Shown in pieces: positions 1 through 64,000 of a stretch of DNA of 64,000 nucleotides. The translations under genes and the position numbers were made by a program. The notes under the pieces are model-generated. The model searched no databases. It worked only from the letters and a program-made list of their open reading frames with translations, and had not been told where the DNA came from. Each line of letters opens with the position of its first letter. The first letter of the stretch is position 1. Source of the DNA: Saccharomonospora glauca K62. GTDB lineage: Bacteria; Actinomycetota; Actinomycetes; Mycobacteriales; Pseudonocardiaceae. The stretch covers positions 3,528,524 through 3,592,523 of the forward strand of contig NZ_CM001484.1 in the NCBI RefSeq assembly GCF_000243395.2, given 5' to 3'.

Positions 1-1275
1 GTCAACATCATCGGGGACCACGCCACCTACCACAAGAAGTTCGACGCGCCCCTGGAGTCGGACATCGAGGCCCTCGCCGGTTCGTTGAACGGCTGGGTCC
101 GGCGCTCGGCGAGCGCGGCCGACGTCGGCGCCGATGTCGCGGCGGCGGTCGCCGCGGCGCAGGACGCCCCCGGCCGGGTGGCGACGTTGATCCTGTCCGC
201 CGACGTGTCCTGGGGCGAGGGAGGCGTGCCCGCCACCGCGGTGACTCCCCGTGCTCCGCGTCCGGTGGCGTCGGACGTGGTGAAGGCGGTCGCCGAGGTC
301 CTGCGCGGGGACGAACCCGTGGCACTGCTGGTCGGTGGAGCCGCCTGCCGCGAAGCGGGGCTGCGCGCGCTGAGCCGGATCGCGAAGGCCACCGGGGCCA
401 AGCCGTTCGCGGAGACGTTCCCCGCCCGGATCGAACGCGGTGCGGGGCTGCCCAACATCGAGCGGCTCGGCTACCTCGCCGAGCAGGTCACCTACCAGCT
501 CGACGGGGTGCGGCACGTCGTCGTCGCGGGCACTCGGGCGCCCGTGTCGTTCTTCGCCTATCCGGGCAAGGCGAGCGATCTGGTGCCGGAAGGCGCGCGC
601 GTCCACACATTGGCCGAGGCGGGTGACGACGTCGTCGCGGCGCTGGAGGAGCTGGCCGACGAGGTGGCGGCGGACGTCGAACCGGATCTCGCCCCCGCCC
701 AGCGGCCGGAGCTTCCCACCGGGGATCTGACGCCGCAGAACTGGGTCCAGGTAATCGGCGCGCTCCTACCCGAGGGCGCCATCGTCTCCGACGAGGCCAA
801 CACGTCCGGGCTGCTGGTGCCGATGGCCACCGCGGGGTCTCCCCGGCACGACGTGTTGACGTTGACCGGTGGCGCGATCGGGCAGGGGATACCGGTGGCC
901 ACGGGCGCGGCCATCGCGGCACCCGACCGGCCGGTGATCAACCTCGAGTCCGACGGCAGCGCGCTCTACACCATTCAAGCGCTGTGGACCCAGGCTCGGG
1001 AGAACCTCAACGTCACCACGGTGGTGCTCAACAACCGGGCCTACGCCATCCTCCGGCTGGAGTTGCAGCGGGTCGGCGCGGAGTCCTCGGGCCCGAAGGC
1101 GCGAGGACTGCTCGATCTGTCCACACCGGACCTGGACTTCGTGAGAATGGCCGAGGGCTTCGGGGTCCCGGCGACTCGCGCGCGGACGGCCGAGGAGCTG
1201 GCCGACCAGTTCCGCCGCGCGGTGGCCGAACCCGGCCCGCACCTGATCGAAGCGATGGTCCCGCCCCTGCTCTGA
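1..1275 (+). CDS. Acetolactate-synthase-like TPP-dependent enzyme (3' part)
   Basis: The gene is open from the first base of the window, so its N-terminus is missing. About 424 codons remain. They cover the central domain and the C-terminal thiamine-pyrophosphate domain of the acetolactate synthase large-subunit superfamily. The cofactor region is visible as ESDGSALYT followed about 25 residues later by LNNRAYAI; the usual GDG is replaced by SDG. The sequence resembles the single-subunit IlvX-type proteins of actinobacteria more than the branched-chain biosynthetic IlvB, so the true substrate is uncertain. No regulatory subunit gene follows. The stop codon lies 6 nt before the first 21-bp repeat array, so the array occupies its 3' flank. 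Confidence 0.8.
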   Translation, partial: VNIIGDHATYHKKFDAPLESDIEALAGSLNGWVRRSASAADVGADVAAAVAAAQDAPGRVATLILSADVSWGEGGVPATAVTPRAPRPVASDVVKAVAEVLRGDEPVALLVGGAACREAGLRALSRIAKATGAKPFAETFPARIERGAGLPNIERLGYLAEQVTYQLDGVRHVVVAGTRAPVSFFAYPGKASDLVPEGARVHTLAEAGDDVVAALEELADEVAADVEPDLAPAQRPELPTGDLTPQNWVQVIGALLPEGAIVSDEANTSGLLVPMATAGSPRHDVLTLTGGAIGQGIPVATGAAIAAPDRPVINLESDGSALYTIQALWTQARENLNVTTVVLNNRAYAILRLELQRVGAESSGPKARGLLDLSTPDLDFVRMAEGFGVPATRARTAEELADQFRRAVAEPGPHLIEAMVPPLL

Positions 1276-1281
1276 CCAACG

Positions 1282-1468
1282 CGTGTCCGCAGCCTACGTA
1301 CGCGTGTCCGCACCTTAGGGACTCGTGTCCGCAGTTTGGGGACACGTGTTCGCACTTGCGGTACACCGGGGTCCCCTGCCGTGCGGCCCGAACGGAAACC
1401 CGGTGTACACAACCTGCAGACATGCGTACGCAATCTGCGGACACGAGTGCACAACCTGCGGACACGGC
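1282..1468. repeat. 21-bp unit inverted array 1 (4 left, 3 right units)
   Basis: Four left units start at 1282, 1303, 1324 and 1345, each opening CGTGT(C/T)CGCA, and the fourth carries the TTCGCACTT variant. A 40-nt centre follows. Three right units start at 1406, 1427 and 1448 and contain the reverse-complement core CTGC(G/A)GACA(C/T). The period is exactly 21 bp. The array fills most of the space between the convergent TPP-enzyme gene (stop at 1275) and fadB (stop at 1528). Spacers of about 10 bp vary between units. Confidence 0.9.
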
Positions 1469-1527
1469 AGGGCCACCGGCCCCGCATGCGCGGGGGCGGT
1501 GGCCCTCGTCAGCAGCCTCGGGGAGAC

Positions 1528-3696
1528 TTACTCGAAGATCTCGCCCTTCTCGGCCTTCTCCACCAGCGAGGCCGGCGGCTCGAAGTGGCTGCCGTAGCGC
1601 TCGGCGAGTTCACGCGCCCGCGCGACGAAGCCCTTCAGCCCGCCCTCGTACTGGTTGATGTACTGGATCACACCACCGGTCCAGGCGGGGAACCCGATAC
1701 CGAAGATCGACCCGATGTTGGCGTCCTGCACCGAGTTGAGCACGCCCTCGTCGAAGCACTTGACGGTCTCCAGCGCCTCGGCGAACAGCATCCGCTCCTG
1801 GAGATCTTTGAACGGCACGTCGCCGCTGCCGCTGTTGAAGGCCTCCCGCAGCCCCGGCCACAACCGGACCCGCTTGCCGTTCTCGTCGTACTCGTAGAAC
1901 CCGGCCCCGGACGAGCGGCCCTTGCGGTCGAACTCGTCGAGCATCCGGTCGATGACGGCCTCGGACGGGTGCGGCGTCCACGTGCCGCCCGCCGCCTCCA
2001 CGGCCGCCTTCGTCTCGTTGCGGATCTTGCGCGGCAGCGTCAGCGTCAGCTCGTCCATCAACTGCAGCGGCGGCGCCGGGTACCCGGCCTGCGCACCGGC
2101 CTGCTCGATGGTGGCGGGCTCCACGCCCTCGCCGACCGCGGCGACGGCCTCGTTGAGGAACGTGCCGATCACGCGGCTGGTGAAAAAGCCCCGGCTGTCG
2201 TTGACGACGATCGGGGTCTTGCGGATCTGCAGCGTGAAGTCGAAGACCTTCGCCAGTGTGGCGTCGGAGGTCTTCTCCCCGCGGATGATCTCCACGAGCG
2301 GCATCTTGTCCACCGGCGAGAAGAAGTGGATGCCGATGAAGTCCTCCTGCCGCTCCACGCCCTCGGCGAGCGTGGTGATGGGCAGCGTGGAGGTGTTGGA
2401 GCCGAGCACCGCATCGGGTTCGACGATCTTCTCGATCTCGGCGAACACCTTGTGCTTGAGCTCGGTGCTCTCGAAGACGGCCTCGATCACGAAGTCGACG
2501 CCGGCGAAGTCGGCCGCGTCACCGGTGGTGACGATGCGGTCGAGCAGCGCCTTGGACTTCTCCTCGGTGGTCTTGCCGCGCTTGAGGGCCTTCTCCTCCA
2601 GCTTGCGGGCGTAGTCCTTGCCCTTCTCGGCGTTCTCCTTGGAGACGTCCTTGAGGACGACGTCAATGCCGGCCTTCGCGCACACGTACGCGATGGCGGC
2701 ACCCATCATGCCTGCACCGAGCACACCGACCTTGCGAGCGGTGTACTTGTCGTAGCCCTCGGGCCGCGAGCCACCGGAGTTGATGTGCTGCAGGTCGAAG
2801 AAGAACGCCTTCGTCATGTTCTTCGCGACCTGGCCGGTGACGAGGTTGACGAAGTACCGCGTCTCGATCTTGAACGCGGTGTCGATGTCCACCTGCGCGC
2901 TCTCCACCGCGGTGGCGAGGATGGCGCGCGGCGCGGGCATCGGCGCGCCCTTGAGCTGCTTGCGCAGCGTGGCCGGGAACGCGGGCAGGTTCGCGGCGAA
3001 CTTCGGGTTCGACGGCGAGCCACCGGGAATCTTGTAGCCCTTGGCGTCCCACGGCTGCTGGGCCTCGGGGTTGGCCTTGATCCACTCCTTGGCCTTGGGC
3101 AGCAGCTCGTCGACCGAGCCCACGAGCTCGTGCACGAGGCCGAGTTCCAAAGCCTTGGCGGGCCGGTACCGCTGGCCCTGCACCAGCACGTTCAGCACGG
3201 CGTTCTGGATGCCGAGCAACCGCACGGTGCGCACGACACCACCGCCACCGGGCAGCAGGCCGAGGGTCACCTCGGGCAGTCCAATCTGGACACCCTTCAC
3301 GTCGGCGACGATGCGGTGGTGGCAGGCCAGCGCGATCTCCAGGCCGCCGCCCAGGGCCGCGCCGTTGATCGCGGCGACCACGGGCTTGCCCAGGGTCTCC
3401 AGCCGACGCAGGTCCTGCTTCATCGCGTTGGTCATCTCGGTGATGGCCTCGGCGTCGGCCGGGGTGGCCTTGATGAGGTCGTTGAGGTCGCCGCCCGCGA
3501 AGAACGTCTTCTTCGCCGAGGTCAGCACCACACCGGTGATGGAGTCCTTCTCCTCCTCCAGGCGGTCGACGATCACACGCAGCGACTCCCGGAAGTCGGC
3601 GTTCATCGTGTTGGCCGACTGCTTCGGGTCGTCGAGCGTGAGCACGACGATGCCGTCGGAGTCCTTCTCCCAGCGGATGGTCTTGGCTTCAGTCAT
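1528..3696 (-). CDS. fadB: Fatty acid oxidation complex alpha subunit (enoyl-CoA hydratase / 3-hydroxyacyl-CoA dehydrogenase)
   Basis: This 722-residue bifunctional enzyme performs the second and third steps of beta-oxidation in the cytoplasm. The N-terminal crotonase domain (about 1-190) has the oxyanion segment GAALGGGLE and glutamates near 120 and 142. An NAD-binding motif GAGMMG lies at 327-332, and the dehydrogenase segment [15 protein letters not shown] follows. The ATG at 3694-3696 is preceded by a GAGGGA ribosome-binding site. A longer frame reaching 3756 would overlap fadA and lacks family similarity. It lies 16 nt downstream of the thiolase gene, the usual FadA/FadB operon and trifunctional-complex arrangement. 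It corresponds to mycobacterial FadB (Rv0860-like). Confidence 0.95.
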
Positions 3697-3712
3697 CGTT
3701 TGTTCTCGTCCC

Positions 3713-4924
3713 TCACACGCGCTCGATGATCGTGGCGAGGCCCATGCCACCGCCAATGCACAGCGTCACGAGCGCGCGCCGGGCCTGGCGGCGCTCCAGT
3801 TCGTCCACCATCGTGCCCAGGATCATCGCGCCGGTGGCGCCCAGCGGGTGACCCATGGCGATGGCACCGCCGTTGACGTTGACCTTCTCCTCCGGGAGGT
3901 TCAGGTCCTTCATCCACTTGAGGACGACCGCGGCGAACGCCTCGTTCAGCTCGAACAGGTCGATGTCGTCGACCGTGAGGCCGGCCTTGGCGAGCACCTT
4001 CTCGGTGGCGGGCGTCGGGCCGGTCAGCATGATCGTCGGGTCGGAACCGGTGACCGCGGTGGCCACGATGCGCGCCCTCGGCTCCATGCCGATGCGCTTG
4101 CCGATCTCCTCGCTACCCACCAGCACGAGCGCGGCACCGTCGACGATGCCCGACGAGTTGCCGCCGGTGTGCACGTGGTTGATCTTTTCGATCCAGTGGT
4201 ACTTCTGCAGCGCCACGGCGTCGAAACCGGCGAAGTCGCCCAGGTCCGCGAACGCGGGGCGCAGCTTGGCCAGCGCCTCCATCGTGGTGCCGGGGCGGCG
4301 GTGCTCGTCGTGGTCGAGGATGGTCACGCCGTTGATGTCCTTGACCGGCACCACGGACTTGGCGAAATAGCCACCCGACCACGCGGCCTCGGCCCTCTGC
4401 TGCGACCGCACGGCATAGGCGTCGACGTCCTCACGGGAGAAGCCCTCGACCGTGGCGATCAGGTCGGCACCGATGCCCTGCGGCACGAAGTAGGAGTCGT
4501 AGTTGGTGGCGGGGTCGGTGAACATCGCGCCGCCGTCGGAGCCCATCGGCACGCGCGACATCGACTCGACACCACCGCCGATCACGAGGTCGTCCCACCC
4601 CGCCCGGATCTTCTGCGCGGCCTGGTTGACGGCTTCCAACCCCGAGGCGCAGAAGCGGTTGATCTGCACGCCCGCGACCGTGTCGGGCAGGCCGGCCGCG
4701 ATGGCGGCCGCGCGGGCGATGTCGGCGCCTTGGTCACCGACCGGCGAGACGACGCCGAGGATGATGTCGTCGATCAGCGCGGGGTCGAGCCCCGGGTGCC
4801 GCGCCTTCAGCTCGTTGATCAGGCCGACCACCAGGTCGATCGGCTTGGTTCCGTGGAGGGAACCGCCCTTGTTCTTGCCACGAGGCGTGCGGATCGCCTC
4901 GTAGATGAACGCCTCTGTACTCAC
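3713..4924 (-). CDS. fadA: Acetyl-CoA C-acyltransferase (3-ketoacyl-CoA thiolase)
   Basis: This 403-residue thiolase cleaves 3-ketoacyl-CoA to acetyl-CoA and a shortened acyl-CoA. The nucleophilic cysteine is C92 in NRFCASG. The conserved [14 protein letters not shown] segment and the C-terminal CIGGGMG with the second catalytic cysteine are intact. The start is GTG at 4922-4924, preceded by AGGAAGGA. It is the first gene of the fadA-fadB operon and is divergent from a TetR-type regulator. A GTTAATAGCGATTAGC element sits about 38 nt upstream of the start and may be an operator. Confidence 0.95.
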
Positions 4925-4962
4925 GCCTGAGGTCCTTCCTGGCGCAGATTGCCGTTCGTGGT

Positions 4963-4978
4963 GCTAATCGCTATTAAC
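4963..4978. promoter_or_regulatory. Candidate TetR-type operator between fadA and the tandem TetR gene
   Basis: The 16-bp imperfect palindrome GCTAATCGCTATTAAC has arms that match at 5 of 6 positions. Read on the minus strand it resembles the GTTAR-N6-YTAAC sites upstream of the carboxylase operon and the TetR gene at 31047. It lies in the divergent intergenic region and could control fadA, the regulator gene, or both. No binding data are available. Confidence 0.5.
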
Positions 4979-5010
4979 ATAATCCCGCATTGTTCGAGGT
5001 TGTCAACGAG

Positions 5011-5038
5011 TTGTCATCCCGGCAACAGACGCTAGAGT
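5011..5038 (+). promoter_or_regulatory. Sigma-70-type promoter of the tandem TetR gene
   Basis: A TTGTCA -35 box (5011-5016) and a TAGAGT -10 box (5033-5038) are separated by 16 bp. The ATG of the regulator at 5050 is only 11 nt past the -10 box, which would give a transcript with almost no leader. Confidence 0.6.
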
Positions 5039-5049
5039 GGGCTCACGTT

Positions 5050-6261
5050 ATGAGTGGTGACAGCAGCAGGAACAGGCGTCCACGCGACCGCAAGGCCCAG
5101 CTCGCGGCGGTCGCGTCCGAGCTGTTCCGGCAGCGCGGCTATCACGGCGTGGGCATCAACGACATCGCCGCGGCGGCGGGCGTGACCGGCCCCGCCCTCT
5201 ACCGCCACTTCGCCGACAAGCAGGCGATCCTCGCCCACGTCCTGCTCACGGGTCTGCGGGACATGGAGCGGGCCACCGAAGCCGCGCTCGACGACGAGCG
5301 GCAGACCGAGTCGTACGAGAGCATCCGCGAGCTGCTGGCCAACCTCGCGGCTCGCTCCGTGGAGCGCAGGGACGTCGCCGCGTTGTGGCGCTGGGAGGGC
5401 CGCCACCTCGACGCCGAGGCCCAACACCAGATCCGGCGGCGCTCCACCGCCATGTTGGCGGCGTGGGCGAAGGTGCTCCTGCGTAAACGCCCGGAGTTGT
5501 CCCCCGATGACGCCGAGCTGCTGTGCTGGGCGACGTTGTCGGTGTTCGGCAGCGTGTCCGTTCACCGCACCACACTTCCCAAGCGCCGCTTCACCGAACT
5601 GCTCACCACGCTGGCGCTGCGAGTCCTGCACGTGGACCTGCCCGAAGCCACCGAGCCCGAGCCGACGAACCCGAACCCGCCGCCCGCGCTGGCCCTGGGC
5701 CCACCGTCGCGGCGCGAACAGGTGCTCACCGCGGCCACTGAGCTGTTCCACAAGCGCGGCTTCACCGACGTCAGCATGGAGGACATCGGCAAGGCCGCCG
5801 GCATCGCCGGGCCCAGCGTGTATCGACACTTCCCCAGCAAGGCGGCCCTGCTCGCGGCCATCGGCAGACGCGCGGGAGACCGGCTCATGGTCGCCGCCGA
5901 CCACGCGTTGCGCCGAAGCGCCCCGCCCGACGAACGGGAGGCGTTGCGCCGGCTCGCCGACTCCTACGTCCGGACCCTGACCGGCCCACCCGAGCTGCTC
6001 GTGGCGTTCTCGGTGGACCGCGTGCACATCGACGAGAAGGACAAGCCGGAGCTGCTGCGCATCCAGCGCGACTACGTGGCGCAGTGGGTGCGACTGCTGG
6101 AGGCGGTCCACCCCGAACTGGACACACGCGAGGCGAAGATCACCGTTCACGCGGCGTTGACCATCGCCAACGACCTCACGCGCACCCGGCGAGTCGCCTC
6201 GCGGCCGAATCTGGTGGTGGAACTGACCACGCTGCTCCACGCGGTGCTCGGTCTCGACTGA
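5050..6261 (+). CDS. Tandem (two-headed) TetR/AcrR-family regulator
   Basis: The 403-residue protein carries two complete TetR N-terminal helix-turn-helix domains. The first lies around residues 15-65 (RQRGYHGVGINDIAAAAGVT then GPALYRHF). The second lies around 220-270 (HKRGFTDVSMEDIGKAAGIA then GPSVYRHF). Each is followed by its own helical ligand-binding-like region, so one chain may act as a built-in pseudodimer. It is divergent from fadA and directly upstream of two acyl-CoA dehydrogenase genes, which suggests control of fatty-acid catabolism. The ATG at 5050 was chosen because it follows the promoter closely and begins the conserved region. An upstream in-frame ATG at 4990 would precede the predicted promoter. 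Confidence 0.9.
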   Translation: MSGDSSRNRRPRDRKAQLAAVASELFRQRGYHGVGINDIAAAAGVTGPALYRHFADKQAILAHVLLTGLRDMERATEAALDDERQTESYESIRELLANLAARSVERRDVAALWRWEGRHLDAEAQHQIRRRSTAMLAAWAKVLLRKRPELSPDDAELLCWATLSVFGSVSVHRTTLPKRRFTELLTTLALRVLHVDLPEATEPEPTNPNPPPALALGPPSRREQVLTAATELFHKRGFTDVSMEDIGKAAGIAGPSVYRHFPSKAALLAAIGRRAGDRLMVAADHALRRSAPPDEREALRRLADSYVRTLTGPPELLVAFSVDRVHIDEKDKPELLRIQRDYVAQWVRLLEAVHPELDTREAKITVHAALTIANDLTRTRRVASRPNLVVELTTLLHAVLGLD

Positions 6262-6302
6262 AGTCGCCCACCCTACTGGCGGACACCCACCCCCACCCGT
6301 TA

Positions 6303-6320
6303 ACCTACTCGCGAGTAGGT
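6303..6320. promoter_or_regulatory. Perfect 18-bp palindrome upstream of the acyl-CoA dehydrogenase pair
   Basis: ACCTACTCGCGAGTAGGT is a perfect inverted repeat with no spacer, ending 17 nt before the GTG start at 6338. Its size and symmetry are typical of TetR-family operators, and the tandem TetR gene ends just upstream. An overlapping GGAGGGG ribosome-binding site follows at 6326-6332. Confidence 0.65.
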
Positions 6321-6337
6321 ACACGGAGGGGAACACT

Positions 6338-7675
6338 GTGGCCCGACAGAAAGCGACACGACGCGACGCCATGGGCTTCGGTCTCGCGGCGCTCAACCGG
6401 CTCGCCGGCAGCCCATTGCTCGACCGCACCGGACTACGCAAACCCGTGGAGAAGATCGTGGCCACGGCCACGCGCGAGGGTTTCCGGGTAGCGGGCGCGG
6501 CACAGCGAACGTTCAAGGCGACCACCCGGCTCGTCAAACCCGCACGGCTGGCTTCCGCCCCGGACACGGGGCTGTTCGACCTGACCCCGGACGACGAACA
6601 GCAGATGATCGTCGACACGGTCGGGGAGTTCGCCGCCGAGCAGCTCCGCCCCGCGGCGGCCGAGGCCGACGACAAGCTCGCGCCTCCCGACGGACTGCTC
6701 GCGCGGGCAGCGGAACTGGGGCTGACGGCGGTCGGCATCCCGGAGGAAGTCGGCGGTTTCGGCACCCAACGGTCGGCCGTCACCAACGTGCTCGTCGCGG
6801 AGGCCCTCGCCCACGGTGATCTGGGCCTGGCCGTGGCCGTGCTCGCGCCGTCGGCGGTGAGCAACGTGCTCGTCCGCCACGGCGACGCCCACCAACAGTC
6901 CACCTACCTGCCCGCGTTCACCGGCGAGGACGTCCCCACCGCGGCACTGGCGTTGCAGGAGAACGCCCCGCTGTTCGACGTGTTCTCTCCGAAGACCACC
7001 GCGCGCCGCACCCCCGGCGGCTACCGCATCGACGGGGTGAAGGCCCTCGTGCCGCGCGCGGCGCAGGCGGAGTTGTTCATCGTGTCGGCGAACCTCGAAG
7101 GCCCCAAGGGGTACGGTCCGGCACTGTTCGTCGTCGAGTCGGGCACCAAGGGCGTGTCGATCGAGGCCGAACCCGCGATGGGACTTCGCGGGGCCGCCAC
7201 CGGCAAGCTCGTGCTGGAGAACGTGTCTCTGCCCGCGAGCGCGCTGATCGGCGGCGGAAACCGCGAGGTGTTCACCGATGTCGTGCGCTCCTCCCGCCTG
7301 GCGTGGGCGGCGCTCGCGTGCGGCACCGCGAAGGCCGTGCTCGACTACGTCATCCCGTACGTCAACGAGCGCGAGGCGTTCGGCGAACCCATCAGCCACC
7401 GGCAGGGCGTGGCCTTCCAGGTTGCCGACATCGGTATCGAGCTGGAGGGCATGCGGCTGGTGACGCTGCGTGCGGCGTCCCGGATGGACCAGGGCAAGTC
7501 CCACGCCCGCGAGGTGGCGCTCGCGCGCAAGCTCGCCACCGACAAGGGCATGCAGATCGGTAGCGCCGGCGTCCAGCTGCTCGGCGGGCACGGCTTCATC
7601 AAGGAACACCCGGTGGAGCGCTGGTACCGCGACCTGCGCGCGATCGGCGTCATGGAAGGGGTCGTCACGGCATGA
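6338..7675 (+). CDS. Acyl-CoA dehydrogenase (FadE24-like)
   Basis: This 445-residue flavoprotein belongs to the acyl-CoA dehydrogenase family, which catalyses the first oxidation of beta-oxidation. The core dehydrogenase begins near residue 80 (LTPDDEQQMIVDTV) after an extended basic N-terminus. Typical segments include LGGHGFIKEHPVERWYRDLRAIGVMEG near the C-terminus (given here only as landmarks LGGHGFI and ERWYRDLR). The GTG start has a GGAGGGG ribosome-binding site. It overlaps the next gene by 4 bases (ATGA), so the two are almost certainly co-translated. The pair resembles mycobacterial FadE24-FadE23, which is a family-level comparison. The palindrome at 6303-6320 probably controls both. 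Confidence 0.88.
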   Translation: MARQKATRRDAMGFGLAALNRLAGSPLLDRTGLRKPVEKIVATATREGFRVAGAAQRTFKATTRLVKPARLASAPDTGLFDLTPDDEQQMIVDTVGEFAAEQLRPAAAEADDKLAPPDGLLARAAELGLTAVGIPEEVGGFGTQRSAVTNVLVAEALAHGDLGLAVAVLAPSAVSNVLVRHGDAHQQSTYLPAFTGEDVPTAALALQENAPLFDVFSPKTTARRTPGGYRIDGVKALVPRAAQAELFIVSANLEGPKGYGPALFVVESGTKGVSIEAEPAMGLRGAATGKLVLENVSLPASALIGGGNREVFTDVVRSSRLAWAALACGTAKAVLDYVIPYVNEREAFGEPISHRQGVAFQVADIGIELEGMRLVTLRAASRMDQGKSHAREVALARKLATDKGMQIGSAGVQLLGGHGFIKEHPVERWYRDLRAIGVMEGVVTA

Positions 7676-8880
7676 TCAATCTTGAGGTCCCGAAGAAGGC
7701 CAAGGCCCTGGTCAACCAGGCGCGGCAGGCCGCGACCGAGGTGTTCCGGCCGATCTCCCGCAAGTACGACCGCGCCGAGCACTCCTACCCCACCGAGCTG
7801 GACATGCTCGCGGCGCTGCTCGACGGGCTGAACACCTCCGGCGAGGGCGGCGCGGGCGCGGCGGGCGTGCGTCGCAAGGACGACAAGCCGACCTCCGGCA
7901 ACCGCAACGGCGGCAACCTGCTCACCGTGCTCGGCACCATCGAACTGTGCTGGGGCGACGTGGCGCTGCTGCTGTCGATGCCACGCCAGGGACTCGGTAA
8001 CGCCGCCATCGCGTCGGTGGCCAACGACGAGCAGCTCGAACGGTTCGGCAAGCTGTGGGCCGCCATGGCCATCACCGAGCCCGGCTGCGGTTCCGACTCG
8101 GCCGCCATCACCACCACCGCCACCAAGGACGGCGACCACTACATCCTCAACGGCGAGAAGATCTTCGTCACCTCCGGCGAGCGTGCCGACGCCGTGGTGG
8201 TGTGGGCGACGCTGGACAAGAGCAAGGGTCGCGCCGCCATCAAGTCCTTCGTGGTGGAGAAGGGCACCCCCGGCTTCGAGGTGGTGCGGCTGGAGCACAA
8301 GCTCGGCATTCGCGCCTCCGACACGGCGGTGCTGCGGTTCGACAACTGCCGCGTGCCCGCCAAGAACCTGCTCGGCTCCCCGGAGATCGACACCAAGAAG
8401 GGTTTCGCGGGGGTCATGCAGACCTTCGACAACACCCGCCCGCTCGTGGCCGCGATGGCCGTGGGTGTCGCGCGGGCGGCGTTGGAGGAGACCCGGCGAA
8501 TCCTGACCGAGGCCGGCATCGAGGTGGACTACGACAAGCCGGCCCTGGCCCAGCACGCCGCCGCGGCGACGTTTTTGCAGTTGGAGGCCGACTACGAGGC
8601 GGCGTATCTGACGACGCTGGAAGCCGCCTGGATGGCCGACAACCGCAAGCCCAACTCGCTTCAGGCGTCGATGGCGAAGGCCAAGGCGGGACGCACGGTC
8701 GTCGACATCACGCTCAAGTGCGTCGAGCTCGCGGGCACCTTCGGCTACACCGAGGAGTCGCTGTTGGAGAAGTGGGCGCGCGACTCGAAGATCCTCGACA
8801 TCTTCGAGGGCACGCAGCAGATCCAGCAACTCATCGTCGCCCGCCGTCTGCTGGGCAAGACGAGCAAGGAACTGAAGTAA
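7672..8880 (+). CDS. Acyl-CoA dehydrogenase (FadE23-like)
   Basis: This 402-residue acyl-CoA dehydrogenase starts within the stop codon of the preceding gene. It has the flavin-binding segment MAITEPGCGSDSA, a standard middle domain, and the C-terminal DIFEGTQQIQQLIVARRLLG typical of the family. Actinobacterial FadE pairs encoded this way are thought to form hetero-oligomers with one shared active-site set; that is inferred here from the coupling, not shown. A strong hairpin terminator begins 9 nt after the stop, which closes a two-gene operon. Confidence 0.9.
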   Translation: MINLEVPKKAKALVNQARQAATEVFRPISRKYDRAEHSYPTELDMLAALLDGLNTSGEGGAGAAGVRRKDDKPTSGNRNGGNLLTVLGTIELCWGDVALLLSMPRQGLGNAAIASVANDEQLERFGKLWAAMAITEPGCGSDSAAITTTATKDGDHYILNGEKIFVTSGERADAVVVWATLDKSKGRAAIKSFVVEKGTPGFEVVRLEHKLGIRASDTAVLRFDNCRVPAKNLLGSPEIDTKKGFAGVMQTFDNTRPLVAAMAVGVARAALEETRRILTEAGIEVDYDKPALAQHAAAATFLQLEADYEAAYLTTLEAAWMADNRKPNSLQASMAKAKAGRTVVDITLKCVELAGTFGYTEESLLEKWARDSKILDIFEGTQQIQQLIVARRLLGKTSKELK

Positions 8881-8889
8881 GGTCACGAG

Positions 8890-8943
8890 ACGCCGGCCGG
8901 TGGGGTTGCTCCTCCGTGGAGGCCCCGACCGGCCGGCGTTTTG
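8890..8943 (+). terminator. Rho-independent terminator after the acyl-CoA dehydrogenase pair
   Basis: ACGCCGGCCGGT pairs with ACCGGCCGGCGT, with GGGG/CCCC extending the stem inside one mismatch. A TTTT run follows at 8939-8942. Confidence 0.85.
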
Positions 8944-9481
8944 CTGCCTTCCCAGCCCCTCAAACGGGGTTCCTTCAGCTCGTGCGTGTTCGCAGCTTCC
9001 CGTAGGAAGCATGTCAACGCATCACACAGATCACGCTCCGGTCGATAGTGGCCGAAAAGCGAAGTTGTTATAAGACAGGAAATCTCGTAAGTCCACTATG
9101 TCTCATCAAGGTGGACGATTCCGTTCTCGCACCTCTAGCTGGCCGACACCTAGATCCTCAACGGCATCCCACAGAGAGTGGGAACATGCAGGCCTCCAGC
9201 TCGAGGCGGAACGGTTGAAGCCCCTCTGGCGCACGCCGTGATCAGCAATCTTCGGCGACGAAAGGAAGCCGAGCGAGCTCTGCGACAACCGAACCCCGCA
9301 CCGGCCGCGGTTCAGGACCCCACAAGACAATTATGTGACACTCGTCACAATCGGAAACGAAGTTGGCCACTCGACGTCAATATCGAAATAAGGGGACGGC
9401 CTTCCAACGGAGGGGCCATCACTCCACAGGGGTATCGCAACACAGGGATCATCACAGTCACATAGGGGGAAAGGTCGAAGT
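8944..9481. other. Gene-poor interval before the type VII-like pair
   Basis: About 540 bases carry no convincing gene. The base composition is noticeably richer in A and T from about 9040 to 9470 than in the neighbouring genes. The interval holds one possible solo copy of the 21-bp repeat unit (8985-9004) and a GGGGGAAAGG ribosome-binding site just before the gene at 9482. A 95-codon open frame inside it has no family resemblance. Confidence 0.6.
8985..9004. repeat. Possible solo 21-bp repeat unit
   Basis: CGTGTTCGCAGCTTCCCGTA matches the left-arm unit pattern of the arrays (CGTGTYCGCA, then a variable part ending in GTA). No partner unit is seen next to it. It could be a decayed remnant or a chance match. 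Confidence 0.35.
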
Positions 9482-9838
9482 ATGTCTGGCTTCGGCGTGG
9501 ATTTGGAGCACCTTTATAACGCCGCGGACTACGTATCGGACGCGGCGATACTCGCGAGCAGGGCACAAACCGGGGTACGAAACAACCAGGTTGACGCCCC
9601 GCGACCATTGCCTATCCCGGATCTCCCATGGGAATTCGGTATAGGCCCCAACGACAGCGCCGGGCACGTATTCGGCAGCACTCTCGGATTCGACGCGATC
9701 GCGTTCGCCTATTCGCAACACGTCGACGCGATGGTCAACCACCTGGGCGAATTGCAGGAGAGCGCCAGCTCGGGCAGTAGGGCCTTGACCTCGGTGGCGA
9801 AGCTCTACGAGCGCATTGACGAAGCCGGGCAGCTCTGA
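9482..9838 (+). CDS. Small EspC/WXG100-like protein, putative type VII secretion substrate
   Basis: The 118-residue protein is predicted to be mostly helical and has no signal peptide or membrane segment. It resembles the ESX secretion-associated (EspC-type) small proteins in length and in the pattern LYNAADYVSDAA near the start. The C-terminal LYERIDEAG contains a Y-x3-D motif of the kind used as a type VII secretion signal. A GGGGGAAAGG ribosome-binding site supports the ATG. The next gene starts 10 nt after its stop, so the two probably form a partner pair. No ESX machinery genes are in the window. Assignment rests on motif and size, so it is tentative. Confidence 0.6.
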   Translation: MSGFGVDLEHLYNAADYVSDAAILASRAQTGVRNNQVDAPRPLPIPDLPWEFGIGPNDSAGHVFGSTLGFDAIAFAYSQHVDAMVNHLGELQESASSGSRALTSVAKLYERIDEAGQL

Positions 9839-9848
9839 GGGGGCCGCG

Positions 9849-10922
9849 ATGGATATCGAGATCGATATCGACCGCTCGGCGCTGCTCGACGGCATCGACG
9901 ACGAGCTACGCGATGCGGCCAATAAGGCCATCGACGCGGTGGCGCTGGTGTGGTGTGCCACCTATCTTCCCTGGGACCCTCTTCCCTGGGAGGAACTTGT
10001 AATCCCCAAAGTGGAGGAGTATGCCCCGGACGTCCTTCGGCCGTTCCGCCTCATGTCGGGCCATGACATTCAAGGCATGACCGACCTCATCGAGGGGTAT
10101 GAGACGACGCTGCGGAACTTCACTCCCAACATGCAGGCCGAGGAACCGGAGGAGCTACCCGAACTACGTCGGGCCTACGACCTGTTAAACGACAACTGGT
10201 ACGGCGAGGGCGCCGAAGCCGCCACGCTCTACGTCGCACAACTGTCCCAAGCCTTCCAAGGCAGCGCCCTGCTGATCAGCGAGGTGGCCGGCGGAGTGAT
10301 CGCCGCCCGCGAGACCATCGCCACCGCGCGGGATGACCTCGTCAATCTCGCCGACACCTTCTATGCGGCGGCCGAGGAGTACGTCGAGAGTAAACAGAGC
10401 AACAAACCGGCACTGGGACGGATGTTGGGATGGACAACGCTCGGTGTCGCCGTCGCCCTTGTCACCGGTGGTGGCATATCGGGTGTCGTGGCGGCTGTCG
10501 GCGGTATAGCAGGTTCCTTGATCGCCAACGAGGTCGCGAAGGCTGAAACCGGTTCGGTGTCCGGGGACGGTCCGGAGGAAATCATTGCGTCGTATTTGGA
10601 AGAAGCCGACAAGCTAATCTCCAGAACGACGGAAACCGCGGAAGAAATCGCGCGGAAGATCCGGGAACGAACCGAGGCGATCTCGGAGTACCCGGTTCCA
10701 CCGCCACCGGACGTGAGTCCCGGTGACGCCTTCGATCCCGACGACTTCCGCACCGACACACTGCCGGGTGAAATCGAGCAGAACGTGCGGGACGCCAACG
10801 TGGACATCGGCATCGACGGCAACTGGTCGGACAGCACGGAAGGTGGGCAGATCAGCAGCCGGCTCGCGGGTGAGGACGAGACCGAACCGTCCGAGTCCTC
10901 GACCCGTACTGCTCCGGTGTGA
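9849..10922 (+). CDS. Putative WXG-type membrane-active or secreted protein paired with the EspC-like gene
   Basis: The 357-residue product is not assigned to a named family. Residues 105-180 form a helical region with NWYG (W117, a W-x-G turn) and a later FYAAAEEY (Y172, Y-x3-E), as in WXG100 helical hairpins. A hydrophobic, glycine-rich stretch at about 195-225 looks like a membrane or pore segment. The tail is acidic with a PVPPPPDVSPGD linker and ends without a recognisable toxin domain. The start was set at the ATG at 9849 because GAGGGGGCC precedes it; a frame extending to 9816 would overlap the preceding gene. An effector or export substrate is plausible but unproven. Confidence 0.6.
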   Translation: MDIEIDIDRSALLDGIDDELRDAANKAIDAVALVWCATYLPWDPLPWEELVIPKVEEYAPDVLRPFRLMSGHDIQGMTDLIEGYETTLRNFTPNMQAEEPEELPELRRAYDLLNDNWYGEGAEAATLYVAQLSQAFQGSALLISEVAGGVIAARETIATARDDLVNLADTFYAAAEEYVESKQSNKPALGRMLGWTTLGVAVALVTGGGISGVVAAVGGIAGSLIANEVAKAETGSVSGDGPEEIIASYLEEADKLISRTTETAEEIARKIRERTEAISEYPVPPPPDVSPGDAFDPDDFRTDTLPGEIEQNVRDANVDIGIDGNWSDSTEGGQISSRLAGEDETEPSESSTRTAPV

Positions 10923-11062
10923 CGGCACCGGAGGATTGGCACGCTTGAAGTGCTAATGGCGCCAATCGGGGCCGGTGGCGTCCGGAAGGGCCCACCGGCC
11001 CCGACACTTGAGTCGGCATATCTGGGTTCTCGCTCCTTAACTTCTCGCCGGGACGGCAGTAG
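10923..11062. other. Interval upstream of the one-armed repeat array
   Basis: The left arm expected from the other arrays is not found here. No gene or convincing terminator is seen. Confidence 0.5.
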
Positions 11063-11146
11063 GCACCGAAGTGCCAACATCCGTACACAGACTGCGAACA
11101 CGCGTGCACAACCTGCGGACACGTGTGCACAGGCTGCGGACACGGC
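11063..11146. repeat. 21-bp unit array 2 (right arm only, four units)
   Basis: Units start at 11063, 11084, 11105 and 11126. The first is a degenerate form of the inner variant (GAAGTGCCAACATCCG compared with AAGTGCGAACACGCG). The next three carry CTGCGAACAC or CTGCGGACAC. The exact 21-bp period is kept. The array stands between two genes in the same direction, about 130 nt upstream of mnhA. Confidence 0.85.
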
Positions 11147-11274
11147 GGGGGTTTCTTGCGCCCACACACTCGGGGTGATCGAGTCGCGACGGTGGCAGGC
11201 CGTTGTGAGGATTGACATGCGTGACCGATCACCCTGCGAGGTCGCGGCTGCGGGGCCGCTGATGGAGGAGCGAG

Positions 11275-13617
11275 GTGTCTGCTGCCCATGGCGCCGAGAT
11301 TCGGGAGCCACGCGACGGCTCCCGTCGCCGCGCCCCGGCGACGGACTGGCTGGGGTGGGTCGCGTGCGCCGTCGCGGCCGTCGGGTTCGGACTGTTCCTG
11401 CTCGCATGGTCGGCCGACGGCTTCTCGGTGTCCGCTCCCTGGGCCCCGAGTCTCGGGCTACGGCTGAGCTTCTCCCTCGACGGGCTGGGCGCGCTGTACG
11501 CGCTGCTGGCCACCGGCATCGGCGCGCTGGTGTTCGCCTACGGCAGCCGGTACCTGCCCCTGCATCTGGAGCACGAGCATCGCCCCGCCGGGGAACGGTG
11601 GCGCTTCTGGCCGTGGATGGTGCTGTTCGCCGCGTCGATGGCGGGACTGGCGCTGGCGCAGGACCTGGTGCTGCTGTTCGTCTTCTTCGACCTCACCGCC
11701 ATCTGCTCGTACTTCCTCATCGGATTCGACCGCGACCGCCACGAGGCTCGCACCGCAGCGATCGCCTCCCTCATCATCACCGTCGCCAGCGCCGTCGCGA
11801 TGCTCATCGCCGCGGCCCTGTTCTACGGCCGCTACGGCACCTTCTCGATCCCCGAGCTGGCTCGGATCGCGGAAAGCGAGTCGACCACCACCGCGGCGGC
11901 CGCGCTCCTGGCCGTGGCCGCCCTGGCCAAGAGCGCCCAGACCCCCCTCCACTTCTGGCTTCCGCGCGCCATGGCCGCTCCCACCCCGGTGTCGGCCTAC
12001 CTGCACTCGGCGGCGATGGTCGCGGCCGGGGTACTCGTCCTCGGTCGGGTCCATCCGTTGCTCGCCCTGAGCGACGGCGTCCTCACCGCGTTGTCGGTGG
12101 TGGGCACGGTGTCGATCGTCGTCGGCGGGGTGCTCGCGCTGGGCCAGGACCGGCTCAAGCAGGTCCTGGCCTACTCCACGATCTCCCAGTACGGCTACAT
12201 GGTGCTGCTGTACGGCATCGGAGGGGCGGCCGGTAACGGCGCGGCGGCGTTCTACGTCCTCGTCCACGGTGTGGCCAAGAGCGCGCTGTTCATGACCGCC
12301 GGGGCGGTGACGATGGCCACCGGCGAAGACCGGCTGTCCCGATTGAGCGGGCTCCGCCGTCGCATGCCGGTGCTGGCGGTGGCCTCCGGTGTGGCCGCGG
12401 CGACCTTGGCGGCTCTGCCGCTCACCTCGGGATTCTTCAAGGACGAGCTCTTCTTCAAGGCCGCTTACGCAGCGGGCCCGTGGCAGACGGCGGTGGCGTT
12501 GCTGGCGGCGAGTCTGACCTTCGCCTACATCGGACGCTTCTGGACGAGGCTGTTCCTCGGCCGGGAGCGAGTGGCCGACGCCGTCGGTGGAACCGCCGAG
12601 ATCACGTCGTCGGCCTTGCTCGTCGCCCCCGTCGTCGTCCTCGCCGTGGTCGCCGTTCTGACGGGGGTGGTGGTTCAACCGTTCGCGGGACTGGCCGAGG
12701 CCGCGGGCAACGTCAGCAACGGCGGCGGGGTGGAGTTGTCCCCCGCCTATCACCTGGACGCGCGACCGGAGAACCTCCTCGCGGTGTCGGCCTGGGCCCT
12801 GGGAGGCCTGCTGCTCGTGGGACGCCGCCTCTCCATTCGTGCGTCCCGGTGGTTGGCCGCGCTCGGACAGCGCTGGGGCCCCCGCCGGGGTTACGTGGAG
12901 TCGTTGCGGGGACTGTCCGCCCTGTCCGGCATCGTCCACGACCGGGAGGTTCGTACCCTGCGGAACAGCATCGCGGTGGTGCTCGTGCCCGCCGCGATCC
13001 TGGTCGGCCTGGCCTTCGCCTTCACCCCCGGAAAACGGTCCTACGTCGTCGGCACGGTGTCCGGGAACGACTGGCTGGTCATAGCCCTGCTGGCGCTGGT
13101 GATCATCGCCACGGTGGCGGTCACCCGGTCCCGTGCTCGGCTTCCCCTGGTCCTCACCCTGGCGGTGGTGGGGTTCGCGCTGGCCGCCGTCTACGCGTTC
13201 TTCAGCGAACCGGACGTGGCGCTGGTGGCCGTGACGGTCGAAACCATGATCACGCTGGTGTTCCTCGTGGCCATGGCTCGGCTTCCCAGACATCGGAGGG
13301 AAGGGAGCGGTGTCCCTCCCACGGCTCCCGAACTACCGTACGCCGATCCGGCCAGGGAGAACCCGCGGAACCTGCTCGCCGGACTCGCGGCGGGCGTCGG
13401 CATGTTCCTCGCCCTGTGGGGCTCCCTGTCCCACCCCGCCCGTGAACCGTACGTGTCGACCGACCTTCTCACCCTCACGCCCGTGGCCCACGGCAAGGAC
13501 GCCGTCACCGTGATCGTCACCGACTTCCGCGGCCTGGACACGCTCGGGGAGATCACCGTCCTGGTGATCGCGGGCGTCGGGGTGGCCACTCTGCTGCGAA
13601 GGGGGCGATTGTGGTGA
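11275..13617 (+). CDS. mnhA: Mrp-type Na+/H+ antiporter subunit A
   Basis: The 780-residue integral membrane protein is the large subunit of a multisubunit cation/proton antiporter related to complex I NuoL. The NADH-quinone-oxidoreductase-type core includes SAQTPLHFWLP and PTPVSAYLHSA. The C-terminal part (from about 560) contains the extra MrpA helices, so the length is normal for the family (about 800). The GTG start follows GGAGGAGCGAG. It opens a seven-gene operon A to G, and its stop overlaps mnhB. The complex exchanges internal Na+ for external H+ and supports salt and alkali tolerance; the ion used here is inferred from family membership. Confidence 0.93.
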   Translation: MSAAHGAEIREPRDGSRRRAPATDWLGWVACAVAAVGFGLFLLAWSADGFSVSAPWAPSLGLRLSFSLDGLGALYALLATGIGALVFAYGSRYLPLHLEHEHRPAGERWRFWPWMVLFAASMAGLALAQDLVLLFVFFDLTAICSYFLIGFDRDRHEARTAAIASLIITVASAVAMLIAAALFYGRYGTFSIPELARIAESESTTTAAAALLAVAALAKSAQTPLHFWLPRAMAAPTPVSAYLHSAAMVAAGVLVLGRVHPLLALSDGVLTALSVVGTVSIVVGGVLALGQDRLKQVLAYSTISQYGYMVLLYGIGGAAGNGAAAFYVLVHGVAKSALFMTAGAVTMATGEDRLSRLSGLRRRMPVLAVASGVAAATLAALPLTSGFFKDELFFKAAYAAGPWQTAVALLAASLTFAYIGRFWTRLFLGRERVADAVGGTAEITSSALLVAPVVVLAVVAVLTGVVVQPFAGLAEAAGNVSNGGGVELSPAYHLDARPENLLAVSAWALGGLLLVGRRLSIRASRWLAALGQRWGPRRGYVESLRGLSALSGIVHDREVRTLRNSIAVVLVPAAILVGLAFAFTPGKRSYVVGTVSGNDWLVIALLALVIIATVAVTRSRARLPLVLTLAVVGFALAAVYAFFSEPDVALVAVTVETMITLVFLVAMARLPRHRREGSGVPPTAPELPYADPARENPRNLLAGLAAGVGMFLALWGSLSHPAREPYVSTDLLTLTPVAHGKDAVTVIVTDFRGLDTLGEITVLVIAGVGVATLLRRGRLW

Positions 13618-14063
13618 GACACCCCGACGTCATCGTTCGAGGAGTGGCTCGGCTGCTGCTCACCCCGAGCATCGCCGTCGCGGCGGCACTGCTCGTGAAG
13701 GGCTACGCCGAGGTCGGCGACGGCTTCAGCGCCGGGATGATCATCTCCTTGACGATCTCGTTGCAGTACGTGGCGATGGGAACGTCGGCCACCGAGCGGA
13801 CCCTGCCGTTGTTGCGCTTCAGCCCGGCCCTGGTGCTCGGCGGCTTGCTGCTGGCGTTGGCCACGGCGTTCTTCCCCCTGGCGTGGGGGGAACCGCCGCT
13901 GAGCCACAAACCCGGCCCCGGCGAGTCCGTCCCCACCGTGGGCACGTTGGAACTGTTCACCCCGTTGGCTTTCGACGTGGCGATCCTGCTGCTAGTGGTG
14001 GGCGTGCTGACGACGATCCTGCACCAGTTCGCCAACACCGAACCGGAGGAGGAGGTTCGATGA
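13614..14063 (+). CDS. mnhB: Mrp antiporter subunit B
   Basis: This small membrane subunit of about 149 residues has four predicted helices and the MnhB signature VKGYAEVGDGFSAGMI. Two GTG codons lie in tandem at 13611 and 13614. The second gives the GTGA overlap with the mnhA stop that matches the coupling used elsewhere in the operon, so it was chosen; the first is equally possible. The acidic C-terminus overlaps the start of mnhC. Confidence 0.9.
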   Translation: MRHPDVIVRGVARLLLTPSIAVAAALLVKGYAEVGDGFSAGMIISLTISLQYVAMGTSATERTLPLLRFSPALVLGGLLLALATAFFPLAWGEPPLSHKPGPGESVPTVGTLELFTPLAFDVAILLLVVGVLTTILHQFANTEPEEEVR

Positions 14064-14443
14064 ACCTCGCGATCGCGGTCACCTCCTCGCTGTTGTTCGG
14101 CAGCGGCGCCTACCTGCTCCTGCAACACGAACTCATCCGGGTGACCGCCGGGATCATGCTGATCTCCCAGAGCGCCGTGTTGATGCTCATCGGCTCCGGG
14201 CTGTTCCGGGGCGGGGCTCCGATCGCCCCGACGGACGGGCCGGTCTCCGACCCGGTCCCCCAGGCGTTGGCCCTGACTGCCCTGGTCATCGGCCTGGCTA
14301 CGGTGGCGCTGCTGCTCGCGCTGGTGAGTCGGGTCACCACGGTGTTTCGCAGTGCCAGCCGTGACGAGCTGACCACGAGCGAGGCGGAGTACGAGCGAGC
14401 ACTGGCCGACCAACGACGGCTCGACCGCGACGAGGCGACGTGA
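14060..14443 (+). CDS. mnhC: Mrp antiporter subunit C
   Basis: This 127-residue NuoK-like membrane subunit has three helices. The first runs LAIAVTSSLLFGSGAYLLL, and SQSAVLMLIGSG follows. The ATG lies in an ATGA overlap with the mnhB stop and is preceded by GGAGGAGG, so the start is firm. The charged C-terminal tail (about 95-127) faces the cytoplasm by family analogy. Confidence 0.9.
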   Translation: MNLAIAVTSSLLFGSGAYLLLQHELIRVTAGIMLISQSAVLMLIGSGLFRGGAPIAPTDGPVSDPVPQALALTALVIGLATVALLLALVSRVTTVFRSASRDELTTSEAEYERALADQRRLDRDEAT

Positions 14444-15840
14444 CGGCGGTGACGGTGGCGCTGGCACTGCCCTGGGTCGCGGGGGTCGTGCTGGTCGGGT
14501 TCGACGGACGGCGACCGACGGTCGCGTGGCTCGCGGTGGCCGCCCTCCTCGCCGACCTGGTCGCTCTCGTCGTGCTCGCGATCGACGTGTTCACCGACGG
14601 CAGCATCCAGGTGGTGACCGGCAGCTGGCCCGTGGGCGTGGGAATCGTGCTGCGCGCCGACGCCCTCGGGCTCACGTTCGCGCTGCTGTCCGTGTTCGTC
14701 CTGCTGATCGCGACCACCGCCGAAGCCATCAACGGCGTTCGGCTACGGACGTTTCCGGGGCTGGTGGTGCTGCTGGCCACCGGGTTGAACGGGCTGTTCC
14801 TCACCAGGGACGTGTTCAACTTCTACGTCTTCTTCGAGCTGTCGATGATCGTGTCCTACGTGCTGACCGCGTACGGGGGACGCACCCGTCAGCTCCGGGC
14901 GGCGTTGGTCTTCACCTCGGTCAACCTGCTGGGTTCCTTTCTCTTCCTGTTGTCCGTGGCCGGCACCTACCGGGTGTCCGGGACGTTGTTGATGAGCGAC
15001 GTGGCCGACCGCATGACCGAGGTACCCGCCAACGCGGCGCTGCTCATCGCGCTGGGCTTCTTCGTCGCCTTCAGCGTCAAGGTCGGATTGTTTCCGTTCC
15101 ACTTTTGGCTTCCCACCGTCTACGCGGGTACGCGCCCCGCCGTGGCCGCCATCCTCAGTGGAGCCGTCGCCAACATCGGCGCGTACGGCCTGCTCCGGTT
15201 CGGCGTGGAGGTGTTCGAACCGCAACTGGAATCGGCTGCCACCGTGCTGATCGTGCTCGGTGCCGCCTCGATCGTCTACGGCGCCCTGCTGGCGGCGTCC
15301 CGTGGTGATCCCGCGGAGATGCTGGCCTACTCCACGATCGGGCAGATCGGTTACGTCCTGGTGGCCATCGGCGTCGGCGGGCCGATAGGGCTCACGGCCG
15401 CGGTGCTCTACAGCGTGATCAACGGTTTGAACAAGACCCTGCTGTTCATCAGCGCCGGCCAGCGGGGAAGGCTGGTGGCCACGGCCTTCGCCGTCGGAGC
15501 GTTCAGCGTGGCCGGCGTGCCACCCGCGGTGGGTTTCGTCGGCAAGCTGGAGATGTTCCGGACCGCGCTCGCCGCGAACAGCGCCACCCTCGTGGTCCTG
15601 CTCTTCGTCGGAAGCGCCCTGTCGCTGATCTACCTGTTCCAGGTGTACCAACACGTCTTCTGGCTGCGCAGCGGCCCGGTCGGGGAATCGGCCATCGGGG
15701 AGGCGTGGCACGAGAACAGCCCGCTGCCGCTACGGGCCCTGATGCTCGTCCTGGCGTTCGTGGTCCTGGGTGCCGGGGTGTGGCCGGAACCCTTGCTGGC
15801 GCTCAGCGACACCGCCGTCGACGCACTGCTCCGGAGGTGA
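14440..15840 (+). CDS. mnhD: Mrp antiporter subunit D
   Basis: The 466-residue polytopic protein is the second NuoN/NuoL-type antiporter subunit. Landmarks are FYVFFELSMIVSYVL, the LFPFHFWLPTVYAG segment with its conserved lysine just before (VKVG), and AEMLAYSTIGQIGYV. The GTG start is in a GTGA overlap with mnhC. Proton translocation is thought to pass through the paired lysines of subunits A and D. The stop is 4 nt before the mnhE start. Confidence 0.92.
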   Translation: MTAVTVALALPWVAGVVLVGFDGRRPTVAWLAVAALLADLVALVVLAIDVFTDGSIQVVTGSWPVGVGIVLRADALGLTFALLSVFVLLIATTAEAINGVRLRTFPGLVVLLATGLNGLFLTRDVFNFYVFFELSMIVSYVLTAYGGRTRQLRAALVFTSVNLLGSFLFLLSVAGTYRVSGTLLMSDVADRMTEVPANAALLIALGFFVAFSVKVGLFPFHFWLPTVYAGTRPAVAAILSGAVANIGAYGLLRFGVEVFEPQLESAATVLIVLGAASIVYGALLAASRGDPAEMLAYSTIGQIGYVLVAIGVGGPIGLTAAVLYSVINGLNKTLLFISAGQRGRLVATAFAVGAFSVAGVPPAVGFVGKLEMFRTALAANSATLVVLLFVGSALSLIYLFQVYQHVFWLRSGPVGESAIGEAWHENSPLPLRALMLVLAFVVLGAGVWPEPLLALSDTAVDALLRR

Positions 15841-15844
15841 GTGG

Positions 15845-16348
15845 ATGGTTCGCTCGTTCGCGAAGGTCGTCGCCCTCACGGCGATCTACCTGTTGGCGCT
15901 GGGACAGATCCAACCGGGTGACATCCTCGTCGGGGTACTGCTCGCCGTGCTGCTGGTGGCGAGTGCCCGGTTCATCCACTCCATACCGCCGACCGAAGGT
16001 GCGAGCCCCATGGGTCCGGCGTTGCGCCGCATCGCCGGCCTTCCCGCCCTGATCGGGGGAACCCTGGTCGACATCGGACGTGGTAGTTGGACGGTGGCCC
16101 ACTACTGCCTGCGCAAACCTCCGGACGCCGAACCGGGGACGGTCACCATCCCGATCGGACGCAGTTCGCCGAGTTCGGCCACGACGTGGGGAATTCGAGT
16201 AGGGGTGTCTCCCGACACCGTCGTCGTCGACGTCGACGAGAGGCGAGGTGAGATGTTGTTGCACGTACTCGACGCAAGAGACCCGGACGCGGTACGAGCC
16301 GACCAGCGGGACAGCTACGAGCGGCGGCAACGCCGGGTCTTTCCGTGA
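15845..16348 (+). CDS. mnhE: Mrp antiporter subunit E
   Basis: The 167-residue subunit has two membrane segments near the N-terminus and a soluble C-terminal domain with VDVDERRGEMLLHVLDARDPD, the typical MnhE tail. The ATG at 15845 has an upstream CCGGAGGTGAG ribosome-binding site that overlaps the mnhD stop. The family tail suggests it caps the complex on the cytoplasmic side. Confidence 0.9.
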   Translation: MVRSFAKVVALTAIYLLALGQIQPGDILVGVLLAVLLVASARFIHSIPPTEGASPMGPALRRIAGLPALIGGTLVDIGRGSWTVAHYCLRKPPDAEPGTVTIPIGRSSPSSATTWGIRVGVSPDTVVVDVDERRGEMLLHVLDARDPDAVRADQRDSYERRQRRVFP

Positions 16349-16623
16349 TCGCCGTGCCCACCGTCGTTCTCATCCCCGCGCTGATCTGGATGACGCTGCT
16401 GCTCGTGGGTGGTGGACTCGTGCTGATCCGGGCCCGCGACGCCATCCGGGGTCTCGTCGCCCTGGACATGCTCGCGGTCCTGGTCATCTCACTGCTGGCG
16501 TTGCTGTCGTACCTGCGGGGCCAGCCGTACTACTTCGACGCCGCGGTCGCGCTCTCCCTGTTGGCCTTCGTCTCCACCGTCGCGACGGCACGGTACCTCG
16601 GTTCCGGAGGGCCCTTCGGATGA
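16345..16623 (+). CDS. mnhF: Mrp antiporter subunit F
   Basis: This 92-residue subunit has three helices. The segment RARDAIRGLVALDMLAVLV matches the MnhF signature. Its GTG start overlaps the mnhE stop (GTGA), and its stop overlaps mnhG (ATGA). Confidence 0.9.
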   Translation: MIAVPTVVLIPALIWMTLLLVGGGLVLIRARDAIRGLVALDMLAVLVISLLALLSYLRGQPYYFDAAVALSLLAFVSTVATARYLGSGGPFG

Positions 16624-16964
16624 TCTCGACGCTGCTCGACGTCCTCGGCGCCGCGCTTTTACTGCTCGGCCTGGTCCTGCACACGATCAGCTTGTACGGG
16701 GTGTTGCGTCTGCCCACCACCTACCAGCAGCTCCACGCCCAGGGCCTGGCCACCGGCCCCGGCGTGATCGCGATCCTGGCGGCCTCCATCGCCACCGAGA
16801 ACGCCGGGATCATCACCTTCGCCGTGCTCGCCATCGTCTTCGTCGCGATCACCTCACCCGTCTCCAGCCATGCCATCGCCCGTGCCGAACATCGTCGGTA
16901 CCGCCGCCGCCAACGCCACGCCGATCGCTTGGAACAGCCTCGGGGCGAAGTCTCGGAGGAATGA
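16620..16964 (+). CDS. mnhG: Mrp antiporter subunit G
   Basis: The 114-residue final subunit has three helices with GVLRLPTTYQQLHAQG, the conserved MnhG loop, and an arginine-rich cytoplasmic tail. The ATG is in an ATGA overlap with mnhF. This completes an A-G set without the gene fusions seen in some other lineages. No clear terminator was found between this gene and the membrane protein at 17075. Confidence 0.9.
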   Translation: MISTLLDVLGAALLLLGLVLHTISLYGVLRLPTTYQQLHAQGLATGPGVIAILAASIATENAGIITFAVLAIVFVAITSPVSSHAIARAEHRRYRRRQRHADRLEQPRGEVSEE

Positions 16965-17074
16965 GTGACCTCGGCGTGTCCGGCTCCTGCCATGTCCGCC
17001 GGAGGACAGCCGAAAGCCCGGTGACGTCGCGGAAATCGCCCCTACGCTGCTTTCACACACTGGGGGTGACGGAC

Positions 17075-17590
17075 ATGGCGAACGAAACCTGGCGGCCCGC
17101 CACACGGCGGGAACTCATCAAAGCGCTGATCCACGACGTGAAGGTGGCCATACCCATCTATCTCTTCTTCACGTTCGGGCCGGGGCTCGTCCTCGGCGGG
17201 CTGAGCGACTGGGGATTCCTAGGCCTGTTGGCGAGCATCGCCGTACTGATCGGGTTCTTCTGGTTGCTGTGCGGATTCGCGGGGTGGTGGATGGGCGACC
17301 TCGCCGTCCACAACTTCCGCAGCCACGGCTATCGGCGCTACCACCTGCACCAGGTGTACGGCGACACGGGCAACCACGTCGGGCTGGGCGGCAGGATACT
17401 GCGAATCCTCCTATCGCCGATCGATCTCACGTTCCTGTGCTTCAAGACGAACGCCGCACAACTGTTCGTGTGGGCGAGAAGGATTCAGGTCATCTACGTC
17501 CCACCGGGCCAGCCGCTGCCCAAGGGGCCGTTGCCGAGGCCCGGCCGGTTCCCGGTGGAGTTCAACCCGGACTACTTCACGGAGGAGTAG
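17075..17590 (+). CDS. Two-helix membrane protein of unknown function
   Basis: The 171-residue product has two adjacent hydrophobic segments (about 28-50 and 53-78), followed by a basic cytoplasmic region that ends PVEFNPDYFTEE. No family was recognised. The ATG at 17075 follows GGGGGTGACGG; the open frame extends upstream into mnhG but without similarity. It may be read through from the Mrp operon. A terminator-like hairpin follows. Confidence 0.7.
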   Translation: MANETWRPATRRELIKALIHDVKVAIPIYLFFTFGPGLVLGGLSDWGFLGLLASIAVLIGFFWLLCGFAGWWMGDLAVHNFRSHGYRRYHLHQVYGDTGNHVGLGGRILRILLSPIDLTFLCFKTNAAQLFVWARRIQVIYVPPGQPLPKGPLPRPGRFPVEFNPDYFTEE

Positions 17591-17597
17591 CCCGGAA

Positions 17598-17635
17598 TCC
17601 GGCGGGGCCACGGAAGTCTCCGCGACCCCGCCGGA
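17598..17635. terminator. Bidirectional hairpin between convergent genes
   Basis: TCCGGCGGGG (17598-17607) pairs perfectly with CCCCGCCGGA (17626-17635). It lies between the plus-strand membrane gene and the minus-strand symporter small subunit. There is no long T-run on either side. Confidence 0.6.
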
Positions 17636-17645
17636 ACCGCGGGGG

Positions 17646-17777
17646 TCAGACGACCCTCGTGCCCTTCTTGCGAGCGTCGCGGTAGTCCTTGACGACGCCG
17701 TAGGTGAGCGCACTAAGGACGATCAGGGTGAGCAAAGGCCACACCAGGATGTAGGCCGTGATGAGAAACGTCTGCAT
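17646..17777 (-). CDS. Sodium:solute symporter small subunit (43 aa)
   Basis: The 43-residue protein begins MQTFLITAYILVWPLLTL, a single membrane helix, and ends with a basic tail DARKKGTRVV. It lies 21 nt downstream of the symporter gene on the same strand and is led by GAGAGGAAAGACGAAC as ribosome-binding region. Short one-helix proteins of this kind accompany several sodium:solute symporters and are annotated as putative transporter small subunits. A role in stability or gating is inferred from that pattern. The codon usage and the clean start and stop support a real gene. Confidence 0.8.
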   Translation of the reverse strand: MQTFLITAYILVWPLLTLIVLSALTYGVVKDYRDARKKGTRVV

Positions 17778-17798
17778 GTTCGTCTTTCCTCTCGCTTC

Positions 17799-19463
17799 TC
17801 AGCGGGCCGCGACGGCGTCGTCGCCGGGTTCGGTGTTCTGCTTCTCCTCGTCCTGGAACGCGGTGACCCGCTCGTTCAGCAACGCGAAGTCAAACCGCTC
17901 GGTGTTGCGCATGGTGACCAGCACACACGCCACCGTGCTGGCGCCGTAGGCGACCAACGCCCCGAGCAACGTGGGGTAGTCGCGCAGGAACCCGATCACG
18001 AACGGTGCCAGGGCGACGAGGGAAACCCCGCCGACCCCGAGACCGACGTTCTTGCCGAAGAAGCCGAACGCCATGAGCCCGAACACCACGGCCGCGCCGA
18101 TCACCGCGGCGATCTCCATCACGAGGCCGACGACACCGGTCAGTTCCAGCAGTTCGAACCGAGCCACGACGAAGAACACCACACCGGCGATCGCGGAGGC
18201 GGTGAACGCGAGGTTGTTGATGCGATCCCAGAAACAGCTGACGATGACCGGGAACACCAGCGCGCCCCACAGCCCACCCATGAAGACCAGCAGGTCGAGG
18301 ATGTCGAACTTCGTCATGGCGATCATGACGCCCAGGGCCGTGGCGCCGACCATCGTCAGTCGGCCGATCAGCAGCATCGTCTCGGGCTTGGCCTTGTTCC
18401 GGGCCAGGTTCCTGCCGTAGATGTCGGTCATCACCAACGACGACAGGGCCGCGAGGTCGGAGTCCGCAGTGGACGACAGCGAACCGATCACCATGATGAA
18501 CAGCAAGGCGATCATCACCGCGGGCAGGTACTCCGACGCCATCTGCGGGATGATGTTGTTCATATCGCCGTTCATCGGCTGCAGACCGACCATCAACGCC
18601 ACCAGGCCGATCATGCCCAGACCGATCACGGTTCCGGCGTAGCCGAGCGTCGCCGTGACGAACGTGGCCTTGATCTTGTCCTTCCGCACCGCGAAGAGTC
18701 GCTGCGCGATGGTCTGGTTACCGACCGCGTAGGCCAGCACCGCCGCCAGGTACGGAGCACCCTGTTCGAGGAACGCGGTGCCGGAGAAGAAGTCCGCCTG
18801 CTCGTCGGTGATCTTCAGCATTCCCTCGTCGATCACGTCCGTGCCACCCGCGGCGAAGAACACCATCGGGATGATGAGCGCGGCGGCCAACATCATGGCC
18901 ACGAGCTGGGCGTAGTCGGTCAGCACCGAGGCCCGGAAACCCGACCACAGCGTGTAGGCGAGCACCCCGATCGCCACCGCCAGCACACCGTGCATGAAGT
19001 CGAACGGAGTGAGGACCTCCACCAACGCACCGGCCGCGGTGAAGTTCGCCGTGAGGCTGATGACGCTACCGGCGATGTTGGAGAACGCGAGGATCAACTG
19101 GCTGGACTTGCCGTGCCGCGCGCGCATCATCTCGGCCAGCGTGTGCGCGCGGGGCGCCAACTCGCGGAAACGCCGCCCGAAGGGGTAGATGCAGAGGATC
19201 ATCAGAGCGCCCCAGAGCCCGTAGTGGACAGGCCCCGACAGGCCGTAGCTGTAGCCCGAGGTGGCGCTGGCGTAGAACGAGGCAGCCCACACCCAGGTGG
19301 CGGTCATGCTCGCAGCCGAGATCCCGAACCCCACCGCGTTGTTCGAGACCATGAACCCGTCGACGTTCTCCTTCTTCTCCTTGATCGTCCGGGTCATGAG
19401 ATACGTCAATCCGTAGAACCCGACCAACAAGAGCACGGTGGTCGTCGCACTCAGCTGAAACAA
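17799..19463 (-). CDS. Sodium:solute symporter family permease
   Basis: The 554-residue transporter has about 13 membrane helices. SSS-family landmarks include GFMVSNNAVGFGISAASMTA near the N-terminus, LAEMMRARHG, and SLSSTADSDLAALSSLVMTDIYG, given here only as landmarks. The substrate is not clear; monocarboxylates, amino acids or urea are possible. The start was set at a TTG (19461-19463) because GGAGAG lies 6 nt upstream and the conserved LSATTTVLLLVGFYGLTYL follows directly. Upstream in-frame codons to 19724 lack similarity. It forms a two-gene operon with the small subunit at 17646. Confidence 0.88.
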   Translation of the reverse strand: MFQLSATTTVLLLVGFYGLTYLMTRTIKEKKENVDGFMVSNNAVGFGISAASMTATWVWAASFYASATSGYSYGLSGPVHYGLWGALMILCIYPFGRRFRELAPRAHTLAEMMRARHGKSSQLILAFSNIAGSVISLTANFTAAGALVEVLTPFDFMHGVLAVAIGVLAYTLWSGFRASVLTDYAQLVAMMLAAALIIPMVFFAAGGTDVIDEGMLKITDEQADFFSGTAFLEQGAPYLAAVLAYAVGNQTIAQRLFAVRKDKIKATFVTATLGYAGTVIGLGMIGLVALMVGLQPMNGDMNNIIPQMASEYLPAVMIALLFIMVIGSLSSTADSDLAALSSLVMTDIYGRNLARNKAKPETMLLIGRLTMVGATALGVMIAMTKFDILDLLVFMGGLWGALVFPVIVSCFWDRINNLAFTASAIAGVVFFVVARFELLELTGVVGLVMEIAAVIGAAVVFGLMAFGFFGKNVGLGVGGVSLVALAPFVIGFLRDYPTLLGALVAYGASTVACVLVTMRNTERFDFALLNERVTAFQDEEKQNTEPGDDAVAAR

Positions 19464-19904
19464 CTGAACTCTCCATGACCTCTGTCGCTCGCGTATCCCC
19501 CCTTTTTCGGGAGGCGGGCGGGCATCACCACTAGTTGAATGTTGAAAACTTTGGAACCGCTTAGTAACGCGCACCACACACCGAAAAGAGATACACGTCA
19601 CACATTTTCCCGATTCGCCCTTCGGAACCGACGTGCCGAAACAGCGAGACTTGCCGGGGAATCCCCAGGTAGATCCGCGTGCCGAGAGGGCGTTACAAGA
19701 GCCCGCCCCGGATTGCTGTGACATCGGACACCTTTGACCCCTCCCTCGGAGCGAGCCGACAGAGGGGACACGGCCACCCGAGAGGGGGCACGAAAATCCG
19801 GGGACACCACCCGCAAAAACGGGAAGGTGCCACCCTTCGCGGGTCGAGAAAAATCATTTCGACAGAGTCGTGAAATACCCGAATAATTGGTAAAACCCAT
19901 CGAA
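19464..19904. other. Intergenic region upstream of the symporter operon
   Basis: About 440 bases have no supported gene. It must contain the minus-strand promoter of the symporter, but no confident -35/-10 pair was identified. The right third (19780-19905) is richer in A and T than its surroundings and holds short inverted repeats such as ATTTC/GAAAT. Confidence 0.5.
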
Positions 19905-19936
19905 AGAAAAAGGGCGAGCCCCACCGGAACTCGCCC
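19905..19936 (-). terminator. Rho-independent terminator of the PhyH-type gene
   Basis: On the minus strand GGGCGAG (from 19936) pairs with CTCGCCC (to 19912), followed at once by TTTTTCTTT. It lies 30 nt past the stop at 19966. Confidence 0.85.
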
Positions 19937-19965
19937 GAGAAACCCGGATCACCGCGATTGAGCAC

Positions 19966-20739
19966 TCAGGATCGCTCGACACCACGGGAGGCGAGGGCGA
20001 TGGCTCGCTCCACCGGACTCGGGTCGGCCGCGTAGGGGTCGAGCGCGCCCTTCGGAACGAGCGGTGGCTGAGCCATGAAGCGTGGCGCGCGGCCGTGGTG
20101 CGGTTGCCCCGCGTGCACGAGAAACGGATGGCATACATAGACGTCGCCGACCGTGCCCGTCGCCAAGGTCACGGGACGATGCTCGGATGCCGCCACGGCG
20201 TCCCGACACAACGCCATCCATTCCCGTCCCGCTTCCCCCGCCGATTCGAGAAGCGGAGGCACGTCAAGGTGGGAACCGACCCGGATACGGGTGGGTGCGT
20301 CATCGGGTCCCACCTCGGAGAACAGGAACAGCAGAAGCAGCGCGCGGCCGCGCGAACGGTAGTTGACCCTGCCCTCGCCGTCGGGACCCGCGTAACTGGC
20401 CTCGACGTGCCACCCCGTGTCGCCGGGGTCGACCTCGCTGGGGAACCGGACGGGAAAGGTGCCCAGACCACCCAGCCGCTGCCACCGCTCCGGGCCCACG
20501 AGGACGTCGAACGCCTCGTGCAGCGCCGGGGTCGTGGCCGCCTCACGGAACGGCGGCGTGGAAAAGCCCCCGAGCCGGATGACGGGTTGGGTCCATGTGG
20601 ACGGATCGGTACGGGAACAACCCGTGGCCTCCCACAGCTCCCGCACACAGCGTTCGCCGACGTCGGCGGGAAAAGCTCCTTCCAGCTTCACGTAACCATC
20701 GCGAACGAACTGCTCCACCTGCTCGGAGCCGAATGACAT
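19966..20739 (-). CDS. Phytanoyl-CoA dioxygenase (PhyH) family protein
   Basis: The 257-residue protein belongs to the Fe(II)/2-oxoglutarate-dependent PhyH family. The metal triad is readable as H-x-E in GWHVEASY, with the distal histidine in VCHPFLVHAGQPHHG, and an arginine for 2-oxoglutarate in APRFMAQPPL. The substrate is unknown; family members hydroxylate fatty acyl-CoAs, ectoine-like compounds and natural-product intermediates. The ATG at 20739 has a GGGGAGG site 7 nt upstream. It stands alone with its own terminator. Confidence 0.82.
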   Translation of the reverse strand: MSFGSEQVEQFVRDGYVKLEGAFPADVGERCVRELWEATGCSRTDPSTWTQPVIRLGGFSTPPFREAATTPALHEAFDVLVGPERWQRLGGLGTFPVRFPSEVDPGDTGWHVEASYAGPDGEGRVNYRSRGRALLLLFLFSEVGPDDAPTRIRVGSHLDVPPLLESAGEAGREWMALCRDAVAASEHRPVTLATGTVGDVYVCHPFLVHAGQPHHGRAPRFMAQPPLVPKGALDPYAADPSPVERAIALASRGVERS

Positions 20740-20821
20740 GAGAAGACCTCCCCGTGGAAGACCACCAGTGTGGTTTCCACGGAGAGGCCCGCACAACTCA
20801 ATTTGCGCTCGGTGGCGAAGG

Positions 20822-21745
20822 TCAGCTCACCGACAGGATGATCTTTCCGCGAGTACGTCCTTCACGGCTCAGCCGCCAGGCTTCGGCGGCCTGCTCCAGC
20901 GGCAGCACGCGGTCGACGAACACGCGCACCTTGCCCTCGTCGGCGAGCCGGGACAGCTCGGCGAGGTCCGTGGCGTCCGGACGCACCCACATGTTCACCC
21001 CGCCGACCTCGTCGGCCCGCGGGTCCACCACCGACACCAGGCGGGAGGGGTCCGACAGCAACTCCCGCGAGGCGTCGACCGATTCCCCTCCCACACAGTC
21101 CACGGCGGCGTCGACACCGTCGGACGCAAGTGCGCGCACCCGTTCCACCAGCCCCTCGCCGTAGGTGACGGGCTCGACACCGAGCTCCCGCAGGAAGTCG
21201 TGGTTGCGCTCCGACGCCGTGCCGATCACCCGCGCCCCGCGCGCCACGGCGAGCTGGGTGGCGAAGGAACCGACACCACCCGCGGCGGCGTGCACGATCA
21301 CCGTGTCGCCCTTGTCGACACGCGCCCGGTTGAGCGCCTGGTACGCGGTGAGTCCCGCCAGCGGCAGTCCCGCCGCCTCGTTCCAGTCCAAAGCGGCCGG
21401 TTTCCGCGCGATCAGCCGCACGTTCGCGGACACCAGTTCGGCGTACGTTCCGTTGGCAACCCAGTCCTTGCGCACGTAGCCGATGACCTCGTCACCGACC
21501 TTGTAGTCGTAGACGTCGAGGCCCACGGCCTCCACGACGCCCGCGACGTCCCAACCCGGAATGATCGGGAACTGGGTCTCCATCATCGCGTCGAGGTAAC
21601 CGGCCCCGAGTTTCCAATCGACCGGGTTGACCCCCGCGGCCTTCACGCGGATGAGCACCTCGCCCGGCGCCACCTTCGGGTCCGGCCGCTCGGCGAGTTT
21701 CAACACGTCCGGCTCGCCGTACTGCTCCTGAATGATCGCTCGCAT
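20822..21745 (-). CDS. NADP-dependent zinc-less oxidoreductase (quinone oxidoreductase type)
   Basis: The 307-residue medium-chain dehydrogenase/reductase opens MRAIIQEQYGEPDVLKLAE. It has the nucleotide-binding segment HAAAGGVGSFATQLA, and no structural zinc cysteines are seen. Such enzymes reduce quinones or enones with NADPH. The start at 21745 is set by homology. The open frame continues upstream through the repeat array into heptad nonsense, so the longer version is rejected. It lies downstream of array 3 and the cysteine desulfurase gene on the same strand. Confidence 0.88.
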   Translation of the reverse strand: MRAIIQEQYGEPDVLKLAERPDPKVAPGEVLIRVKAAGVNPVDWKLGAGYLDAMMETQFPIIPGWDVAGVVEAVGLDVYDYKVGDEVIGYVRKDWVANGTYAELVSANVRLIARKPAALDWNEAAGLPLAGLTAYQALNRARVDKGDTVIVHAAAGGVGSFATQLAVARGARVIGTASERNHDFLRELGVEPVTYGEGLVERVRALASDGVDAAVDCVGGESVDASRELLSDPSRLVSVVDPRADEVGGVNMWVRPDATDLAELSRLADEGKVRVFVDRVLPLEQAAEAWRLSREGRTRGKIILSVS

Positions 21746-21791
21746 ATCAGGCGCAACGACCACCCCCGTGGCGGCTATTCCTCCCACCCGC

Positions 21792-21925
21792 CGTGTCCGC
21801 AGGTTGTGCACACGTGTCCGCAGACTGTGCACGGTTGTTCGCACTTGGAGCACACGGGGGCGTACACCAAGTGCGAACACGCGTACATCACCTGCGGACA
21901 CGAGTACGTCACCTGCGGACACGGC
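21792..21925. repeat. 21-bp unit inverted array 3 (3 left, 3 right units, 8-nt centre)
   Basis: Left units start at 21792, 21813 and 21834; right units start at 21863, 21884 and 21905. The centre CGGGGGCG is 8 nt. The inner pair carries TTCGCACTTGG and its complement CCAAGTGCGAA. Outer units carry GTGTCCGCAG and CTGCGGACAC. The array ends 3 nt before the stop codon of the cysteine desulfurase gene. It is the most symmetrical copy in the window. Confidence 0.93.
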
Positions 21926-21928
21926 GGT

Positions 21929-23122
21929 TCAGACCCAGTGAACCTCGCGTCGCCTCTCGCTGCGGCCCGAGACGGCTGTCGCCGTGATCAACTCGGCCGC
22001 GCGGTCGACCTCCTCCTCGGTGCTCCACCGGCCCAGCGACAGTCGCAGCGCCGACAGGCTCCGCTCGACGGGCAGGCCCATCGCGGTCAGTACCGGGGAC
22101 GGACCGTGTCGGCCGCTGTGACAGGCCGACCCCGTCGACGCCGCCACCTCGGGGGTCGCGTGAAGCAGTTCCCACCCGCGCACGCCGTCGATGCTGACGT
22201 TGAGCGTGTTCGGCAGCCGTGCTTCCAGCGGCCCGTTGAGCCTCACCCGGTCGCCCAGTTCCGCGCGGAGCCGTTCGTGAAGCCGGTCACGCAGCGTACG
22301 GACGCGGTCGAGAACGCCGGCTTCGAGGTCGGCCCCGGCGAGTCGCGCGGCGGTCCCGAGCGCCACGGCGAAGGCCACGTTCTCGGTTCCCGCCCGCAGT
22401 CCCCGCTCCTGCCCTCCCCCACACACCAACGGCTCCAGCCGCACACCGGGTCGCACGTACAGGGCTCCCACGCCCTTCGGCGCGTACATCTTGTGCCCGA
22501 CCACGGTCAGCAGGTCCACGTCGAGCGCGGTCACCTCGATCGAAAGCTTCCCCACCGCCTGAGCGGCGTCGCAATGGAACACCGCGTCGTGCTCGTGAGT
22601 GATCCGGGCCAGCTCGGCGATCGGCTGCAACGCCCCCGTCTCGTTGTTCGCCGCCATGACGGACACCAACACGGTGCGCGGGGTGAACGCGGCGGCCAAC
22701 TCGTCGGGGTCGACCGTCCCGTCCCCACGGACCGGCAGCCAGGTGACGTCGACGCCGTACCGGCTCCGCAACATCCGGCACGACTCCAGTACGGAGGGAT
22801 GCTCGGTGCGTTGGGTGATCACGTGTGGACGGTCGATCCCGGCGGCCAGGGTAACGCCGTGCACCGCGAGTGCGTTCGCCTCGGACCCCGAACCGGTGAA
22901 CACGATCCGCTCGCCCGACGTCCCGATCAGAGCGGCCACCTGCGCCCGAGCGCGGTCCAACGCCGCCCGCGGTTCGCCGCCGTAGTGGTGTTCGCTCGAC
23001 GGGTTGCCGAACGCCTCGGACAGGTAGGGCGACACGGCGTCGACGACAGCGGGATCGACCGGGGTGGTGGCGTTGTAGTCGAGGTAGATCGGCCCGGCCA
23101 CGAGCCCGCTGGGGACGGCCAC
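21929..23122 (-). CDS. Cysteine desulfurase (NifS/IscS-type)
   Basis: The 397-residue PLP enzyme removes sulfur from cysteine for Fe-S clusters or thiolated cofactors. The start of the catalytic domain reads YLDYNATTPVDPAV. The PLP lysine is K211 in VVGHKMYAPKG, and the persulfide cysteine is C334 in STGSACHSG, which is the class I pattern. The GTG start at 23120-23122 follows GGAAGG; an upstream ATG at 23203 lacks conserved sequence. No scaffold, tRNA thiolase or phosphorothioation genes are adjacent, so the acceptor is unknown. Confidence 0.93.
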   Translation of the reverse strand: MAVPSGLVAGPIYLDYNATTPVDPAVVDAVSPYLSEAFGNPSSEHHYGGEPRAALDRARAQVAALIGTSGERIVFTGSGSEANALAVHGVTLAAGIDRPHVITQRTEHPSVLESCRMLRSRYGVDVTWLPVRGDGTVDPDELAAAFTPRTVLVSVMAANNETGALQPIAELARITHEHDAVFHCDAAQAVGKLSIEVTALDVDLLTVVGHKMYAPKGVGALYVRPGVRLEPLVCGGGQERGLRAGTENVAFAVALGTAARLAGADLEAGVLDRVRTLRDRLHERLRAELGDRVRLNGPLEARLPNTLNVSIDGVRGWELLHATPEVAASTGSACHSGRHGPSPVLTAMGLPVERSLSALRLSLGRWSTEEEVDRAAELITATAVSGRSERRREVHWV

Positions 23123-23241
23123 GTCACACCTTCCTTCCGCGCTCTTCTCGTCGTTATAACGCCGCCGAAGCGGGCACGCGCGTCGAGCGAAGAAAGGCTC
23201 CACCTACCGGAACATCTCTGCGAGAACACGCGTTACAGTGC

Positions 23242-23259
23242 TAGTTGAACGCACAACTA
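23242..23259. promoter_or_regulatory. Inverted repeat upstream of the flavin monooxygenase operon
   Basis: TAGTTG-AACGCA-CAACTA is a perfect 6-bp inverted repeat with a 6-bp spacer, 22 nt before the ATG at 23282. This form is common for MarR-family operators. No regulator gene is adjacent. Confidence 0.6.
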
Positions 23260-23281
23260 CTCCCGCGAGCGTGGTGACATC

Positions 23282-24376
23282 ATGCAGTTCGGCATCTTCA
23301 CCGTCGGTGACGTGACACCCGACCCGACCACGGGCCGGACGCCCACCGAGCACGAACGCATCAAGGCGATGGTGCGCATCGCGCTCAAGGCCGAGGAGGT
23401 CGGCCTCGACGTCTTCGCCACGGGCGAGCACCACAACCCGCCCTTCGTGCCGTCGTCGCCCACAACCATGCTCGGCTACATCGCCGCGCGCACGAAACGG
23501 CTGATCCTGTCCACGTCGACGACGCTGATCACCACCAACGACCCGGTGAAGATCGCCGAAGACTTCGCGATGTTGCAGCACCTCGCCGACGGTCGGGTCG
23601 ACCTGATGCTCGGCCGTGGCAACACCCCGCCCGTGTACCCGTGGTTCGGCCAGGACATCCGCCAGGGCATCCCCCTCGCCGTGGAAAACTACGCCCTGTT
23701 GCACGAGCTGTGGCGCAAGGACGTGGTCGACTGGGAAGGCCGCTTCCGCACCCCGCTGCGGGGCTTCACGGCCACCCCCCGGCCGCTCGATGGAGTGCCG
23801 CCGTTCGTGTGGCACGGCTCCATCCGCAGTCCTCAGATCGCGGAGCAGGCCGCCTACTACGGCGACGGCTTCTTCCACAACAACATCTTCTGGCCTCCCG
23901 AACACACCAAGCGCATGGTCGAGCTGTACCGCGAGCGGTTCGCGCACTACGGCCACGGCGAACCGCATCAGGCGATCGTGGGCCTCGGCGGCCAGGTGTT
24001 CATGCGGAAGAACTCCCAGGACGCCGTGCGCGAGTTCCGGCCGTACTTCGACCACGCCCCCGTCTACGGCGGAGGGCCGTCCCTGGAGGAGTTCTCCGCG
24101 CAGACACCCCTCACCGTCGGCAGTCCCCAGCAGGTCATCGACCGCACCTTGAGCTTCCGCGAGTACGCGGGCGACTATCAGCGGCAGCTGTTCCTCATGG
24201 ACCACGCCGGACTGCCGCTCAAGACCGTGCTCGAACAGCTCGACATGCTGGGAGAGATCGTGCCCGTGCTGCGCAAGGAGTTCGCCGCGCTGCGGGCTCC
24301 GGGCGTGCCCGACGCGCCCACCCACGAATCTTTGCTGGCGGCGAAGCGGGCCTCGGAAGGCGGGCGGGAGGCATGA
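23282..24376 (+). CDS. Luciferase-like FMN-dependent monooxygenase (CE1758 type)
   Basis: The 364-residue protein is a bacterial-luciferase-like (LLM) flavin oxidoreductase with a TIM-barrel fold. It opens MQFGIFTVGDV and has ATGEHHNPPF, DLMLGRGNTPPVYPWFG and DGFFHNNIFWPPEHT. It uses FMNH2 supplied by a reductase. The next gene overlaps it by 4 bases and encodes the matching CE1759-type FMN reductase, so this is a two-component system. The substrate is unknown. The inverted repeat at 23242-23259 may control both genes. Confidence 0.9.
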   Translation: MQFGIFTVGDVTPDPTTGRTPTEHERIKAMVRIALKAEEVGLDVFATGEHHNPPFVPSSPTTMLGYIAARTKRLILSTSTTLITTNDPVKIAEDFAMLQHLADGRVDLMLGRGNTPPVYPWFGQDIRQGIPLAVENYALLHELWRKDVVDWEGRFRTPLRGFTATPRPLDGVPPFVWHGSIRSPQIAEQAAYYGDGFFHNNIFWPPEHTKRMVELYRERFAHYGHGEPHQAIVGLGGQVFMRKNSQDAVREFRPYFDHAPVYGGGPSLEEFSAQTPLTVGSPQQVIDRTLSFREYAGDYQRQLFLMDHAGLPLKTVLEQLDMLGEIVPVLRKEFAALRAPGVPDAPTHESLLAAKRASEGGREA

Positions 24377-24969
24377 GCGCACGCAACCTCGTCGTCGTCA
24401 CGGCCGGGCTCACCACCCCGTCGTCCACCCGACTGCTCGCCGACCGGCTGACCGAGGCCGTCGCCCGACGCGCTCCCGTGGAACCGCACGTCGTGGAACT
24501 GCGGGAACACGCGCGCGACATCGCCGACAACTTCGTCACCGGCTTTCCCCCACCCGCGTTGGGGACAGAGCTCGACGCGGTGGCCAAGGCCGACGGTCTG
24601 ATCGCCGTCACCCCGATTTTCACCGCGTCCTACAGCGGGTTGTTCAAGTCGTTCTTCGACGTCCTCGACGACACGGCCTTGCGGGGCAAGCCCGTGCTCA
24701 TCGCCGCGACCGGCGGTACCCCACGGCACTCGCTCGCCCTGGAGCACGCCGTGCGGCCGATGTTCGCCTACCTGCGAGCGCTCGTCATGCCCACGAGCGT
24801 GTACGCGGCGTCGCAGGACTGGGGCGGAGAGGGCGCGGAGGAACTCTCGCGGCGTATCGACCGGGCCGCGGGCGAACTCGCCGACGCGTTGGACGGCCGG
24901 ACCACCGCGGTGGAGCCCGAGGAGGAATTCGTGCCCTTCGACGAGCTCCTCCGGCGGCAGGGGCGGTGA
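24373..24969 (+). CDS. NADPH-dependent FMN reductase (CE1759 type)
   Basis: The 198-residue flavodoxin-fold reductase would supply reduced FMN to the upstream monooxygenase. The FMN-loop region reads TPSSTR near the N-terminus, and TPIFTASYSGLFKSFFDVLD is the typical flavin-reductase segment. Its ATG sits in an ATGA overlap with the previous stop. It converges on the acyl-CoA dehydrogenase gene at 25172, with array 4 in between. Confidence 0.9.
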   Translation: MSARNLVVVTAGLTTPSSTRLLADRLTEAVARRAPVEPHVVELREHARDIADNFVTGFPPPALGTELDAVAKADGLIAVTPIFTASYSGLFKSFFDVLDDTALRGKPVLIAATGGTPRHSLALEHAVRPMFAYLRALVMPTSVYAASQDWGGEGAEELSRRIDRAAGELADALDGRTTAVEPEEEFVPFDELLRRQGR

Positions 24970-25056
24970 GCCCGGCTCAGCACACCAGCGTGTGGTGCCG
25001 AGCCGGGTTCCCTCTCGGCGTCGAGCCGCACGAGGAAATCAAGCCTCTTACGCACT

Positions 25057-25169
25057 CGTGTCCGCAGTTCTCGTACGCGTGTCCGCACTTCCCGTACACC
25101 CGCTCGTACGAGAAGTGCGAACACGTGTGCACAAACTGCGGACACGCGTACGTAGCCTGCGGACACGCC
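25057..25169. repeat. 21-bp unit inverted array 4 (2 left, 3 right units, 8-nt centre)
   Basis: Left units start at 25057 and 25078; right units start at 25107, 25128 and 25149. The centre CCCGCTCG is 8 nt. The inner pair matches through GCACTT and AAGTGC, and the outer units carry CGTGTCCGCAG or CTGCGGACAC. A possible decayed third left unit precedes 25057. The last unit ends 2 nt before the stop codon of the acyl-CoA dehydrogenase gene. Confidence 0.92.
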
Positions 25170-25171
25170 GG

Positions 25172-26329
25172 TCAGTTGGTTACGCCCAGTTCTCGGGCGA
25201 TGAGCATGCGCTGGACCTCGCTGGTGCCCTCGCCAACCTCCAGGATCTTGGCGTCGCGGTAGAAACGACCCACCGGGTACTCGTTCATGAACCCGTACCC
25301 GCCGAAGATCTGCGTGGCGTCGCGGGCGTTGTCCATGGCGGCGTTGGAGGCCGCGAGCTTGGCGATGGCCGCCTCCTTCTTGAACCGCTCGCCGCGCAGC
25401 ATCTTGGCCGCCGCCTGGTAGTACGCCAGCCGCGCCGTGTGGGTGCGCATCTCCATGTCGGCGATCTTGAACTGGATCGCCTGGTACTCACCGATCTTGT
25501 GGCCGAACGCCTCACGTTCGGCGACGTAACGCAGGCATTCGTCCACACACCCCTGAGCGAGTCCCACCGACAACGCGGCGATCGCCACCCGCCCTTCGTC
25601 CAGGATGGACAGGAACTGCGCATACCCGCGACCGCGTTCGCCGAGCAGGTTCTCCTCCGGCACCCGGCAGTCGTCGAACGTGAGCCCGTGCGTGTCCGAG
25701 GCGTTCCAGCCGACCTTCGAGTACTTCGGCTGCACCGTGAGGCCCGGCGTCCCCGACGGCACGATGATCGCGGAGATCTCCTTGCGCCCGTCGGGTTTCT
25801 GCCCGGTGACCGCCGTCGCCGTGATGATGCTGGTGATGTCGGTGCCGGAGTTGGTGATGAAGGACTTGCTGCCGTTGATCACCCACTCGCCACCGTCGAG
25901 TGTGGCCGTGGTGCGCGTCGCCGACGCATCCGAACCACCGCCCGGCTCGGTGAGCCCGAAGGCACCCAACGCCCGGCCCGCGCACAGCTCGGGCAGCCAA
26001 CGCTGCTTCTGCTCCTCGGTGCCGAACCGGTAGAGCGGCATCGCACCGAGCGAGACCCCGGCTTCCAGGGTGATCGCAACCGACGAGTCGACCCGCGCCA
26101 GCTCCTCCAAAGTGAGGCACAGCGCGAAGTAGTCACCGCCCATACCGCCGTAGGCCTCGGGGAACGGCAGGCCGAACAGCCCCATCTCCCCCATACGGCG
26201 AACGATCTCGTACGGGAACTCCTCCCGTTCGTAGAACTCCCCGATCACCGGGGCTACCTCGGACGTGGCGAAGTCGCGCACCGTGGCGCGAAGGTCCTCG
26301 TACTCCTCGTCCAACCTGTAATCGATCAT
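25172..26329 (-). CDS. Acyl-CoA dehydrogenase (isovaleryl-CoA / FadE19-type)
   Basis: The 385-residue flavoprotein has [19 protein letters not shown] (FAD contact), a central [14 protein letters not shown], and a C-terminal [20 protein letters not shown]. The position directly after a biotin-dependent carboxylase pair suggests a branched-chain acyl-CoA such as isovaleryl-CoA, as for FadE19 next to accA1-accD1 in mycobacteria. It starts in an ATGA overlap with the carboxylase alpha gene. A longer upstream frame reaching 26635 is the antisense-like shadow of that gene. It is the last gene of the operon. Confidence 0.9.
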
Positions 26330-28308
26330 GACTCGCCTTCTTCCGGGGTGACCAGAGCAAGGGGTTCGTCGAGCGCGACCTGTTGACCCGCCCGGACGTT
26401 GAGCTGACTCACGACCCCGTCGACGGGTGCCGTGATCGTGTGTTCCATCTTCATCGCCTCGACGACCAACAGCGGTGTTCCCGCCTTCACCACGTCGCCG
26501 ACGTCGACCTTGACGACGAGCACCGTGCCCGGCATGGGGCTCGTGACGGGCCCGGCGTCCACCGACTCGGCATGCGAGGCCAGCAGGTTCGGACGCTCGC
26601 TCACCGCGACGACCCGGCCTTCCCTCGCGTACCACACGGCTCCGTCGGCGGCCTCGGCGCGGCGATACCGTCGGTGCTCGCCTTCCACGCGCACGACGAG
26701 GTCGGACCCGTCACGGGCGGCCGAGGCGGACACCGGTTCGGCGTCGTCCACCACGACACGGGCGTGTGCGGGCTCCCCTTCGACCCGCACGAGGGCTTCG
26801 GCGTTCCCCGCCCGCAGGCGCATGGTCGTCCCGGCGTTTCCGCCGAGCCGCCACCCGCTCGGGATGTCCCACGGGTCGACCACCGGTCCCGTCGGCCACA
26901 ACGACAACACCCGGTCGAGTGCCGCCGCGACGAAGAACTCCATGGGGTCCGACTCGGTGGTGAGCGCCGGCAGTTCCCGTTCCACCAGGCCCGTGTCGAG
27001 CCGTCCCACCACGACATCGGGATGCCGCAGCAGCGAGCGCAGGAACGACACGTTCGTCGGAACCCCCAACACCGCGGTGTCGGCCAACGCGCGATCGAGC
27101 CGACGCAACGCCGACGTCCGGTCGGGACCCCACGCGATCACCTTCGCCAGCATGGGGTCGTAGTGCGACGCCACGGAGGTGCCCGACCGCAGTCCCGAGT
27201 CCACCCGCACGTGCGGCCCGGCGGCCTCGTGCAGGCCGAGCACGGTGCCCCCAGTGGGCACGAAGTCACGCGCCGGATCCTCGGCGTAGACGCGGGCCTC
27301 CACGGCGTGACCGTCGAGCCGCACGTCGTCCTGGGCGAACGCCAGCGGCTCGCCCGCCGCGACCCGCAGTTGCCACTCCACGAGGTCGAGCCCGGTCACC
27401 ATCTCGGTGACGGGGTGCTCGACCTGCAGCCGGGTGTTCATCTCCAGGAAGAAGAACTCGTCGGGCGTCGCCGACGACACGATGAACTCGACCGTGCCCG
27501 CGCCGACGTATCCCACCGAGCGCGCCGCCTCGACAGCCGCCTTGCCCATGCGGGCACGGGTGTCGGCGTCGAGCAGCGTCGACGGGGCCTCCTCGACGAT
27601 CTTCTGGTGCCGCCGCTGCAGGCTGCACTCCCGTTCTCCCAGGTGCACCACCGTGCCGTGACGGTCGGCGAGGACCTGGATCTCGATGTGCCTCGGGTCG
27701 GTGACGTACCTCTCCACCAGCAGGCGGTCGTCGCCGAAAGCGCCCCGTGCTTCCCGCTGCGCCGACTCCACGGCCGCGGGCAGTTCCGCGGGCTCCCGCA
27801 CGAGTCGCATGCCTTTGCCACCACCACCGGCGGAGGGCTTGAGCAGTATCGGGTAACCGGCGCGGTCGGCCGCGGCCGCGACCGAGTCCACGTCGGACAC
27901 GTCGTTCGCTCCGGGCACGACGGGGACCCCGGCCGCCGACACCGTCTCCTTCGCACGGATCTTGTCGCCCATCGCGTCGATCGCCGACACCGGCGGCCCG
28001 ACGAAGACGAGGCCCGCCTCCTGACATGCTTTGGCGAACTCGGCGTTCTCGGCGAGGAAGCCGTAGCCGGGATGCACCGCCTGCGCTCCGGTATCCACCG
28101 CGGCGGCCACGATGTCGGGAATGGACAGATAGCTGCGGGCCGCGTCCGCCGGACCGACCCGGCGCGCGACGTCGGCCTCGGCGACGTGCCGGGCGTCGGC
28201 GTCGGCATCGCTGTACACGGCCACCGACCGGATGCCCAGCCGTCGCAGGGTCGCGATGACCCGCACGGCGATCTCGCCCCGGTTGGCGACCAACACGGTG
28301 TCGAACAT
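26326..28308 (-). CDS. accA1: Methylcrotonyl-CoA carboxylase-type alpha subunit (biotin carboxylase + BCCP)
   Basis: The 660-residue protein loads CO2 on biotin and carries the biotin. The N-terminus reads [18 protein letters not shown]. An ATP-grasp region with [14 protein letters not shown] and [14 protein letters not shown] follows, and the C-terminus has a biotinyl domain with the attachment lysine in [10 protein letters not shown]. The start lies 5 nt after the beta-subunit stop, with GAGGGG as ribosome-binding site. Pairing with the beta subunit and FadE-type dehydrogenase points to leucine catabolism. Propionyl- or acetyl-CoA carboxylase roles cannot be excluded from sequence alone. 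Confidence 0.9.
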
Positions 28309-28313
28309 GCCCC

Positions 28314-29930
28314 TCACATCCTGAAGACGCCGTAGTTCACCGGTTCCAGCGGCGCGTTGGCCGCGGCGGACAACGCCAACCCCAGCACCGTGCGCGTGTC
28401 CTTCGGGTCGATCACGCCGTCGTCCCACAACCGGGCCGTCGAGTAGTACGGGTTGCCCTGACGTTCGTACTGTTCGCGGATGGGGGCCTTGAACGCCTCC
28501 TCGTCCTCGGCCGACCACTCCTGACCTCGCGCCTCCAGGCCGTCCCTGCGCACCGTGGCCAGCACCGACGCGGCCTGCTCGCCACCCATCACCGAGATCC
28601 GCGCGTTGGGCCACATCCAGAGGAACCGGGGCGAGTACGCCCGCCCGCACATCGAATAGTTCCCCGCGCCGAACGACCCGCCGATGATCACCGTGAACTT
28701 CGGGACCCGCGCGCACGCCACGGCGGTGACCATCTTGGCTCCGTGCTTGGCGATGCCCCCGGCCTCGTAATCGCGGCCCACCATGAACCCGGTGATGTTC
28801 TGCAGGAACACCAGCGGCACCGAACGGCGGTCGCAGAGCTCGATGAAGTGCGCTCCCTTCATCGCCGACTCCGAGAACAGCACGCCGTTGTTGGCGACGA
28901 TGCCCACCGGGTGCCCGTGGATGCGCGCGAACCCGGTGACGAGCGTGGCGCCGTACTCCTTCTTGAACTCGGCGAACCGGCTGCCGTCGACGATGCGGGC
29001 GATGACCTCGCGCACGTCGTACGGCGTGCGGGGATCGGCGGGCACCACGCCGTAGAGTTCGTCGGGGTCCACGACGGGGTCCTCGGTCGGCGCCACGTCC
29101 CACGGACGCGGGGGACGGGGCCCGAGGGTGGAGACGATCGAGCGCACGATGCGCAACGCGTCGGCGTCGTCGGCCGCGAGGTGGTCGGTGACCCCGGACG
29201 AACGCGCGTGCACGTCGCCGCCACCGAGCTCCTCGGCCGTGACGACCTCTCCCGTGGCGGCCTTCACCAGCGGCGGCCCGCCCAGGAAGATCGTGCCCTG
29301 GTTCCGGACGATCACGGCCTCGTCGCTCATCGCGGGGACGTACGCGCCACCCGCCGTGCACGAACCGAGCACGGCGGCGATCTGCGGGATGCCCCGCGCC
29401 GACATCGTCGCCTGGTTGTAGAAGATGCGGCCGAAGTGCTCCCGGTCGGGAAAGACCTCGTCCTGCTTCGGGAGGAACGCGCCGCCCGAGTCGACGAGGT
29501 ACACACACGGCAGGTTGTTGTGCAGGGCCACTTCCTGCGCGCGCAGGTGCTTCTTCACCGTCATGGGGTAGTAGGTGCCGCCCTTGACGGTGGCGTCGTT
29601 GGCGACGATGACGCACTCGCGGCCGGACACGCGGCCCACGCCCGTGATGATGCCCGCGCTGGGGGCCTCGTCGTCGTAGAGCCCGTTGGCCGCCAACGGC
29701 GACAGCTCCAGCAGCGGCGAACCGGGGTCGAGCAGCGCGTCCACCCGGTCGCGCGGCAGCAGCTTGCCGCGCTCCACGTGTTTCTTCCGCGCTCTCTCCG
29801 GACCACCCTGTCGCACGACGCTCAACCGCTCGCGCAGGTCGGCCACCAGTGCCGTGTGGTGGGCGACGTTGCGGGCGTAGGACTCACTGCGAGTGTCGAC
29901 AGCACTGACGAGGGCGGGAGTGTCCATCAC
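28314..29930 (-). CDS. accD1: Methylcrotonyl-CoA carboxylase-type beta subunit (carboxyltransferase)
   Basis: The 538-residue carboxyltransferase moves the carboxyl group from biotin to the acyl-CoA. Both crotonase-fold halves are present, with [16 protein letters not shown] in the first and [17 protein letters not shown] in the second. The start is GTG at 29928-29930, with an ATG two codons on. A TAACTT box lies 6 nt before the GTG, which suggests leaderless transcription. Two operator-like palindromes overlap and flank this promoter. It is the first gene of the three-gene operon. Confidence 0.9.
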
Positions 29931-29938
29931 ACCACCAA

Positions 29939-29954
29939 GTTAGCACCCGTTAAC
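29939..29954. promoter_or_regulatory. Operator 1 of the carboxylase operon
   Basis: GTTAGCACCCGTTAAC fits GTTAR-N6-YTAAC, one arm differing by a purine change. It overlaps the presumed -10 box (TAACTT on the minus strand, 29937-29942), so bound repressor would block transcription. Confidence 0.7.
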
Positions 29955-29968
29955 ACCACGGCGGAGAT

Positions 29969-29984
29969 GTTAGCGCTGACTAAC
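29969..29984. promoter_or_regulatory. Operator 2 of the carboxylase operon
   Basis: GTTAGCGCTGACTAAC has perfect GTTAG/CTAAC arms around 6 bp. Its centre is 30 bp from that of operator 1, close to three helical turns, so two dimers could sit on one face of the DNA. Confidence 0.7.
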
Positions 29985-30095
29985 CGCCGTGTCCAGGGCC
30001 GCCGCGAACGACACCGGCTCCACCGGGCGCGAAGACGACGAACGGCCGCCGCCCCGAGGAGGACGACGGCCGTCGGACGAGGAACGCGGAGCGGG

Positions 30096-30893
30096 TCAGC
30101 CCGTGATGCTCTCCAGCGCCGCGAGGTAGCCGTACCGCTGGCCGTTGGCCGTGGGGTGGTACGACTCGACGACCGGCCAGGTGAGGCTGTGCAGCCACCG
30201 CTCACCGTCGGCACAGATCTCGTGTCCCTCGAAGAACGGTCGCATGTCGACGAAGGTCACGCCGTGGGCCGCGGCGCGCTCGGCGGTCACCTCGGCCAGC
30301 GTGTCCGCACCGGAGTTGATCGCCTCGCGCTTGGTGTCGCTCAGGCCCACACTGCACGAACCACCGATCTTGTAGAAGCGCGGGTATCCGAGGACCACGA
30401 TCTGCGCGTTCGGCGCCCGGCTCTTCAGAGTGCTGTACACGTTGTCGAGGCGCCCCGGCAGCGTCGTCCTGGCGAACTCCTTGGCCTCCTCCACACGCGC
30501 CACGCAACCACTGTCCGAGCTGAGCGTGCAGTCGGTCATCACGTCGGCGAACCCGGCGTCGTTCCCGCCCACCGAGACGGTGATGAGCGTGGTGCTGGAA
30601 TCCACCGCCGACGCCTGACTGATCACATCGGACGTCACCGCACCGGAGCAGGCGACGAACTTGAAACTCGCCACGTCGTGAGAATTCGCCCACAACTGCG
30701 GATACGCGTTGGCGCTTCGCATACAATTCCCGGAGTCACCGTAGTCCTTGGCACCGACGCCGGACGAGTAGGAGTCTCCGAGAGCGACGTAGTTGACGGC
30801 CGCGGGCGTGGCAGCCGCCGTGAAGGCCCCTCCCGCGAGCGCAACTACGAATACCGCCAGGGCCGAAAGTAATCGTCGAGCCCGCACCGCCAT
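30096..30893 (-). CDS. Secreted SGNH/GDSL esterase-lipase
   Basis: The 265-residue hydrolase has a signal peptide (basic MAVRARRLL then a hydrophobic stretch to about residue 30) and is probably exported. The nucleophile is S41 in ALGDSYSSG. The oxyanion asparagine lies in VGGNDAG, and the catalytic histidine in ESYHPTANGQ. Three cysteine pairs fit the disulfide pattern of Streptomyces-type SGNH lipases. The ATG at 30893 follows GAAAGGGTGCGTC. It is transcribed toward the carboxylase operon. Confidence 0.9.
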   Translation of the reverse strand: MAVRARRLLSALAVFVVALAGGAFTAAATPAAVNYVALGDSYSSGVGAKDYGDSGNCMRSANAYPQLWANSHDVASFKFVACSGAVTSDVISQASAVDSSTTLITVSVGGNDAGFADVMTDCTLSSDSGCVARVEEAKEFARTTLPGRLDNVYSTLKSRAPNAQIVVLGYPRFYKIGGSCSVGLSDTKREAINSGADTLAEVTAERAAAHGVTFVDMRPFFEGHEICADGERWLHSLTWPVVESYHPTANGQRYGYLAALESITG

Positions 30894-31010
30894 GACGCAC
30901 CCTTTCGTCAGTGTTTGACCGCACAGACCTCTACCAGGTGGAGAGGTGACGAAAGAAGTGCACGAACCCGACATAACCCGACCGGACCACATCGGAAGTC
31001 GCACCCTTTG

Positions 31011-31026
31011 GTTAACAACCGCTAAC
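31011..31026. promoter_or_regulatory. Operator over the TetR promoter at 31047
   Basis: GTTAACAACCGCTAAC matches GTTAR-N6-YTAAC with one mismatch between arms. It contains the TTAACA -35 box (31012-31017). The TAGAGT -10 box is 17 bp further (31035-31040), and the GTG start is 6 nt after that. This points to autorepression by the encoded TetR protein. Confidence 0.7.
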
Positions 31027-31046
31027 GCAGCCGCTAGAGTGTCGGG

Positions 31047-31634
31047 GTGCCCTCGGATTCCCCACTCATGCGTGGCGACAAGAAGACCCGTCGCGACCAG
31101 ATCCTCGCGGCGGCCGCGGAACTGTTCGCGCACCGCGGGTTCCACGGCGTGGGCATAGACGAGATCGGCGCGGCCGTCGGCATCTCGGGACCGGCCCTGT
31201 ACCGGCACTTCCGAAGCAAGGACGCCATGCTGGGCGAGATGCTGATCTCGATCAGTCGCTATCTGCTCGACGGTGGCACGACCCGAGTCGACGAAGGCGG
31301 TTCACCCGAGGAGGTGTTGGCCCGGCTCGTGCGCTTCCACGTCGACTTCGCACTGTCGCAACCCGCGCTCATCACGGTGCAGGAACGCAATCTCGCCAAC
31401 CTCTCCGAAGCGGACCGGAAAGAGGTCAGGGCACTCCAGCGCAGGTACGTCGAGGTGTGGGTGTCGGCGTTGCGGGCCGCGGTCCCCGATCTGGACGACG
31501 CCCGAGCCCGGTCGGCCGCGCACGCCGTGTTCGGTCTGATGAACTCCACCCCGCACAGTCGCCACCTGCCCGACGACGAACTCGCCGACCTGTTGACCTC
31601 CCTCGCTCTCGGCGCCTTGTACGCGGCTAAGTGA
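31047..31634 (+). CDS. TetR-family regulator of the carboxylase operon (LiuR/Rv2506-like)
   Basis: The 195-residue protein has an N-terminal TetR helix-turn-helix (residues about 10-60, FAHRGFHGVGIDEIG then GPALYRHFRSK) and a helical ligand-binding domain. A TetR gene stands near accA1-accD1 in mycobacteria as well, so control of branched-chain acyl-CoA catabolism is likely. The same GTTAR-N6-YTAAC motif precedes both this gene and accD1. The GTG start is placed directly after the -10 box; an ATG at 31068 would drop seven residues. Confidence 0.88.
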   Translation: MPSDSPLMRGDKKTRRDQILAAAAELFAHRGFHGVGIDEIGAAVGISGPALYRHFRSKDAMLGEMLISISRYLLDGGTTRVDEGGSPEEVLARLVRFHVDFALSQPALITVQERNLANLSEADRKEVRALQRRYVEVWVSALRAAVPDLDDARARSAAHAVFGLMNSTPHSRHLPDDELADLLTSLALGALYAAK

Positions 31635-31680
31635 CGATCACCCTGGCGGGCGGCACACAAGACACTCGCCGTCGTGTTGG

Positions 31681-32187
31681 ATGGGACGCGTGCGGGCCGA
31701 CGACCACGAACACGAGGACGCGCTGGTGCGCAAGGCGCAGCGTGCCTTGACGGCCGCCGCGCTGGCCGACGAGGAGGAGGCCCTCGCCGCCGTCGGTCCC
31801 GACGGCAGGCGTGGCGAGCTGCCGGACACGAGGGGGTTGGTTCTCCTGTTGTTCGGCGCGTGCAGCGCCATGATCGCGAGTTTGGGCGACGGCGGTGCCC
31901 GTCCCGTGCGGGTGCAGGTGCTGGACGAGACCGGCGAGGAAGTCTCGATCGATCAGGCCACCCCGCCGATGCGCACGGCCGTGCGCACGTTGCTGGCCGA
32001 GGTGCACGGCAACCCCCAGGCCGCCGCCGACCAAGTGGAGATCGCGCTGGCGAACGCCGCACCCGACGAGGTGGACAGCGTGGTGCTCGCGGCACTGCAC
32101 TGGACACTGCGACTGGCCGTCGAGTGCCTCGAACGGGATCTGCCCGTGCCCGACTGGATCGAGTCGATCTTCAACGAGGAGGACTAG
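31681..32187 (+). CDS. Hypothetical protein
   Basis: The 168-residue acidic protein is not recognised. The middle part GLVLLLFGACSAMIASLGDGG looks like a weakly hydrophobic helix, and the C-terminus WIESIFNEED is acidic. It follows the TetR gene by 46 nt in the same direction. The start could be the ATG at 31681 or the GTG at 31690. No signal peptide is present. Confidence 0.6.
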   Translation: MGRVRADDHEHEDALVRKAQRALTAAALADEEEALAAVGPDGRRGELPDTRGLVLLLFGACSAMIASLGDGGARPVRVQVLDETGEEVSIDQATPPMRTAVRTLLAEVHGNPQAAADQVEIALANAAPDEVDSVVLAALHWTLRLAVECLERDLPVPDWIESIFNEED

Positions 32188-32293
32188 GAGGCCGGACGCC
32201 TCGCCGACCCGCCGGGGCACGGGCCCGGCCCGACACTCCCGTCCGAAATAGTCGGTACGGTCGTACCACTCAAACGTCCGGTCTCCCGCGTCG

Positions 32294-33265
32294 TCAGTCC
32301 CGCCCCTCGGGCCACACCTCCAGCAGGGCCTTGCCCACGGTACGCCGCGACTCGATCGCCCGGTGCGCGTCCGCCGCCCGCTCCAGTGGGAAGCGTTGGC
32401 CGATCACCGGCCGGAGCCTGCCCGCCGCGACTTCCTCCAGCGCCTGCCGCGAGTACTCACGCAGCCGCTCCGGGGACGCCGACCCGGACACCACGATGAC
32501 ATCGCGTTCGGCCGCCAGGTCGGCGGGCACCTCCGTCAGCGCGCCACCGGCCGCACCGAAGGGGACGAAACGTCCACCGGCACCGAGCAGATCGAACGCG
32601 GCCCGGCCCACCTCGCCTCCGACGGCGTCGAAGACCACGTCCACGCCACCCACGCGCTCCCGGACCTTCTCGACCCACTTCGGGTCGCGGTAGTCGACGG
32701 TCAGCTCGGCACCGAGATCGACGGCGAGCTCCCTCTTACGACCGTCCCCCGCCGCCGCGATCACCGTGGCCCCGGCAGCGCTCGAAAGCTGCACCAGCAG
32801 GCTGCCCACGCCACCTCCGGCGGCCTCCACCAGCACCCGCTCGCCCCGGCGCACCCCGGCCGAGTCCGACATGAGCAGAGCGGTACGGCCGTCGGCCAAC
32901 ACTGCCACGGCGTCGGCGAGCGCCACGGCGTCGGGCACGCTCAGCAAGGCCGCGGCGTCGACCCCGACCTGCTCGGCGTAGCCGCCCGAACCACCCAAAC
33001 CGGCGACGACACGTCGGCCCACGAGTTCCGGGTCCACCCCGGCGCCAACCTCGGTGACGACGCCCCCGACACCATTGCCGGGTACGACCGGCGGCTTGGC
33101 CGGAAAGGGGACGAAACCGCTTCGCCGGTACTGGGTCTCGATGAACGTGATGTTGGCGTACGCCACCCGCACCACCGCCTACCCCTCGGCGGGTTTCGGG
33201 TCCGGCGCCTCCCCCGGAACCAGTACCTCGGGGTCACCGAACCCCGTCATCCACACAGCTTTCAC
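32294..33265 (-). pseudogene. Quinone-oxidoreductase-type gene interrupted by an in-frame TAG
   Basis: A GTG at 33263-33265, led by AAAGGAGTGCC, starts MKAVWMTGFGDPEVLVPGEA, the normal N-terminus of medium-chain oxidoreductases. Codon 29 is TAG (33179-33181) where relatives have a residue between PAEG and AVVRVAYAN, and a C-to-T change from CAG explains it. The downstream frame is intact to 32294 and has VEAAGGGVGSLLVQL, so decay is recent or the break is a sequencing error. Restart at the GTG at 33175 would give a 293-residue protein lacking the first strands of the substrate domain. Confidence 0.85.
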
Positions 33266-33671
33266 GGCACTCCTTTCGCCGTGGCCAGCCTGCAAGCTCC
33301 ACCCGACTGGAGGGCAACGTCGCCGCACGCCGATGTCGATCACATCGTGGGACGGGTCGGCGGGAGGGCCGGGAGTGGATCAGAGTGAAAGGGGCGGCCC
33401 GCTCTACCAGCCTGGGGGTCACCGGGAGCGGGCCGCCAACACCAAGCTTAAGCAATAACTTCCGACTTCGCCGCTCGGGGGCGGCGAGTCACACAAGTTT
33501 CTTTTCCACCACGGGGAGACGATCTTCGTGAATCGTCCGGTTCGACCGGACCGTGGGAACTTCGGCGCGTCCCGAACTCAACGAAACCGAGCCCCTACCG
33601 TGATCGTCCAAAGAGCCGGTACGGCAGGATGACGCGAGCCAACGCACGATCACGAGGAATCGAGGGCTAGC
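33266..33671. other. Divergent intergenic region before the ABC genes
   Basis: No gene is supported in these 406 bases. They hold the strong inverted repeat at 33393-33437 and the upstream region of the ABC ATPase gene, but no confident promoter boxes. Confidence 0.5.
33393..33437. repeat. Perfect 12-bp inverted repeat
   Basis: GGCGGCCCGCTC (33393-33404) is perfectly complemented by GAGCGGGCCGCC (33426-33437), with a 21-nt loop. No T-run follows on either strand and no gene ends here, so a normal terminator role is not obvious. Confidence 0.7.
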
Positions 33672-34793
33672 ATGCACGACGGCAGTGGCCGCATCGCGGT
33701 GCAGAACCTCACCAAGCAGTTCGGCGCCGTCACGGCGGTGCAGAACCTCAGCTTCACGGTCGAGCCCGGCAGTGTGACCGGGTTCCTGGGGCCGAACGGG
33801 GCCGGCAAGACGACGACCCTGCGGATGCTTCTCGGTCTGGTCAAGCCGACGGCGGGCACGGCGACGATCAACGGCAGACAGCACCACGAACTGGGCAACC
33901 CGGCCCGCGTCGTCGGTTCGGTGCTCGACAACGGCAGCTTCCACCCGAAGCGCACCGCCCGCGACCACCTTCGTGTGTACGCGGCGGCGATCGGGGTGCC
34001 CGACCAGCGCGTCGACGAACTCCTCGGGCTCGTGGGTCTCGCTCCCGCCGCCGACCGCAAGGCGGGCGGCTTCTCCCTGGGTATGCGACAGCGGCTGGCG
34101 TTGGCCACCGCCCTGCTGGGGGACCCGCAGGTATTGGTGCTCGACGAGCCCGCCAACGGGCTCGACCCGGAAGGCATCGCCTGGCTGCGTAACTTCCTGC
34201 GGTCGTTCGCAGCCCAGGGTCGTACGGTGCTGGTCTCCAGTCACCTGCTGTCGGAGGTCGAGCAGACGATCGACCAGGTCGTGATCGTCAGTGCGGGCAT
34301 GACGCGGTACTACGGACCGCTGGAGAACCTTCGGAAGAGCCAGCGGTCTCGGGTGCTCGTGCAGCCCGCGGACGCCACGGGGCTCGTGTCCGCGTTGCGG
34401 GAGGCCGGGTTCAACGAGGTCGAACCCACCCAGGACGGCCGCGTCGCGGTGCCCGGAGCAACGGTGCAGCAGATCGGTGACATCGCCGCGAAGGCCGGTA
34501 TCGCCGTGTACGGCATGGAGGAACAGCAGGCCGATCTGGAGCAGCTGTTCTTCCAGCTCACCTCGCCCCAGTACAGCGGGGCGCCGATTCCGGGCGTGCC
34601 TCAGCAACAGCCCGGCTGGGGCCAGCAGGTTCCCCAGGCGCAGTACCAGCAGCCCGGACCGCAGTCCGGCCCCCAGATGCAGTACCAGCAGCCGGGGCCG
34701 CAGTCCGGTCCCCAGGCGCAGTACCAGCAGCCCCATCAGCAACCCGGTCAACAACCACAGCCGAACCAGGGCTGGGGAGGTCAGCAGCAGTGA
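33672..34793 (+). CDS. ABC transporter ATP-binding protein with a Gln/Pro-rich repeat tail
   Basis: The 373-residue ATPase has Walker A GPNGAGKTTT, signature FSLGMRQRL, Walker B VLVLDEPANGLDPEG and the H-loop SSHLLSE. It belongs to the CcmA/antibiotic-exporter subfamily. From about residue 298 the chain becomes a glutamine/proline-rich tail with three tandem 13-residue repeats of the form QYQQPGPQSGPQ, encoded by a 39-bp DNA repeat (34635, 34674, 34713). Such a tail is unusual on this enzyme class. It overlaps the permease gene by 4 bases (GTGA). Confidence 0.92.
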   Translation: MHDGSGRIAVQNLTKQFGAVTAVQNLSFTVEPGSVTGFLGPNGAGKTTTLRMLLGLVKPTAGTATINGRQHHELGNPARVVGSVLDNGSFHPKRTARDHLRVYAAAIGVPDQRVDELLGLVGLAPAADRKAGGFSLGMRQRLALATALLGDPQVLVLDEPANGLDPEGIAWLRNFLRSFAAQGRTVLVSSHLLSEVEQTIDQVVIVSAGMTRYYGPLENLRKSQRSRVLVQPADATGLVSALREAGFNEVEPTQDGRVAVPGATVQQIGDIAAKAGIAVYGMEEQQADLEQLFFQLTSPQYSGAPIPGVPQQQPGWGQQVPQAQYQQPGPQSGPQMQYQQPGPQSGPQAQYQQPHQQPGQQPQPNQGWGGQQQ

Positions 34794-35689
34794 TAGGCAA
34801 CCTGATCAAGGCGGAGTTCCGTAAGACGCTCAGTCTTGGCCTGTGGTGGGGACTGGCCATCCCCGCGTTCGTCACGGCCCTGGTGTTCGCGCTGAGCTGG
34901 GGCGCGTCCGTCAACGACTTCAACGACTTCCTCGGCAGCAGCGACGCCCAGGAACTGGCCATGGTGCTCGGCATCGAAGTCGACAAGATGCCCGTGGGGC
35001 TGCTCTCGCTCGGCCGGGCCATCAACATCGGGGTCTTCTTCGCGGTGCTGTTCGGGGTCACGGCGCTGGCGAACGAGTACGCCCGCAAGACGATCAGCAC
35101 CACGTTCCTCACCGCCCCGAACCGCGCGTCCGTGCTGTCGGCGAAGATGGTCACCTACATCGTCTGGGGCCTCGTCTACGGCCTCATCGCCGTGATCGCG
35201 GCCAGCATCGGCACGGTGATCACCGTGGACAGCGACGGGCTGCCCTCCGCGGGACAGTGGTTCGGCATCGCCGGCGCCGGCCTGTTGGCCGGTGTCCTGG
35301 GCAGTCTCTTCGGGGTCGGGCTCGGCGCGGTGTGGAACAGCATCGCCGGTCCCACCGTGTTCCTGTGCGTGTGGATGCTGCTCATCGAGAACATCCTCGT
35401 TCTGGTGGCGTTCTTCTCCGCCGAGGTGACCTGGCTCGGCGGGGTGCTGCCGAACGGCGCCCTGAACGGCGTCGTCGGCTCCATCGGAGCGGAGGCGTTC
35501 GGCGCGATCGGCTCGTCGATGGCCGAGCAGCTCGACCAGATCGACGAGGCGCTGCGGTGGGGTATGCAGTTCTTCGCGGGAGCGCCGGGCGCGTTCTCGT
35601 GGTGGGCCTCCGCCCTGATCTTCTTCGCATGGACCATGCTGTTCTTCGGGATCGGTTGGGCGGCCAACCAGAACCGCGACATCACCTGA
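34790..35689 (+). CDS. ABC-2-type transporter permease
   Basis: The 299-residue permease has six predicted helices. It starts MIGNLIKAEFRKTLSLGLWW, the usual cytoplasmic entry helix, and includes ANEYARKTISTTFLTAPNR, the coupling-helix region typical of ABC-2 permeases. It forms an exporter with the ATPase encoded directly upstream. The cargo is unknown. The fused exporter gene starts 26 nt downstream and may be in the same transcript. Confidence 0.9.
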   Translation: MIGNLIKAEFRKTLSLGLWWGLAIPAFVTALVFALSWGASVNDFNDFLGSSDAQELAMVLGIEVDKMPVGLLSLGRAINIGVFFAVLFGVTALANEYARKTISTTFLTAPNRASVLSAKMVTYIVWGLVYGLIAVIAASIGTVITVDSDGLPSAGQWFGIAGAGLLAGVLGSLFGVGLGAVWNSIAGPTVFLCVWMLLIENILVLVAFFSAEVTWLGGVLPNGALNGVVGSIGAEAFGAIGSSMAEQLDQIDEALRWGMQFFAGAPGAFSWWASALIFFAWTMLFFGIGWAANQNRDIT

Positions 35690-35715
35690 GGCGGCGTCAC
35701 GAAGAGGGGTCGTGA

Positions 35716-38700
35716 GTGGAGAGCACAACATCGGCATCGACACCCACTCACGGCCCCTCTCGTCGTTCCTCCGGATGGATTCGACGGCTGGCCTCCGCGT
35801 GCTGGCGGCACCCGGTGCTCGTCGTGCTGGCACTGTCGGCGGCCGTCGTGGGGGTGGGGCTACAGGCCGCCACTCCCCTGCTCGTGCGTGCGGCCGTGGA
35901 CGACGCGGTCGCGGGTGACACCTCGCACCTCGCCGGGTTGGCCGCGGCACTGGTGGGCCTGCACCTGCTCGCGTTCGGCACCGCGTTCGCCCGGCGTTAC
36001 CTCGGAGGCAGGCTCGCCCTCGACGTGCAGCACGACCTGCGCCGGGACGTGTTCGCGTCCGTGTCCCGCCTCGACGGCGGCAAACAGGACTCGATGAAGA
36101 CCGGTCAGATCGTGTCGCGGGCCATCACCGACCTGCAACTGGTCACCGGGTTCCTGATGCAGGTCCCGTTGTCGGCGGGATCGGTGGTCTTCGCCCTGCT
36201 CGCCCTCGGCGCGATGCTGTGGATGTCCCCGGTGCTCACCCTCATCGCGCTGGTCGTGGCCCCCGCCGTGGGCGTGGTGGTGGCGGTGAGCCGCAAACGC
36301 CTGTTTCCGGCCACGTGGTCGGCGCAGCAACGCGCCGCCGACATCGCCCAGCAGGTCGAGGAGACCGTCACGGGTGTGCGGGTGGTCAAGGGGTTCGGAC
36401 AGTCCGAGCGGGAGGTCACCACACTGTCCGGCCGAGCCCGCAGGCTCTACGCCGAACGGCTGCGTGCCGCTCGGCTCGCGGCAGTCCCGACGGCGACCAC
36501 CTCGGCGCTCCCCGCCGCGGGACAGGTGGCCGTACTCGGGGTCGGGGGCGTCCTCGCGCTGCACGGCGAGATCAGTCTCGGCACGTTCCTGGCCTTCGCC
36601 ACGTACGTCTCGGCACTGGTGGGCCCCGCGCGCATGCTCGCCAGCCTCGTCGTCCAGGCCCAGCTCACCCGCGCCGGGGTCGAGCGCGTGAACGAACTCG
36701 TCGACGCCCAGCCCGAGGTCGTCGACCCGCCACATCCGAAACCGGTGCCCGACGGTCCCCTGGAGGTGCGCTTCGAGAACGTGCGGTTCGGATACACCCG
36801 CACCGAACCGGTCCTCGACGGGTTGTCCCTGCACGCCCGTCCCGGAGAGACCCTCGCGCTCGTGGGCACCGCCGGCTCGGGGAAGTCGACGATCTCGCTG
36901 CTGCTGCCCCGGTTCTACGACCCCCACGTGGGCAGCGTCCGGATCGGCGACGTGGACGTGCGCGAGTTCTCCCTGGCCGACCTGCGGAACACCGTCGGGG
37001 TGGTGTTCGAGGAGGCGTTCCTGTTCTCGACGTCGGTGCGCGAGAACATCGCCTACGGCAGGCCGGACGCCACCGACGACGAGATCGTGGCCGCCGCCAA
37101 GGCCGCCGAGGCCCACGAGTTCATCCGCGCGCTGCCCGACGGCTACGACACCCTGGTCGGTGAGCGCGGACTCACACTCTCGGGCGGACAGCGCCAACGG
37201 CTCGGCCTCGCCCGCGCGCTGCTGACCGACCCGAGGGTGCTCGTGCTCGACGACGCGACGTCGGCCGTGGACACCGTGACCGAGGCCGCGATCCACGACA
37301 CGCTCCGCAGCGTGACGAAGTCGCGGACCACCATCCTCATCGCGCATCGGCGCTCCACGCTCGCGCTCGCCGACCGGATCGCGGTCCTCGACGGCGGCCG
37401 GGTGGTCGACGTGGGCACCCACGACGAGCTGTGGCGGCGGTGCGAACTGTTCCGTGACCTCGTCTCCGGACCCGGCGACGACGTCGAGGAGATCCACCGG
37501 CACGACGACCTGGTGCCGGACGAGACCGGCATCACCCCCCGGCTCTGGCCGGAGGTGACCGAGGACGACAGCCCGAGCCCGGTGACCTCGGCGAGCAGGA
37601 CGACGGCCGGCGGGCCGGGTTCCCGCGCCTCCCTCGATCTCCCGCCCACCCCCGAGCTGCTGGAGCGGGTGCGCCGCCTGCCCGAGGCCACCGGGGAACC
37701 TCGGCTGGGCGGCGAGAACCCCACCGCGCCCGACCCGCACTTCCGGCTGCGCGGACTGCTGCGGCCGGTGCGCGCGCTGCTGGCCGCCGTGGTCGCCCTC
37801 GTGGCCGTCGACGCGCTCGCCGCCGTCGCCGTCCCCGCGTTGTACGAACGCGGTGTGGACGACGGTGTCCGGCAGGGAGTGGAGTCCGCCGTCTGGTGGG
37901 CCGCGATCGCCGGGATCGTGGTGATCGCGGCGGACTGGCTGGCCGTCTACGCACAGACCCGACTCACCGCTCGTACCGGCGAGTCGGTGCTCTACCTGCT
38001 TCGGGTACGCAGCTACGCCCACCTGCAACGCCTCGGTCTCGACTACTACGAACGCGAGCTCGCGGGCCGGATCATGACGAGAATGACCACCGACGTCGAC
38101 GCGCTGTCGACGTTCCTGCAGACCGGCCTCGCGACCGCGGTGGTGAGCGTGCTGACGCTGGTGGGGATCAGCGCGGCACTGGTGGTGACCGACGCGAGCC
38201 TGGCGCTGTTCGCGTTCGCCGTGTTGCCGGTGCTCGTGGTGGCGACCGTGTTGTTCCGCCGCCGCGCCTCGGCCGCCTACTCCGAGGCCAGGGAACGGGT
38301 GAGCGCGGTCAACGCCGACATGCAGGAGAACGTCTCCGGGCTGCGCGTGGCGCAGGCCTACACCCGCGAGCAGCACTCGGCGAAGCAGTTCGCCTCGCGC
38401 AGCGACGCCTACCGGCGGTCCCGGCTGCGCGCGCAGCGCTACGTCGCGACGTACTTCCCGTTCATCACCCTGCTCTCGGGCGTCGCGGAGGCCGTCGTGC
38501 TGGTGGCCGGGGCGAACCGCGTGGCCGAGGGAACCCTCGCCGTCGGGGTGCTCATGGCGTTCCTGCTGTACCTGGGGCTGTTCTTCTCGCCCGTGCAGCA
38601 GTTGTCGAGCGTGTTCGACGGCTACCAGCAGGCCAAGGTGGGGTTGCGGCGCATCGGCGACCTCCTGCGCACCCCCACGTCGGTGCCCCCTCCGGAGAAC

Positions 38701-39450
38701 CCGGTCCCGGTGCCGCCCCGACTCCGGGGCGAGGTGGAGCTCAAGGACGTCGAGTTCCACTACCCGCACGCGGAGAAGCCCGCGCTACGGGACGTCAACC
38801 TCCACGTGCCCGCGGGCACCACGGTGGCGCTCGTGGGCGCGACGGGCGCGGGCAAGTCCACGGTGGTCAAGCTCGTCGCGCGGTTCTACGACGTCACGGA
38901 CGGCCGGGTGTGTCTCGACGGCGTGGACGTCCGCGACTACGACCCCGAACAGCTTCGCGGGCGGGTCGGCGTGGTGCCGCAGGAGTCGCACCTGTTCTCC
39001 GGCACGGTGGCCGACAACGTGCGCTACGGCCGTCCCGACGCGAGCGACGCCGAGGTGGAGGCCGCGGTGAGGGCCGTGGGGGCGCTGCCCGCCATCGCCG
39101 CACTGCCGAACGGTTTCCGGCAGCAGGTCGGCGAACGCGGCCGGGCGCTCTCGGCGGGACAGCGGCAGCTCGTGGCCCTGGCCAGGGCGGAGCTGGTGGA
39201 CCCGGACGTCCTGCTGCTCGACGAGGCCACGGCGGCGCTCGACCCGGCCACCGAGGCGGCCGTGCTCCGGGCCACCGACCGCCTCGCCTCGGCACGTACC
39301 ACGTTCGTGGTCGCCCACCGACTGGCCACGGCCGCGCGGGCCGACGTGATCGTGGTGCTCGATCACGGCCGCATCGTGGAGCAGGGCACCCACGAGGAGC
39401 TGCTCGCGGCGAACGGGTACTACGCGCGGATGTGGCGGCACTCGGAGTAG
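35716..39450 (+). CDS. Fused heterodimeric-type ABC exporter (TMD-NBD-TMD-NBD)
   Basis: The 1,244-residue protein joins two half-exporters. NBD1 has Walker A GTAGSGKST (about 383), signature LSGGQRQ (about 486) and Walker B LVLDDATSAVD, where the catalytic glutamate is aspartate. NBD2 has Walker A GATGAGKST (about 1040), signature LSAGQRQL and a normal LLLDEATAALD. This asymmetry, one weak and one competent ATP site, is the pattern of heterodimeric multidrug exporters. Residues about 590-675 form a charged linker between the halves. The GTG at 35716 gives MESTTSAS; the transported compound is unknown. Confidence 0.9.
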   Translation: MESTTSASTPTHGPSRRSSGWIRRLASACWRHPVLVVLALSAAVVGVGLQAATPLLVRAAVDDAVAGDTSHLAGLAAALVGLHLLAFGTAFARRYLGGRLALDVQHDLRRDVFASVSRLDGGKQDSMKTGQIVSRAITDLQLVTGFLMQVPLSAGSVVFALLALGAMLWMSPVLTLIALVVAPAVGVVVAVSRKRLFPATWSAQQRAADIAQQVEETVTGVRVVKGFGQSEREVTTLSGRARRLYAERLRAARLAAVPTATTSALPAAGQVAVLGVGGVLALHGEISLGTFLAFATYVSALVGPARMLASLVVQAQLTRAGVERVNELVDAQPEVVDPPHPKPVPDGPLEVRFENVRFGYTRTEPVLDGLSLHARPGETLALVGTAGSGKSTISLLLPRFYDPHVGSVRIGDVDVREFSLADLRNTVGVVFEEAFLFSTSVRENIAYGRPDATDDEIVAAAKAAEAHEFIRALPDGYDTLVGERGLTLSGGQRQRLGLARALLTDPRVLVLDDATSAVDTVTEAAIHDTLRSVTKSRTTILIAHRRSTLALADRIAVLDGGRVVDVGTHDELWRRCELFRDLVSGPGDDVEEIHRHDDLVPDETGITPRLWPEVTEDDSPSPVTSASRTTAGGPGSRASLDLPPTPELLERVRRLPEATGEPRLGGENPTAPDPHFRLRGLLRPVRALLAAVVALVAVDALAAVAVPALYERGVDDGVRQGVESAVWWAAIAGIVVIAADWLAVYAQTRLTARTGESVLYLLRVRSYAHLQRLGLDYYERELAGRIMTRMTTDVDALSTFLQTGLATAVVSVLTLVGISAALVVTDASLALFAFAVLPVLVVATVLFRRRASAAYSEARERVSAVNADMQENVSGLRVAQAYTREQHSAKQFASRSDAYRRSRLRAQRYVATYFPFITLLSGVAEAVVLVAGANRVAEGTLAVGVLMAFLLYLGLFFSPVQQLSSVFDGYQQAKVGLRRIGDLLRTPTSVPPPENPVPVPPRLRGEVELKDVEFHYPHAEKPALRDVNLHVPAGTTVALVGATGAGKSTVVKLVARFYDVTDGRVCLDGVDVRDYDPEQLRGRVGVVPQESHLFSGTVADNVRYGRPDASDAEVEAAVRAVGALPAIAALPNGFRQQVGERGRALSAGQRQLVALARAELVDPDVLLLDEATAALDPATEAAVLRATDRLASARTTFVVAHRLATAARADVIVVLDHGRIVEQGTHEELLAANGYYARMWRHSE

Positions 39451-39814
39451 GAAGGCGGCACCTCCGAAACCGAGCCGTCACCGGGTTCGATTCGCGAGCA
39501 CGACCATCCGGTGGACCTTCGAGGACTTGCCTCGAAAACGCCCGAGTCGTCGGCCTCCGCGAACCGCCGGGTAACGGCGTTCCGGACAGCGCGAGGCGCG
39601 GTCCCGGAGAACGATAGAGTCCTCACTCTGCCGACGGGCGAGAACGACAACAGGTTGTTGTGACAACATTCACCTTATCGATACAGTCCGGTCAGGGCGC
39701 TCTTCCCCCTACGTCATGGGCGAGTTCGGTGACGCCCGGCGAAACCAGGGGGTTAGCCTGGTAGGCGCGAATTCACCAAACCAAGATCGAGACGGATAGA
39801 GGCGAGTCCTAGCC
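39451..39814. other. Intergenic region upstream of kgd
   Basis: No gene is seen in 364 bases. The region contains the ACAACA/TGTTGT cluster at 39647-39668 and a GAGGCGAGTCC ribosome-binding region before kgd. Confidence 0.5.
39647..39668. promoter_or_regulatory. Overlapping inverted half-sites upstream of kgd
   Basis: ACAACA-GGT-TGTTGT is a perfect inverted repeat, and TGTTGT-G-ACAACA follows with a shared arm. Three alternating half-sites are therefore packed in 22 bp, about 150 nt before the start. A regulator binding site is a fair guess. Confidence 0.45.
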
Positions 39815-42800
39815 GTGTCCAGCAGCAGCCCTGCGTCACAGTTCGGCCCCAACGAGTGGCTCGTCGAGGAAATGTACGACCAGTTCCTCGCCGATCCTTC
39901 CTCAGTCGACGCCGCCTGGCATGAGTTCTTTGCCGACTTCAAACCCACCCAGAGTGCACAGGCAAAGCCGGACGCCGCAGACGCAGAGCCGAAGTCGTCC
40001 GCGAACGGCCAGTCGACAACGCAGACCACTCCCAAGCCGGCGCCGAAGAAGCCCGAGCCGGCTGCCGGAGCCACCTCGGCTCCCAAGGCCCCCGCCCCCA
40101 AGGCGGCGCCGAAGCCGGAGCCGAAGCAGTCCTCCGCCGCCACCACGCGGACGGCTCCGCCCAAGACCACCACCGAGCCCGAGCGCAAGCCCCTGCGCGG
40201 GGCCGCCGCGGCCATCGCCAAGAACATGGACGCCTCGCTGAGCGTCCCCACCGCCACCAGCGTGCGCGCGGTGCCCGCCAAGCTGATGGCGGACAACCGC
40301 ATCGTCATCAACAACCACCTGAAGCGCACCCGCGGTGGCAAGGTCTCGTACACGCACCTCATCGGCTACGCGATGATCCGTGCGCTGCGCGACTTCCCGA
40401 ACATGAACCGGCACTACGCCGTGATCGACGGCAAGCCGCATGTCGTGACGCCGGAGCACGTCAACCTCGGCCTGGCCATCGACATGAAGGGCAAGGACGG
40501 GCAGCGCTCCCTCGTCGTGGCCTCCATCAAGAACTGCGAGAACATGACGTTCCTGCAGTTCTGGCAGGCCTACGAGGAGATGGTCAAGAAGGCCCGCAAC
40601 AACAAGCTCACCGCCGACGACTTCGCGGGCACCACGATCTCGCTGACCAACCCCGGCGGCATCGGCACCAACCACTCGGTGCCCCGCCTGCAGTCCGGCC
40701 AGGGTGCCATCATCGGCGTCGGCGCGATGCAGTACCCCGCGCACTTCGAGGGCACCAGCGAGCAGACCCTGGTCAAGCTCGGCGTCAGCAAGATCATGAC
40801 GCTGACCTCGACCTACGACCACCGCATCATCCAGGGCGCGGAGTCCGGCGAGTTCCTCAAGCGCATCCACGAGCTGCTGCTCGGTGAGGACGGCTTCTAC
40901 GACGACATCTTCACGTCGCTGCGGCTGCCGTACGAACCGGTGCGCTGGGTCGAGGACATCCCCGAGGGCGAGATCGACAAGACCGCCCGCGTGCTCGAAC
41001 TCATCGACGCCTACCGGACGCGCGGCCACCTGATGGCCGACACCGACCCGCTCAACTACCGGCAGCGTCGGCACGAGGACCTCGACATCCTGTCGCACGG
41101 CCTCACGCTGTGGGACCTCGACCGCGAGTTCGCGGTCGGCGGGTTCGCCGGCAAGGAGCGCATGAAGCTGCGCGACGTGCTCGGCGTGCTGCGCGACTCC
41201 TACTGCCGCACGGTGGGCGTGGAGTACACGCACATCCTCGACCCCGACGAGCGCCGCTGGATCCAGGAACGGGTGGAGGTTCCGCACGAGAAGCCGAGCC
41301 CCTCGGTCCAGAAGTACATCCTGAGCAAGCTCAACGCCGCCGAGGCGTTCGAGACGTTCCTGCAGACCAAGTACGTCGGGCAGAAGCGGTTCTCGCTGGA
41401 GGGCGGCGAGACCGTGATCCCGCTGCTCGACACGGTGCTGGACAAGGCCGCCGAACACCAGCTCGACGAAGTCGTCATCGGCATGCCGCACCGCGGCAGG
41501 CTGAACGTGCTGGCCAACATCGTCGGCAAGCCGATCTCGCAGATCTTCCGCGAGTTCGAGGGCAACCTCGACCCCGGTCAGGCGCACGGCTCCGGCGACG
41601 TGAAGTACCACCTCGGCGCTGAAGGCAAGTACTTCCGCATGTTCGGCGACGGTGAGACCAAGGTGTCGCTGACCGCGAACCCGTCTCACCTGGAGACCGT
41701 CGACCCGGTGCTGGAGGGCATCGTCCGCGCCAAGCAGGACCTGCTCGACAAGGGCGACCGCGAGACGGGCGGCTTCAGCGTGCTGCCGGTGCTGCTGCAC
41801 GGTGACGCCGCGTTCGCGGGCCAGGGCGTGGTGGCCGAGACGCTGAACCTCGCGCTGCTGCGCGGCTACCGCACCGGCGGCACCGTCCACATCATCATCA
41901 ACAACCAGGTGGGCTTCACCACCGCGCCCGAGCACGCACGCTCGTCGCAGTACGCCACCGACGTGGCGAAGATGATCGGTGCGCCGATCTTCCACGTCAA
42001 CGGTGACGACCCCGAGGCTGCGTACTGGGTCGCCCGGCTGGCCGTGGACTACCGCCAGGCGTTCAACAAGGACGTCGTCATCGACATGATCTGCTACCGC
42101 AGGCGTGGCCACAACGAGGGCGACGACCCGTCGATGACGCAGCCCGCCATGTACGACATCATCGACGCCAAGCGCAGCGTCCGGAAGACCTACACCGAGG
42201 CGCTGATCGGTCGCGGCGACATCTCCATGGAGGAGGCCGAGGCCGCGCTGCGCGACTTCTCCAGCCAGTTGGAACACGTGTTCAACGAGGTCAGGGAGCT
42301 GGAGAAGCACCCCATCGCGCCGAGCCCGTCGGTGGAACAGCACCAGCAGATCCCGGCTCAGGTGCCGACCGCGGTGACCCGCGACGTCATCGAGCGCATC
42401 GGCGACGCGTTCGTCACGCTGCCCGAGGGCTTCACCCCGCACCCGCGCGTCAAGCCGGTCCTGGAGCGGCGCAAGAAGATGTCCCGCGAGGGCAACATCG
42501 ACTGGGCGTTCGGCGAGCTGCTCGCGTTCGGGTCGCTGGCGCTGGAAGGTCGGCTCGTCCGCCTGTCCGGCCAGGACTCCCGGCGCGGCACGTTCACCCA
42601 GCGGCACTCGGTGCTCATCGACCGCAAGACGGGCGAGGAGTACGCGCCGCTGCAGCACCTGTCCGAGGACCAGGGCCGCGTGATGATCTACGACTCGGCG
42701 CTGTCCGAGTACGCGGCCGTCGGCTTCGAGTACGGCTACTCGGTGGCCAACTCCGAGGCGCTGGTGATGTGGGAGGCGCAGTTCGGCGACTTCGTCAACG

Positions 42801-43525
42801 GCGCCCAGACCGTCATCGACGAGTACATCTCGTCCGGTGAGGCCAAGTGGGGGCAGCTCTCCGACGTCGTGCTGTTGCTGCCGCACGGCCACGAGGGCCA
42901 GGGTCCCGACCACACCTCCGGCCGCATCGAGCGGTTCCTCCAGCTCTGCGCGGAGCACTCGATGACGGTGGCGGTGCCGTCGACCCCGGCGAACTACTTC
43001 CACCTGCTGCGCAGGCACGCCCTCGACGGCGTGAACCGCCCGCTGATCGTCTTCACCCCGAAGTCGATGCTGCGCAACAAGGCGGCGACCTCGGCGGTGG
43101 AGGACTTCATCGGCGACTCGAAGTTCCTGTCGGTCATCGGTGAGCAGGAGGTCGACCCGGCCAAGGCCCGCAAGGTGCTGCTCACCTCCGGCAAGCTCTA
43201 CTGGGAGCTGGTGGCCGAGCGTCGCAAGCGCGAGGCGAACGACGTCGCCATCGTGCGCGTCGAGCAGTACTACCCGCTGCCGAAGAAGAAGCTCGTCGCC
43301 GAGATGGAGCGCTACAACAAGAACGCCAAGATCGTCTGGGTGCAGGAGGAACCGGAGAACCAGGGTGCCTGGCCGTTCTTCGGTCTGAACCTCCCGCGCA
43401 AGCTGCCCGAGGTGTTCTCGAACCTCGACGTGGTGGCGCGCAGGCCGATGGCGGCGCCGTCGGCGGGCTCGTCCAAGGTGCACGAGGTCGAGCAGAAGGC
43501 CCTCATCGCCAAGGCGTTCGAGTAA
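39815..43525 (+). CDS. kgd: Multifunctional 2-oxoglutarate metabolism enzyme (Kgd)
   Basis: The 1,236-residue enzyme combines E1 (2-oxoglutarate dehydrogenase/decarboxylase) and E2 (succinyltransferase-like) activities, as in mycobacterial KGD (1,231 residues). The first 40 residues ([19 protein letters not shown]) form the N-terminal docking segment. An Ala/Pro/Lys-rich linker spans about 45-130, and an E2-type catalytic domain with [15 protein letters not shown] follows. The TPP domain has [17 protein letters not shown] and [11 protein letters not shown]. It feeds the TCA cycle at succinyl-CoA. In relatives the enzyme is inhibited by the FHA protein GarA, not encoded here. The GTG start is set by homology. 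Confidence 0.96.
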
Positions 43526-43542
43526 ACCTCGAAACCACGACT

Positions 43543-43578
43543 CGATGGCGGCGGTACCTCACGGTGCCGCCGCCATCG
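43543..43578. terminator. Hairpin between convergent kgd and the copper ATPase gene
   Basis: CGATGGCGGCGGTACC (43543-43558) pairs with GGTGCCGCCGCCATCG (43563-43578) over 16 bp with one T-G position and a TCAC loop. It ends 49 nt before the ATPase stop codon. There is no T-run, as is common in high-GC genomes. Confidence 0.7.
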
Positions 43579-43627
43579 GCGTTTCCGGGACTCGGGAGTC
43601 GAGGGTTGCCTCCCGCGAGCGGGACGC

Positions 43628-45958
43628 TCAGGCAGCGACGGGGGTGTTCACCGGCTTCGCGGGGACCTCGCCGGTCGCGACGGGCGTGACGATGCTCCGG
43701 AAGCCCCGCAGTCGCAGGCTGTTGCTGACGACGAACACCGAGCTGAATGCCATCGCGGCACCGGCGAGCATCGGGTTGAGCAGGCCCGCAGCCGCCAGCG
43801 GCAGCGCCGCGACGTTGTAGGCGAAGGCCCAGAACAGGTTGCCCTTGATGGTGGCCAGGGTGCGGCGGGAGAGCCGGATGGCGTCGGCGGCGACGCGAAG
43901 GTCGCCTCGGACGAGGGTGAGGTCGCCGGCCTCGATGGCCACGTCCGTCCCGGTTCCCATGGCCAGCCCGAGATCGGCCTGGGCGAGCGCGGCGGCGTCG
44001 TTGACCCCGTCACCGACCATCGCGACCACCCTGCCCTCGGACTGCAGCCGCTTGACGACCTCCAGCTTGTCCTTCGGCAGCACCTCGGCGATCACGTCGT
44101 CGATGCCGACCTCCGCGGCGACCGCCTTGGCCACGGCCTCGTTGTCGCCGGTCAGCAGCACGGGCCTCAGGCCGAGGGCCCGCAGCTGAGCGACCGCCTC
44201 CGCCGACGTGGGCTTGACCTCGTCGGCCACCACGAGCACCGCCCTGGCCCTGCCGTCCCAACCCACGACGACGGCGGTGCGGCCCGCGCGCTCGGCCTCC
44301 GCCTTCGCCGCCTCCAGCTTCGGCGGCAGGGAGTGGCTCCACTCGGCCAGCAGGGCGGCACGCCCGACCAGCACGGCCCGGCCGGCCACGACGCCTCGCA
44401 CCCCGAGCCCCTCGACGTTGGTGAAACTTTCCGGCGTGGCGAGGGAACCGACGCGCTCGGCCGCTCCCCGAGCGACGGCACGGGCGACGGGGTGTTCGGA
44501 GGCGTTCTCCAGGGCACCGGCGAGTCGCAGCACCTCGTCGGCGTCCTCGCCCTCGGCGACGTGGACGTCGACCAGCGTCATCGCGCCGGTGGTGACGGTC
44601 CCGGTCTTGTCCAGCACGACCGTGTCGACCCGCCGCGTCGATTCGAGAACCTCGGGGCCCTTGATCAGGATGCCGAGCTGAGCGCCGCGCCCGGTGCCCA
44701 CGAGCAGAGCGGTGGGCGTGGCCAGCCCCAACGCGCACGGGCAGGCGATGATCAGCACCGCGACGGCCGCGGTGAACGCCGCCGAGGTCGAGGCCCCGGC
44801 GCCGAGCCAGAACGCGAGCGTGCCCACGGCCAGCGCGATCACGATCGGCACGAACACCCCGGAGACGCGGTCCGCCAGGCGTTGCACGGCGGCCTTGCCG
44901 GTCTGCGCGTCCTCCACCAGCTTGGCCATCTGCGCCAACTGCGTCTCGGAACCCACGCGCGTGGCCCGCACCACCAGGCGGCCCCCGGAGTTCACCGTCG
45001 CGCCGACGACGGTGTCGCCGGGCCCGACCTCCACGGGAACCGACTCACCGGTGAGCATGCTCGCGTCGACCGCCGAGGTACCTTCCTCCACCACGCCGTC
45101 GGTGGCGATCTTCTCCCCCGGCCGGACGACAAAGCGGTCGCCGACGGCGAGCCGCTCCACCGGAATCCGGTGTTCGGTGCCGTCGCGCAGGACGGCGACC
45201 TCCTTGGCGCCCAGTTCCAGCAGTGACCGCAGCGCCGCCCCGGCCCGCCGCTTCGACCGGGCCTCGAAGTAGCGTCCAGCCAGGATGAACGTGGTCACGC
45301 CCGCGGCGACCTCGAAGTAGATGTTGCCGTCCCCGCTCGTGCGCTCGACGGTCAGTTCGAACGGATGGGTCATTCCGGGCACGCCCGCGCTGCCGAACAG
45401 CAACGCGTACAGCGACCAGGCGAACGCGGCAAGCGTGCCCATCGACACCAGCGTGTCCATCGTGGCCGTGCCGTGACGCAGATTCGTCCACGTGGCCCGA
45501 TGGAACGGCCACGCCGCCCACGTCACCACGGGAGCGGCCAGGGTCAGCGAGATCCACTGCCAGTACTCGAACTGCAACGCCGGGACCATCGCCAGCAGCA
45601 CCACCGGCACCGAGAGCACGACGGCGCCGATCAACCGCTGCCGGAGCGACCGGGCGGCCGCCTCGTCCCGGTCGGTCTCGTCACCGTCGGTCTCCTCCCG
45701 CGGTGGCTCCGGGGGACGAGGCAGCTCGGCGGTGTATCCCGCGGCCTCGACCGTGCTGATCAGCTCGGCCGGGTCCAGCTCCACGGGAAAGGTGACCTTC
45801 GCCTTCTCCGTGGCGTAGTTGACGGTCGCCGTGACGCCGTCGAGTTTGTTGAGCTTGCGTTCGACACGGTTGGCGCACGACGCGCACGTCATGCCCCCGA
45901 TCGCGAGCTCGATGTCGCGGGTGGCCGTGACATCGCTCGCTGCGACGTCGGAACTCAA
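43628..45958 (-). CDS. Copper-translocating P1B-type ATPase
   Basis: The 776-residue pump exports Cu+ across the membrane. An N-terminal heavy-metal domain carries GGMTCASC. The membrane metal site is CPC in [17 protein letters not shown], the phosphorylation site is [12 protein letters not shown], and the HP motif lies in [12 protein letters not shown]. Residues about 85-100 are an acidic [12 protein letters not shown] stretch. The start is TTG at 45956-45958, led by GGAGGAG. It is the last gene of the csoR operon. Confidence 0.93.
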
Positions 45959-45986
45959 AGTCCACTCCTCCAGATCGAACGGCGGC

Positions 45987-46877
45987 TCAGTGTCCGTGGG
46001 GTGCGCCGTGGGTGGTCACCGTGAACTCGGCCGTGTGGACGGTGCCCCCGTGTCGGAAGTCGAGGAACAACCGGTAGGTACCCGCGGAGGGCACCTCGAC
46101 GGCGAACTTGACGTCCCCCGCTCCCGCCTCCCCGGAACCGTCCGGGTGGACGTGCAGGTACGCGAGGTCCCCCGTCCGCAGCGCGACGAGGTGACCGGCC
46201 GCTCCCAGGTACGGTTCGAGGTCGGTGACGGGACGATCGTCCTTGCTGACGCTCACGGTGACCGGTGAGGTTCGTCCGGGCGCCAGGTCGCCGACGAGCC
46301 GTACCTCGTAGCCGTCGACGTGCGCGATCCGGGAGGGTTCGTGCCGTACCGGCCGGAAGTCGCCCGGTACGGCCAGGTCCACTCCCAGCGTCATCGGCTC
46401 TCCCCCGGCGGGGGTGAAGTCCGCGAACGCGCGGTAGCTGCCCGGCTGGTCGATCGTGATCGGCACGCTCCACGTGCCGTCGTCTCCCATCACCGGATGG
46501 ACGTGCTGGAAGTGGCTCGCGTCGCGGCGCACCAGCACCAGGTGCATTCGCTTGGTGTGTTCGACGTCGAACCGCGTCACCGCCTCGCCGTCCGGCCCCG
46601 TGATCCGGAAGGTGAAGGTGTTCTCCTCCCCGGAGGCGAGCGTCGTGTCGGTGGGTGTGAGGGTGTAACCGCCCCGCGACGACGCCAGTCCCTCGGGCAG
46701 CTGCCGAGTCGCCCCCGCGACGGTGCCGCCGTGGACGTCCCCGTGCGCGGCGTCCTCGCCACCGCGCACCCCGGCTTCCTCGGTGAGGGGACCGACAGCC
46801 GCGCCGACACCCCAGCCACCCAGGGCGACCAGGGCCAGCGACGCACCGTAGGCGGAGAGCTTGACCGCTGTGTTCAT
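45987..46877 (-). CDS. Exported copper-resistance-type protein with His-rich motifs
   Basis: The 296-residue protein has an N-terminal hydrophobic anchor or signal (about 5-30) and a beta-rich extracellular part. Metal-binding candidates are [17 protein letters not shown], a [13 protein letters not shown] stretch and a C-terminal GAPHGH. It lies between copZ and the copper ATPase and is probably a periplasmic-side copper chaperone or sensor. No named family was assigned. The ATG follows GGCGCGGAGACGAGC. Confidence 0.75.
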
Positions 46878-46902
46878 GTCGTGCTCGTCTCCGCGCCCGT
46901 GA

Positions 46903-47109
46903 TCAGGCGCTCAACGTGTACCCCGCTTCTTCCACGGCCTTGCGGACGTCCTCGATAGCGAGTTCGCGCTCGCTGGTGACCGTCACCTTGCCCGTGGGCA
47001 GGTCCACCGCGACGTCGGTGACACCCGCGATCTCACGTACCTCCTCGCTCACCGAGCTGGCGCAGTGGCCGCAGGTCATGCCGGTCACGGTGTAGGTCTG
47101 CTCGACCAT
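46903..47109 (-). CDS. copZ: Copper chaperone (CopZ-like, heavy-metal-associated domain)
   Basis: The 68-residue single-domain protein has the copper-binding GMTCGHCASSV loop near residues 10-20 and a ferredoxin-like fold pattern to the end. It would deliver Cu+ to the ATPase or to CsoR. The ATG follows AAAGGAACGACGAC. It lies second in the csoR operon, 53 nt after csoR. Confidence 0.92.
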   Translation of the reverse strand: MVEQTYTVTGMTCGHCASSVSEEVREIAGVTDVAVDLPTGKVTVTSERELAIEDVRKAVEEAGYTLSA

Positions 47110-47162
47110 GTCGTCGTTCCTTTCGTGGTCGTACTACGGGCAGGGGGAAACGGGTTCGAACG

Positions 47163-47444
47163 TCAGGAACGCACCAACCGCGCGATGGCGTCGCTGGCTT
47201 CCTTCACCTTCGCGTCCGCCACCTCGCCACCCTCGGCGATCGCCTGGGCGACACAGTGCCGCAGGTGCTCGTCCAGCAGCCCGAGGGACACGGCCTGCAA
47301 CGCCTTGGTCGCCGCCGCGATCTGCGTGAGCACGTCGATGCAGTACTCGTCGTTCTCCACCATGCGTTGCAGCCCACGGATCTGGCCCTCGATCCGGCGC
47401 AGCCGCCTGAGGTACGCGTCCTTGTCTTCCGTGTATCCCCGCAT
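47163..47444 (-). CDS. csoR: Copper-sensing repressor CsoR
   Basis: The 93-residue DUF156-family repressor keeps the Cu+ ligands C35 (DEYCIDV), H60 and C64 (DEHLRHCV), the same spacing as mycobacterial CsoR. The ATG at 47444 was chosen because the conserved MRGYTEDKDAYLRRLRRIEG follows; an upstream extension is possible but poorly conserved. Copper binding would release DNA and induce the operon csoR-copZ-exported protein-ATPase. A matching operator lies about 90 nt upstream. Confidence 0.94.
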   Translation of the reverse strand: MRGYTEDKDAYLRRLRRIEGQIRGLQRMVENDEYCIDVLTQIAAATKALQAVSLGLLDEHLRHCVAQAIAEGGEVADAKVKEASDAIARLVRS

Positions 47445-47534
47445 TCGGACTCCTCGCCTCGTCGACACCGCCGTTCGAGGTTACCCCGTACCCGTATCCC
47501 CGAGTCCGGTTTCGGCGCCGCCGACACCGCCCTT

Positions 47535-47553
47535 TATACCCTAGGGGGGTAAG
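47535..47553. promoter_or_regulatory. CsoR-type operator
   Basis: TATACCCTAGGGGGGTAAG has the A/T-flanked ACCC-TA-GGGG palindromic core of CsoR-family sites. It lies upstream of csoR and just past the subtilase terminator region. Confidence 0.75.
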
Positions 47554-47590
47554 TCATCGTCAACGCGGGTCCCGCGACAGTGGACACACG

Positions 47591-47630
47591 AAAAGCCCGC
47601 CCGCACGGTTACGCACCGGTGCGGGCGGGC
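47591..47630 (-). terminator. Rho-independent terminator of the subtilase gene
   Basis: On the minus strand GCCCGCCCGCAC (from 47630) pairs with GTGCGGGCGGGC (to 47595), followed by TTTT. It lies 31 nt past the stop. Confidence 0.88.
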
Positions 47631-47660
47631 CGCTTCTCGACGAAGGGTGTCAGTCCCCGA

Positions 47661-49232
47661 TCACGGGGTCAGCGTCCAGCTGTTGAGGTAGCCGGTGTCG
47701 CCGTAGTAGACGTCGGTCACCCGAAGCTGCCAGGTGCCGTCGGCCGGGGAGCCCGACGCGTCGACCGTGTAGGTCTCCCTCACGTCGTCCCCGGAGTCCC
47801 AGCCGGAATTCTTCAGCCGGTGGGTGGTGCCGTCGGGAGTCACCAGGTCGATCCTCAGGTCACCGCGGAAGGTGTGCCGAATGTCCACCTCCACCGTGGT
47901 GGTGGCGGAGGCGGCTCGGTCGCAGCCCGCGACGGTCACGGAGCTGGTCACGGTGCGGCCGTCGAGAATCGCCACGCCGGAGGCGTTCGTGACCGGGGCG
48001 CACTCGGTGGGTTCGGGTTCGGGCTCGGGCTCCGGGGTGGTGCCGTCGCTTCCCGTGTACAGCAACACGTTGGGCGAGCCGCTGCCCGGATTGCCGACGG
48101 CCCCGCTCGTGCCGTTGGCCACCAAGGCGTCCCGCACCTGCTGCGGGGTGGCCGAGGGGTGGTCGGCCAGGTACAGCGCCGCCGCGCCCGCCACGTGCGG
48201 CGTGGCCATCGAGGTCCCGCTGATGGTGTTGTAGTCGGAGTCGCTGCCGATCCACGCGGACGTGATGTTGCTGCCCGGCGCGAAGATGTCGAGGCAGCTA
48301 CCCACGTTGGAGAAGCTCGACCGCGCGTCCGTGCTCGTGGTGGAACCGACGGTAATGGCCTCCTCCGTCCTCGCGGGCGAGGTGTTGCAGGCGTTGGCGC
48401 CGTAGTCGTTGCCCGCCGCCACCGCGTAGGTCACGCCCGCGGCGATCGAGCGGCGCACCGCGTCGTCCACCGCGGTGGACACGCCCCCGCCCAGGCTCAT
48501 GTTCGCCACGGACGGACCGGAGGCGTTCTCGGTCACCCAGTCGATACCGGCGATCACGCCGTCGTAGGAGCCGGAACCCGAGCAGTTGAGCACCCGCACG
48601 CCGATCAGCTCGACACCCTTGGCGACGCCGTAGGAGCGGCCACCGATCGTGCCCGCCACGTGGGTGCCGTGGCCGTTGCAATCGTCGGCGTTGCCGTCGT
48701 TGTCGACGAAGTCGTACCCGTGGCGAGCCCTGCCCTCGAAGTCCTCGTGCGAGATCCGAATGCCCGTGTCGATGACGTAGACGTCGACGTTCGACGCCGT
48801 GGTGGAGTAGCTGTAGGTGTCGTCGAGCGGCAGACTCCGCTGGTCGATCCGGTCGAGGCCCCACGACGGCGGGTTCTCCTGGTCGGCCGTGGCGTGGAAG
48901 ACGCGGTTCTGCTCCACGTAGGCGACACGGGGGTCGGCCGCCGCCCGCTTGGCCATGGTTTCGCTCATCGTCGCCGAGAAACCGTTGAGCGCGCTGTCGT
49001 AGACGTGTTCCACCTGAGCGCCGTGCCGATCGGCGACGTCGGAGACCGTCGCTCCGTCCTTCAACACGACGATGTAGCTGTCGGCGATGGCGCCTTCTGC
49101 GTCGGCTCCCAGGATCGTCCCTTCCTGGGCGGAGACGGGGAGGGCCGCTCCCCACACGGTCAAAGCGGCGACCCCCGCGGTGATTCCGGCACCGGCAAGG
49201 GATCTACCGCCGAACTTTCGGTGACCTCGCAC
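47661..49232 (-). CDS. Secreted subtilisin-family serine protease with P-domain
   Basis: The 523-residue preproprotease has a signal peptide (about 1-36), an inhibitor-I9 propeptide (SYIVVLKDGATVSDV, about 52-115) and an S8 catalytic domain. The triad is D in VYVIDTGI, H in CNGHGTHVAG and S in GTSMATPHVAG. A PEPEPEPEPTE linker separates a C-terminal proprotein-convertase-type P domain (about 405-523) ending in NSWTLTP. This architecture is shared with thermitase/aqualysin-like extracellular proteases. The GTG start has AGGAGGAAAC. Pairs of cysteines in the catalytic domain suggest disulfides. Confidence 0.93.
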   Translation of the reverse strand: MRGHRKFGGRSLAGAGITAGVAALTVWGAALPVSAQEGTILGADAEGAIADSYIVVLKDGATVSDVADRHGAQVEHVYDSALNGFSATMSETMAKRAAADPRVAYVEQNRVFHATADQENPPSWGLDRIDQRSLPLDDTYSYSTTASNVDVYVIDTGIRISHEDFEGRARHGYDFVDNDGNADDCNGHGTHVAGTIGGRSYGVAKGVELIGVRVLNCSGSGSYDGVIAGIDWVTENASGPSVANMSLGGGVSTAVDDAVRRSIAAGVTYAVAAGNDYGANACNTSPARTEEAITVGSTTSTDARSSFSNVGSCLDIFAPGSNITSAWIGSDSDYNTISGTSMATPHVAGAAALYLADHPSATPQQVRDALVANGTSGAVGNPGSGSPNVLLYTGSDGTTPEPEPEPEPTECAPVTNASGVAILDGRTVTSSVTVAGCDRAASATTTVEVDIRHTFRGDLRIDLVTPDGTTHRLKNSGWDSGDDVRETYTVDASGSPADGTWQLRVTDVYYGDTGYLNSWTLTP

Positions 49233-49516
49233 GTTTCCTCCTACACGTTCCGGTGAACGTTGGCGGAAAACGTAAGCCCGAAACCTTTCGACGGGTACCT
49301 CTTGCCTTACCCGGCCCCAGGGGGTAACCGTCGGGTTCGAGCGGCCGCGAAAAGCGGCAAAACCACCCTGTTGGTCCGACCCGAAAGTAGGACCAATCTC
49401 TTACTTCGGACGCGTCCGTGCGCCCCGCACGGCCACTGTCGTGTGACATACCCCACTAAATCCGGCTTTAGCACCTGCCGATGGACTCGCCCGCCCCCGG
49501 CTCTAGGCTCGCTGTC

Positions 49517-50944
49517 GTGGATCTCGGTGTGTTCGCACGACAGCATCGGATGGCCGTCACCCTCCTTGCGGAAGGTTGGACGCGCTTCGAGGATCTCGTG
49601 CGCGACACCGGACTGCCCCGACGCTCAGTGGAAGAGCTGCTCACCGAACTCGGCGAGGACGTCGAACGCGACCGCGCCTCGCTACGACTGCGTCCGGGCA
49701 CCGAACGGAAGTGGCTCGACCACGTCGGACGACCGACGACTCCGCCACGGGACCTCGCGGAGGTGATCGAGGCGCACCTCGCCGACGTGCCACCGCCGCT
49801 GCCCGCGCTCGACCACGTCCAGGCGACCGCCGACACCGTGCTGCGCCGGGCCCTGTGGTTGGACGAGCACTACGACCTCGGGCAGGTGAGGATCGTCTTC
49901 GTCGGGGACCACGACCTGACCTCGCTGGCGGTCCGGGAGCTGCGCGCCGACGCCGACCTCGCCGTGGTGGACGTCGACGACCGCGTGTTGGAACACATCG
50001 ACCGCCGCGGTCGGGGCACGATCCGCACCGTCCACGCGGACCTGCGATTCGGGCTGCCCCGCGCCGTGGCGGGCACCGCGGACATCGTGTTCAGCGACCC
50101 GCCGTACACCCCGGAGGGCATGGCGTTGTTCGCGTCTCGGGCCGTCGAGTGTCTCGCCGACCCCACGAGCGGCCGCGTCGTGCTGGCCTACGGCTACAGC
50201 CGCCGCCATCCCACGCTGGGCCACCAGACTCAGAAGGCACTGCTGAACCTGGGACTGACGTTCGAGGCGATCGTGCCGGACTTCCACCGCTACCACGGTG
50301 CGCAGGCCATCGGCAGTACCGCGGATCTCTACGTCTGCCATCCCACTCCGCGAGCCCGGAAGAAGGCCAAAGGCACCCAGGCCATCTACACCCACGGGCC
50401 CCGCTCCGTGGAGGCCGAGGGCACCACCACCGCGTCCCGGAAGACCCTTGACGCCCTGGTGACTTTGGCGGGAGAGGGCGGAAGGAAGGTCACCACGGCG
50501 GGTCCGGACTGGACGAAACCGATCACCGCCGAGCCGGGAACCGCCGTGGCCCTGGACCTGTCCGGCGATCCCGGTCCGTGGTTGCCGCGGGTGTTGCTGG
50601 CCACGAACGCCGAACGCGTGGCGGCCCTGGTCCCCAACTCCCACCCGGACCTCGCCGACGCCGCTTCCCAGGCCGCGTTGATCGAACTCGTGGCGTGCAA
50701 GTACCGACTGCGGCTGCTGCGCAGCACCCCGGACAACAAACACGCCGTGGTGATCGCGGAGCGGGTCGAGGCCCCCGAGGGCTCTCCGTCCGCGAGTTCG
50801 GTGTGGGCCCGCGCGCACGCCCGCCTCGGCAACGTCTGGCCCGAGGCGCCCGCCGAACTGGCGGACCTGCGGCTCATCGACCTGCCCCGACATCGGATCG
50901 TCGAGGTCCTCCGTCGACTGACGGAGGACGGTTCGACGGACTAG
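49517..50944 (+). CDS. Bis-aminopropyl spermidine synthase (BpsA/DUF43) family protein
   Basis: The roughly 475-residue protein has an N-terminal winged-helix-like region (RFEDLVRDTGLPRRSVEELL) and a Rossmann domain with FVGDHDLTSLAV. The aminopropyl-transfer motif reads FSDPPYTPEGMALF. Archaeal and thermophile BpsA enzymes with the same DPPYT motif make branched polyamines. The actinobacterial member has an extra C-terminal domain of about 150 residues with no assigned role. The GTG at 49517 lies 7 nt after a TAGGCT box; an ATG at 49481 in the same frame is the alternative. The polyamine function is inferred from the family. Confidence 0.78.
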   Translation: MDLGVFARQHRMAVTLLAEGWTRFEDLVRDTGLPRRSVEELLTELGEDVERDRASLRLRPGTERKWLDHVGRPTTPPRDLAEVIEAHLADVPPPLPALDHVQATADTVLRRALWLDEHYDLGQVRIVFVGDHDLTSLAVRELRADADLAVVDVDDRVLEHIDRRGRGTIRTVHADLRFGLPRAVAGTADIVFSDPPYTPEGMALFASRAVECLADPTSGRVVLAYGYSRRHPTLGHQTQKALLNLGLTFEAIVPDFHRYHGAQAIGSTADLYVCHPTPRARKKAKGTQAIYTHGPRSVEAEGTTTASRKTLDALVTLAGEGGRKVTTAGPDWTKPITAEPGTAVALDLSGDPGPWLPRVLLATNAERVAALVPNSHPDLADAASQAALIELVACKYRLRLLRSTPDNKHAVVIAERVEAPEGSPSASSVWARAHARLGNVWPEAPAELADLRLIDLPRHRIVEVLRRLTEDGSTD

Positions 50945-50963
50945 AAGATTTGACGGACTAGAA
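50935..50963. repeat. 12-bp direct repeat carrying both stop codons
   Basis: GACGGACTAGAA occurs at 50935-50946 and 50952-50963. The first copy holds the TAG of the BpsA-like gene and the second the TAG (minus strand) of the convergent membrane protein gene. CTAG reads as TAG on both strands. Confidence 0.85.
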
Positions 50964-51473
50964 CTTGCGGCTCGCGGGGAGAGCCAGCAGGAGCAGGATC
51001 ACGGCGCTGAGCACGATGCCCAGGGCACCGCCCCTGCCTTCCACGACGATCCACGACACGACGTTGAGCACAATGTCGACGCCGGCCGCGGCGAACAGCA
51101 CGGGCGTCTTGCACTTCAACGTCATGACGCCGCCCCAGATGCAGGCGCCGCCTACCAGCAGCGACGCCAGCCCCAGGAGCATGATGATGGTTCCGAGGTC
51201 CGTACCCAGGTTCCAGGTTTTTTCGAGGTCGTCGACCACCGAACCGCCGAGGACCCAGAGCAGCCCACCCAGGATCTCGAAACCGGACAGCACGAACGCG
51301 ATCACCGCCGCGGCCGTGAGCGTTCCGGGCCGCTCCCGACCCATCGAGTGGATCTCCCCAGCCGTCGGGCTGGCGGGCAGCGGCGCCGAGGCCATCGGCG
51401 CGGGCGGCATCGGCTGCATGCTGGGTTGCTGCGACTCCTGCGGATAGCCGGGACCGGAAGGGCCTACCGACAT
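50958..51473 (-). CDS. Four-helix membrane protein with Pro/Gln-rich N-terminus
   Basis: The 171-residue product opens with a soluble Pro/Gln/Ser-rich region (about 1-45, PGYPQESQQPSMQPMPPAP). Four hydrophobic segments follow from about residue 52. No family was recognised, but the layout resembles DUF4064-like actinobacterial membrane proteins. The ATG at 51473 has AGAAGGAGAACG directly upstream. Confidence 0.7.
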   Translation of the reverse strand: MSVGPSGPGYPQESQQPSMQPMPPAPMASAPLPASPTAGEIHSMGRERPGTLTAAAVIAFVLSGFEILGGLLWVLGGSVVDDLEKTWNLGTDLGTIIMLLGLASLLVGGACIWGGVMTLKCKTPVLFAAAGVDIVLNVVSWIVVEGRGGALGIVLSAVILLLLALPASRKF

Positions 51474-51601
51474 CGTTCTCCTTCTCTCCAAGCAATGTCC
51501 TTGCTTACTGAGAGGACATCGCAACACAACCGGTTCCCGTAACGTGTGACTCCGAACAGGAGGCGGGCATCCGGTGACCTCAGCCGGATGCCCGCCCCTC
51601 G

Positions 51602-52780
51602 TCAACGCGAGATCGCCGAGGCGACGCCGTCCGACTCGGCGGCCTTCGCGACCGCGTCGGCCACCTGGGGAGCGACCCGCTCGTCCAGCGGACTCGGCAC
51701 GATCCGGTCGACGGCCAGCGAATCCGCGGCCACGGACGCGATCGCGTCGGCCGCCGCGAGCTTCATGTTCTCCGTGATCGCCGTGGCACCCGCGTCGAGC
51801 GCCCCCTTGAACACCCCTGGGAACGCCAACACGTTGTTGATCTGGTTGGGGAAGTCGCTGCGGCCCGTGGCGACCACCGCCGCGTAGGAGGCCGCGACGT
51901 CCGGGTGCACCTCGGGGTCCGGATTGGACAGCGCGAAGACGATCGGATCGGGTGCCATGGTGGCGAGCAGCTCACCGGGCACTGTGGAACTCGACAGCCC
52001 GATGAAGACGTCCGCACCCTTCAACGCCTCGGCGAGCCCACCCCGCAGCTTCAGGGAGTTGGTGAACGTCGCGAGTTCCGCCTTGACGGGGTTGAGGTCG
52101 TCCCTGCCGCTGTGCACGATGCCCTTCGAGTCCAGCACCGTGATGTCGCCGACGCCCGCCGCCCGCAGGATCTTGGCACACGCCACCCCGGCCGCACCGG
52201 CCCCGGAGATGACCACGCGCTGATTCCTCATCTCACGACCGAGCACCCGGCTGGCGCCACGCAGAGCGGCCAGCACCACGATCGCCGTGCCGTGCTGGTC
52301 GTCGTGCATCACCGGGCAGTCGAGCGCCTCGACCAGCTTGGCCTCCAACTCGAAGCAGCGCGGCGCCGAGATGTCCTCCAGGTTCACGGCGCCGAACGAC
52401 GGCCTCAGTCGCACCAGCGTCTCGACGATCTCGTCGACGTCGGTGGTGTCGAGTACGAGCGGGATGGAGTCGAGTCCGGCGAACGTCTTGAAGAGCACCG
52501 CCTTGCCCTCCATGACCGGCAACGACGCCTTCGCCCCGATGTCGCCGAGACCGAGTACCGCCGTGCCGTCGCTCACCACGGCGACGAGGCGGTCGGCCCA
52601 CGTGTAACGCGCGGCCAGCGCGGCGTCGTCGGCGATGGCACGACTGACCTTCGCCACACCGGGGGTGTAGGCGATGGACAGATCACGCGCCTGGCTGATG
52701 GGGCGGGTGGCGGCCACCGAGAGCTTTCCGCGCTCGTGGCCGTTGAAGATGTCTTCGTCGCTCACCTGAGCCTGGGACAC
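51602..52780 (-). CDS. NAD(P)-dependent malic enzyme
   Basis: The 392-residue enzyme decarboxylates malate to pyruvate. The malic domain has SIAYTPGVAKVSRAIA and VMEGKAVLFKTFAGLD, the metal site lies in PVMHDDQHGTAI, and the NAD(P) fold has VISGAGAAGVACAKIL. It is the short bacterial form without a phosphotransacetylase domain. The GTG start (52778-52780) follows GGAGTTTTGAC; an upstream ATG at 52855 adds residues without similarity. It is divergent from the sugar epimerase gene. Confidence 0.93.
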   Translation of the reverse strand: MSQAQVSDEDIFNGHERGKLSVAATRPISQARDLSIAYTPGVAKVSRAIADDAALAARYTWADRLVAVVSDGTAVLGLGDIGAKASLPVMEGKAVLFKTFAGLDSIPLVLDTTDVDEIVETLVRLRPSFGAVNLEDISAPRCFELEAKLVEALDCPVMHDDQHGTAIVVLAALRGASRVLGREMRNQRVVISGAGAAGVACAKILRAAGVGDITVLDSKGIVHSGRDDLNPVKAELATFTNSLKLRGGLAEALKGADVFIGLSSSTVPGELLATMAPDPIVFALSNPDPEVHPDVAASYAAVVATGRSDFPNQINNVLAFPGVFKGALDAGATAITENMKLAAADAIASVAADSLAVDRIVPSPLDERVAPQVADAVAKAAESDGVASAISR

Positions 52781-53117
52781 GTCAAAACTCCATGACTGGC
52801 GAACGGGGACATGACAGGTCGGCCTGACATTCCCCGTGGATGTGGGTTCCTCCACACGGCGGGTCGGCGCGGTAGCGCACCCCTCCGTCGAGGGCGTCCG
52901 GCAAGGCCCGTGGTGAGGTGGGTGAAAGGCACCGTGGCCGCGGACGCAGCGGTCCGCTCAGTGTGCCAGTACGGGCCCTCCCTCTGCCGCCGGGGTGCGG
53001 TTGAGATCACAGGAGAAGCCACTCTTTTGGCTGGTCAGTGGACTATTAGAAAGACGTCCGTCCGGCTTGCATGGCCTCCGTCGGAACTTCCCACCCCCGC
53101 TCTCTAAGCTGGCGCCT
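52781..53117. other. Divergent intergenic region
   Basis: No gene is supported in 337 bases between the malic enzyme and epimerase genes. A TAAGCT box at 53105-53110 lies 7 nt before the epimerase ATG. Confidence 0.5.
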
Positions 53118-53762
53118 ATGGACGTGCGCGAACTGGCCGTGCGGGACGCCTACGAATTCATCCCTTCGGTTTTTCCCGACCAGCGAGGCTTTTTCGTGGC
53201 CCCGTACCAGGAGCCGGCGTTCGTCGACGCGGTGGGACACCGGCTGACCGTCGCGCAGACCAACAACACCGTCTCGCGGCGCGGCACGATACGCGGCGTC
53301 CACTTCAAGGAAACCCCTCCCGGCCAGGGCAAGTACGTGTACTGCGCCCGCGGCTCGCTGCTCGACGTGGTCGTGGACCTCCGTGTCGGCTCCCCCACGT
53401 TCGGCCGTTGGGAAGCCGTCCGGCTCGACAGCAGGACACTGCGCAGCGTCTACCTCGCCGAAGGGCTCGGCCACGCGGTCATGGCCCTGGAGGACGACAC
53501 CGTGATGACGTATTTGTGCTCCACCGGGTACGAGCCGGAGATCGAGCACGGCATCACCCCGCTCGACCCGGAGCTGGGCCTGCCCTGGCCGTCCGACGTC
53601 GAACCGATCCTGTCGGAGAAGGACGCCGCGGCTCCCACCCTCGCCCAGGCGCGGGAGGCCGGCCTGCTGCCGCACTACGACGACTGCGTCGCCCACTACG
53701 AGCGACTGCGCAAGGCCGAGTCCGAGACGACGTCGCCTTCACCCGAACGAGCCCACGGGTGA
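53118..53762 (+). CDS. dTDP-4-dehydrorhamnose 3,5-epimerase family protein (RfbC-like)
   Basis: The 214-residue cupin-fold epimerase has the conserved DQRGFFVAPYQEPAFVDAVG start, NTVSRRGTIRGVHFKE with the catalytic histidine, and GLGHAVMALEDDTVMTYLCSTGYEPEIEHGI with the second active-site residues. It acts on deoxysugar nucleotides for cell-wall or antibiotic glycans. No other rhamnose genes are next to it, so it may serve a different 6-deoxysugar. The ATG follows a -10-like TAAGCT with no ribosome-binding site, as in leaderless genes. Confidence 0.85.
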   Translation: MDVRELAVRDAYEFIPSVFPDQRGFFVAPYQEPAFVDAVGHRLTVAQTNNTVSRRGTIRGVHFKETPPGQGKYVYCARGSLLDVVVDLRVGSPTFGRWEAVRLDSRTLRSVYLAEGLGHAVMALEDDTVMTYLCSTGYEPEIEHGITPLDPELGLPWPSDVEPILSEKDAAAPTLAQAREAGLLPHYDDCVAHYERLRKAESETTSPSPERAHG

Positions 53763-53822
53763 AGCGTCGTCCCTTTCGCAGGACGGCCTCTCTTTGCGCA
53801 GGAAGACGGCTATATTGCTGAC

Positions 53823-54410
53823 GTGCCCGAGCACCGTCTGTTCCTCCTGCGCCATGCCCTGACCGAGTGGTCCTCGGTCGGCCGGTACGCAGGCAGGGCC
53901 GATCCGCCCCTGACCGCCGTTGGGGAGCGACAGGCACACGCCGCCGGGCGCACCTACGCACTCATGTCGGACGACGTTCCCACCCTCGTGCTCAGCAGCC
54001 CTCGTCAGGCCACCCTCCGGACCGCCGAACTGGCCGGTCTCTCCGTGTCCGGCACCAGCGACGACCTCGTGGAGTGGGACTACGGCGCGTACGAGGGCAA
54101 GACCCCCGCCGAGGTGCACGACGAGACCCCCGGCTGGACGGTGTGGTCACACCCGGTGCCGGGCGGCGAAAGCGTCGAGCACGTGGAACGCAGGGCCGAC
54201 GCGGTGCTCGACCGGGTGCGGAACGAACTCGTCCGGCATCCCGTCGCGCTCGTGGTGCACGGCGACTTCGGCCGGGTGCTGATCGCGCGGTGGCTCGCCC
54301 TCCCGGCCGGGGCGGGCAGGCAGTTCGGCCTCGACCCGGCCAGTCTCACCGTGCTCGACCACGCCGACCACGGTCCTCGCCTGCTCCACCTCAATCTCCC
54401 GCCGTCCTGA
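53823..54410 (+). CDS. Histidine phosphatase family protein
   Basis: The 195-residue phosphoglycerate-mutase-like protein has LRHALTEW at its start, where the usual RHG becomes RHA. SSPRQATLRTAELAG follows and VVHGDFGRVLIARW holds the second catalytic histidine. The substrate is unknown; small phosphorylated metabolites are typical. The GTG at 53823 lies 6 nt after a TATATT box, which suggests a leaderless transcript. It is followed by the acetyltransferase gene after 24 nt. Confidence 0.87.
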   Translation: MPEHRLFLLRHALTEWSSVGRYAGRADPPLTAVGERQAHAAGRTYALMSDDVPTLVLSSPRQATLRTAELAGLSVSGTSDDLVEWDYGAYEGKTPAEVHDETPGWTVWSHPVPGGESVEHVERRADAVLDRVRNELVRHPVALVVHGDFGRVLIARWLALPAGAGRQFGLDPASLTVLDHADHGPRLLHLNLPPS

Positions 54411-54434
54411 CAACCCTCGCACGAAAGGAAATCC

Positions 54435-54929
54435 TTGGACAGCAGAATCCGCCGTGTCCGCGAATCGGACGTGGACACCGTCGTGGAACTCGTGCACGAC
54501 CTCGCCGAGTACGAGAAGGCCCCGCACGAATGCCACCTTACGTCGGAACAGCTGCACACAGCACTGTTCGGCCCCAATCCGGCGCTGTACGGGCACGTCG
54601 CCGAGGTCGACGGCCGCGTCGTCGGATTCGCGCTGTGGTTCCTCAACTTCTCGACCTGGCGTGGCGTGCACGGTATCTACCTCGAGGACCTCTACGTCCG
54701 CCCGGAGATGCGGGGCCGGGGCCTCGGCAAGGCACTGTTGGCAACGCTCGCCAAGGAATGCGTCGACCGCGGCTACGCCCGGCTGGAGTGGTGGGTACTG
54801 AACTGGAACCCGGCCATCGGCTTCTACAAGTCCCTCGGCGCCGAGGCGATGGACGAATGGACCGTCTACCGGCTCACCGACGAACCGCTGACCGCGCTGG
54901 CGTCCGAGGCACCCACCGGCGAGAGCTGA
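54435..54929 (+). CDS. GNAT acetyltransferase, diamine/spermidine N-acetyltransferase-like
   Basis: The 164-residue GNAT enzyme resembles SSAT-type diamine acetyltransferases. LAEYEKAPHEC near the N-terminus, FALWFLNFSTW, and YLEDLYVRPEMRGRGLGKAL with the acetyl-CoA loop are all characteristic. The TTG start (54435) has AAAGGAAAT at the proper distance. Polyamines or thialysine-like amines are likely substrates. It lies a few kb downstream of the BpsA-like gene in the same direction. Confidence 0.82.
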   Translation: MDSRIRRVRESDVDTVVELVHDLAEYEKAPHECHLTSEQLHTALFGPNPALYGHVAEVDGRVVGFALWFLNFSTWRGVHGIYLEDLYVRPEMRGRGLGKALLATLAKECVDRGYARLEWWVLNWNPAIGFYKSLGAEAMDEWTVYRLTDEPLTALASEAPTGES

Positions 54930-54968
54930 CCCGGCACGAGCGGGGTGTGTGACGAGATGCCGTGCCCG

Positions 54969-55448
54969 TCACTCGCCCCGCTTCTCACGTTCGGCGGCCC
55001 GGCCCGCCGCCCCGCCGCGACGCGCGGCCTCCTCCTCGGTCTCACCGGCGCGTTGGCCCAGCACCCACGCCCGCGACGGCTCCCGGAACAGCAGCACCAC
55101 CACGGCGGCCCCCACGATCATCACCGGGACGCCGAAACCCGGCTGGTCGGACGGCCCCGTGGCGTACCATCCGACGCCGATCACGACGAGGTTCACCACC
55201 AACGCGGGCGAGCGCGCCCAGGTCTTGCCGAGCAGCAACGCCGCCGCGCACGCGAGCACCCCCGCCGCCAGCACCACGTAGTAGGCGATCTCCGCGGCGA
55301 CGTTGCCCCCGGCCATGGCGGGCTCGTCACCCGCGTTCACGGCGAGCAACACCCCGAAGACCAGGAGCGCCAGCCCCGGAAGGGCCGTGAGCACTCCGGC
55401 GAGGCGTACCTGACGGGGCGCGGGGGAGACAAGGTCGCTGATCGGCAC
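54969..55448 (-). CDS. Hypothetical four-helix membrane protein
   Basis: The 159-residue protein has four hydrophobic segments between about residues 15 and 122 and a charged Glu/Arg tail (ETEEEAARRGGAAGR). The ATG at 55448 has an upstream AGAAAGGCAGCACC. No function is recognised. Confidence 0.72.
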   Translation of the reverse strand: MPISDLVSPAPRQVRLAGVLTALPGLALLVFGVLLAVNAGDEPAMAGGNVAAEIAYYVVLAAGVLACAAALLLGKTWARSPALVVNLVVIGVGWYATGPSDQPGFGVPVMIVGAAVVVLLFREPSRAWVLGQRAGETEEEAARRGGAAGRAAEREKRGE

Positions 55449-55779
55449 GGTGCTGCCTTTCTGAGCGATGCAGACATGGACGACGCGGTGGAAGTGACAC
55501 TGCGTGAACGTCTTCGATGGTATGCCACCCGGTCGGACGTTTTATCCGGCCTGCGCAGCGGGCAAAGATTCAGGTGTCGTCGATGAGCGGGCGGTCGTGC
55601 CCGGGGTGCACTCGTCACGACGCTGTCGGAGAACTCGCGAGAGGACACGGGAGGCGGCAGGCGGAAGCGAACGAGTGAGCAGGTCCCGCGGTGGCCGTGG
55701 GCACGCAGTGACGAGATTCGCAGGAGGAGTTGGGCGCGCGGATGCCGCTGACGGCCTCCCCTCGCCTACTCTGCGCCTG
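55449..55779. other. Divergent region upstream of the lipid kinase gene
   Basis: No separate gene is seen in 331 bases. The kinase frame stays open back to 55504, but family similarity begins only at 55780. A TACTCT box at 55767-55772 lies 7 nt before the GTG at 55780. Confidence 0.55.
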
Positions 55780-56706
55780 GTGCGCGCTGTTCTCGTCGTC
55801 AACCCTCAGGCAACCGCAACCACACCGGCCGGTCGTGACGTGCTCGCACACGCGCTGGCCAGCCAGGTGAAGCTCGACGTGGTCGAGACCGACTACCGAG
55901 GGCATGCCACGGTCGTGGCACGTGCCGCCGCGGCCGACGAGGTCGATCTCGTGATCGCCCACGGCGGTGACGGCACCGTCAACGAGGTCGTGAACGGCTT
56001 GCTCTCGGTCAAGGGCGGCAGCCCCGGCTCCTACGACTCGGTGCCGATGCTGGGCGTGGTGCCGGGAGGGTCGGCGAACGTGTTCGCCCGTGCCCTCGGA
56101 ATGCCGCGCGACCCCGTCGAGGCGACCCACCACCTGCTGAACGCGCTCGAACAGGGCCGCAGCAGGCAGGTAGGGCTCGGCCGTGCCAACGACCGGTGGT
56201 TCACGTTCAACGCCGGGATGGGCTGGGACGCGGACGTGGTCGCGGCGGTGGACAGGCGACGCGGCAAACGCACGAGTCCCTCGCTCTATCTCCGCACGGC
56301 CGTGCGCTGCTATCTGCGTCCCCCGCAGGGGCACCCGGAGCTGACCGTGCAGGTCCCCGGAGAGCAACCCGCCACGGTGCGCACGGCGTTCGTCTCCAAC
56401 ACCGACCCGTGGAGCTATCTGGGCCCGAGGCCGGTGCACCTCAACACCGGCTGCTCGTTCGACACCGGGCTCGGCCTGTTCGCCCTCACCGGGCTCGGCC
56501 TGCCGACGGTCCTGCGGCACGTCCGGCAGGCACTGCGGAAACGTGGCGAACATCGCGGTCGACGTCTGATCCGTCACGACGACCTGTCGATAATCGGCAT
56601 CACCACGTCATCCCCGGTAAACTTGCAGGTCGACGGCGACCTGGTGGGTCAGCGCACTCGCGTGGAGTTCGTCAGTGTGCCTCGGGCGCTCTCGGTTGCG
56701 GTGTGA
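55780..56706 (+). CDS. Diacylglycerol kinase family lipid kinase
   Basis: The 308-residue protein has the DAGK catalytic signature AHGGDGTVNEVVNGLL followed by VVPGGSANVFARALGMPRDP. The first residues MRAVLVVNPQATA form the first strand of the fold. Such enzymes phosphorylate diacylglycerol or related lipids for phosphatidic acid and lipid recycling. The GTG start was chosen from homology and the nearby -10 box rather than the longer open frame. Confidence 0.9.
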   Translation: MRAVLVVNPQATATTPAGRDVLAHALASQVKLDVVETDYRGHATVVARAAAADEVDLVIAHGGDGTVNEVVNGLLSVKGGSPGSYDSVPMLGVVPGGSANVFARALGMPRDPVEATHHLLNALEQGRSRQVGLGRANDRWFTFNAGMGWDADVVAAVDRRRGKRTSPSLYLRTAVRCYLRPPQGHPELTVQVPGEQPATVRTAFVSNTDPWSYLGPRPVHLNTGCSFDTGLGLFALTGLGLPTVLRHVRQALRKRGEHRGRRLIRHDDLSIIGITTSSPVNLQVDGDLVGQRTRVEFVSVPRALSVAV

Positions 56707-56858
56707 GTCACCGTGGTCGGCGAGCAACAGCAACGTGATCACTCGCGGCAAAGTCCGTGTTGCCACTCGGCGACAGGAACGGTCCGTTCACCGCAGCACT
56801 TTTTCGGTGTCTGCGCGACGAATGGGCAAAGTCGCAGGTCAGACACGTCGCTAAGCCG

Positions 56859-56874
56859 GGTGAGCTGACTCACC
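56859..56874. promoter_or_regulatory. CRP-type site upstream of whiB1
   Basis: GGTGAGCTGACTCACC contains GTGA-N6-TCAC with a perfect inverted repeat, the CRP/FNR-family consensus. It lies about 120 nt before the whiB1 start. Mycobacterial whiB1 is known to be controlled by the cAMP receptor protein, so conservation here is likely. Confidence 0.72.
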
Positions 56875-56994
56875 GATCGTCGCGAAACACTTGTCGAACC
56901 CGAGGGTTCGTGAAACCATTCACAAGCACCCCAAAAACGACCGCCATGACGACTGTGGCGCGGAGCACCGCGCCCGAATAAGGAGCTCAAAGAA

Positions 56995-57249
56995 ATGGAC
57001 TGGCGCCACCGCGCGGCCTGCCGAGACGAGGACCCCGAGCTGTTCTTCCCCGTGGGCACCAGCGGTCCCGCTCTGTCTCAGATCGCTGCGGCCAAGGCTG
57101 TATGCCACCGCTGCACCGTCGCTTCCGACTGCCTGGCCTGGGCTCTGGCCAGCGGCCAGGACGCCGGCGTCTGGGGCGGTATGAGCGAGGACGAGCGGCG
57201 TGCGCTCAAGCGTCGTCGCGCACAGATCGGCACGCGTAGCAGCTTCTGA
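56995..57249 (+). CDS. whiB1: WhiB1, Fe-S nitric-oxide-responsive transcription factor
   Basis: The 84-residue protein keeps all four cluster cysteines C9, C37, C40 and C46 and the GVWGGMSEDERRALKRR turn and basic C-terminus. These match mycobacterial WhiB1 closely. It binds a [4Fe-4S] cluster, contacts the primary sigma factor and reacts with nitric oxide. An AAGGAGCTCAAAGAA ribosome-binding site precedes the ATG. A CRP-type site lies upstream. The convergent neighbour is pdtaS, as in mycobacteria. Confidence 0.96.
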   Translation: MDWRHRAACRDEDPELFFPVGTSGPALSQIAAAKAVCHRCTVASDCLAWALASGQDAGVWGGMSEDERRALKRRRAQIGTRSSF

Positions 57250-57265
57250 GCGGAGAACCGCGTTT

Positions 57266-57294
57266 CCTTTTTGCCCGCGATAACGGCAAAAAGG
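57266..57294. repeat. Inverted repeat after whiB1
   Basis: CCTTTTTGCC and GGCAAAAAGG form a perfect 10-bp inverted repeat around 9 nt. It directly abuts the terminator at 57295. Confidence 0.7.
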
Positions 57295-57333
57295 TTTGAA
57301 GGCCGGCACCCGTTTCTGGTGCCGGCCTTCAAA
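57295..57333. terminator. Bidirectional terminator between whiB1 and pdtaS
   Basis: TTTGAAGGCCGGCACC (57295-57310) pairs perfectly with GGTGCCGGCCTTCAAA (57318-57333), 16 bp with a 7-nt loop. A/T-ends on both sides suit both directions. Confidence 0.85.
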
Positions 57334-57442
57334 CGCGTCATATGCCGGTTGTCTCGGCAACAGTTTGTGTCGCATCTCTCGATCGCCGTGAGTGCGATGA
57401 CCGAAGCCGGAACAAAAGTGACTCGGAAGCGACTCGGAGCCG

Positions 57443-58975
57443 TCAGGACCGCCGGCTGAGCGGAATTCGTACCGCCGCCTCGGTGCCCGTCGCTTTCGCA
57501 CCTTCGGAATCCGACGCCCCTTCCGTCTCGGCGTCGTCCTTCCTCGCCCCTCGTAGCGACAGCGAGCCGCGCAACTCCGACTCCACGAGCGTGCGGGCGA
57601 TCTGAAGCCCGAGACCGTTGGCCCGTTCGAGGGAAAATCCCGGCGGCAACCCCTTGCCGTCGTCCCGGACCAGCACGTCCAACCACCGCGCGGAACGCTC
57701 GACCACAATGTCGACCCGGCCGTGCCGGCCGCCGGAGAAGGCGTGTCCCACGGCGTTCTGGACGAGCTCGGCGACCACCATCACGAGCGGCGTGGCGATC
57801 TCGGCGGCCACCACGCCGAACGAGCCCGTCCGCGTCAACCGCACCTGCGACTCGGCGGTGGCCACCTCTCCCACCATCGGCAACACCTTGTCGAAGAGGC
57901 TGTCCAGGTCGACACGCTCGTCCACCGACATCGACAGGGCCTCGTGCACCATCGCGATGGACGACACCCGGCGGACCGACTCGGTGAGTGCCTGCTTCGC
58001 CTCCTCCGAGTGCGTGCGCCTCGACTGCAGCCGCAGCAGCGCGGCGACGGTCTGAAGATTGTTCTTCACCCGATGGTGGATTTCCCGGATGGTGGCGTCC
58101 TTCGACAACAACGCCCGGTCACGCCGTTTGACCTCGGTCACATCCCGCACGAGCACGAGCGCACCGGCCGCCCGACCGGCCGGACGCAACGGGAGTGCCC
58201 GGAAGAGCACCACCGCGCCGCGCCGGGACTCCACCTCCGTACGCGTACCGGGCTTGCCGTTGATCGCGTCGAGGATGCGGTGGGCGACCTCGGTGGCGTC
58301 GAACGGGTCCCGCACCAGGGAGCGGGTCAGCGGAACGAGCCGGGTGCCGATCAGATCGGACTCGTACCCCATGCGGTGGTAGGCGGACTGGCCGTTCGGG
58401 CTGGCGAACACCACCGTGCCGCTCTGGTCGACGCGCACCAGACCGTCGCCGACACGCGGGCTGGTGTGGACGTCGTTGCCTCCCTCGGGGCTCGGGAACG
58501 TCCCGTCGGCGATCATCTGACAGAGGTCGGCCGCGCTGCCGAGATAGGCGATCTCCAGCGGACTCGGCACCCTCGGCGTCGCCAGGTTCGTCTCCCTGGA
58601 CAACACCGCGATGACGGAGTCGCCCAGCTTGACCGGGATGGCCTCCCTGCGCATCGGGAGGTCGCGATACCAGTGGGGCTCCTCCTCGCGGCAGATACGG
58701 CCCTCCCGCATGGCCCTGGCGAGCTGCGGATGGTCCTCGGTGGTGAACCGGGTGCCGACGACGTCCTCGGGGTGCGCGGTCGGCGCCGTGGTGGGGCGTA
58801 CCTGGGAGACGCACACGAACTCGTCCGCGCCTTCCTCGACGGGCACCCACATCAGGAAGTCGGCGAACGACAGGTCGGCGAGCAGCTGCCACTCGGCTAC
58901 CACGAGTTGCAGGTGATCGACGGACTCGCCGGGGAGCCCCGTGTGGTCGGCGAGCAGCTCAGCAAGCGTGGACAT
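57443..58975 (-). CDS. pdtaS: Sensor histidine kinase PdtaS
   Basis: The 510-residue soluble kinase has an N-terminal GAF-like domain (about 1-150), a PAS domain (about 185-290) and an HWE/HisKA_2 dimerisation segment with EIHHRVKNNLQTVAALLRLQ, the phosphorylated histidine being the second H. The ATPase domain has VVAELVQNAVGHAF and VRDDGKGLPPGF. It pairs with an ANTAR response regulator, PdtaR, not found in this window. The ATG at 58975 was set by homology; the longer frame adds an unrelated leader. No membrane segments are seen. Confidence 0.94.
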   Translation of the reverse strand: MSTLAELLADHTGLPGESVDHLQLVVAEWQLLADLSFADFLMWVPVEEGADEFVCVSQVRPTTAPTAHPEDVVGTRFTTEDHPQLARAMREGRICREEEPHWYRDLPMRREAIPVKLGDSVIAVLSRETNLATPRVPSPLEIAYLGSAADLCQMIADGTFPSPEGGNDVHTSPRVGDGLVRVDQSGTVVFASPNGQSAYHRMGYESDLIGTRLVPLTRSLVRDPFDATEVAHRILDAINGKPGTRTEVESRRGAVVLFRALPLRPAGRAAGALVLVRDVTEVKRRDRALLSKDATIREIHHRVKNNLQTVAALLRLQSRRTHSEEAKQALTESVRRVSSIAMVHEALSMSVDERVDLDSLFDKVLPMVGEVATAESQVRLTRTGSFGVVAAEIATPLVMVVAELVQNAVGHAFSGGRHGRVDIVVERSARWLDVLVRDDGKGLPPGFSLERANGLGLQIARTLVESELRGSLSLRGARKDDAETEGASDSEGAKATGTEAAVRIPLSRRS

Positions 58976-59069
58976 GCCTCTCCCGGATCGACGTCGGCGA
59001 AGGGGGCTCACAACACCGAAGCGCCCCTCATGACACACTAAACGCGACGTCTTCAGGCAAGGAGTGAGA

Positions 59070-59144
59070 ATGTCGAAGCGAGCCCGCAAGCGGCGCGACC
59101 GCAAGAAGAACAGCGCCAACCACGGCAAGAAGCCGAACTCCTGA
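59070..59144 (+). CDS. 50S ribosomal protein bL37 (24 aa)
   Basis: This tiny gene encodes MSKRARKRRDRKKNSANHGK followed by KPNS. The very basic chain closely resembles the actinobacterial ribosomal protein bL37, found in mycobacterial 50S structures (mycobacterial form MAKRGRKKRDRK then SKANHGKRPNA). A GGAGTGAGA ribosome-binding site sits at the right distance, and the codons are high-GC at third positions. It lies between pdtaS and ybaK, near the sigH-whiB1 locus. Confidence 0.88.
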   Translation: MSKRARKRRDRKKNSANHGKKPNS

Positions 59145-59215
59145 CGAGTGCGTGCCGCCCGGCGCGAGGCCACGAGAGCACGAGGCTCACGGCTCCGGCG
59201 CCGGGCGTGCGGGTG

Positions 59216-59692
59216 TCATCCCGCGATGGGAGCCACGGTCGCGGCCGTGAGGGCCACCAGGTCGTCGGGCGCGAGTTCGATCTCCAGCCCCCGGCGTCCT
59301 CCCGAACAGAACACCGTGTCGAACCGCCGTACGGAGACATCCACCACCACGGGAAGGCGAGTACGCTGCCCCAGCGGCGAGATCCCACCCACCACGTAAC
59401 CGGTCGCTCGCTGAGCGGCCCCGGCATCGGCCATCCTGGCCTTCTTCCCGCCCACCGCGGCGGCGAGCGCCTTGAGGTTGAGCTGGCCGGTGACGGGAAC
59501 CACACCCACCGTCAACTTGCCGTCGACCTCGGCCACCAACGTTTTGAAGACTCGTTCTTCGGCAACTCCCAAAGCGGCCGCTGCCTCCGCGCCGTACGAG
59601 GCCTCCCTCGAGTCGTGCTCGTACGTATGGAGAGTGTGCGCGACCTTGCGCTTGGTCAACAAAGCGGTCGCGGGTGTTCCCTTTCCAGCCAC
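59216..59692 (-). CDS. ybaK: Cys-tRNA(Pro)/Cys-tRNA(Cys) deacylase YbaK
   Basis: The 158-residue trans-editing protein clears mischarged tRNA. It opens [22 protein letters not shown] and has [21 protein letters not shown] and [20 protein letters not shown], the typical GGISP region. The GTG at 59692 lies 8 nt after a TACGAT -10 box on the minus strand, which supports a leaderless start; the longer frame to 59755 is rejected. The sigH promoter lies back to back with it. Confidence 0.9.
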
Positions 59693-59709
59693 AGCGCTGG
59701 ATCGTAGTC

Positions 59710-59736
59710 GGGAATAACCCATGCCGAACGAGCGTT
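59710..59736 (+). promoter_or_regulatory. SigH/SigR-type promoter of sigH
   Basis: GGGAAT (59710-59715) and CGTT (59733-59736) are separated by 17 bp, the disulfide-stress ECF consensus. It implies that SigH activates its own gene, as known in mycobacteria and Streptomyces. Confidence 0.82.
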
Positions 59737-59880
59737 GTACGGCACGTGCCGACAACGCTGACCACGCCGCTTACCACTTCATCGAACCGTCCCAGGGTCA
59801 TCACCAAGAGGCTGGACGACGCCCGGCCGGTTCGCCACACCACGCGCCGCGCTGTCGGCGCCAATCGGGAAGGGAACGGT

Positions 59881-60531
59881 TTGCCGAGCACCCAGAGCCC
59901 TGTCGACATTCCGATGTCGACCACGGAGCCAGCTACGGACACCGCACGAGAACTGGCCGACCGGTTCGAACGCGAGGCCATGCCGCTGGTCGACCAGCTC
60001 TACTCCGCGGCGATGCGTATGACGCGGAACCCGGCCGACGCCGAGGACCTCGTCCAGGAGACCTACCTCAAGGCGTACGCCGCCTTCGCGTCGTTCAAGC
60101 AGGGCACGAATCTCAAGGCGTGGATGTACCGCATCCTCACGAACACCTACATCAACGGCTACCGGAAGCGGCAGCGGCAGCCGTTGCAGCAGCCCACTGA
60201 GGAGATCACCGACTGGCAGCTCGCGCAGGCGGAGAGCCACACCTCCACGGGCCTGCGGTCGGCGGAGGTCGAGGCGATGGACAAGCTGCCCGACACCGAC
60301 GTGAAGGCCGCCTTGCAGCAGCTTCCGGAGGATTTCCGGCTCGCCGTGTACCTTGCCGACGTCGAGGGCTTCGCGTACAAAGAGATCGCCGAAATCATGA
60401 ACACCCCCATCGGCACGGTGATGTCGCGTCTGCACCGTGGCCGTAGCCAGCTACGGAAGCTACTTGCCGACGTCGCCAGGGAACGGGGTTTCATCCGCTC
60501 CGGGCAACAGCGGGAGGTGGCGCGTCGATGA
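59881..60531 (+). CDS. sigH: ECF RNA polymerase sigma factor SigH (SigR)
   Basis: The protein is the heat and thiol-oxidative stress sigma factor. Region 2 reads [27 protein letters not shown], and region 4 has [30 protein letters not shown]. It matches mycobacterial SigH along its length, including [25 protein letters not shown]. The TTG at 59881 has GGGAAGGGAACGG upstream and was chosen; the ATG at 59914 is the alternative. The stop overlaps rshA (ATGA). A SigH-type promoter lies at 59710-59736. Confidence 0.94.
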
Positions 60532-60866
60532 CCATCCGCGACGAATCGCAGGACCGTGACCAGGTCAGCTGCGAAGACGCCTTGGCGGAAATCTACATGT
60601 TGCTCGACAAGGAGTGCACCCCCGAGCGCGACGCGCAGCTACGGCAGCACATCGAGGACTGCCCTCCCTGCTTCGAGGAGTACGGCATCGACGAGCAGAT
60701 CAAGCAGTTGCTCGCTCGCAAGTGCGGTGGCGACCACGCTCCCGCCGAACTCAAGAACAGGCTCAAGGCGTCGATCCGCAACACGGTCGCCCAGCGGTAC
60801 GGCTGGACGATGGCCGAGACCGAGCTGCGGATCGAGAAGACGACCGAACCCCCGACGACCGCGTAG
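60528..60866 (+). CDS. rshA: Zinc-binding anti-sigma factor RshA/RsrA
   Basis: The 112-residue anti-sigma protein keeps the zinc ligands C15, H41, C45 and C48 ([10 protein letters not shown]), with the RsrA spacing. Oxidation of the cysteines releases SigH. It starts in an ATGA overlap with sigH, so the two are made together. The C-terminal tail is longer than in RsrA, with no known function. Confidence 0.94.
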
Positions 60867-60875
60867 ACCGCTCGG

Positions 60876-61490
60876 TCACGACACCAACGGCCGCAGCACG
60901 CGCGTGAGCCACTCCGAGACGGCCCGCGACACGGCGTCGAGGTCGGCCCGGAGGCTGTGATCTCCCGGAACGGTGACGATCTCGTGGTGCGGTCCGGGCC
61001 CGGGCCTGCCGAAAGGGTCGCGTTCCCCCTGCACCACCAACGTCGGTACCGGCACGGCGTCCAACTCGTGCTGACGACTTTTCTCGGGCCTGCCCGGCGG
61101 GTGCTCCGGGAACGCCAGACACAACACGGCCTCGGCGCCTCCGGCCTCCGCGGTACGACACGCCACCCTCGCGCCCGCCGACCGACCGCCGAACACGAGC
61201 GGCAATTCGTCGAACGTCGTGGCCGCGAGATGCTCCGCCACGGCGAGCCATGCCGCGTCCAACTGCTTCGCCGGCGCGGGAGCCCGCCGACCGGCGACCC
61301 GGTAGGGCTGTTCCACCAACGCGACATGCACGTCGGCGGCACGGGCCGCCCTCGCCACCGCGACGAGGTCGGGCGCGTCGATGCCTCCTCCGGCTCCGTG
61401 CCCGAGCAGCAACGCCGCCACACCCTCGTCCGCGGAATGCAGTGACACCCTGGCGGGCCCGTGAGGAGTCTCGATCTCGGTGGTGGTCAT
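60876..61490 (-). CDS. Alpha/beta-hydrolase family protein (KANL3/Tex30-like)
   Basis: The 204-residue hydrolase has LLLGHGAGGGIDAPDL (oxyanion loop), the nucleophile elbow LVFGGRSAGARVACRTA, and a C-terminal VTVPGDHSLRAD with the catalytic histidine. No signal peptide is present. It is coupled by an ATGA overlap to the SRAP-domain gene upstream. The substrate is unknown. Confidence 0.85.
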   Translation of the reverse strand: MTTTEIETPHGPARVSLHSADEGVAALLLGHGAGGGIDAPDLVAVARAARAADVHVALVEQPYRVAGRRAPAPAKQLDAAWLAVAEHLAATTFDELPLVFGGRSAGARVACRTAEAGGAEAVLCLAFPEHPPGRPEKSRQHELDAVPVPTLVVQGERDPFGRPGPGPHHEIVTVPGDHSLRADLDAVSRAVSEWLTRVLRPLVS

Positions 61491-62281
61491 CGCGGATTCG
61501 GCAGGTCGAAGAGGGCGGCGTCGAGGTCGGTGGGTTCGGGGGCGGCCCGCTCGATGAGCTCCGGACCGTTGTTGCGCACGTTGTTGACCCTGGTGGAGAC
61601 CGGACGCAGTTCCAGCTCGTCGACCCAGTCGCGGTCGGGCGGCGCGAGCAGGTCGGTGGCGTCGGTACGGCCGGGATCGAGCCAGTCGGCCCAGCGGGAT
61701 CTCGGCAGCACGAGCGGCATCCGGGGGTGGATGTCGGCAAGCTGTCCGACGGCCTCGGTGGTGATCACCGAGAACGTGATGAGCGGCAGCTCGTCCGGAT
61801 CGGCCTTCGGATCGCGCCACGTCTCCCACAGCCCGGCGAAAGCCAGCGAGGAAGAGTCCCTCGTCGTCATGTAGTACGGCTCCTTGGACGCCTTGCGCCC
61901 GGAGCCGCCGTCGGTGGCCTTCCACTCGAACCAACCGTCGGCGGGCACGAGGCAGCGTCGGCGGGCCAACGCCTTGCGAAACGCCGGCTTCTCCTTCGCC
62001 GTCTCCGCCCGAGTGTTGATCATGCGGTTGCCCACGGAGGGGTCCTTCACCCAGAACGGCACCAGTCCCCAGCGCATCACCCGGAGACTGCGGACGGCGG
62101 GCTCATCCTCCAGCACCGTGCCGTCGGCGTCCCTCGGGTACCGCTCGACGACGGTGGGCACGTGCTTGGTCGGGGCGACGTTGTAGTCGGCGCGGCCCAC
62201 CTTGCCCTCGGTGCCGTCCACCGCGTCGAACTCCCGCATCAGGGCGGTGGGGTCCTTGGTGGCGGCGTAACGGCCACACAT
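61487..62281 (-). CDS. SRAP-domain (YedK/HMCES-like) abasic-site DNA-protein crosslink protein
   Basis: The 264-residue protein begins MCGRYAATKD, so Cys2, which crosslinks abasic sites in ssDNA, is exposed after methionine removal. Catalytic landmarks NTRAETAKEKPAF, WFEWKA and ADIHPRMPLVL are present. It shields abasic sites from cleavage in damaged DNA. Its stop overlaps the hydrolase start. It is divergent from rsgA. Confidence 0.93.
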   Translation of the reverse strand: MCGRYAATKDPTALMREFDAVDGTEGKVGRADYNVAPTKHVPTVVERYPRDADGTVLEDEPAVRSLRVMRWGLVPFWVKDPSVGNRMINTRAETAKEKPAFRKALARRRCLVPADGWFEWKATDGGSGRKASKEPYYMTTRDSSSLAFAGLWETWRDPKADPDELPLITFSVITTEAVGQLADIHPRMPLVLPRSRWADWLDPGRTDATDLLAPPDRDWVDELELRPVSTRVNNVRNNGPELIERAAPEPTDLDAALFDLPNPR

Positions 62282-62379
62282 CGGTATCGGCCTCCCTCAC
62301 TGTTGCCGGTGCCCGAACGCCATCGTGGCACGGTTGCTCGGTCGTGGCGAACGCCGTGGGGGATCATGGTGAACGGTAA

Positions 62380-63441
62380 GTGGCGGTAACCGACGACCGG
62401 ACGAGGCAGACGACACGGAAAGTGGGTGGCGACGGCTTGGCCCGACGCGATTGGCGCAGTCTCGACGAAAGCGATGTCCGAGTGCGGCCCGGAAAGGGCT
62501 CGCGGCCACGCACCAAACGTCGCCCCGCGCACGCCGACGCCGTGCCAGCCATGGTCGTGGCCGTCGACCGGGGACGGTGGCGGTGCGCGATCGAGGACGA
62601 CCCCGATCGGATCGTCACCGCCATGCGGGCCAGGGAGCTCGGCCGCACCCCCATCGTCGTCGGCGACCGGGTGCGTCTGGTCGGTGACGTCAGCGGCAAG
62701 CCGGACACGCTCGCGAGGATCGTGCGGGTCGCGGACCGCGACAGCGTGTTGCGTCGCACGGCCGACGACACCGACCCCTACGAGCGGGTGGTGGTGGCCA
62801 ACGCCGAACAACTGTTGATCGTCACGTCGCTGGCCGATCCGCCCCCGCGGACCGGGTTCATCGACCGCTGCCTCGTCGCCTGTTACACGGGCGGCCTGGA
62901 GCCGGTGCTGTGTCTGACCAAGGCCGACCTCGCCGCCCCCGACGAGCTGCTCGCCTCCTACGCCGACCTGAAGGTCCCGTTCGTGGTGACCCGCCGCGAC
63001 CGGGACGTCTCCGAACTGGTCGAATTGCTGCACAACCGGGTCTCGGCGCTGGTGGGTCACTCGGGAGTCGGCAAGTCCACGCTCGTCAACCGGGTCGTGC
63101 CCGAGGCCCGGCTCGCCACGGGGGAGGTCAGCGCGATCGGCAAGGGCAGGCACACGTCCGTCAGCGCGGTCGCTCTCCCGCTACCCGGCGGGGGATGGGT
63201 CATCGACACCCCCGGCGTGCGGTCGTTCGGTCTCGCGCACGTGACGCCCGACGAGGTGGTGGAGGCGTTTCCCGAGTTCGCCGAGGCCGCGGAGGAGTGT
63301 CCGCCGAACTGCGGCCATCTCGGGGCGCCGGAGGACCCCGGCTGCGTGCTCGACGACGTCGTGGCCTCGGGCAACGCGCGCGCGTCACGGCTGTCGTCGC
63401 TGCGCAGGCTCCTGGCCTCCCGCACGGGAGTGGAACTCTGA
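62380..63441 (+). CDS. rsgA: Ribosome small-subunit-dependent GTPase RsgA
   Basis: The 353-residue protein is a circularly permuted GTPase. The order is G4 (LTKADLA), G1 (GHSGVGKSTLVN) and G3 (DTPGVRSF), with a zinc-knuckle-type C-terminus CPPNCGH...C. It tests 30S maturation. The GTG at 62380 lies after a weak ribosome-binding region. In mycobacteria aroA stands between the SRAP gene and rsgA; here the two are adjacent. Confidence 0.93.
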   Translation: MAVTDDRTRQTTRKVGGDGLARRDWRSLDESDVRVRPGKGSRPRTKRRPAHADAVPAMVVAVDRGRWRCAIEDDPDRIVTAMRARELGRTPIVVGDRVRLVGDVSGKPDTLARIVRVADRDSVLRRTADDTDPYERVVVANAEQLLIVTSLADPPPRTGFIDRCLVACYTGGLEPVLCLTKADLAAPDELLASYADLKVPFVVTRRDRDVSELVELLHNRVSALVGHSGVGKSTLVNRVVPEARLATGEVSAIGKGRHTSVSAVALPLPGGGWVIDTPGVRSFGLAHVTPDEVVEAFPEFAEAAEECPPNCGHLGAPEDPGCVLDDVVASGNARASRLSSLRRLLASRTGVEL

Positions 63442-63485
63442 GACCCCCGTCACCCCCTCTGTGAGGGCCGACAAAAACACCAAGT

Positions 63486-63511
63486 GGAACCGATCCGAGG
63501 TTTGCGGCGTC
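63486..63511 (+). promoter_or_regulatory. Candidate ECF-type promoter of the lipoprotein gene
   Basis: GGAAC (63486-63490) and CGTC (63508-63511) are 17 bp apart, the ECF sigma-factor pattern. The start codon is about 39 nt downstream. Confidence 0.55.
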
Positions 63512-63549
63512 TGAGGGGTTGACGAAGGGATTTCGGCAGGAGGGGTCTC

Positions 63550-64000
63550 CTGCGCAAGCTTGCTCTCGGCGCCAGCGGGATGGCGCTGGTCTTGGCGCTC
63601 ACAGCCTGTGGGAGCGACTCGAACGACGGTGACACCGGGGGTCAGACCAACGGCTTCCCGGTCGCAGGGGAACAGAACAGCGGGTCCTTCGGAAACCTGC
63701 AACAGCTCGTCGCGGCCACCGGTGACAAGGTCGAGTCGATTCAATCCGTCAAGACCCATGCCGAGACGACGATCCTCGGCATGACCACGACGTCGGACGG
63801 CCAGCTCAAGTTCGACGGCGAGCAGACGGCCATGAGCATGGTCATGCAGGTGGGCGGCCAGCAGCTGGAGATGCGCCTGGTCGACGGGGTCATGTATGTG
63901 AAGAACCCGATGACCGGCGAGCCCGGCAAGCCGTGGCAGAAGAGGGACGTGAGCGACCAGCTCGCCGAGGTGGGGCAGGCCGGGAACATGGCCGAGCAGT
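63550..64000 (+). CDS. Lipoprotein with probable CTG start (3' truncated by the window)
   Basis: Reading from CTG at 63550 gives MRKLALGASGMALVLALTAC, a model lipoprotein signal peptide with lipobox LTAC. AGGAGG lies 6 nt upstream. The next in-frame codon of normal type is ATG at 63571, which would cut off the positively charged start. The mature part (VKTHAETTILGMTTTSDGQL, MSMVMQVGGQQLEMRLVDG) resembles the LppX/LprAFG-type lipoprotein fold, which is only a tentative match. The gene runs off the window end. Confidence 0.82.
   Translation, partial: MRKLALGASGMALVLALTACGSDSNDGDTGGQTNGFPVAGEQNSGSFGNLQQLVAATGDKVESIQSVKTHAETTILGMTTTSDGQLKFDGEQTAMSMVMQVGGQQLEMRLVDGVMYVKNPMTGEPGKPWQKRDVSDQLAEVGQAGNMAEQ

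Follow-up and report, generated by a model that had tools for sequence, protein, structure and literature searches.

A family of intergenic arrays built from polar 21-bp units recurs throughout the genome of Saccharomonospora glauca K62 and in further genera of the Pseudonocardiaceae. The units share a conserved core and a guanine at position 17 (G17), and their arms meet head to head in helical phase, do not pair with each other, and take a characteristic position and polarity at gene ends. With our confidence balanced about evenly, we read the arrays as putative sites where a protein assembles on one face of the DNA at transcription-unit ends and acts as a transcription boundary; the protein, its cooperativity and the boundary function are what we infer. 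The window, by which we mean the whole 64,000-nt stretch analyzed here (contig NZ_CM001484.1, positions 3,528,524 to 3,592,523), holds four such arrays:

1282..1365, + strand: array 1 left arm, four units, the innermost of the TTC type
1404..1466, - strand: array 1 right arm, three units
1468..1510, - strand: strong hairpin, terminator-like, separating the array 1 right arm from the stop of the - strand gene 1528-3696
11061..11144, - strand: array 2, one-armed, three units plus a degenerate fourth
21792..21854, + strand: array 3 left arm, three units
21855..21860, no strand: array 3 centre, between the arms
21861..21923, - strand: array 3 right arm, three units
25057..25098, + strand: array 4 left arm, two units
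25105..25167, - strand: array 4 right arm, three units

Array 3 has the design that a sequence-only reading of the window had described, with three left and three right 21-bp units around a centre of 8 nt if counted between inverted-repeat arms, or 6 nt between whole 21-bp units. On the + strand its cores begin at positions 21792, 21813 and 21834, those on the - strand at 21872, 21893 and 21914; the sequence of the inner pair is TTCGCACTT, and in the third left core (GTTGTTCGCA) the first letters are degenerate. The right arm starts 5 nt past the stop of a - strand gene (21929-23122) that we take to encode a cysteine desulfurase-like protein. The same design had been claimed for arrays 1 and 4, where it does recur but not identically, with four plus three and two plus three units, respectively. 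The array 4 right arm starts 4 nt past the stop of a presumably acyl-CoA dehydrogenase-like gene on the - strand (25172-26329). Just past the acyl-CoA dehydrogenase stop, four array-free MAGs of the same GTDB genus carry other stop-proximal palindromes (loci L196-L199).

In array 1, the left arm starts 6 nt past the stop of a + strand gene ending at 1275, and 70 bp separate the left and right arms, measured from core start to core start. The right arm lies 61 nt from its stop behind the hairpin (MFE -37.2), and the ortholog in DX1, a MAG of the genus, keeps the identical order, with the arm 62 nt from the stop. The one-armed form that the earlier reading placed at 11063-11146 is array 2, which has three good units (cores 11093-11144) and a degenerate fourth at about 11061-11081; no recognized stop precedes it. 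A lone TTC-type core lies at 8985-8994 of the window, about 100 nt past a stop at 8880 and a hairpin, and the corresponding gene end in the S. piscinae ortholog (L011) carries a real arm.

The window contains 21 copies of the core CGTGTYCGCA, where shuffling predicts 0.78, and none of 100 shuffles reached 21. Pairs of cores at the 21-bp period (core-N11-core) number 204 across the 4.56-Mb genome and 0 in the reversed control, placing the arrays far beyond the four loci first noticed. We read 45 stretches around the listed matches together with the window, which yielded 56 arrays; under the later arm rule, the window genome's set comprises 87 arms with 290 units. Its 204 distinct units have G at position 17 in 98% of cases and C at position 20 in 90%; in the 185 distinct units of S. 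piscinae, G occupies position 17 in 99% and position 20 in 92%. The site thus takes in all 21 bp and is variable at positions 11-16. The special inner unit of the earlier description, the TTC type, is typical of the window genome, where it accounts for 44 of 87 inner units and for none of the 87 outer ones; S. piscinae has it infrequently, in 8 of 94 inner units. The inner TTC unit is thus a trait of the window genome and depends on dialect.

Eight of the 12 genomes of the genus carry the exact pattern, with 24-316 matches in the seven besides the window genome, and it is absent from the remaining four, which are 82-91% complete. Among 285 other sampled genomes of the family, only two have it, with one match each. 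A looser core, GTGTYCGC at 21 bp, gave at least 12 matches in eight genomes of five other genera (G009, 217; G020, 129; G187, 67; G058, 41; G028, 32; G092, 18; G081, 14; G146, 12), all with reversed controls of 0 and each with its own dialect of the remaining letters. At least one looser match appears in 126 of 297 family genomes, mostly one to three per genome, and judged from their letters these low counts look like chance matches in coding sequence. The period does not differ among these relatives: it is 21 bp throughout, in searches that required 21 bp and were compared with reversed controls of 0.

One genome of another genus of the family (G248, genus g26) gave 29 matches in the reversed control itself. 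These belong to a diverged 21-bp mirrored dialect with the consensus TGtGTCCCACccTCggGCgct, in which the innermost unit carries the C-to-T change of the window's inner unit in 4 of 21 printed arms. Since this dialect surfaced only through the reversed control, dialects with other cores may be missed by a core search. A three-unit pattern was found in 12 of 397 sampled genomes of the order, ten of them in the same family; the two outside it have identical spacers and resemble simple tandem repeats. Named genomes of other groups gave, among the matches listed, single matches that by eye resemble unrelated tandem or coding repeats. We discarded a virus-borne repeat, as viral contigs in IMG/VR gave 0 exact matches to CGTGTCCGCA-N11-CGTGTCCGCA, a search with the exact core only.

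The arms have a polarity, and many of them abut a stop codon or a terminator-like hairpin. Using gene calls from a codon-usage script, we found the outer arm edge within 14 nt of a same-sense stop in 160 of 335 arms from six genomes of the genus, and at exactly 3-4 nt in 69. The inner edge lay within 14 nt of an antisense stop in just 16 of the 335; for random non-coding positions, the corresponding numbers are 527 of 12720 (same-sense) and 63 of 12720 (antisense). The flush position is weaker in some genomes (flush shares of 50/87 in the window genome, 11/42 in DX1 and 3/14 in NB11) and in other genera, where a stop is found no more than 14 nt away for 29 of 85 arms and no stop is recognizable for 38. 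Of 229 arms in four genomes, 15 sit 30-90 nt from the stop, and for nine of these 15 a strong hairpin (below -20 kcal/mol) occupies the 48 nt before the array, compared with a share of 0.14 for flush arms and 0.18 and 0.20 in two controls.

For 215 arrays both neighbors are no more than 400 bp away. Convergent genes flank 101 of them, compared with 248 convergent pairs among the 1113 gene pairs of these loci, and the other 114 lie elsewhere. The mirrored-arm picture of the earlier reading was overstated, as 151 of the 215 arrays are one-armed. In mirrored arrays between codirectional genes, the second arm has no gene end to serve. We also considered arrays as a replacement for hairpin terminators and rejected this: at convergent ends, hairpins accompany 49 of 88 ends with a flush arm and 57 of 90 ends without an arm of their own (sampled from 306), with 45 and 48 in shuffled sequence, so that flush-arm ends are not poorer in hairpins.

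The spacing between facing arms follows the helical repeat. For the 64 unique head-to-head pairs, the distance between innermost cores modulo 21 is 4-8 (11 pairs) or 15-18 (53 pairs), and no other value occurs. A period of 10.40 bp fits best (R 0.897, n=64; bootstrap range 10.25-10.45), compared with an R of 0.655 at 21 bp, and none of 20000 jittered sets matched the observed R. The ladder persists when the 18-bp class is left out (R 0.857, n=43) and after dropping similar centres (R 0.853, n=38); in the deduplicated gaps, the half-lattice class accounts for 10 of 38, all at 4-8 modulo 21. Under a looser rule, 109 of 120 neighbor gaps fall within 2.5 bp of 18+10.4n, and the 11 convergent gaps off the ladder measure 13 (four times), 21 (twice), 32, 34, 35, 43 and 94 bp. 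Outward-facing cores lie at 22-23 and 33-34 bp, one turn apart, in 18 of 22 cases.

In another genus, the gaps of G020 are 18 bp eight times, 37 three times, 47 twice and 58 once; the eight distinct gaps of G248 show no phase (R 0.23 at 10.4 bp). The same-strand count, 692 of 750, is partly a product of selection, as two cores at a 21-bp period were the pattern by which loci were picked; this bias does not touch the inter-arm ladder, the stop distance, the polarity or G17. The earlier idea that proteins on successive units would face the same side thus gains independent backing from the 10.4-bp ladder between mirrored arms, protein binding itself remaining putative.

Because the ladder runs in whole turns, the polarity is fixed and the site is conserved, we favor a candidate protein that would sit on the DNA in several copies on one face. 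Each 21-bp unit (CGTGTYCGCA, G17 and dialect-specific letters at 19-21) would be a polar site for a sequence-specific DNA-binding protein, and two to more than ten copies would bind in a row along that face, each two helical turns from the next. Where arms meet head to head at a whole-turn distance, both would join in a single nucleoprotein patch. As the arrays sit at transcription-unit ends, a transcription boundary is the most likely job: arms placed close past the stop codon or terminator-like hairpin, in constant orientation to it, could hold a protein roadblock that dampens both read-through and antisense transcription, mostly where genes converge. In a search for the binding protein among genes repeatedly preceded by an array at their start, we found assorted genes and, by eye, no obvious regulator.

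The same geometry could serve topology. Arrays might bind gyrase or a nucleoid-associated protein and absorb supercoils or organize the nucleoid with no direct effect on RNA polymerase, an explanation that the helical phasing and the enrichment between convergent genes fit equally well, and that has company in E. coli BIME-2 elements cut by gyrase and RIB elements binding IHF at transcription-unit 3' ends (both from the reference list of PMC2817692). We nevertheless judge it rather improbable, because the frozen 10-bp polar core, the genus dialects and the orientation of each arm to its own gene exceed a general topological need.

An RNA element in the 3' untranslated region, whether a hairpin that terminates transcription or a sequence near the stop that makes ribosomes stall, would account for the arms that start 3-4 nt past a stop. 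Ribosome stalling has been reported for REPs within 15 nt of stop codons, and excerpts of PMC12306157 report that REPs less than 16 nt from a stop lower translation. Arms of the window genome do fold slightly better than post-stop controls (z -1.48 versus -0.79, n=50 each), but those of S. piscinae do not (z -0.63 versus -1.00, 50 sampled each), so the folding signal is inconsistent between these two genomes. Single units fold no better than shuffled sequence (MFE -3.38 versus -3.58 for 204 units of the window genome; -2.94 versus -3.81 for 182 of S. piscinae), and Rfam has no match at the gathering score within the window.

Matched units of nested arms agree at 3.62 of 9 variable positions, against 3.90 for same-rank units of different arrays in the window genome, and at 4.45 against 4.95 in S. 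piscinae and DX1. Nested arms are therefore not complementary, as the sequence-only reading had noted for their spacers, and we set aside both an RNA hairpin of the mirrored arms and an intrinsic terminator maintained by complementary change between arms. As some arrays moreover lie past a terminator-like hairpin and helical spacing makes no sense for RNA, we regard an RNA element as highly improbable. The earlier claim of a separate intergenic family under selection as DNA is supported: the arrays spread genome-wide, occur in several genera, keep the 21-bp period and show no link to a transposon.

Among known repeats, the nearest class is REP/BIME with its RAYT transposases, which likewise comprises many short extragenic copies in inverted arrangements at gene 3' ends, often near stop codons (excerpts of PMC2817692, PMC3733652 and PMC12306157). 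The 21-bp arrays differ in being non-palindromic, in their fixed direct period of 21 bp, and in the absence of the Y1 transposase (PF01797) from five array-bearing genomes of the genus: the window genome (G000), G062, G090, G144 and G173. This transposase is found in four of the 12 genus genomes, including the array-free G160, and we found no link to a known transposon end of the kind the earlier reading had raised. The REP tags GTAG and CGTC are scarce in units of the window genome (1 and 5 of 204), and GTAG occurs in 102 of 182 S. piscinae units within a non-palindromic dialect. Membership in REP/BIME thus fails on palindrome, transposase and tag.

Plasmid iterons are tandem direct repeats of 17-22 bp, spaced at whole turns, that serve a replication protein. 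Unlike iterons, the 21-bp arrays are spread over the chromosome past gene ends, mirrored and away from an origin; we rejected an iteron on genomic spread only. RIB elements have another sequence and another period. What they have in common with the arrays is a protein-bound repeat at transcription-unit 3' ends (reference list of PMC2817692), the protein being putative for the 21-bp arrays.

As a functional precedent, the TTF-I (Sal-box) terminator clusters past mammalian rDNA come nearest. An excerpt of PMC3772059 describes homotypic short core sites past the transcribed region, 18-123 bp apart in the mouse, to which TTF-I binds cooperatively and at which it stops the polymerase. The 21-bp arrays differ in being bacterial, in occurring at many genes, and in their strict 21-bp lattice and mirrored arms, with a binding protein that is only inferred. 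About half of the arms have the TTF-I-like arrangement of homotypic polar sites directly past a transcription unit.

How transcripts end and how convergent genes are insulated in GC-rich actinobacteria is poorly understood, and here the sequence alone points to many putative protein-bound boundaries with measurable geometry. A wider version of the boundary reading, which we put forward tentatively and lean somewhat against, is a dedicated gene-boundary system in which a lineage-specific candidate protein coevolves with its 21-bp site in several Pseudonocardiaceae genera and forms, on a helically phased polar lattice, a protein-based transcription boundary. If true, it would be a bacterial counterpart of the rDNA terminator clusters, spread genome-wide. 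The ladder and the genus dialects predict one binding protein, same-face cooperativity, and read-through that changes when an array is reversed or when its centre moves by half a turn. Among the open-access papers listed on Saccharomonospora or Pseudonocardiaceae repeats, stop-proximal repeats or roadblocks we found no description of this family, and none of the listed papers that contain the motif letters is on bacteria, judged by title.

At orthologous gene ends, arms persist. Genes of the window genome with an arm have an ortholog with an arm in 12 of 19 cases in DX1 and 11 of 15 in S. piscinae, compared with 0 of 24 and 7 of 57, respectively, for genes without one, both locus sets having been chosen for arrays. 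When 207 unit pairs of orthologous arms are matched by position, identity is 0.98 at G17, a letter that none of the search patterns asked for; core identity is 0.89-1.00, partly by selection because arms are defined by the core. Positions 11-16 are identical in 0.36-0.52, against 0.33-0.49 among random units, and when the window genome is compared with G090 alone (49 pairs), spacer identity somewhat exceeds the random level (0.43-0.57 versus 0.31-0.48). Core and place thus stay, and unit number and spacers turn over. Two orthologous arms of the window genome and G090 (L158 and L217) are letter-identical, and the other compared arms of these species differ, which suggests recent exchange of this segment.

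This persistence bears on the possibility that the arrays are a selfish or neutral repeat, which would copy itself between loci, settle past gene ends as harmless places and expand by slippage, its phase descending from one ancestral palindromic array. Four arrays of the window genome (L141, L143, L148 and L156) have a nearly identical centre of about 60 bp that includes a degenerate unit, so array centres seem to be copied between distant loci in this genome. Runs of identical spacers and the species-wide spacer types of G144 are likewise what such a repeat would produce. So is an empty site in G111, where the intergenic region orthologous to array 3 measures 29 nt and holds no array; array 3 is therefore dispensable in G111, and individual arrays come and go. 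Arms nonetheless outlast the turnover of spacers at orthologous gene ends, the half-lattice class is hard to derive from one ancestor with random indels, and the five array-bearing genomes lack a REP-type transposase, the only type of mobility gene sought. We accordingly think a selfish or neutral origin unlikely.

In G144, most of 100 listed spacers are of the CTTCC or CCTCC type and differ from those of the window genome, which points to a probable species-level homogenization of dispersed arrays. In G090 (C1:652275-662897), four arrays lie about 3.5 kb apart and three of them have an identical spacer, which suggests a tandem segmental duplication carrying the array.
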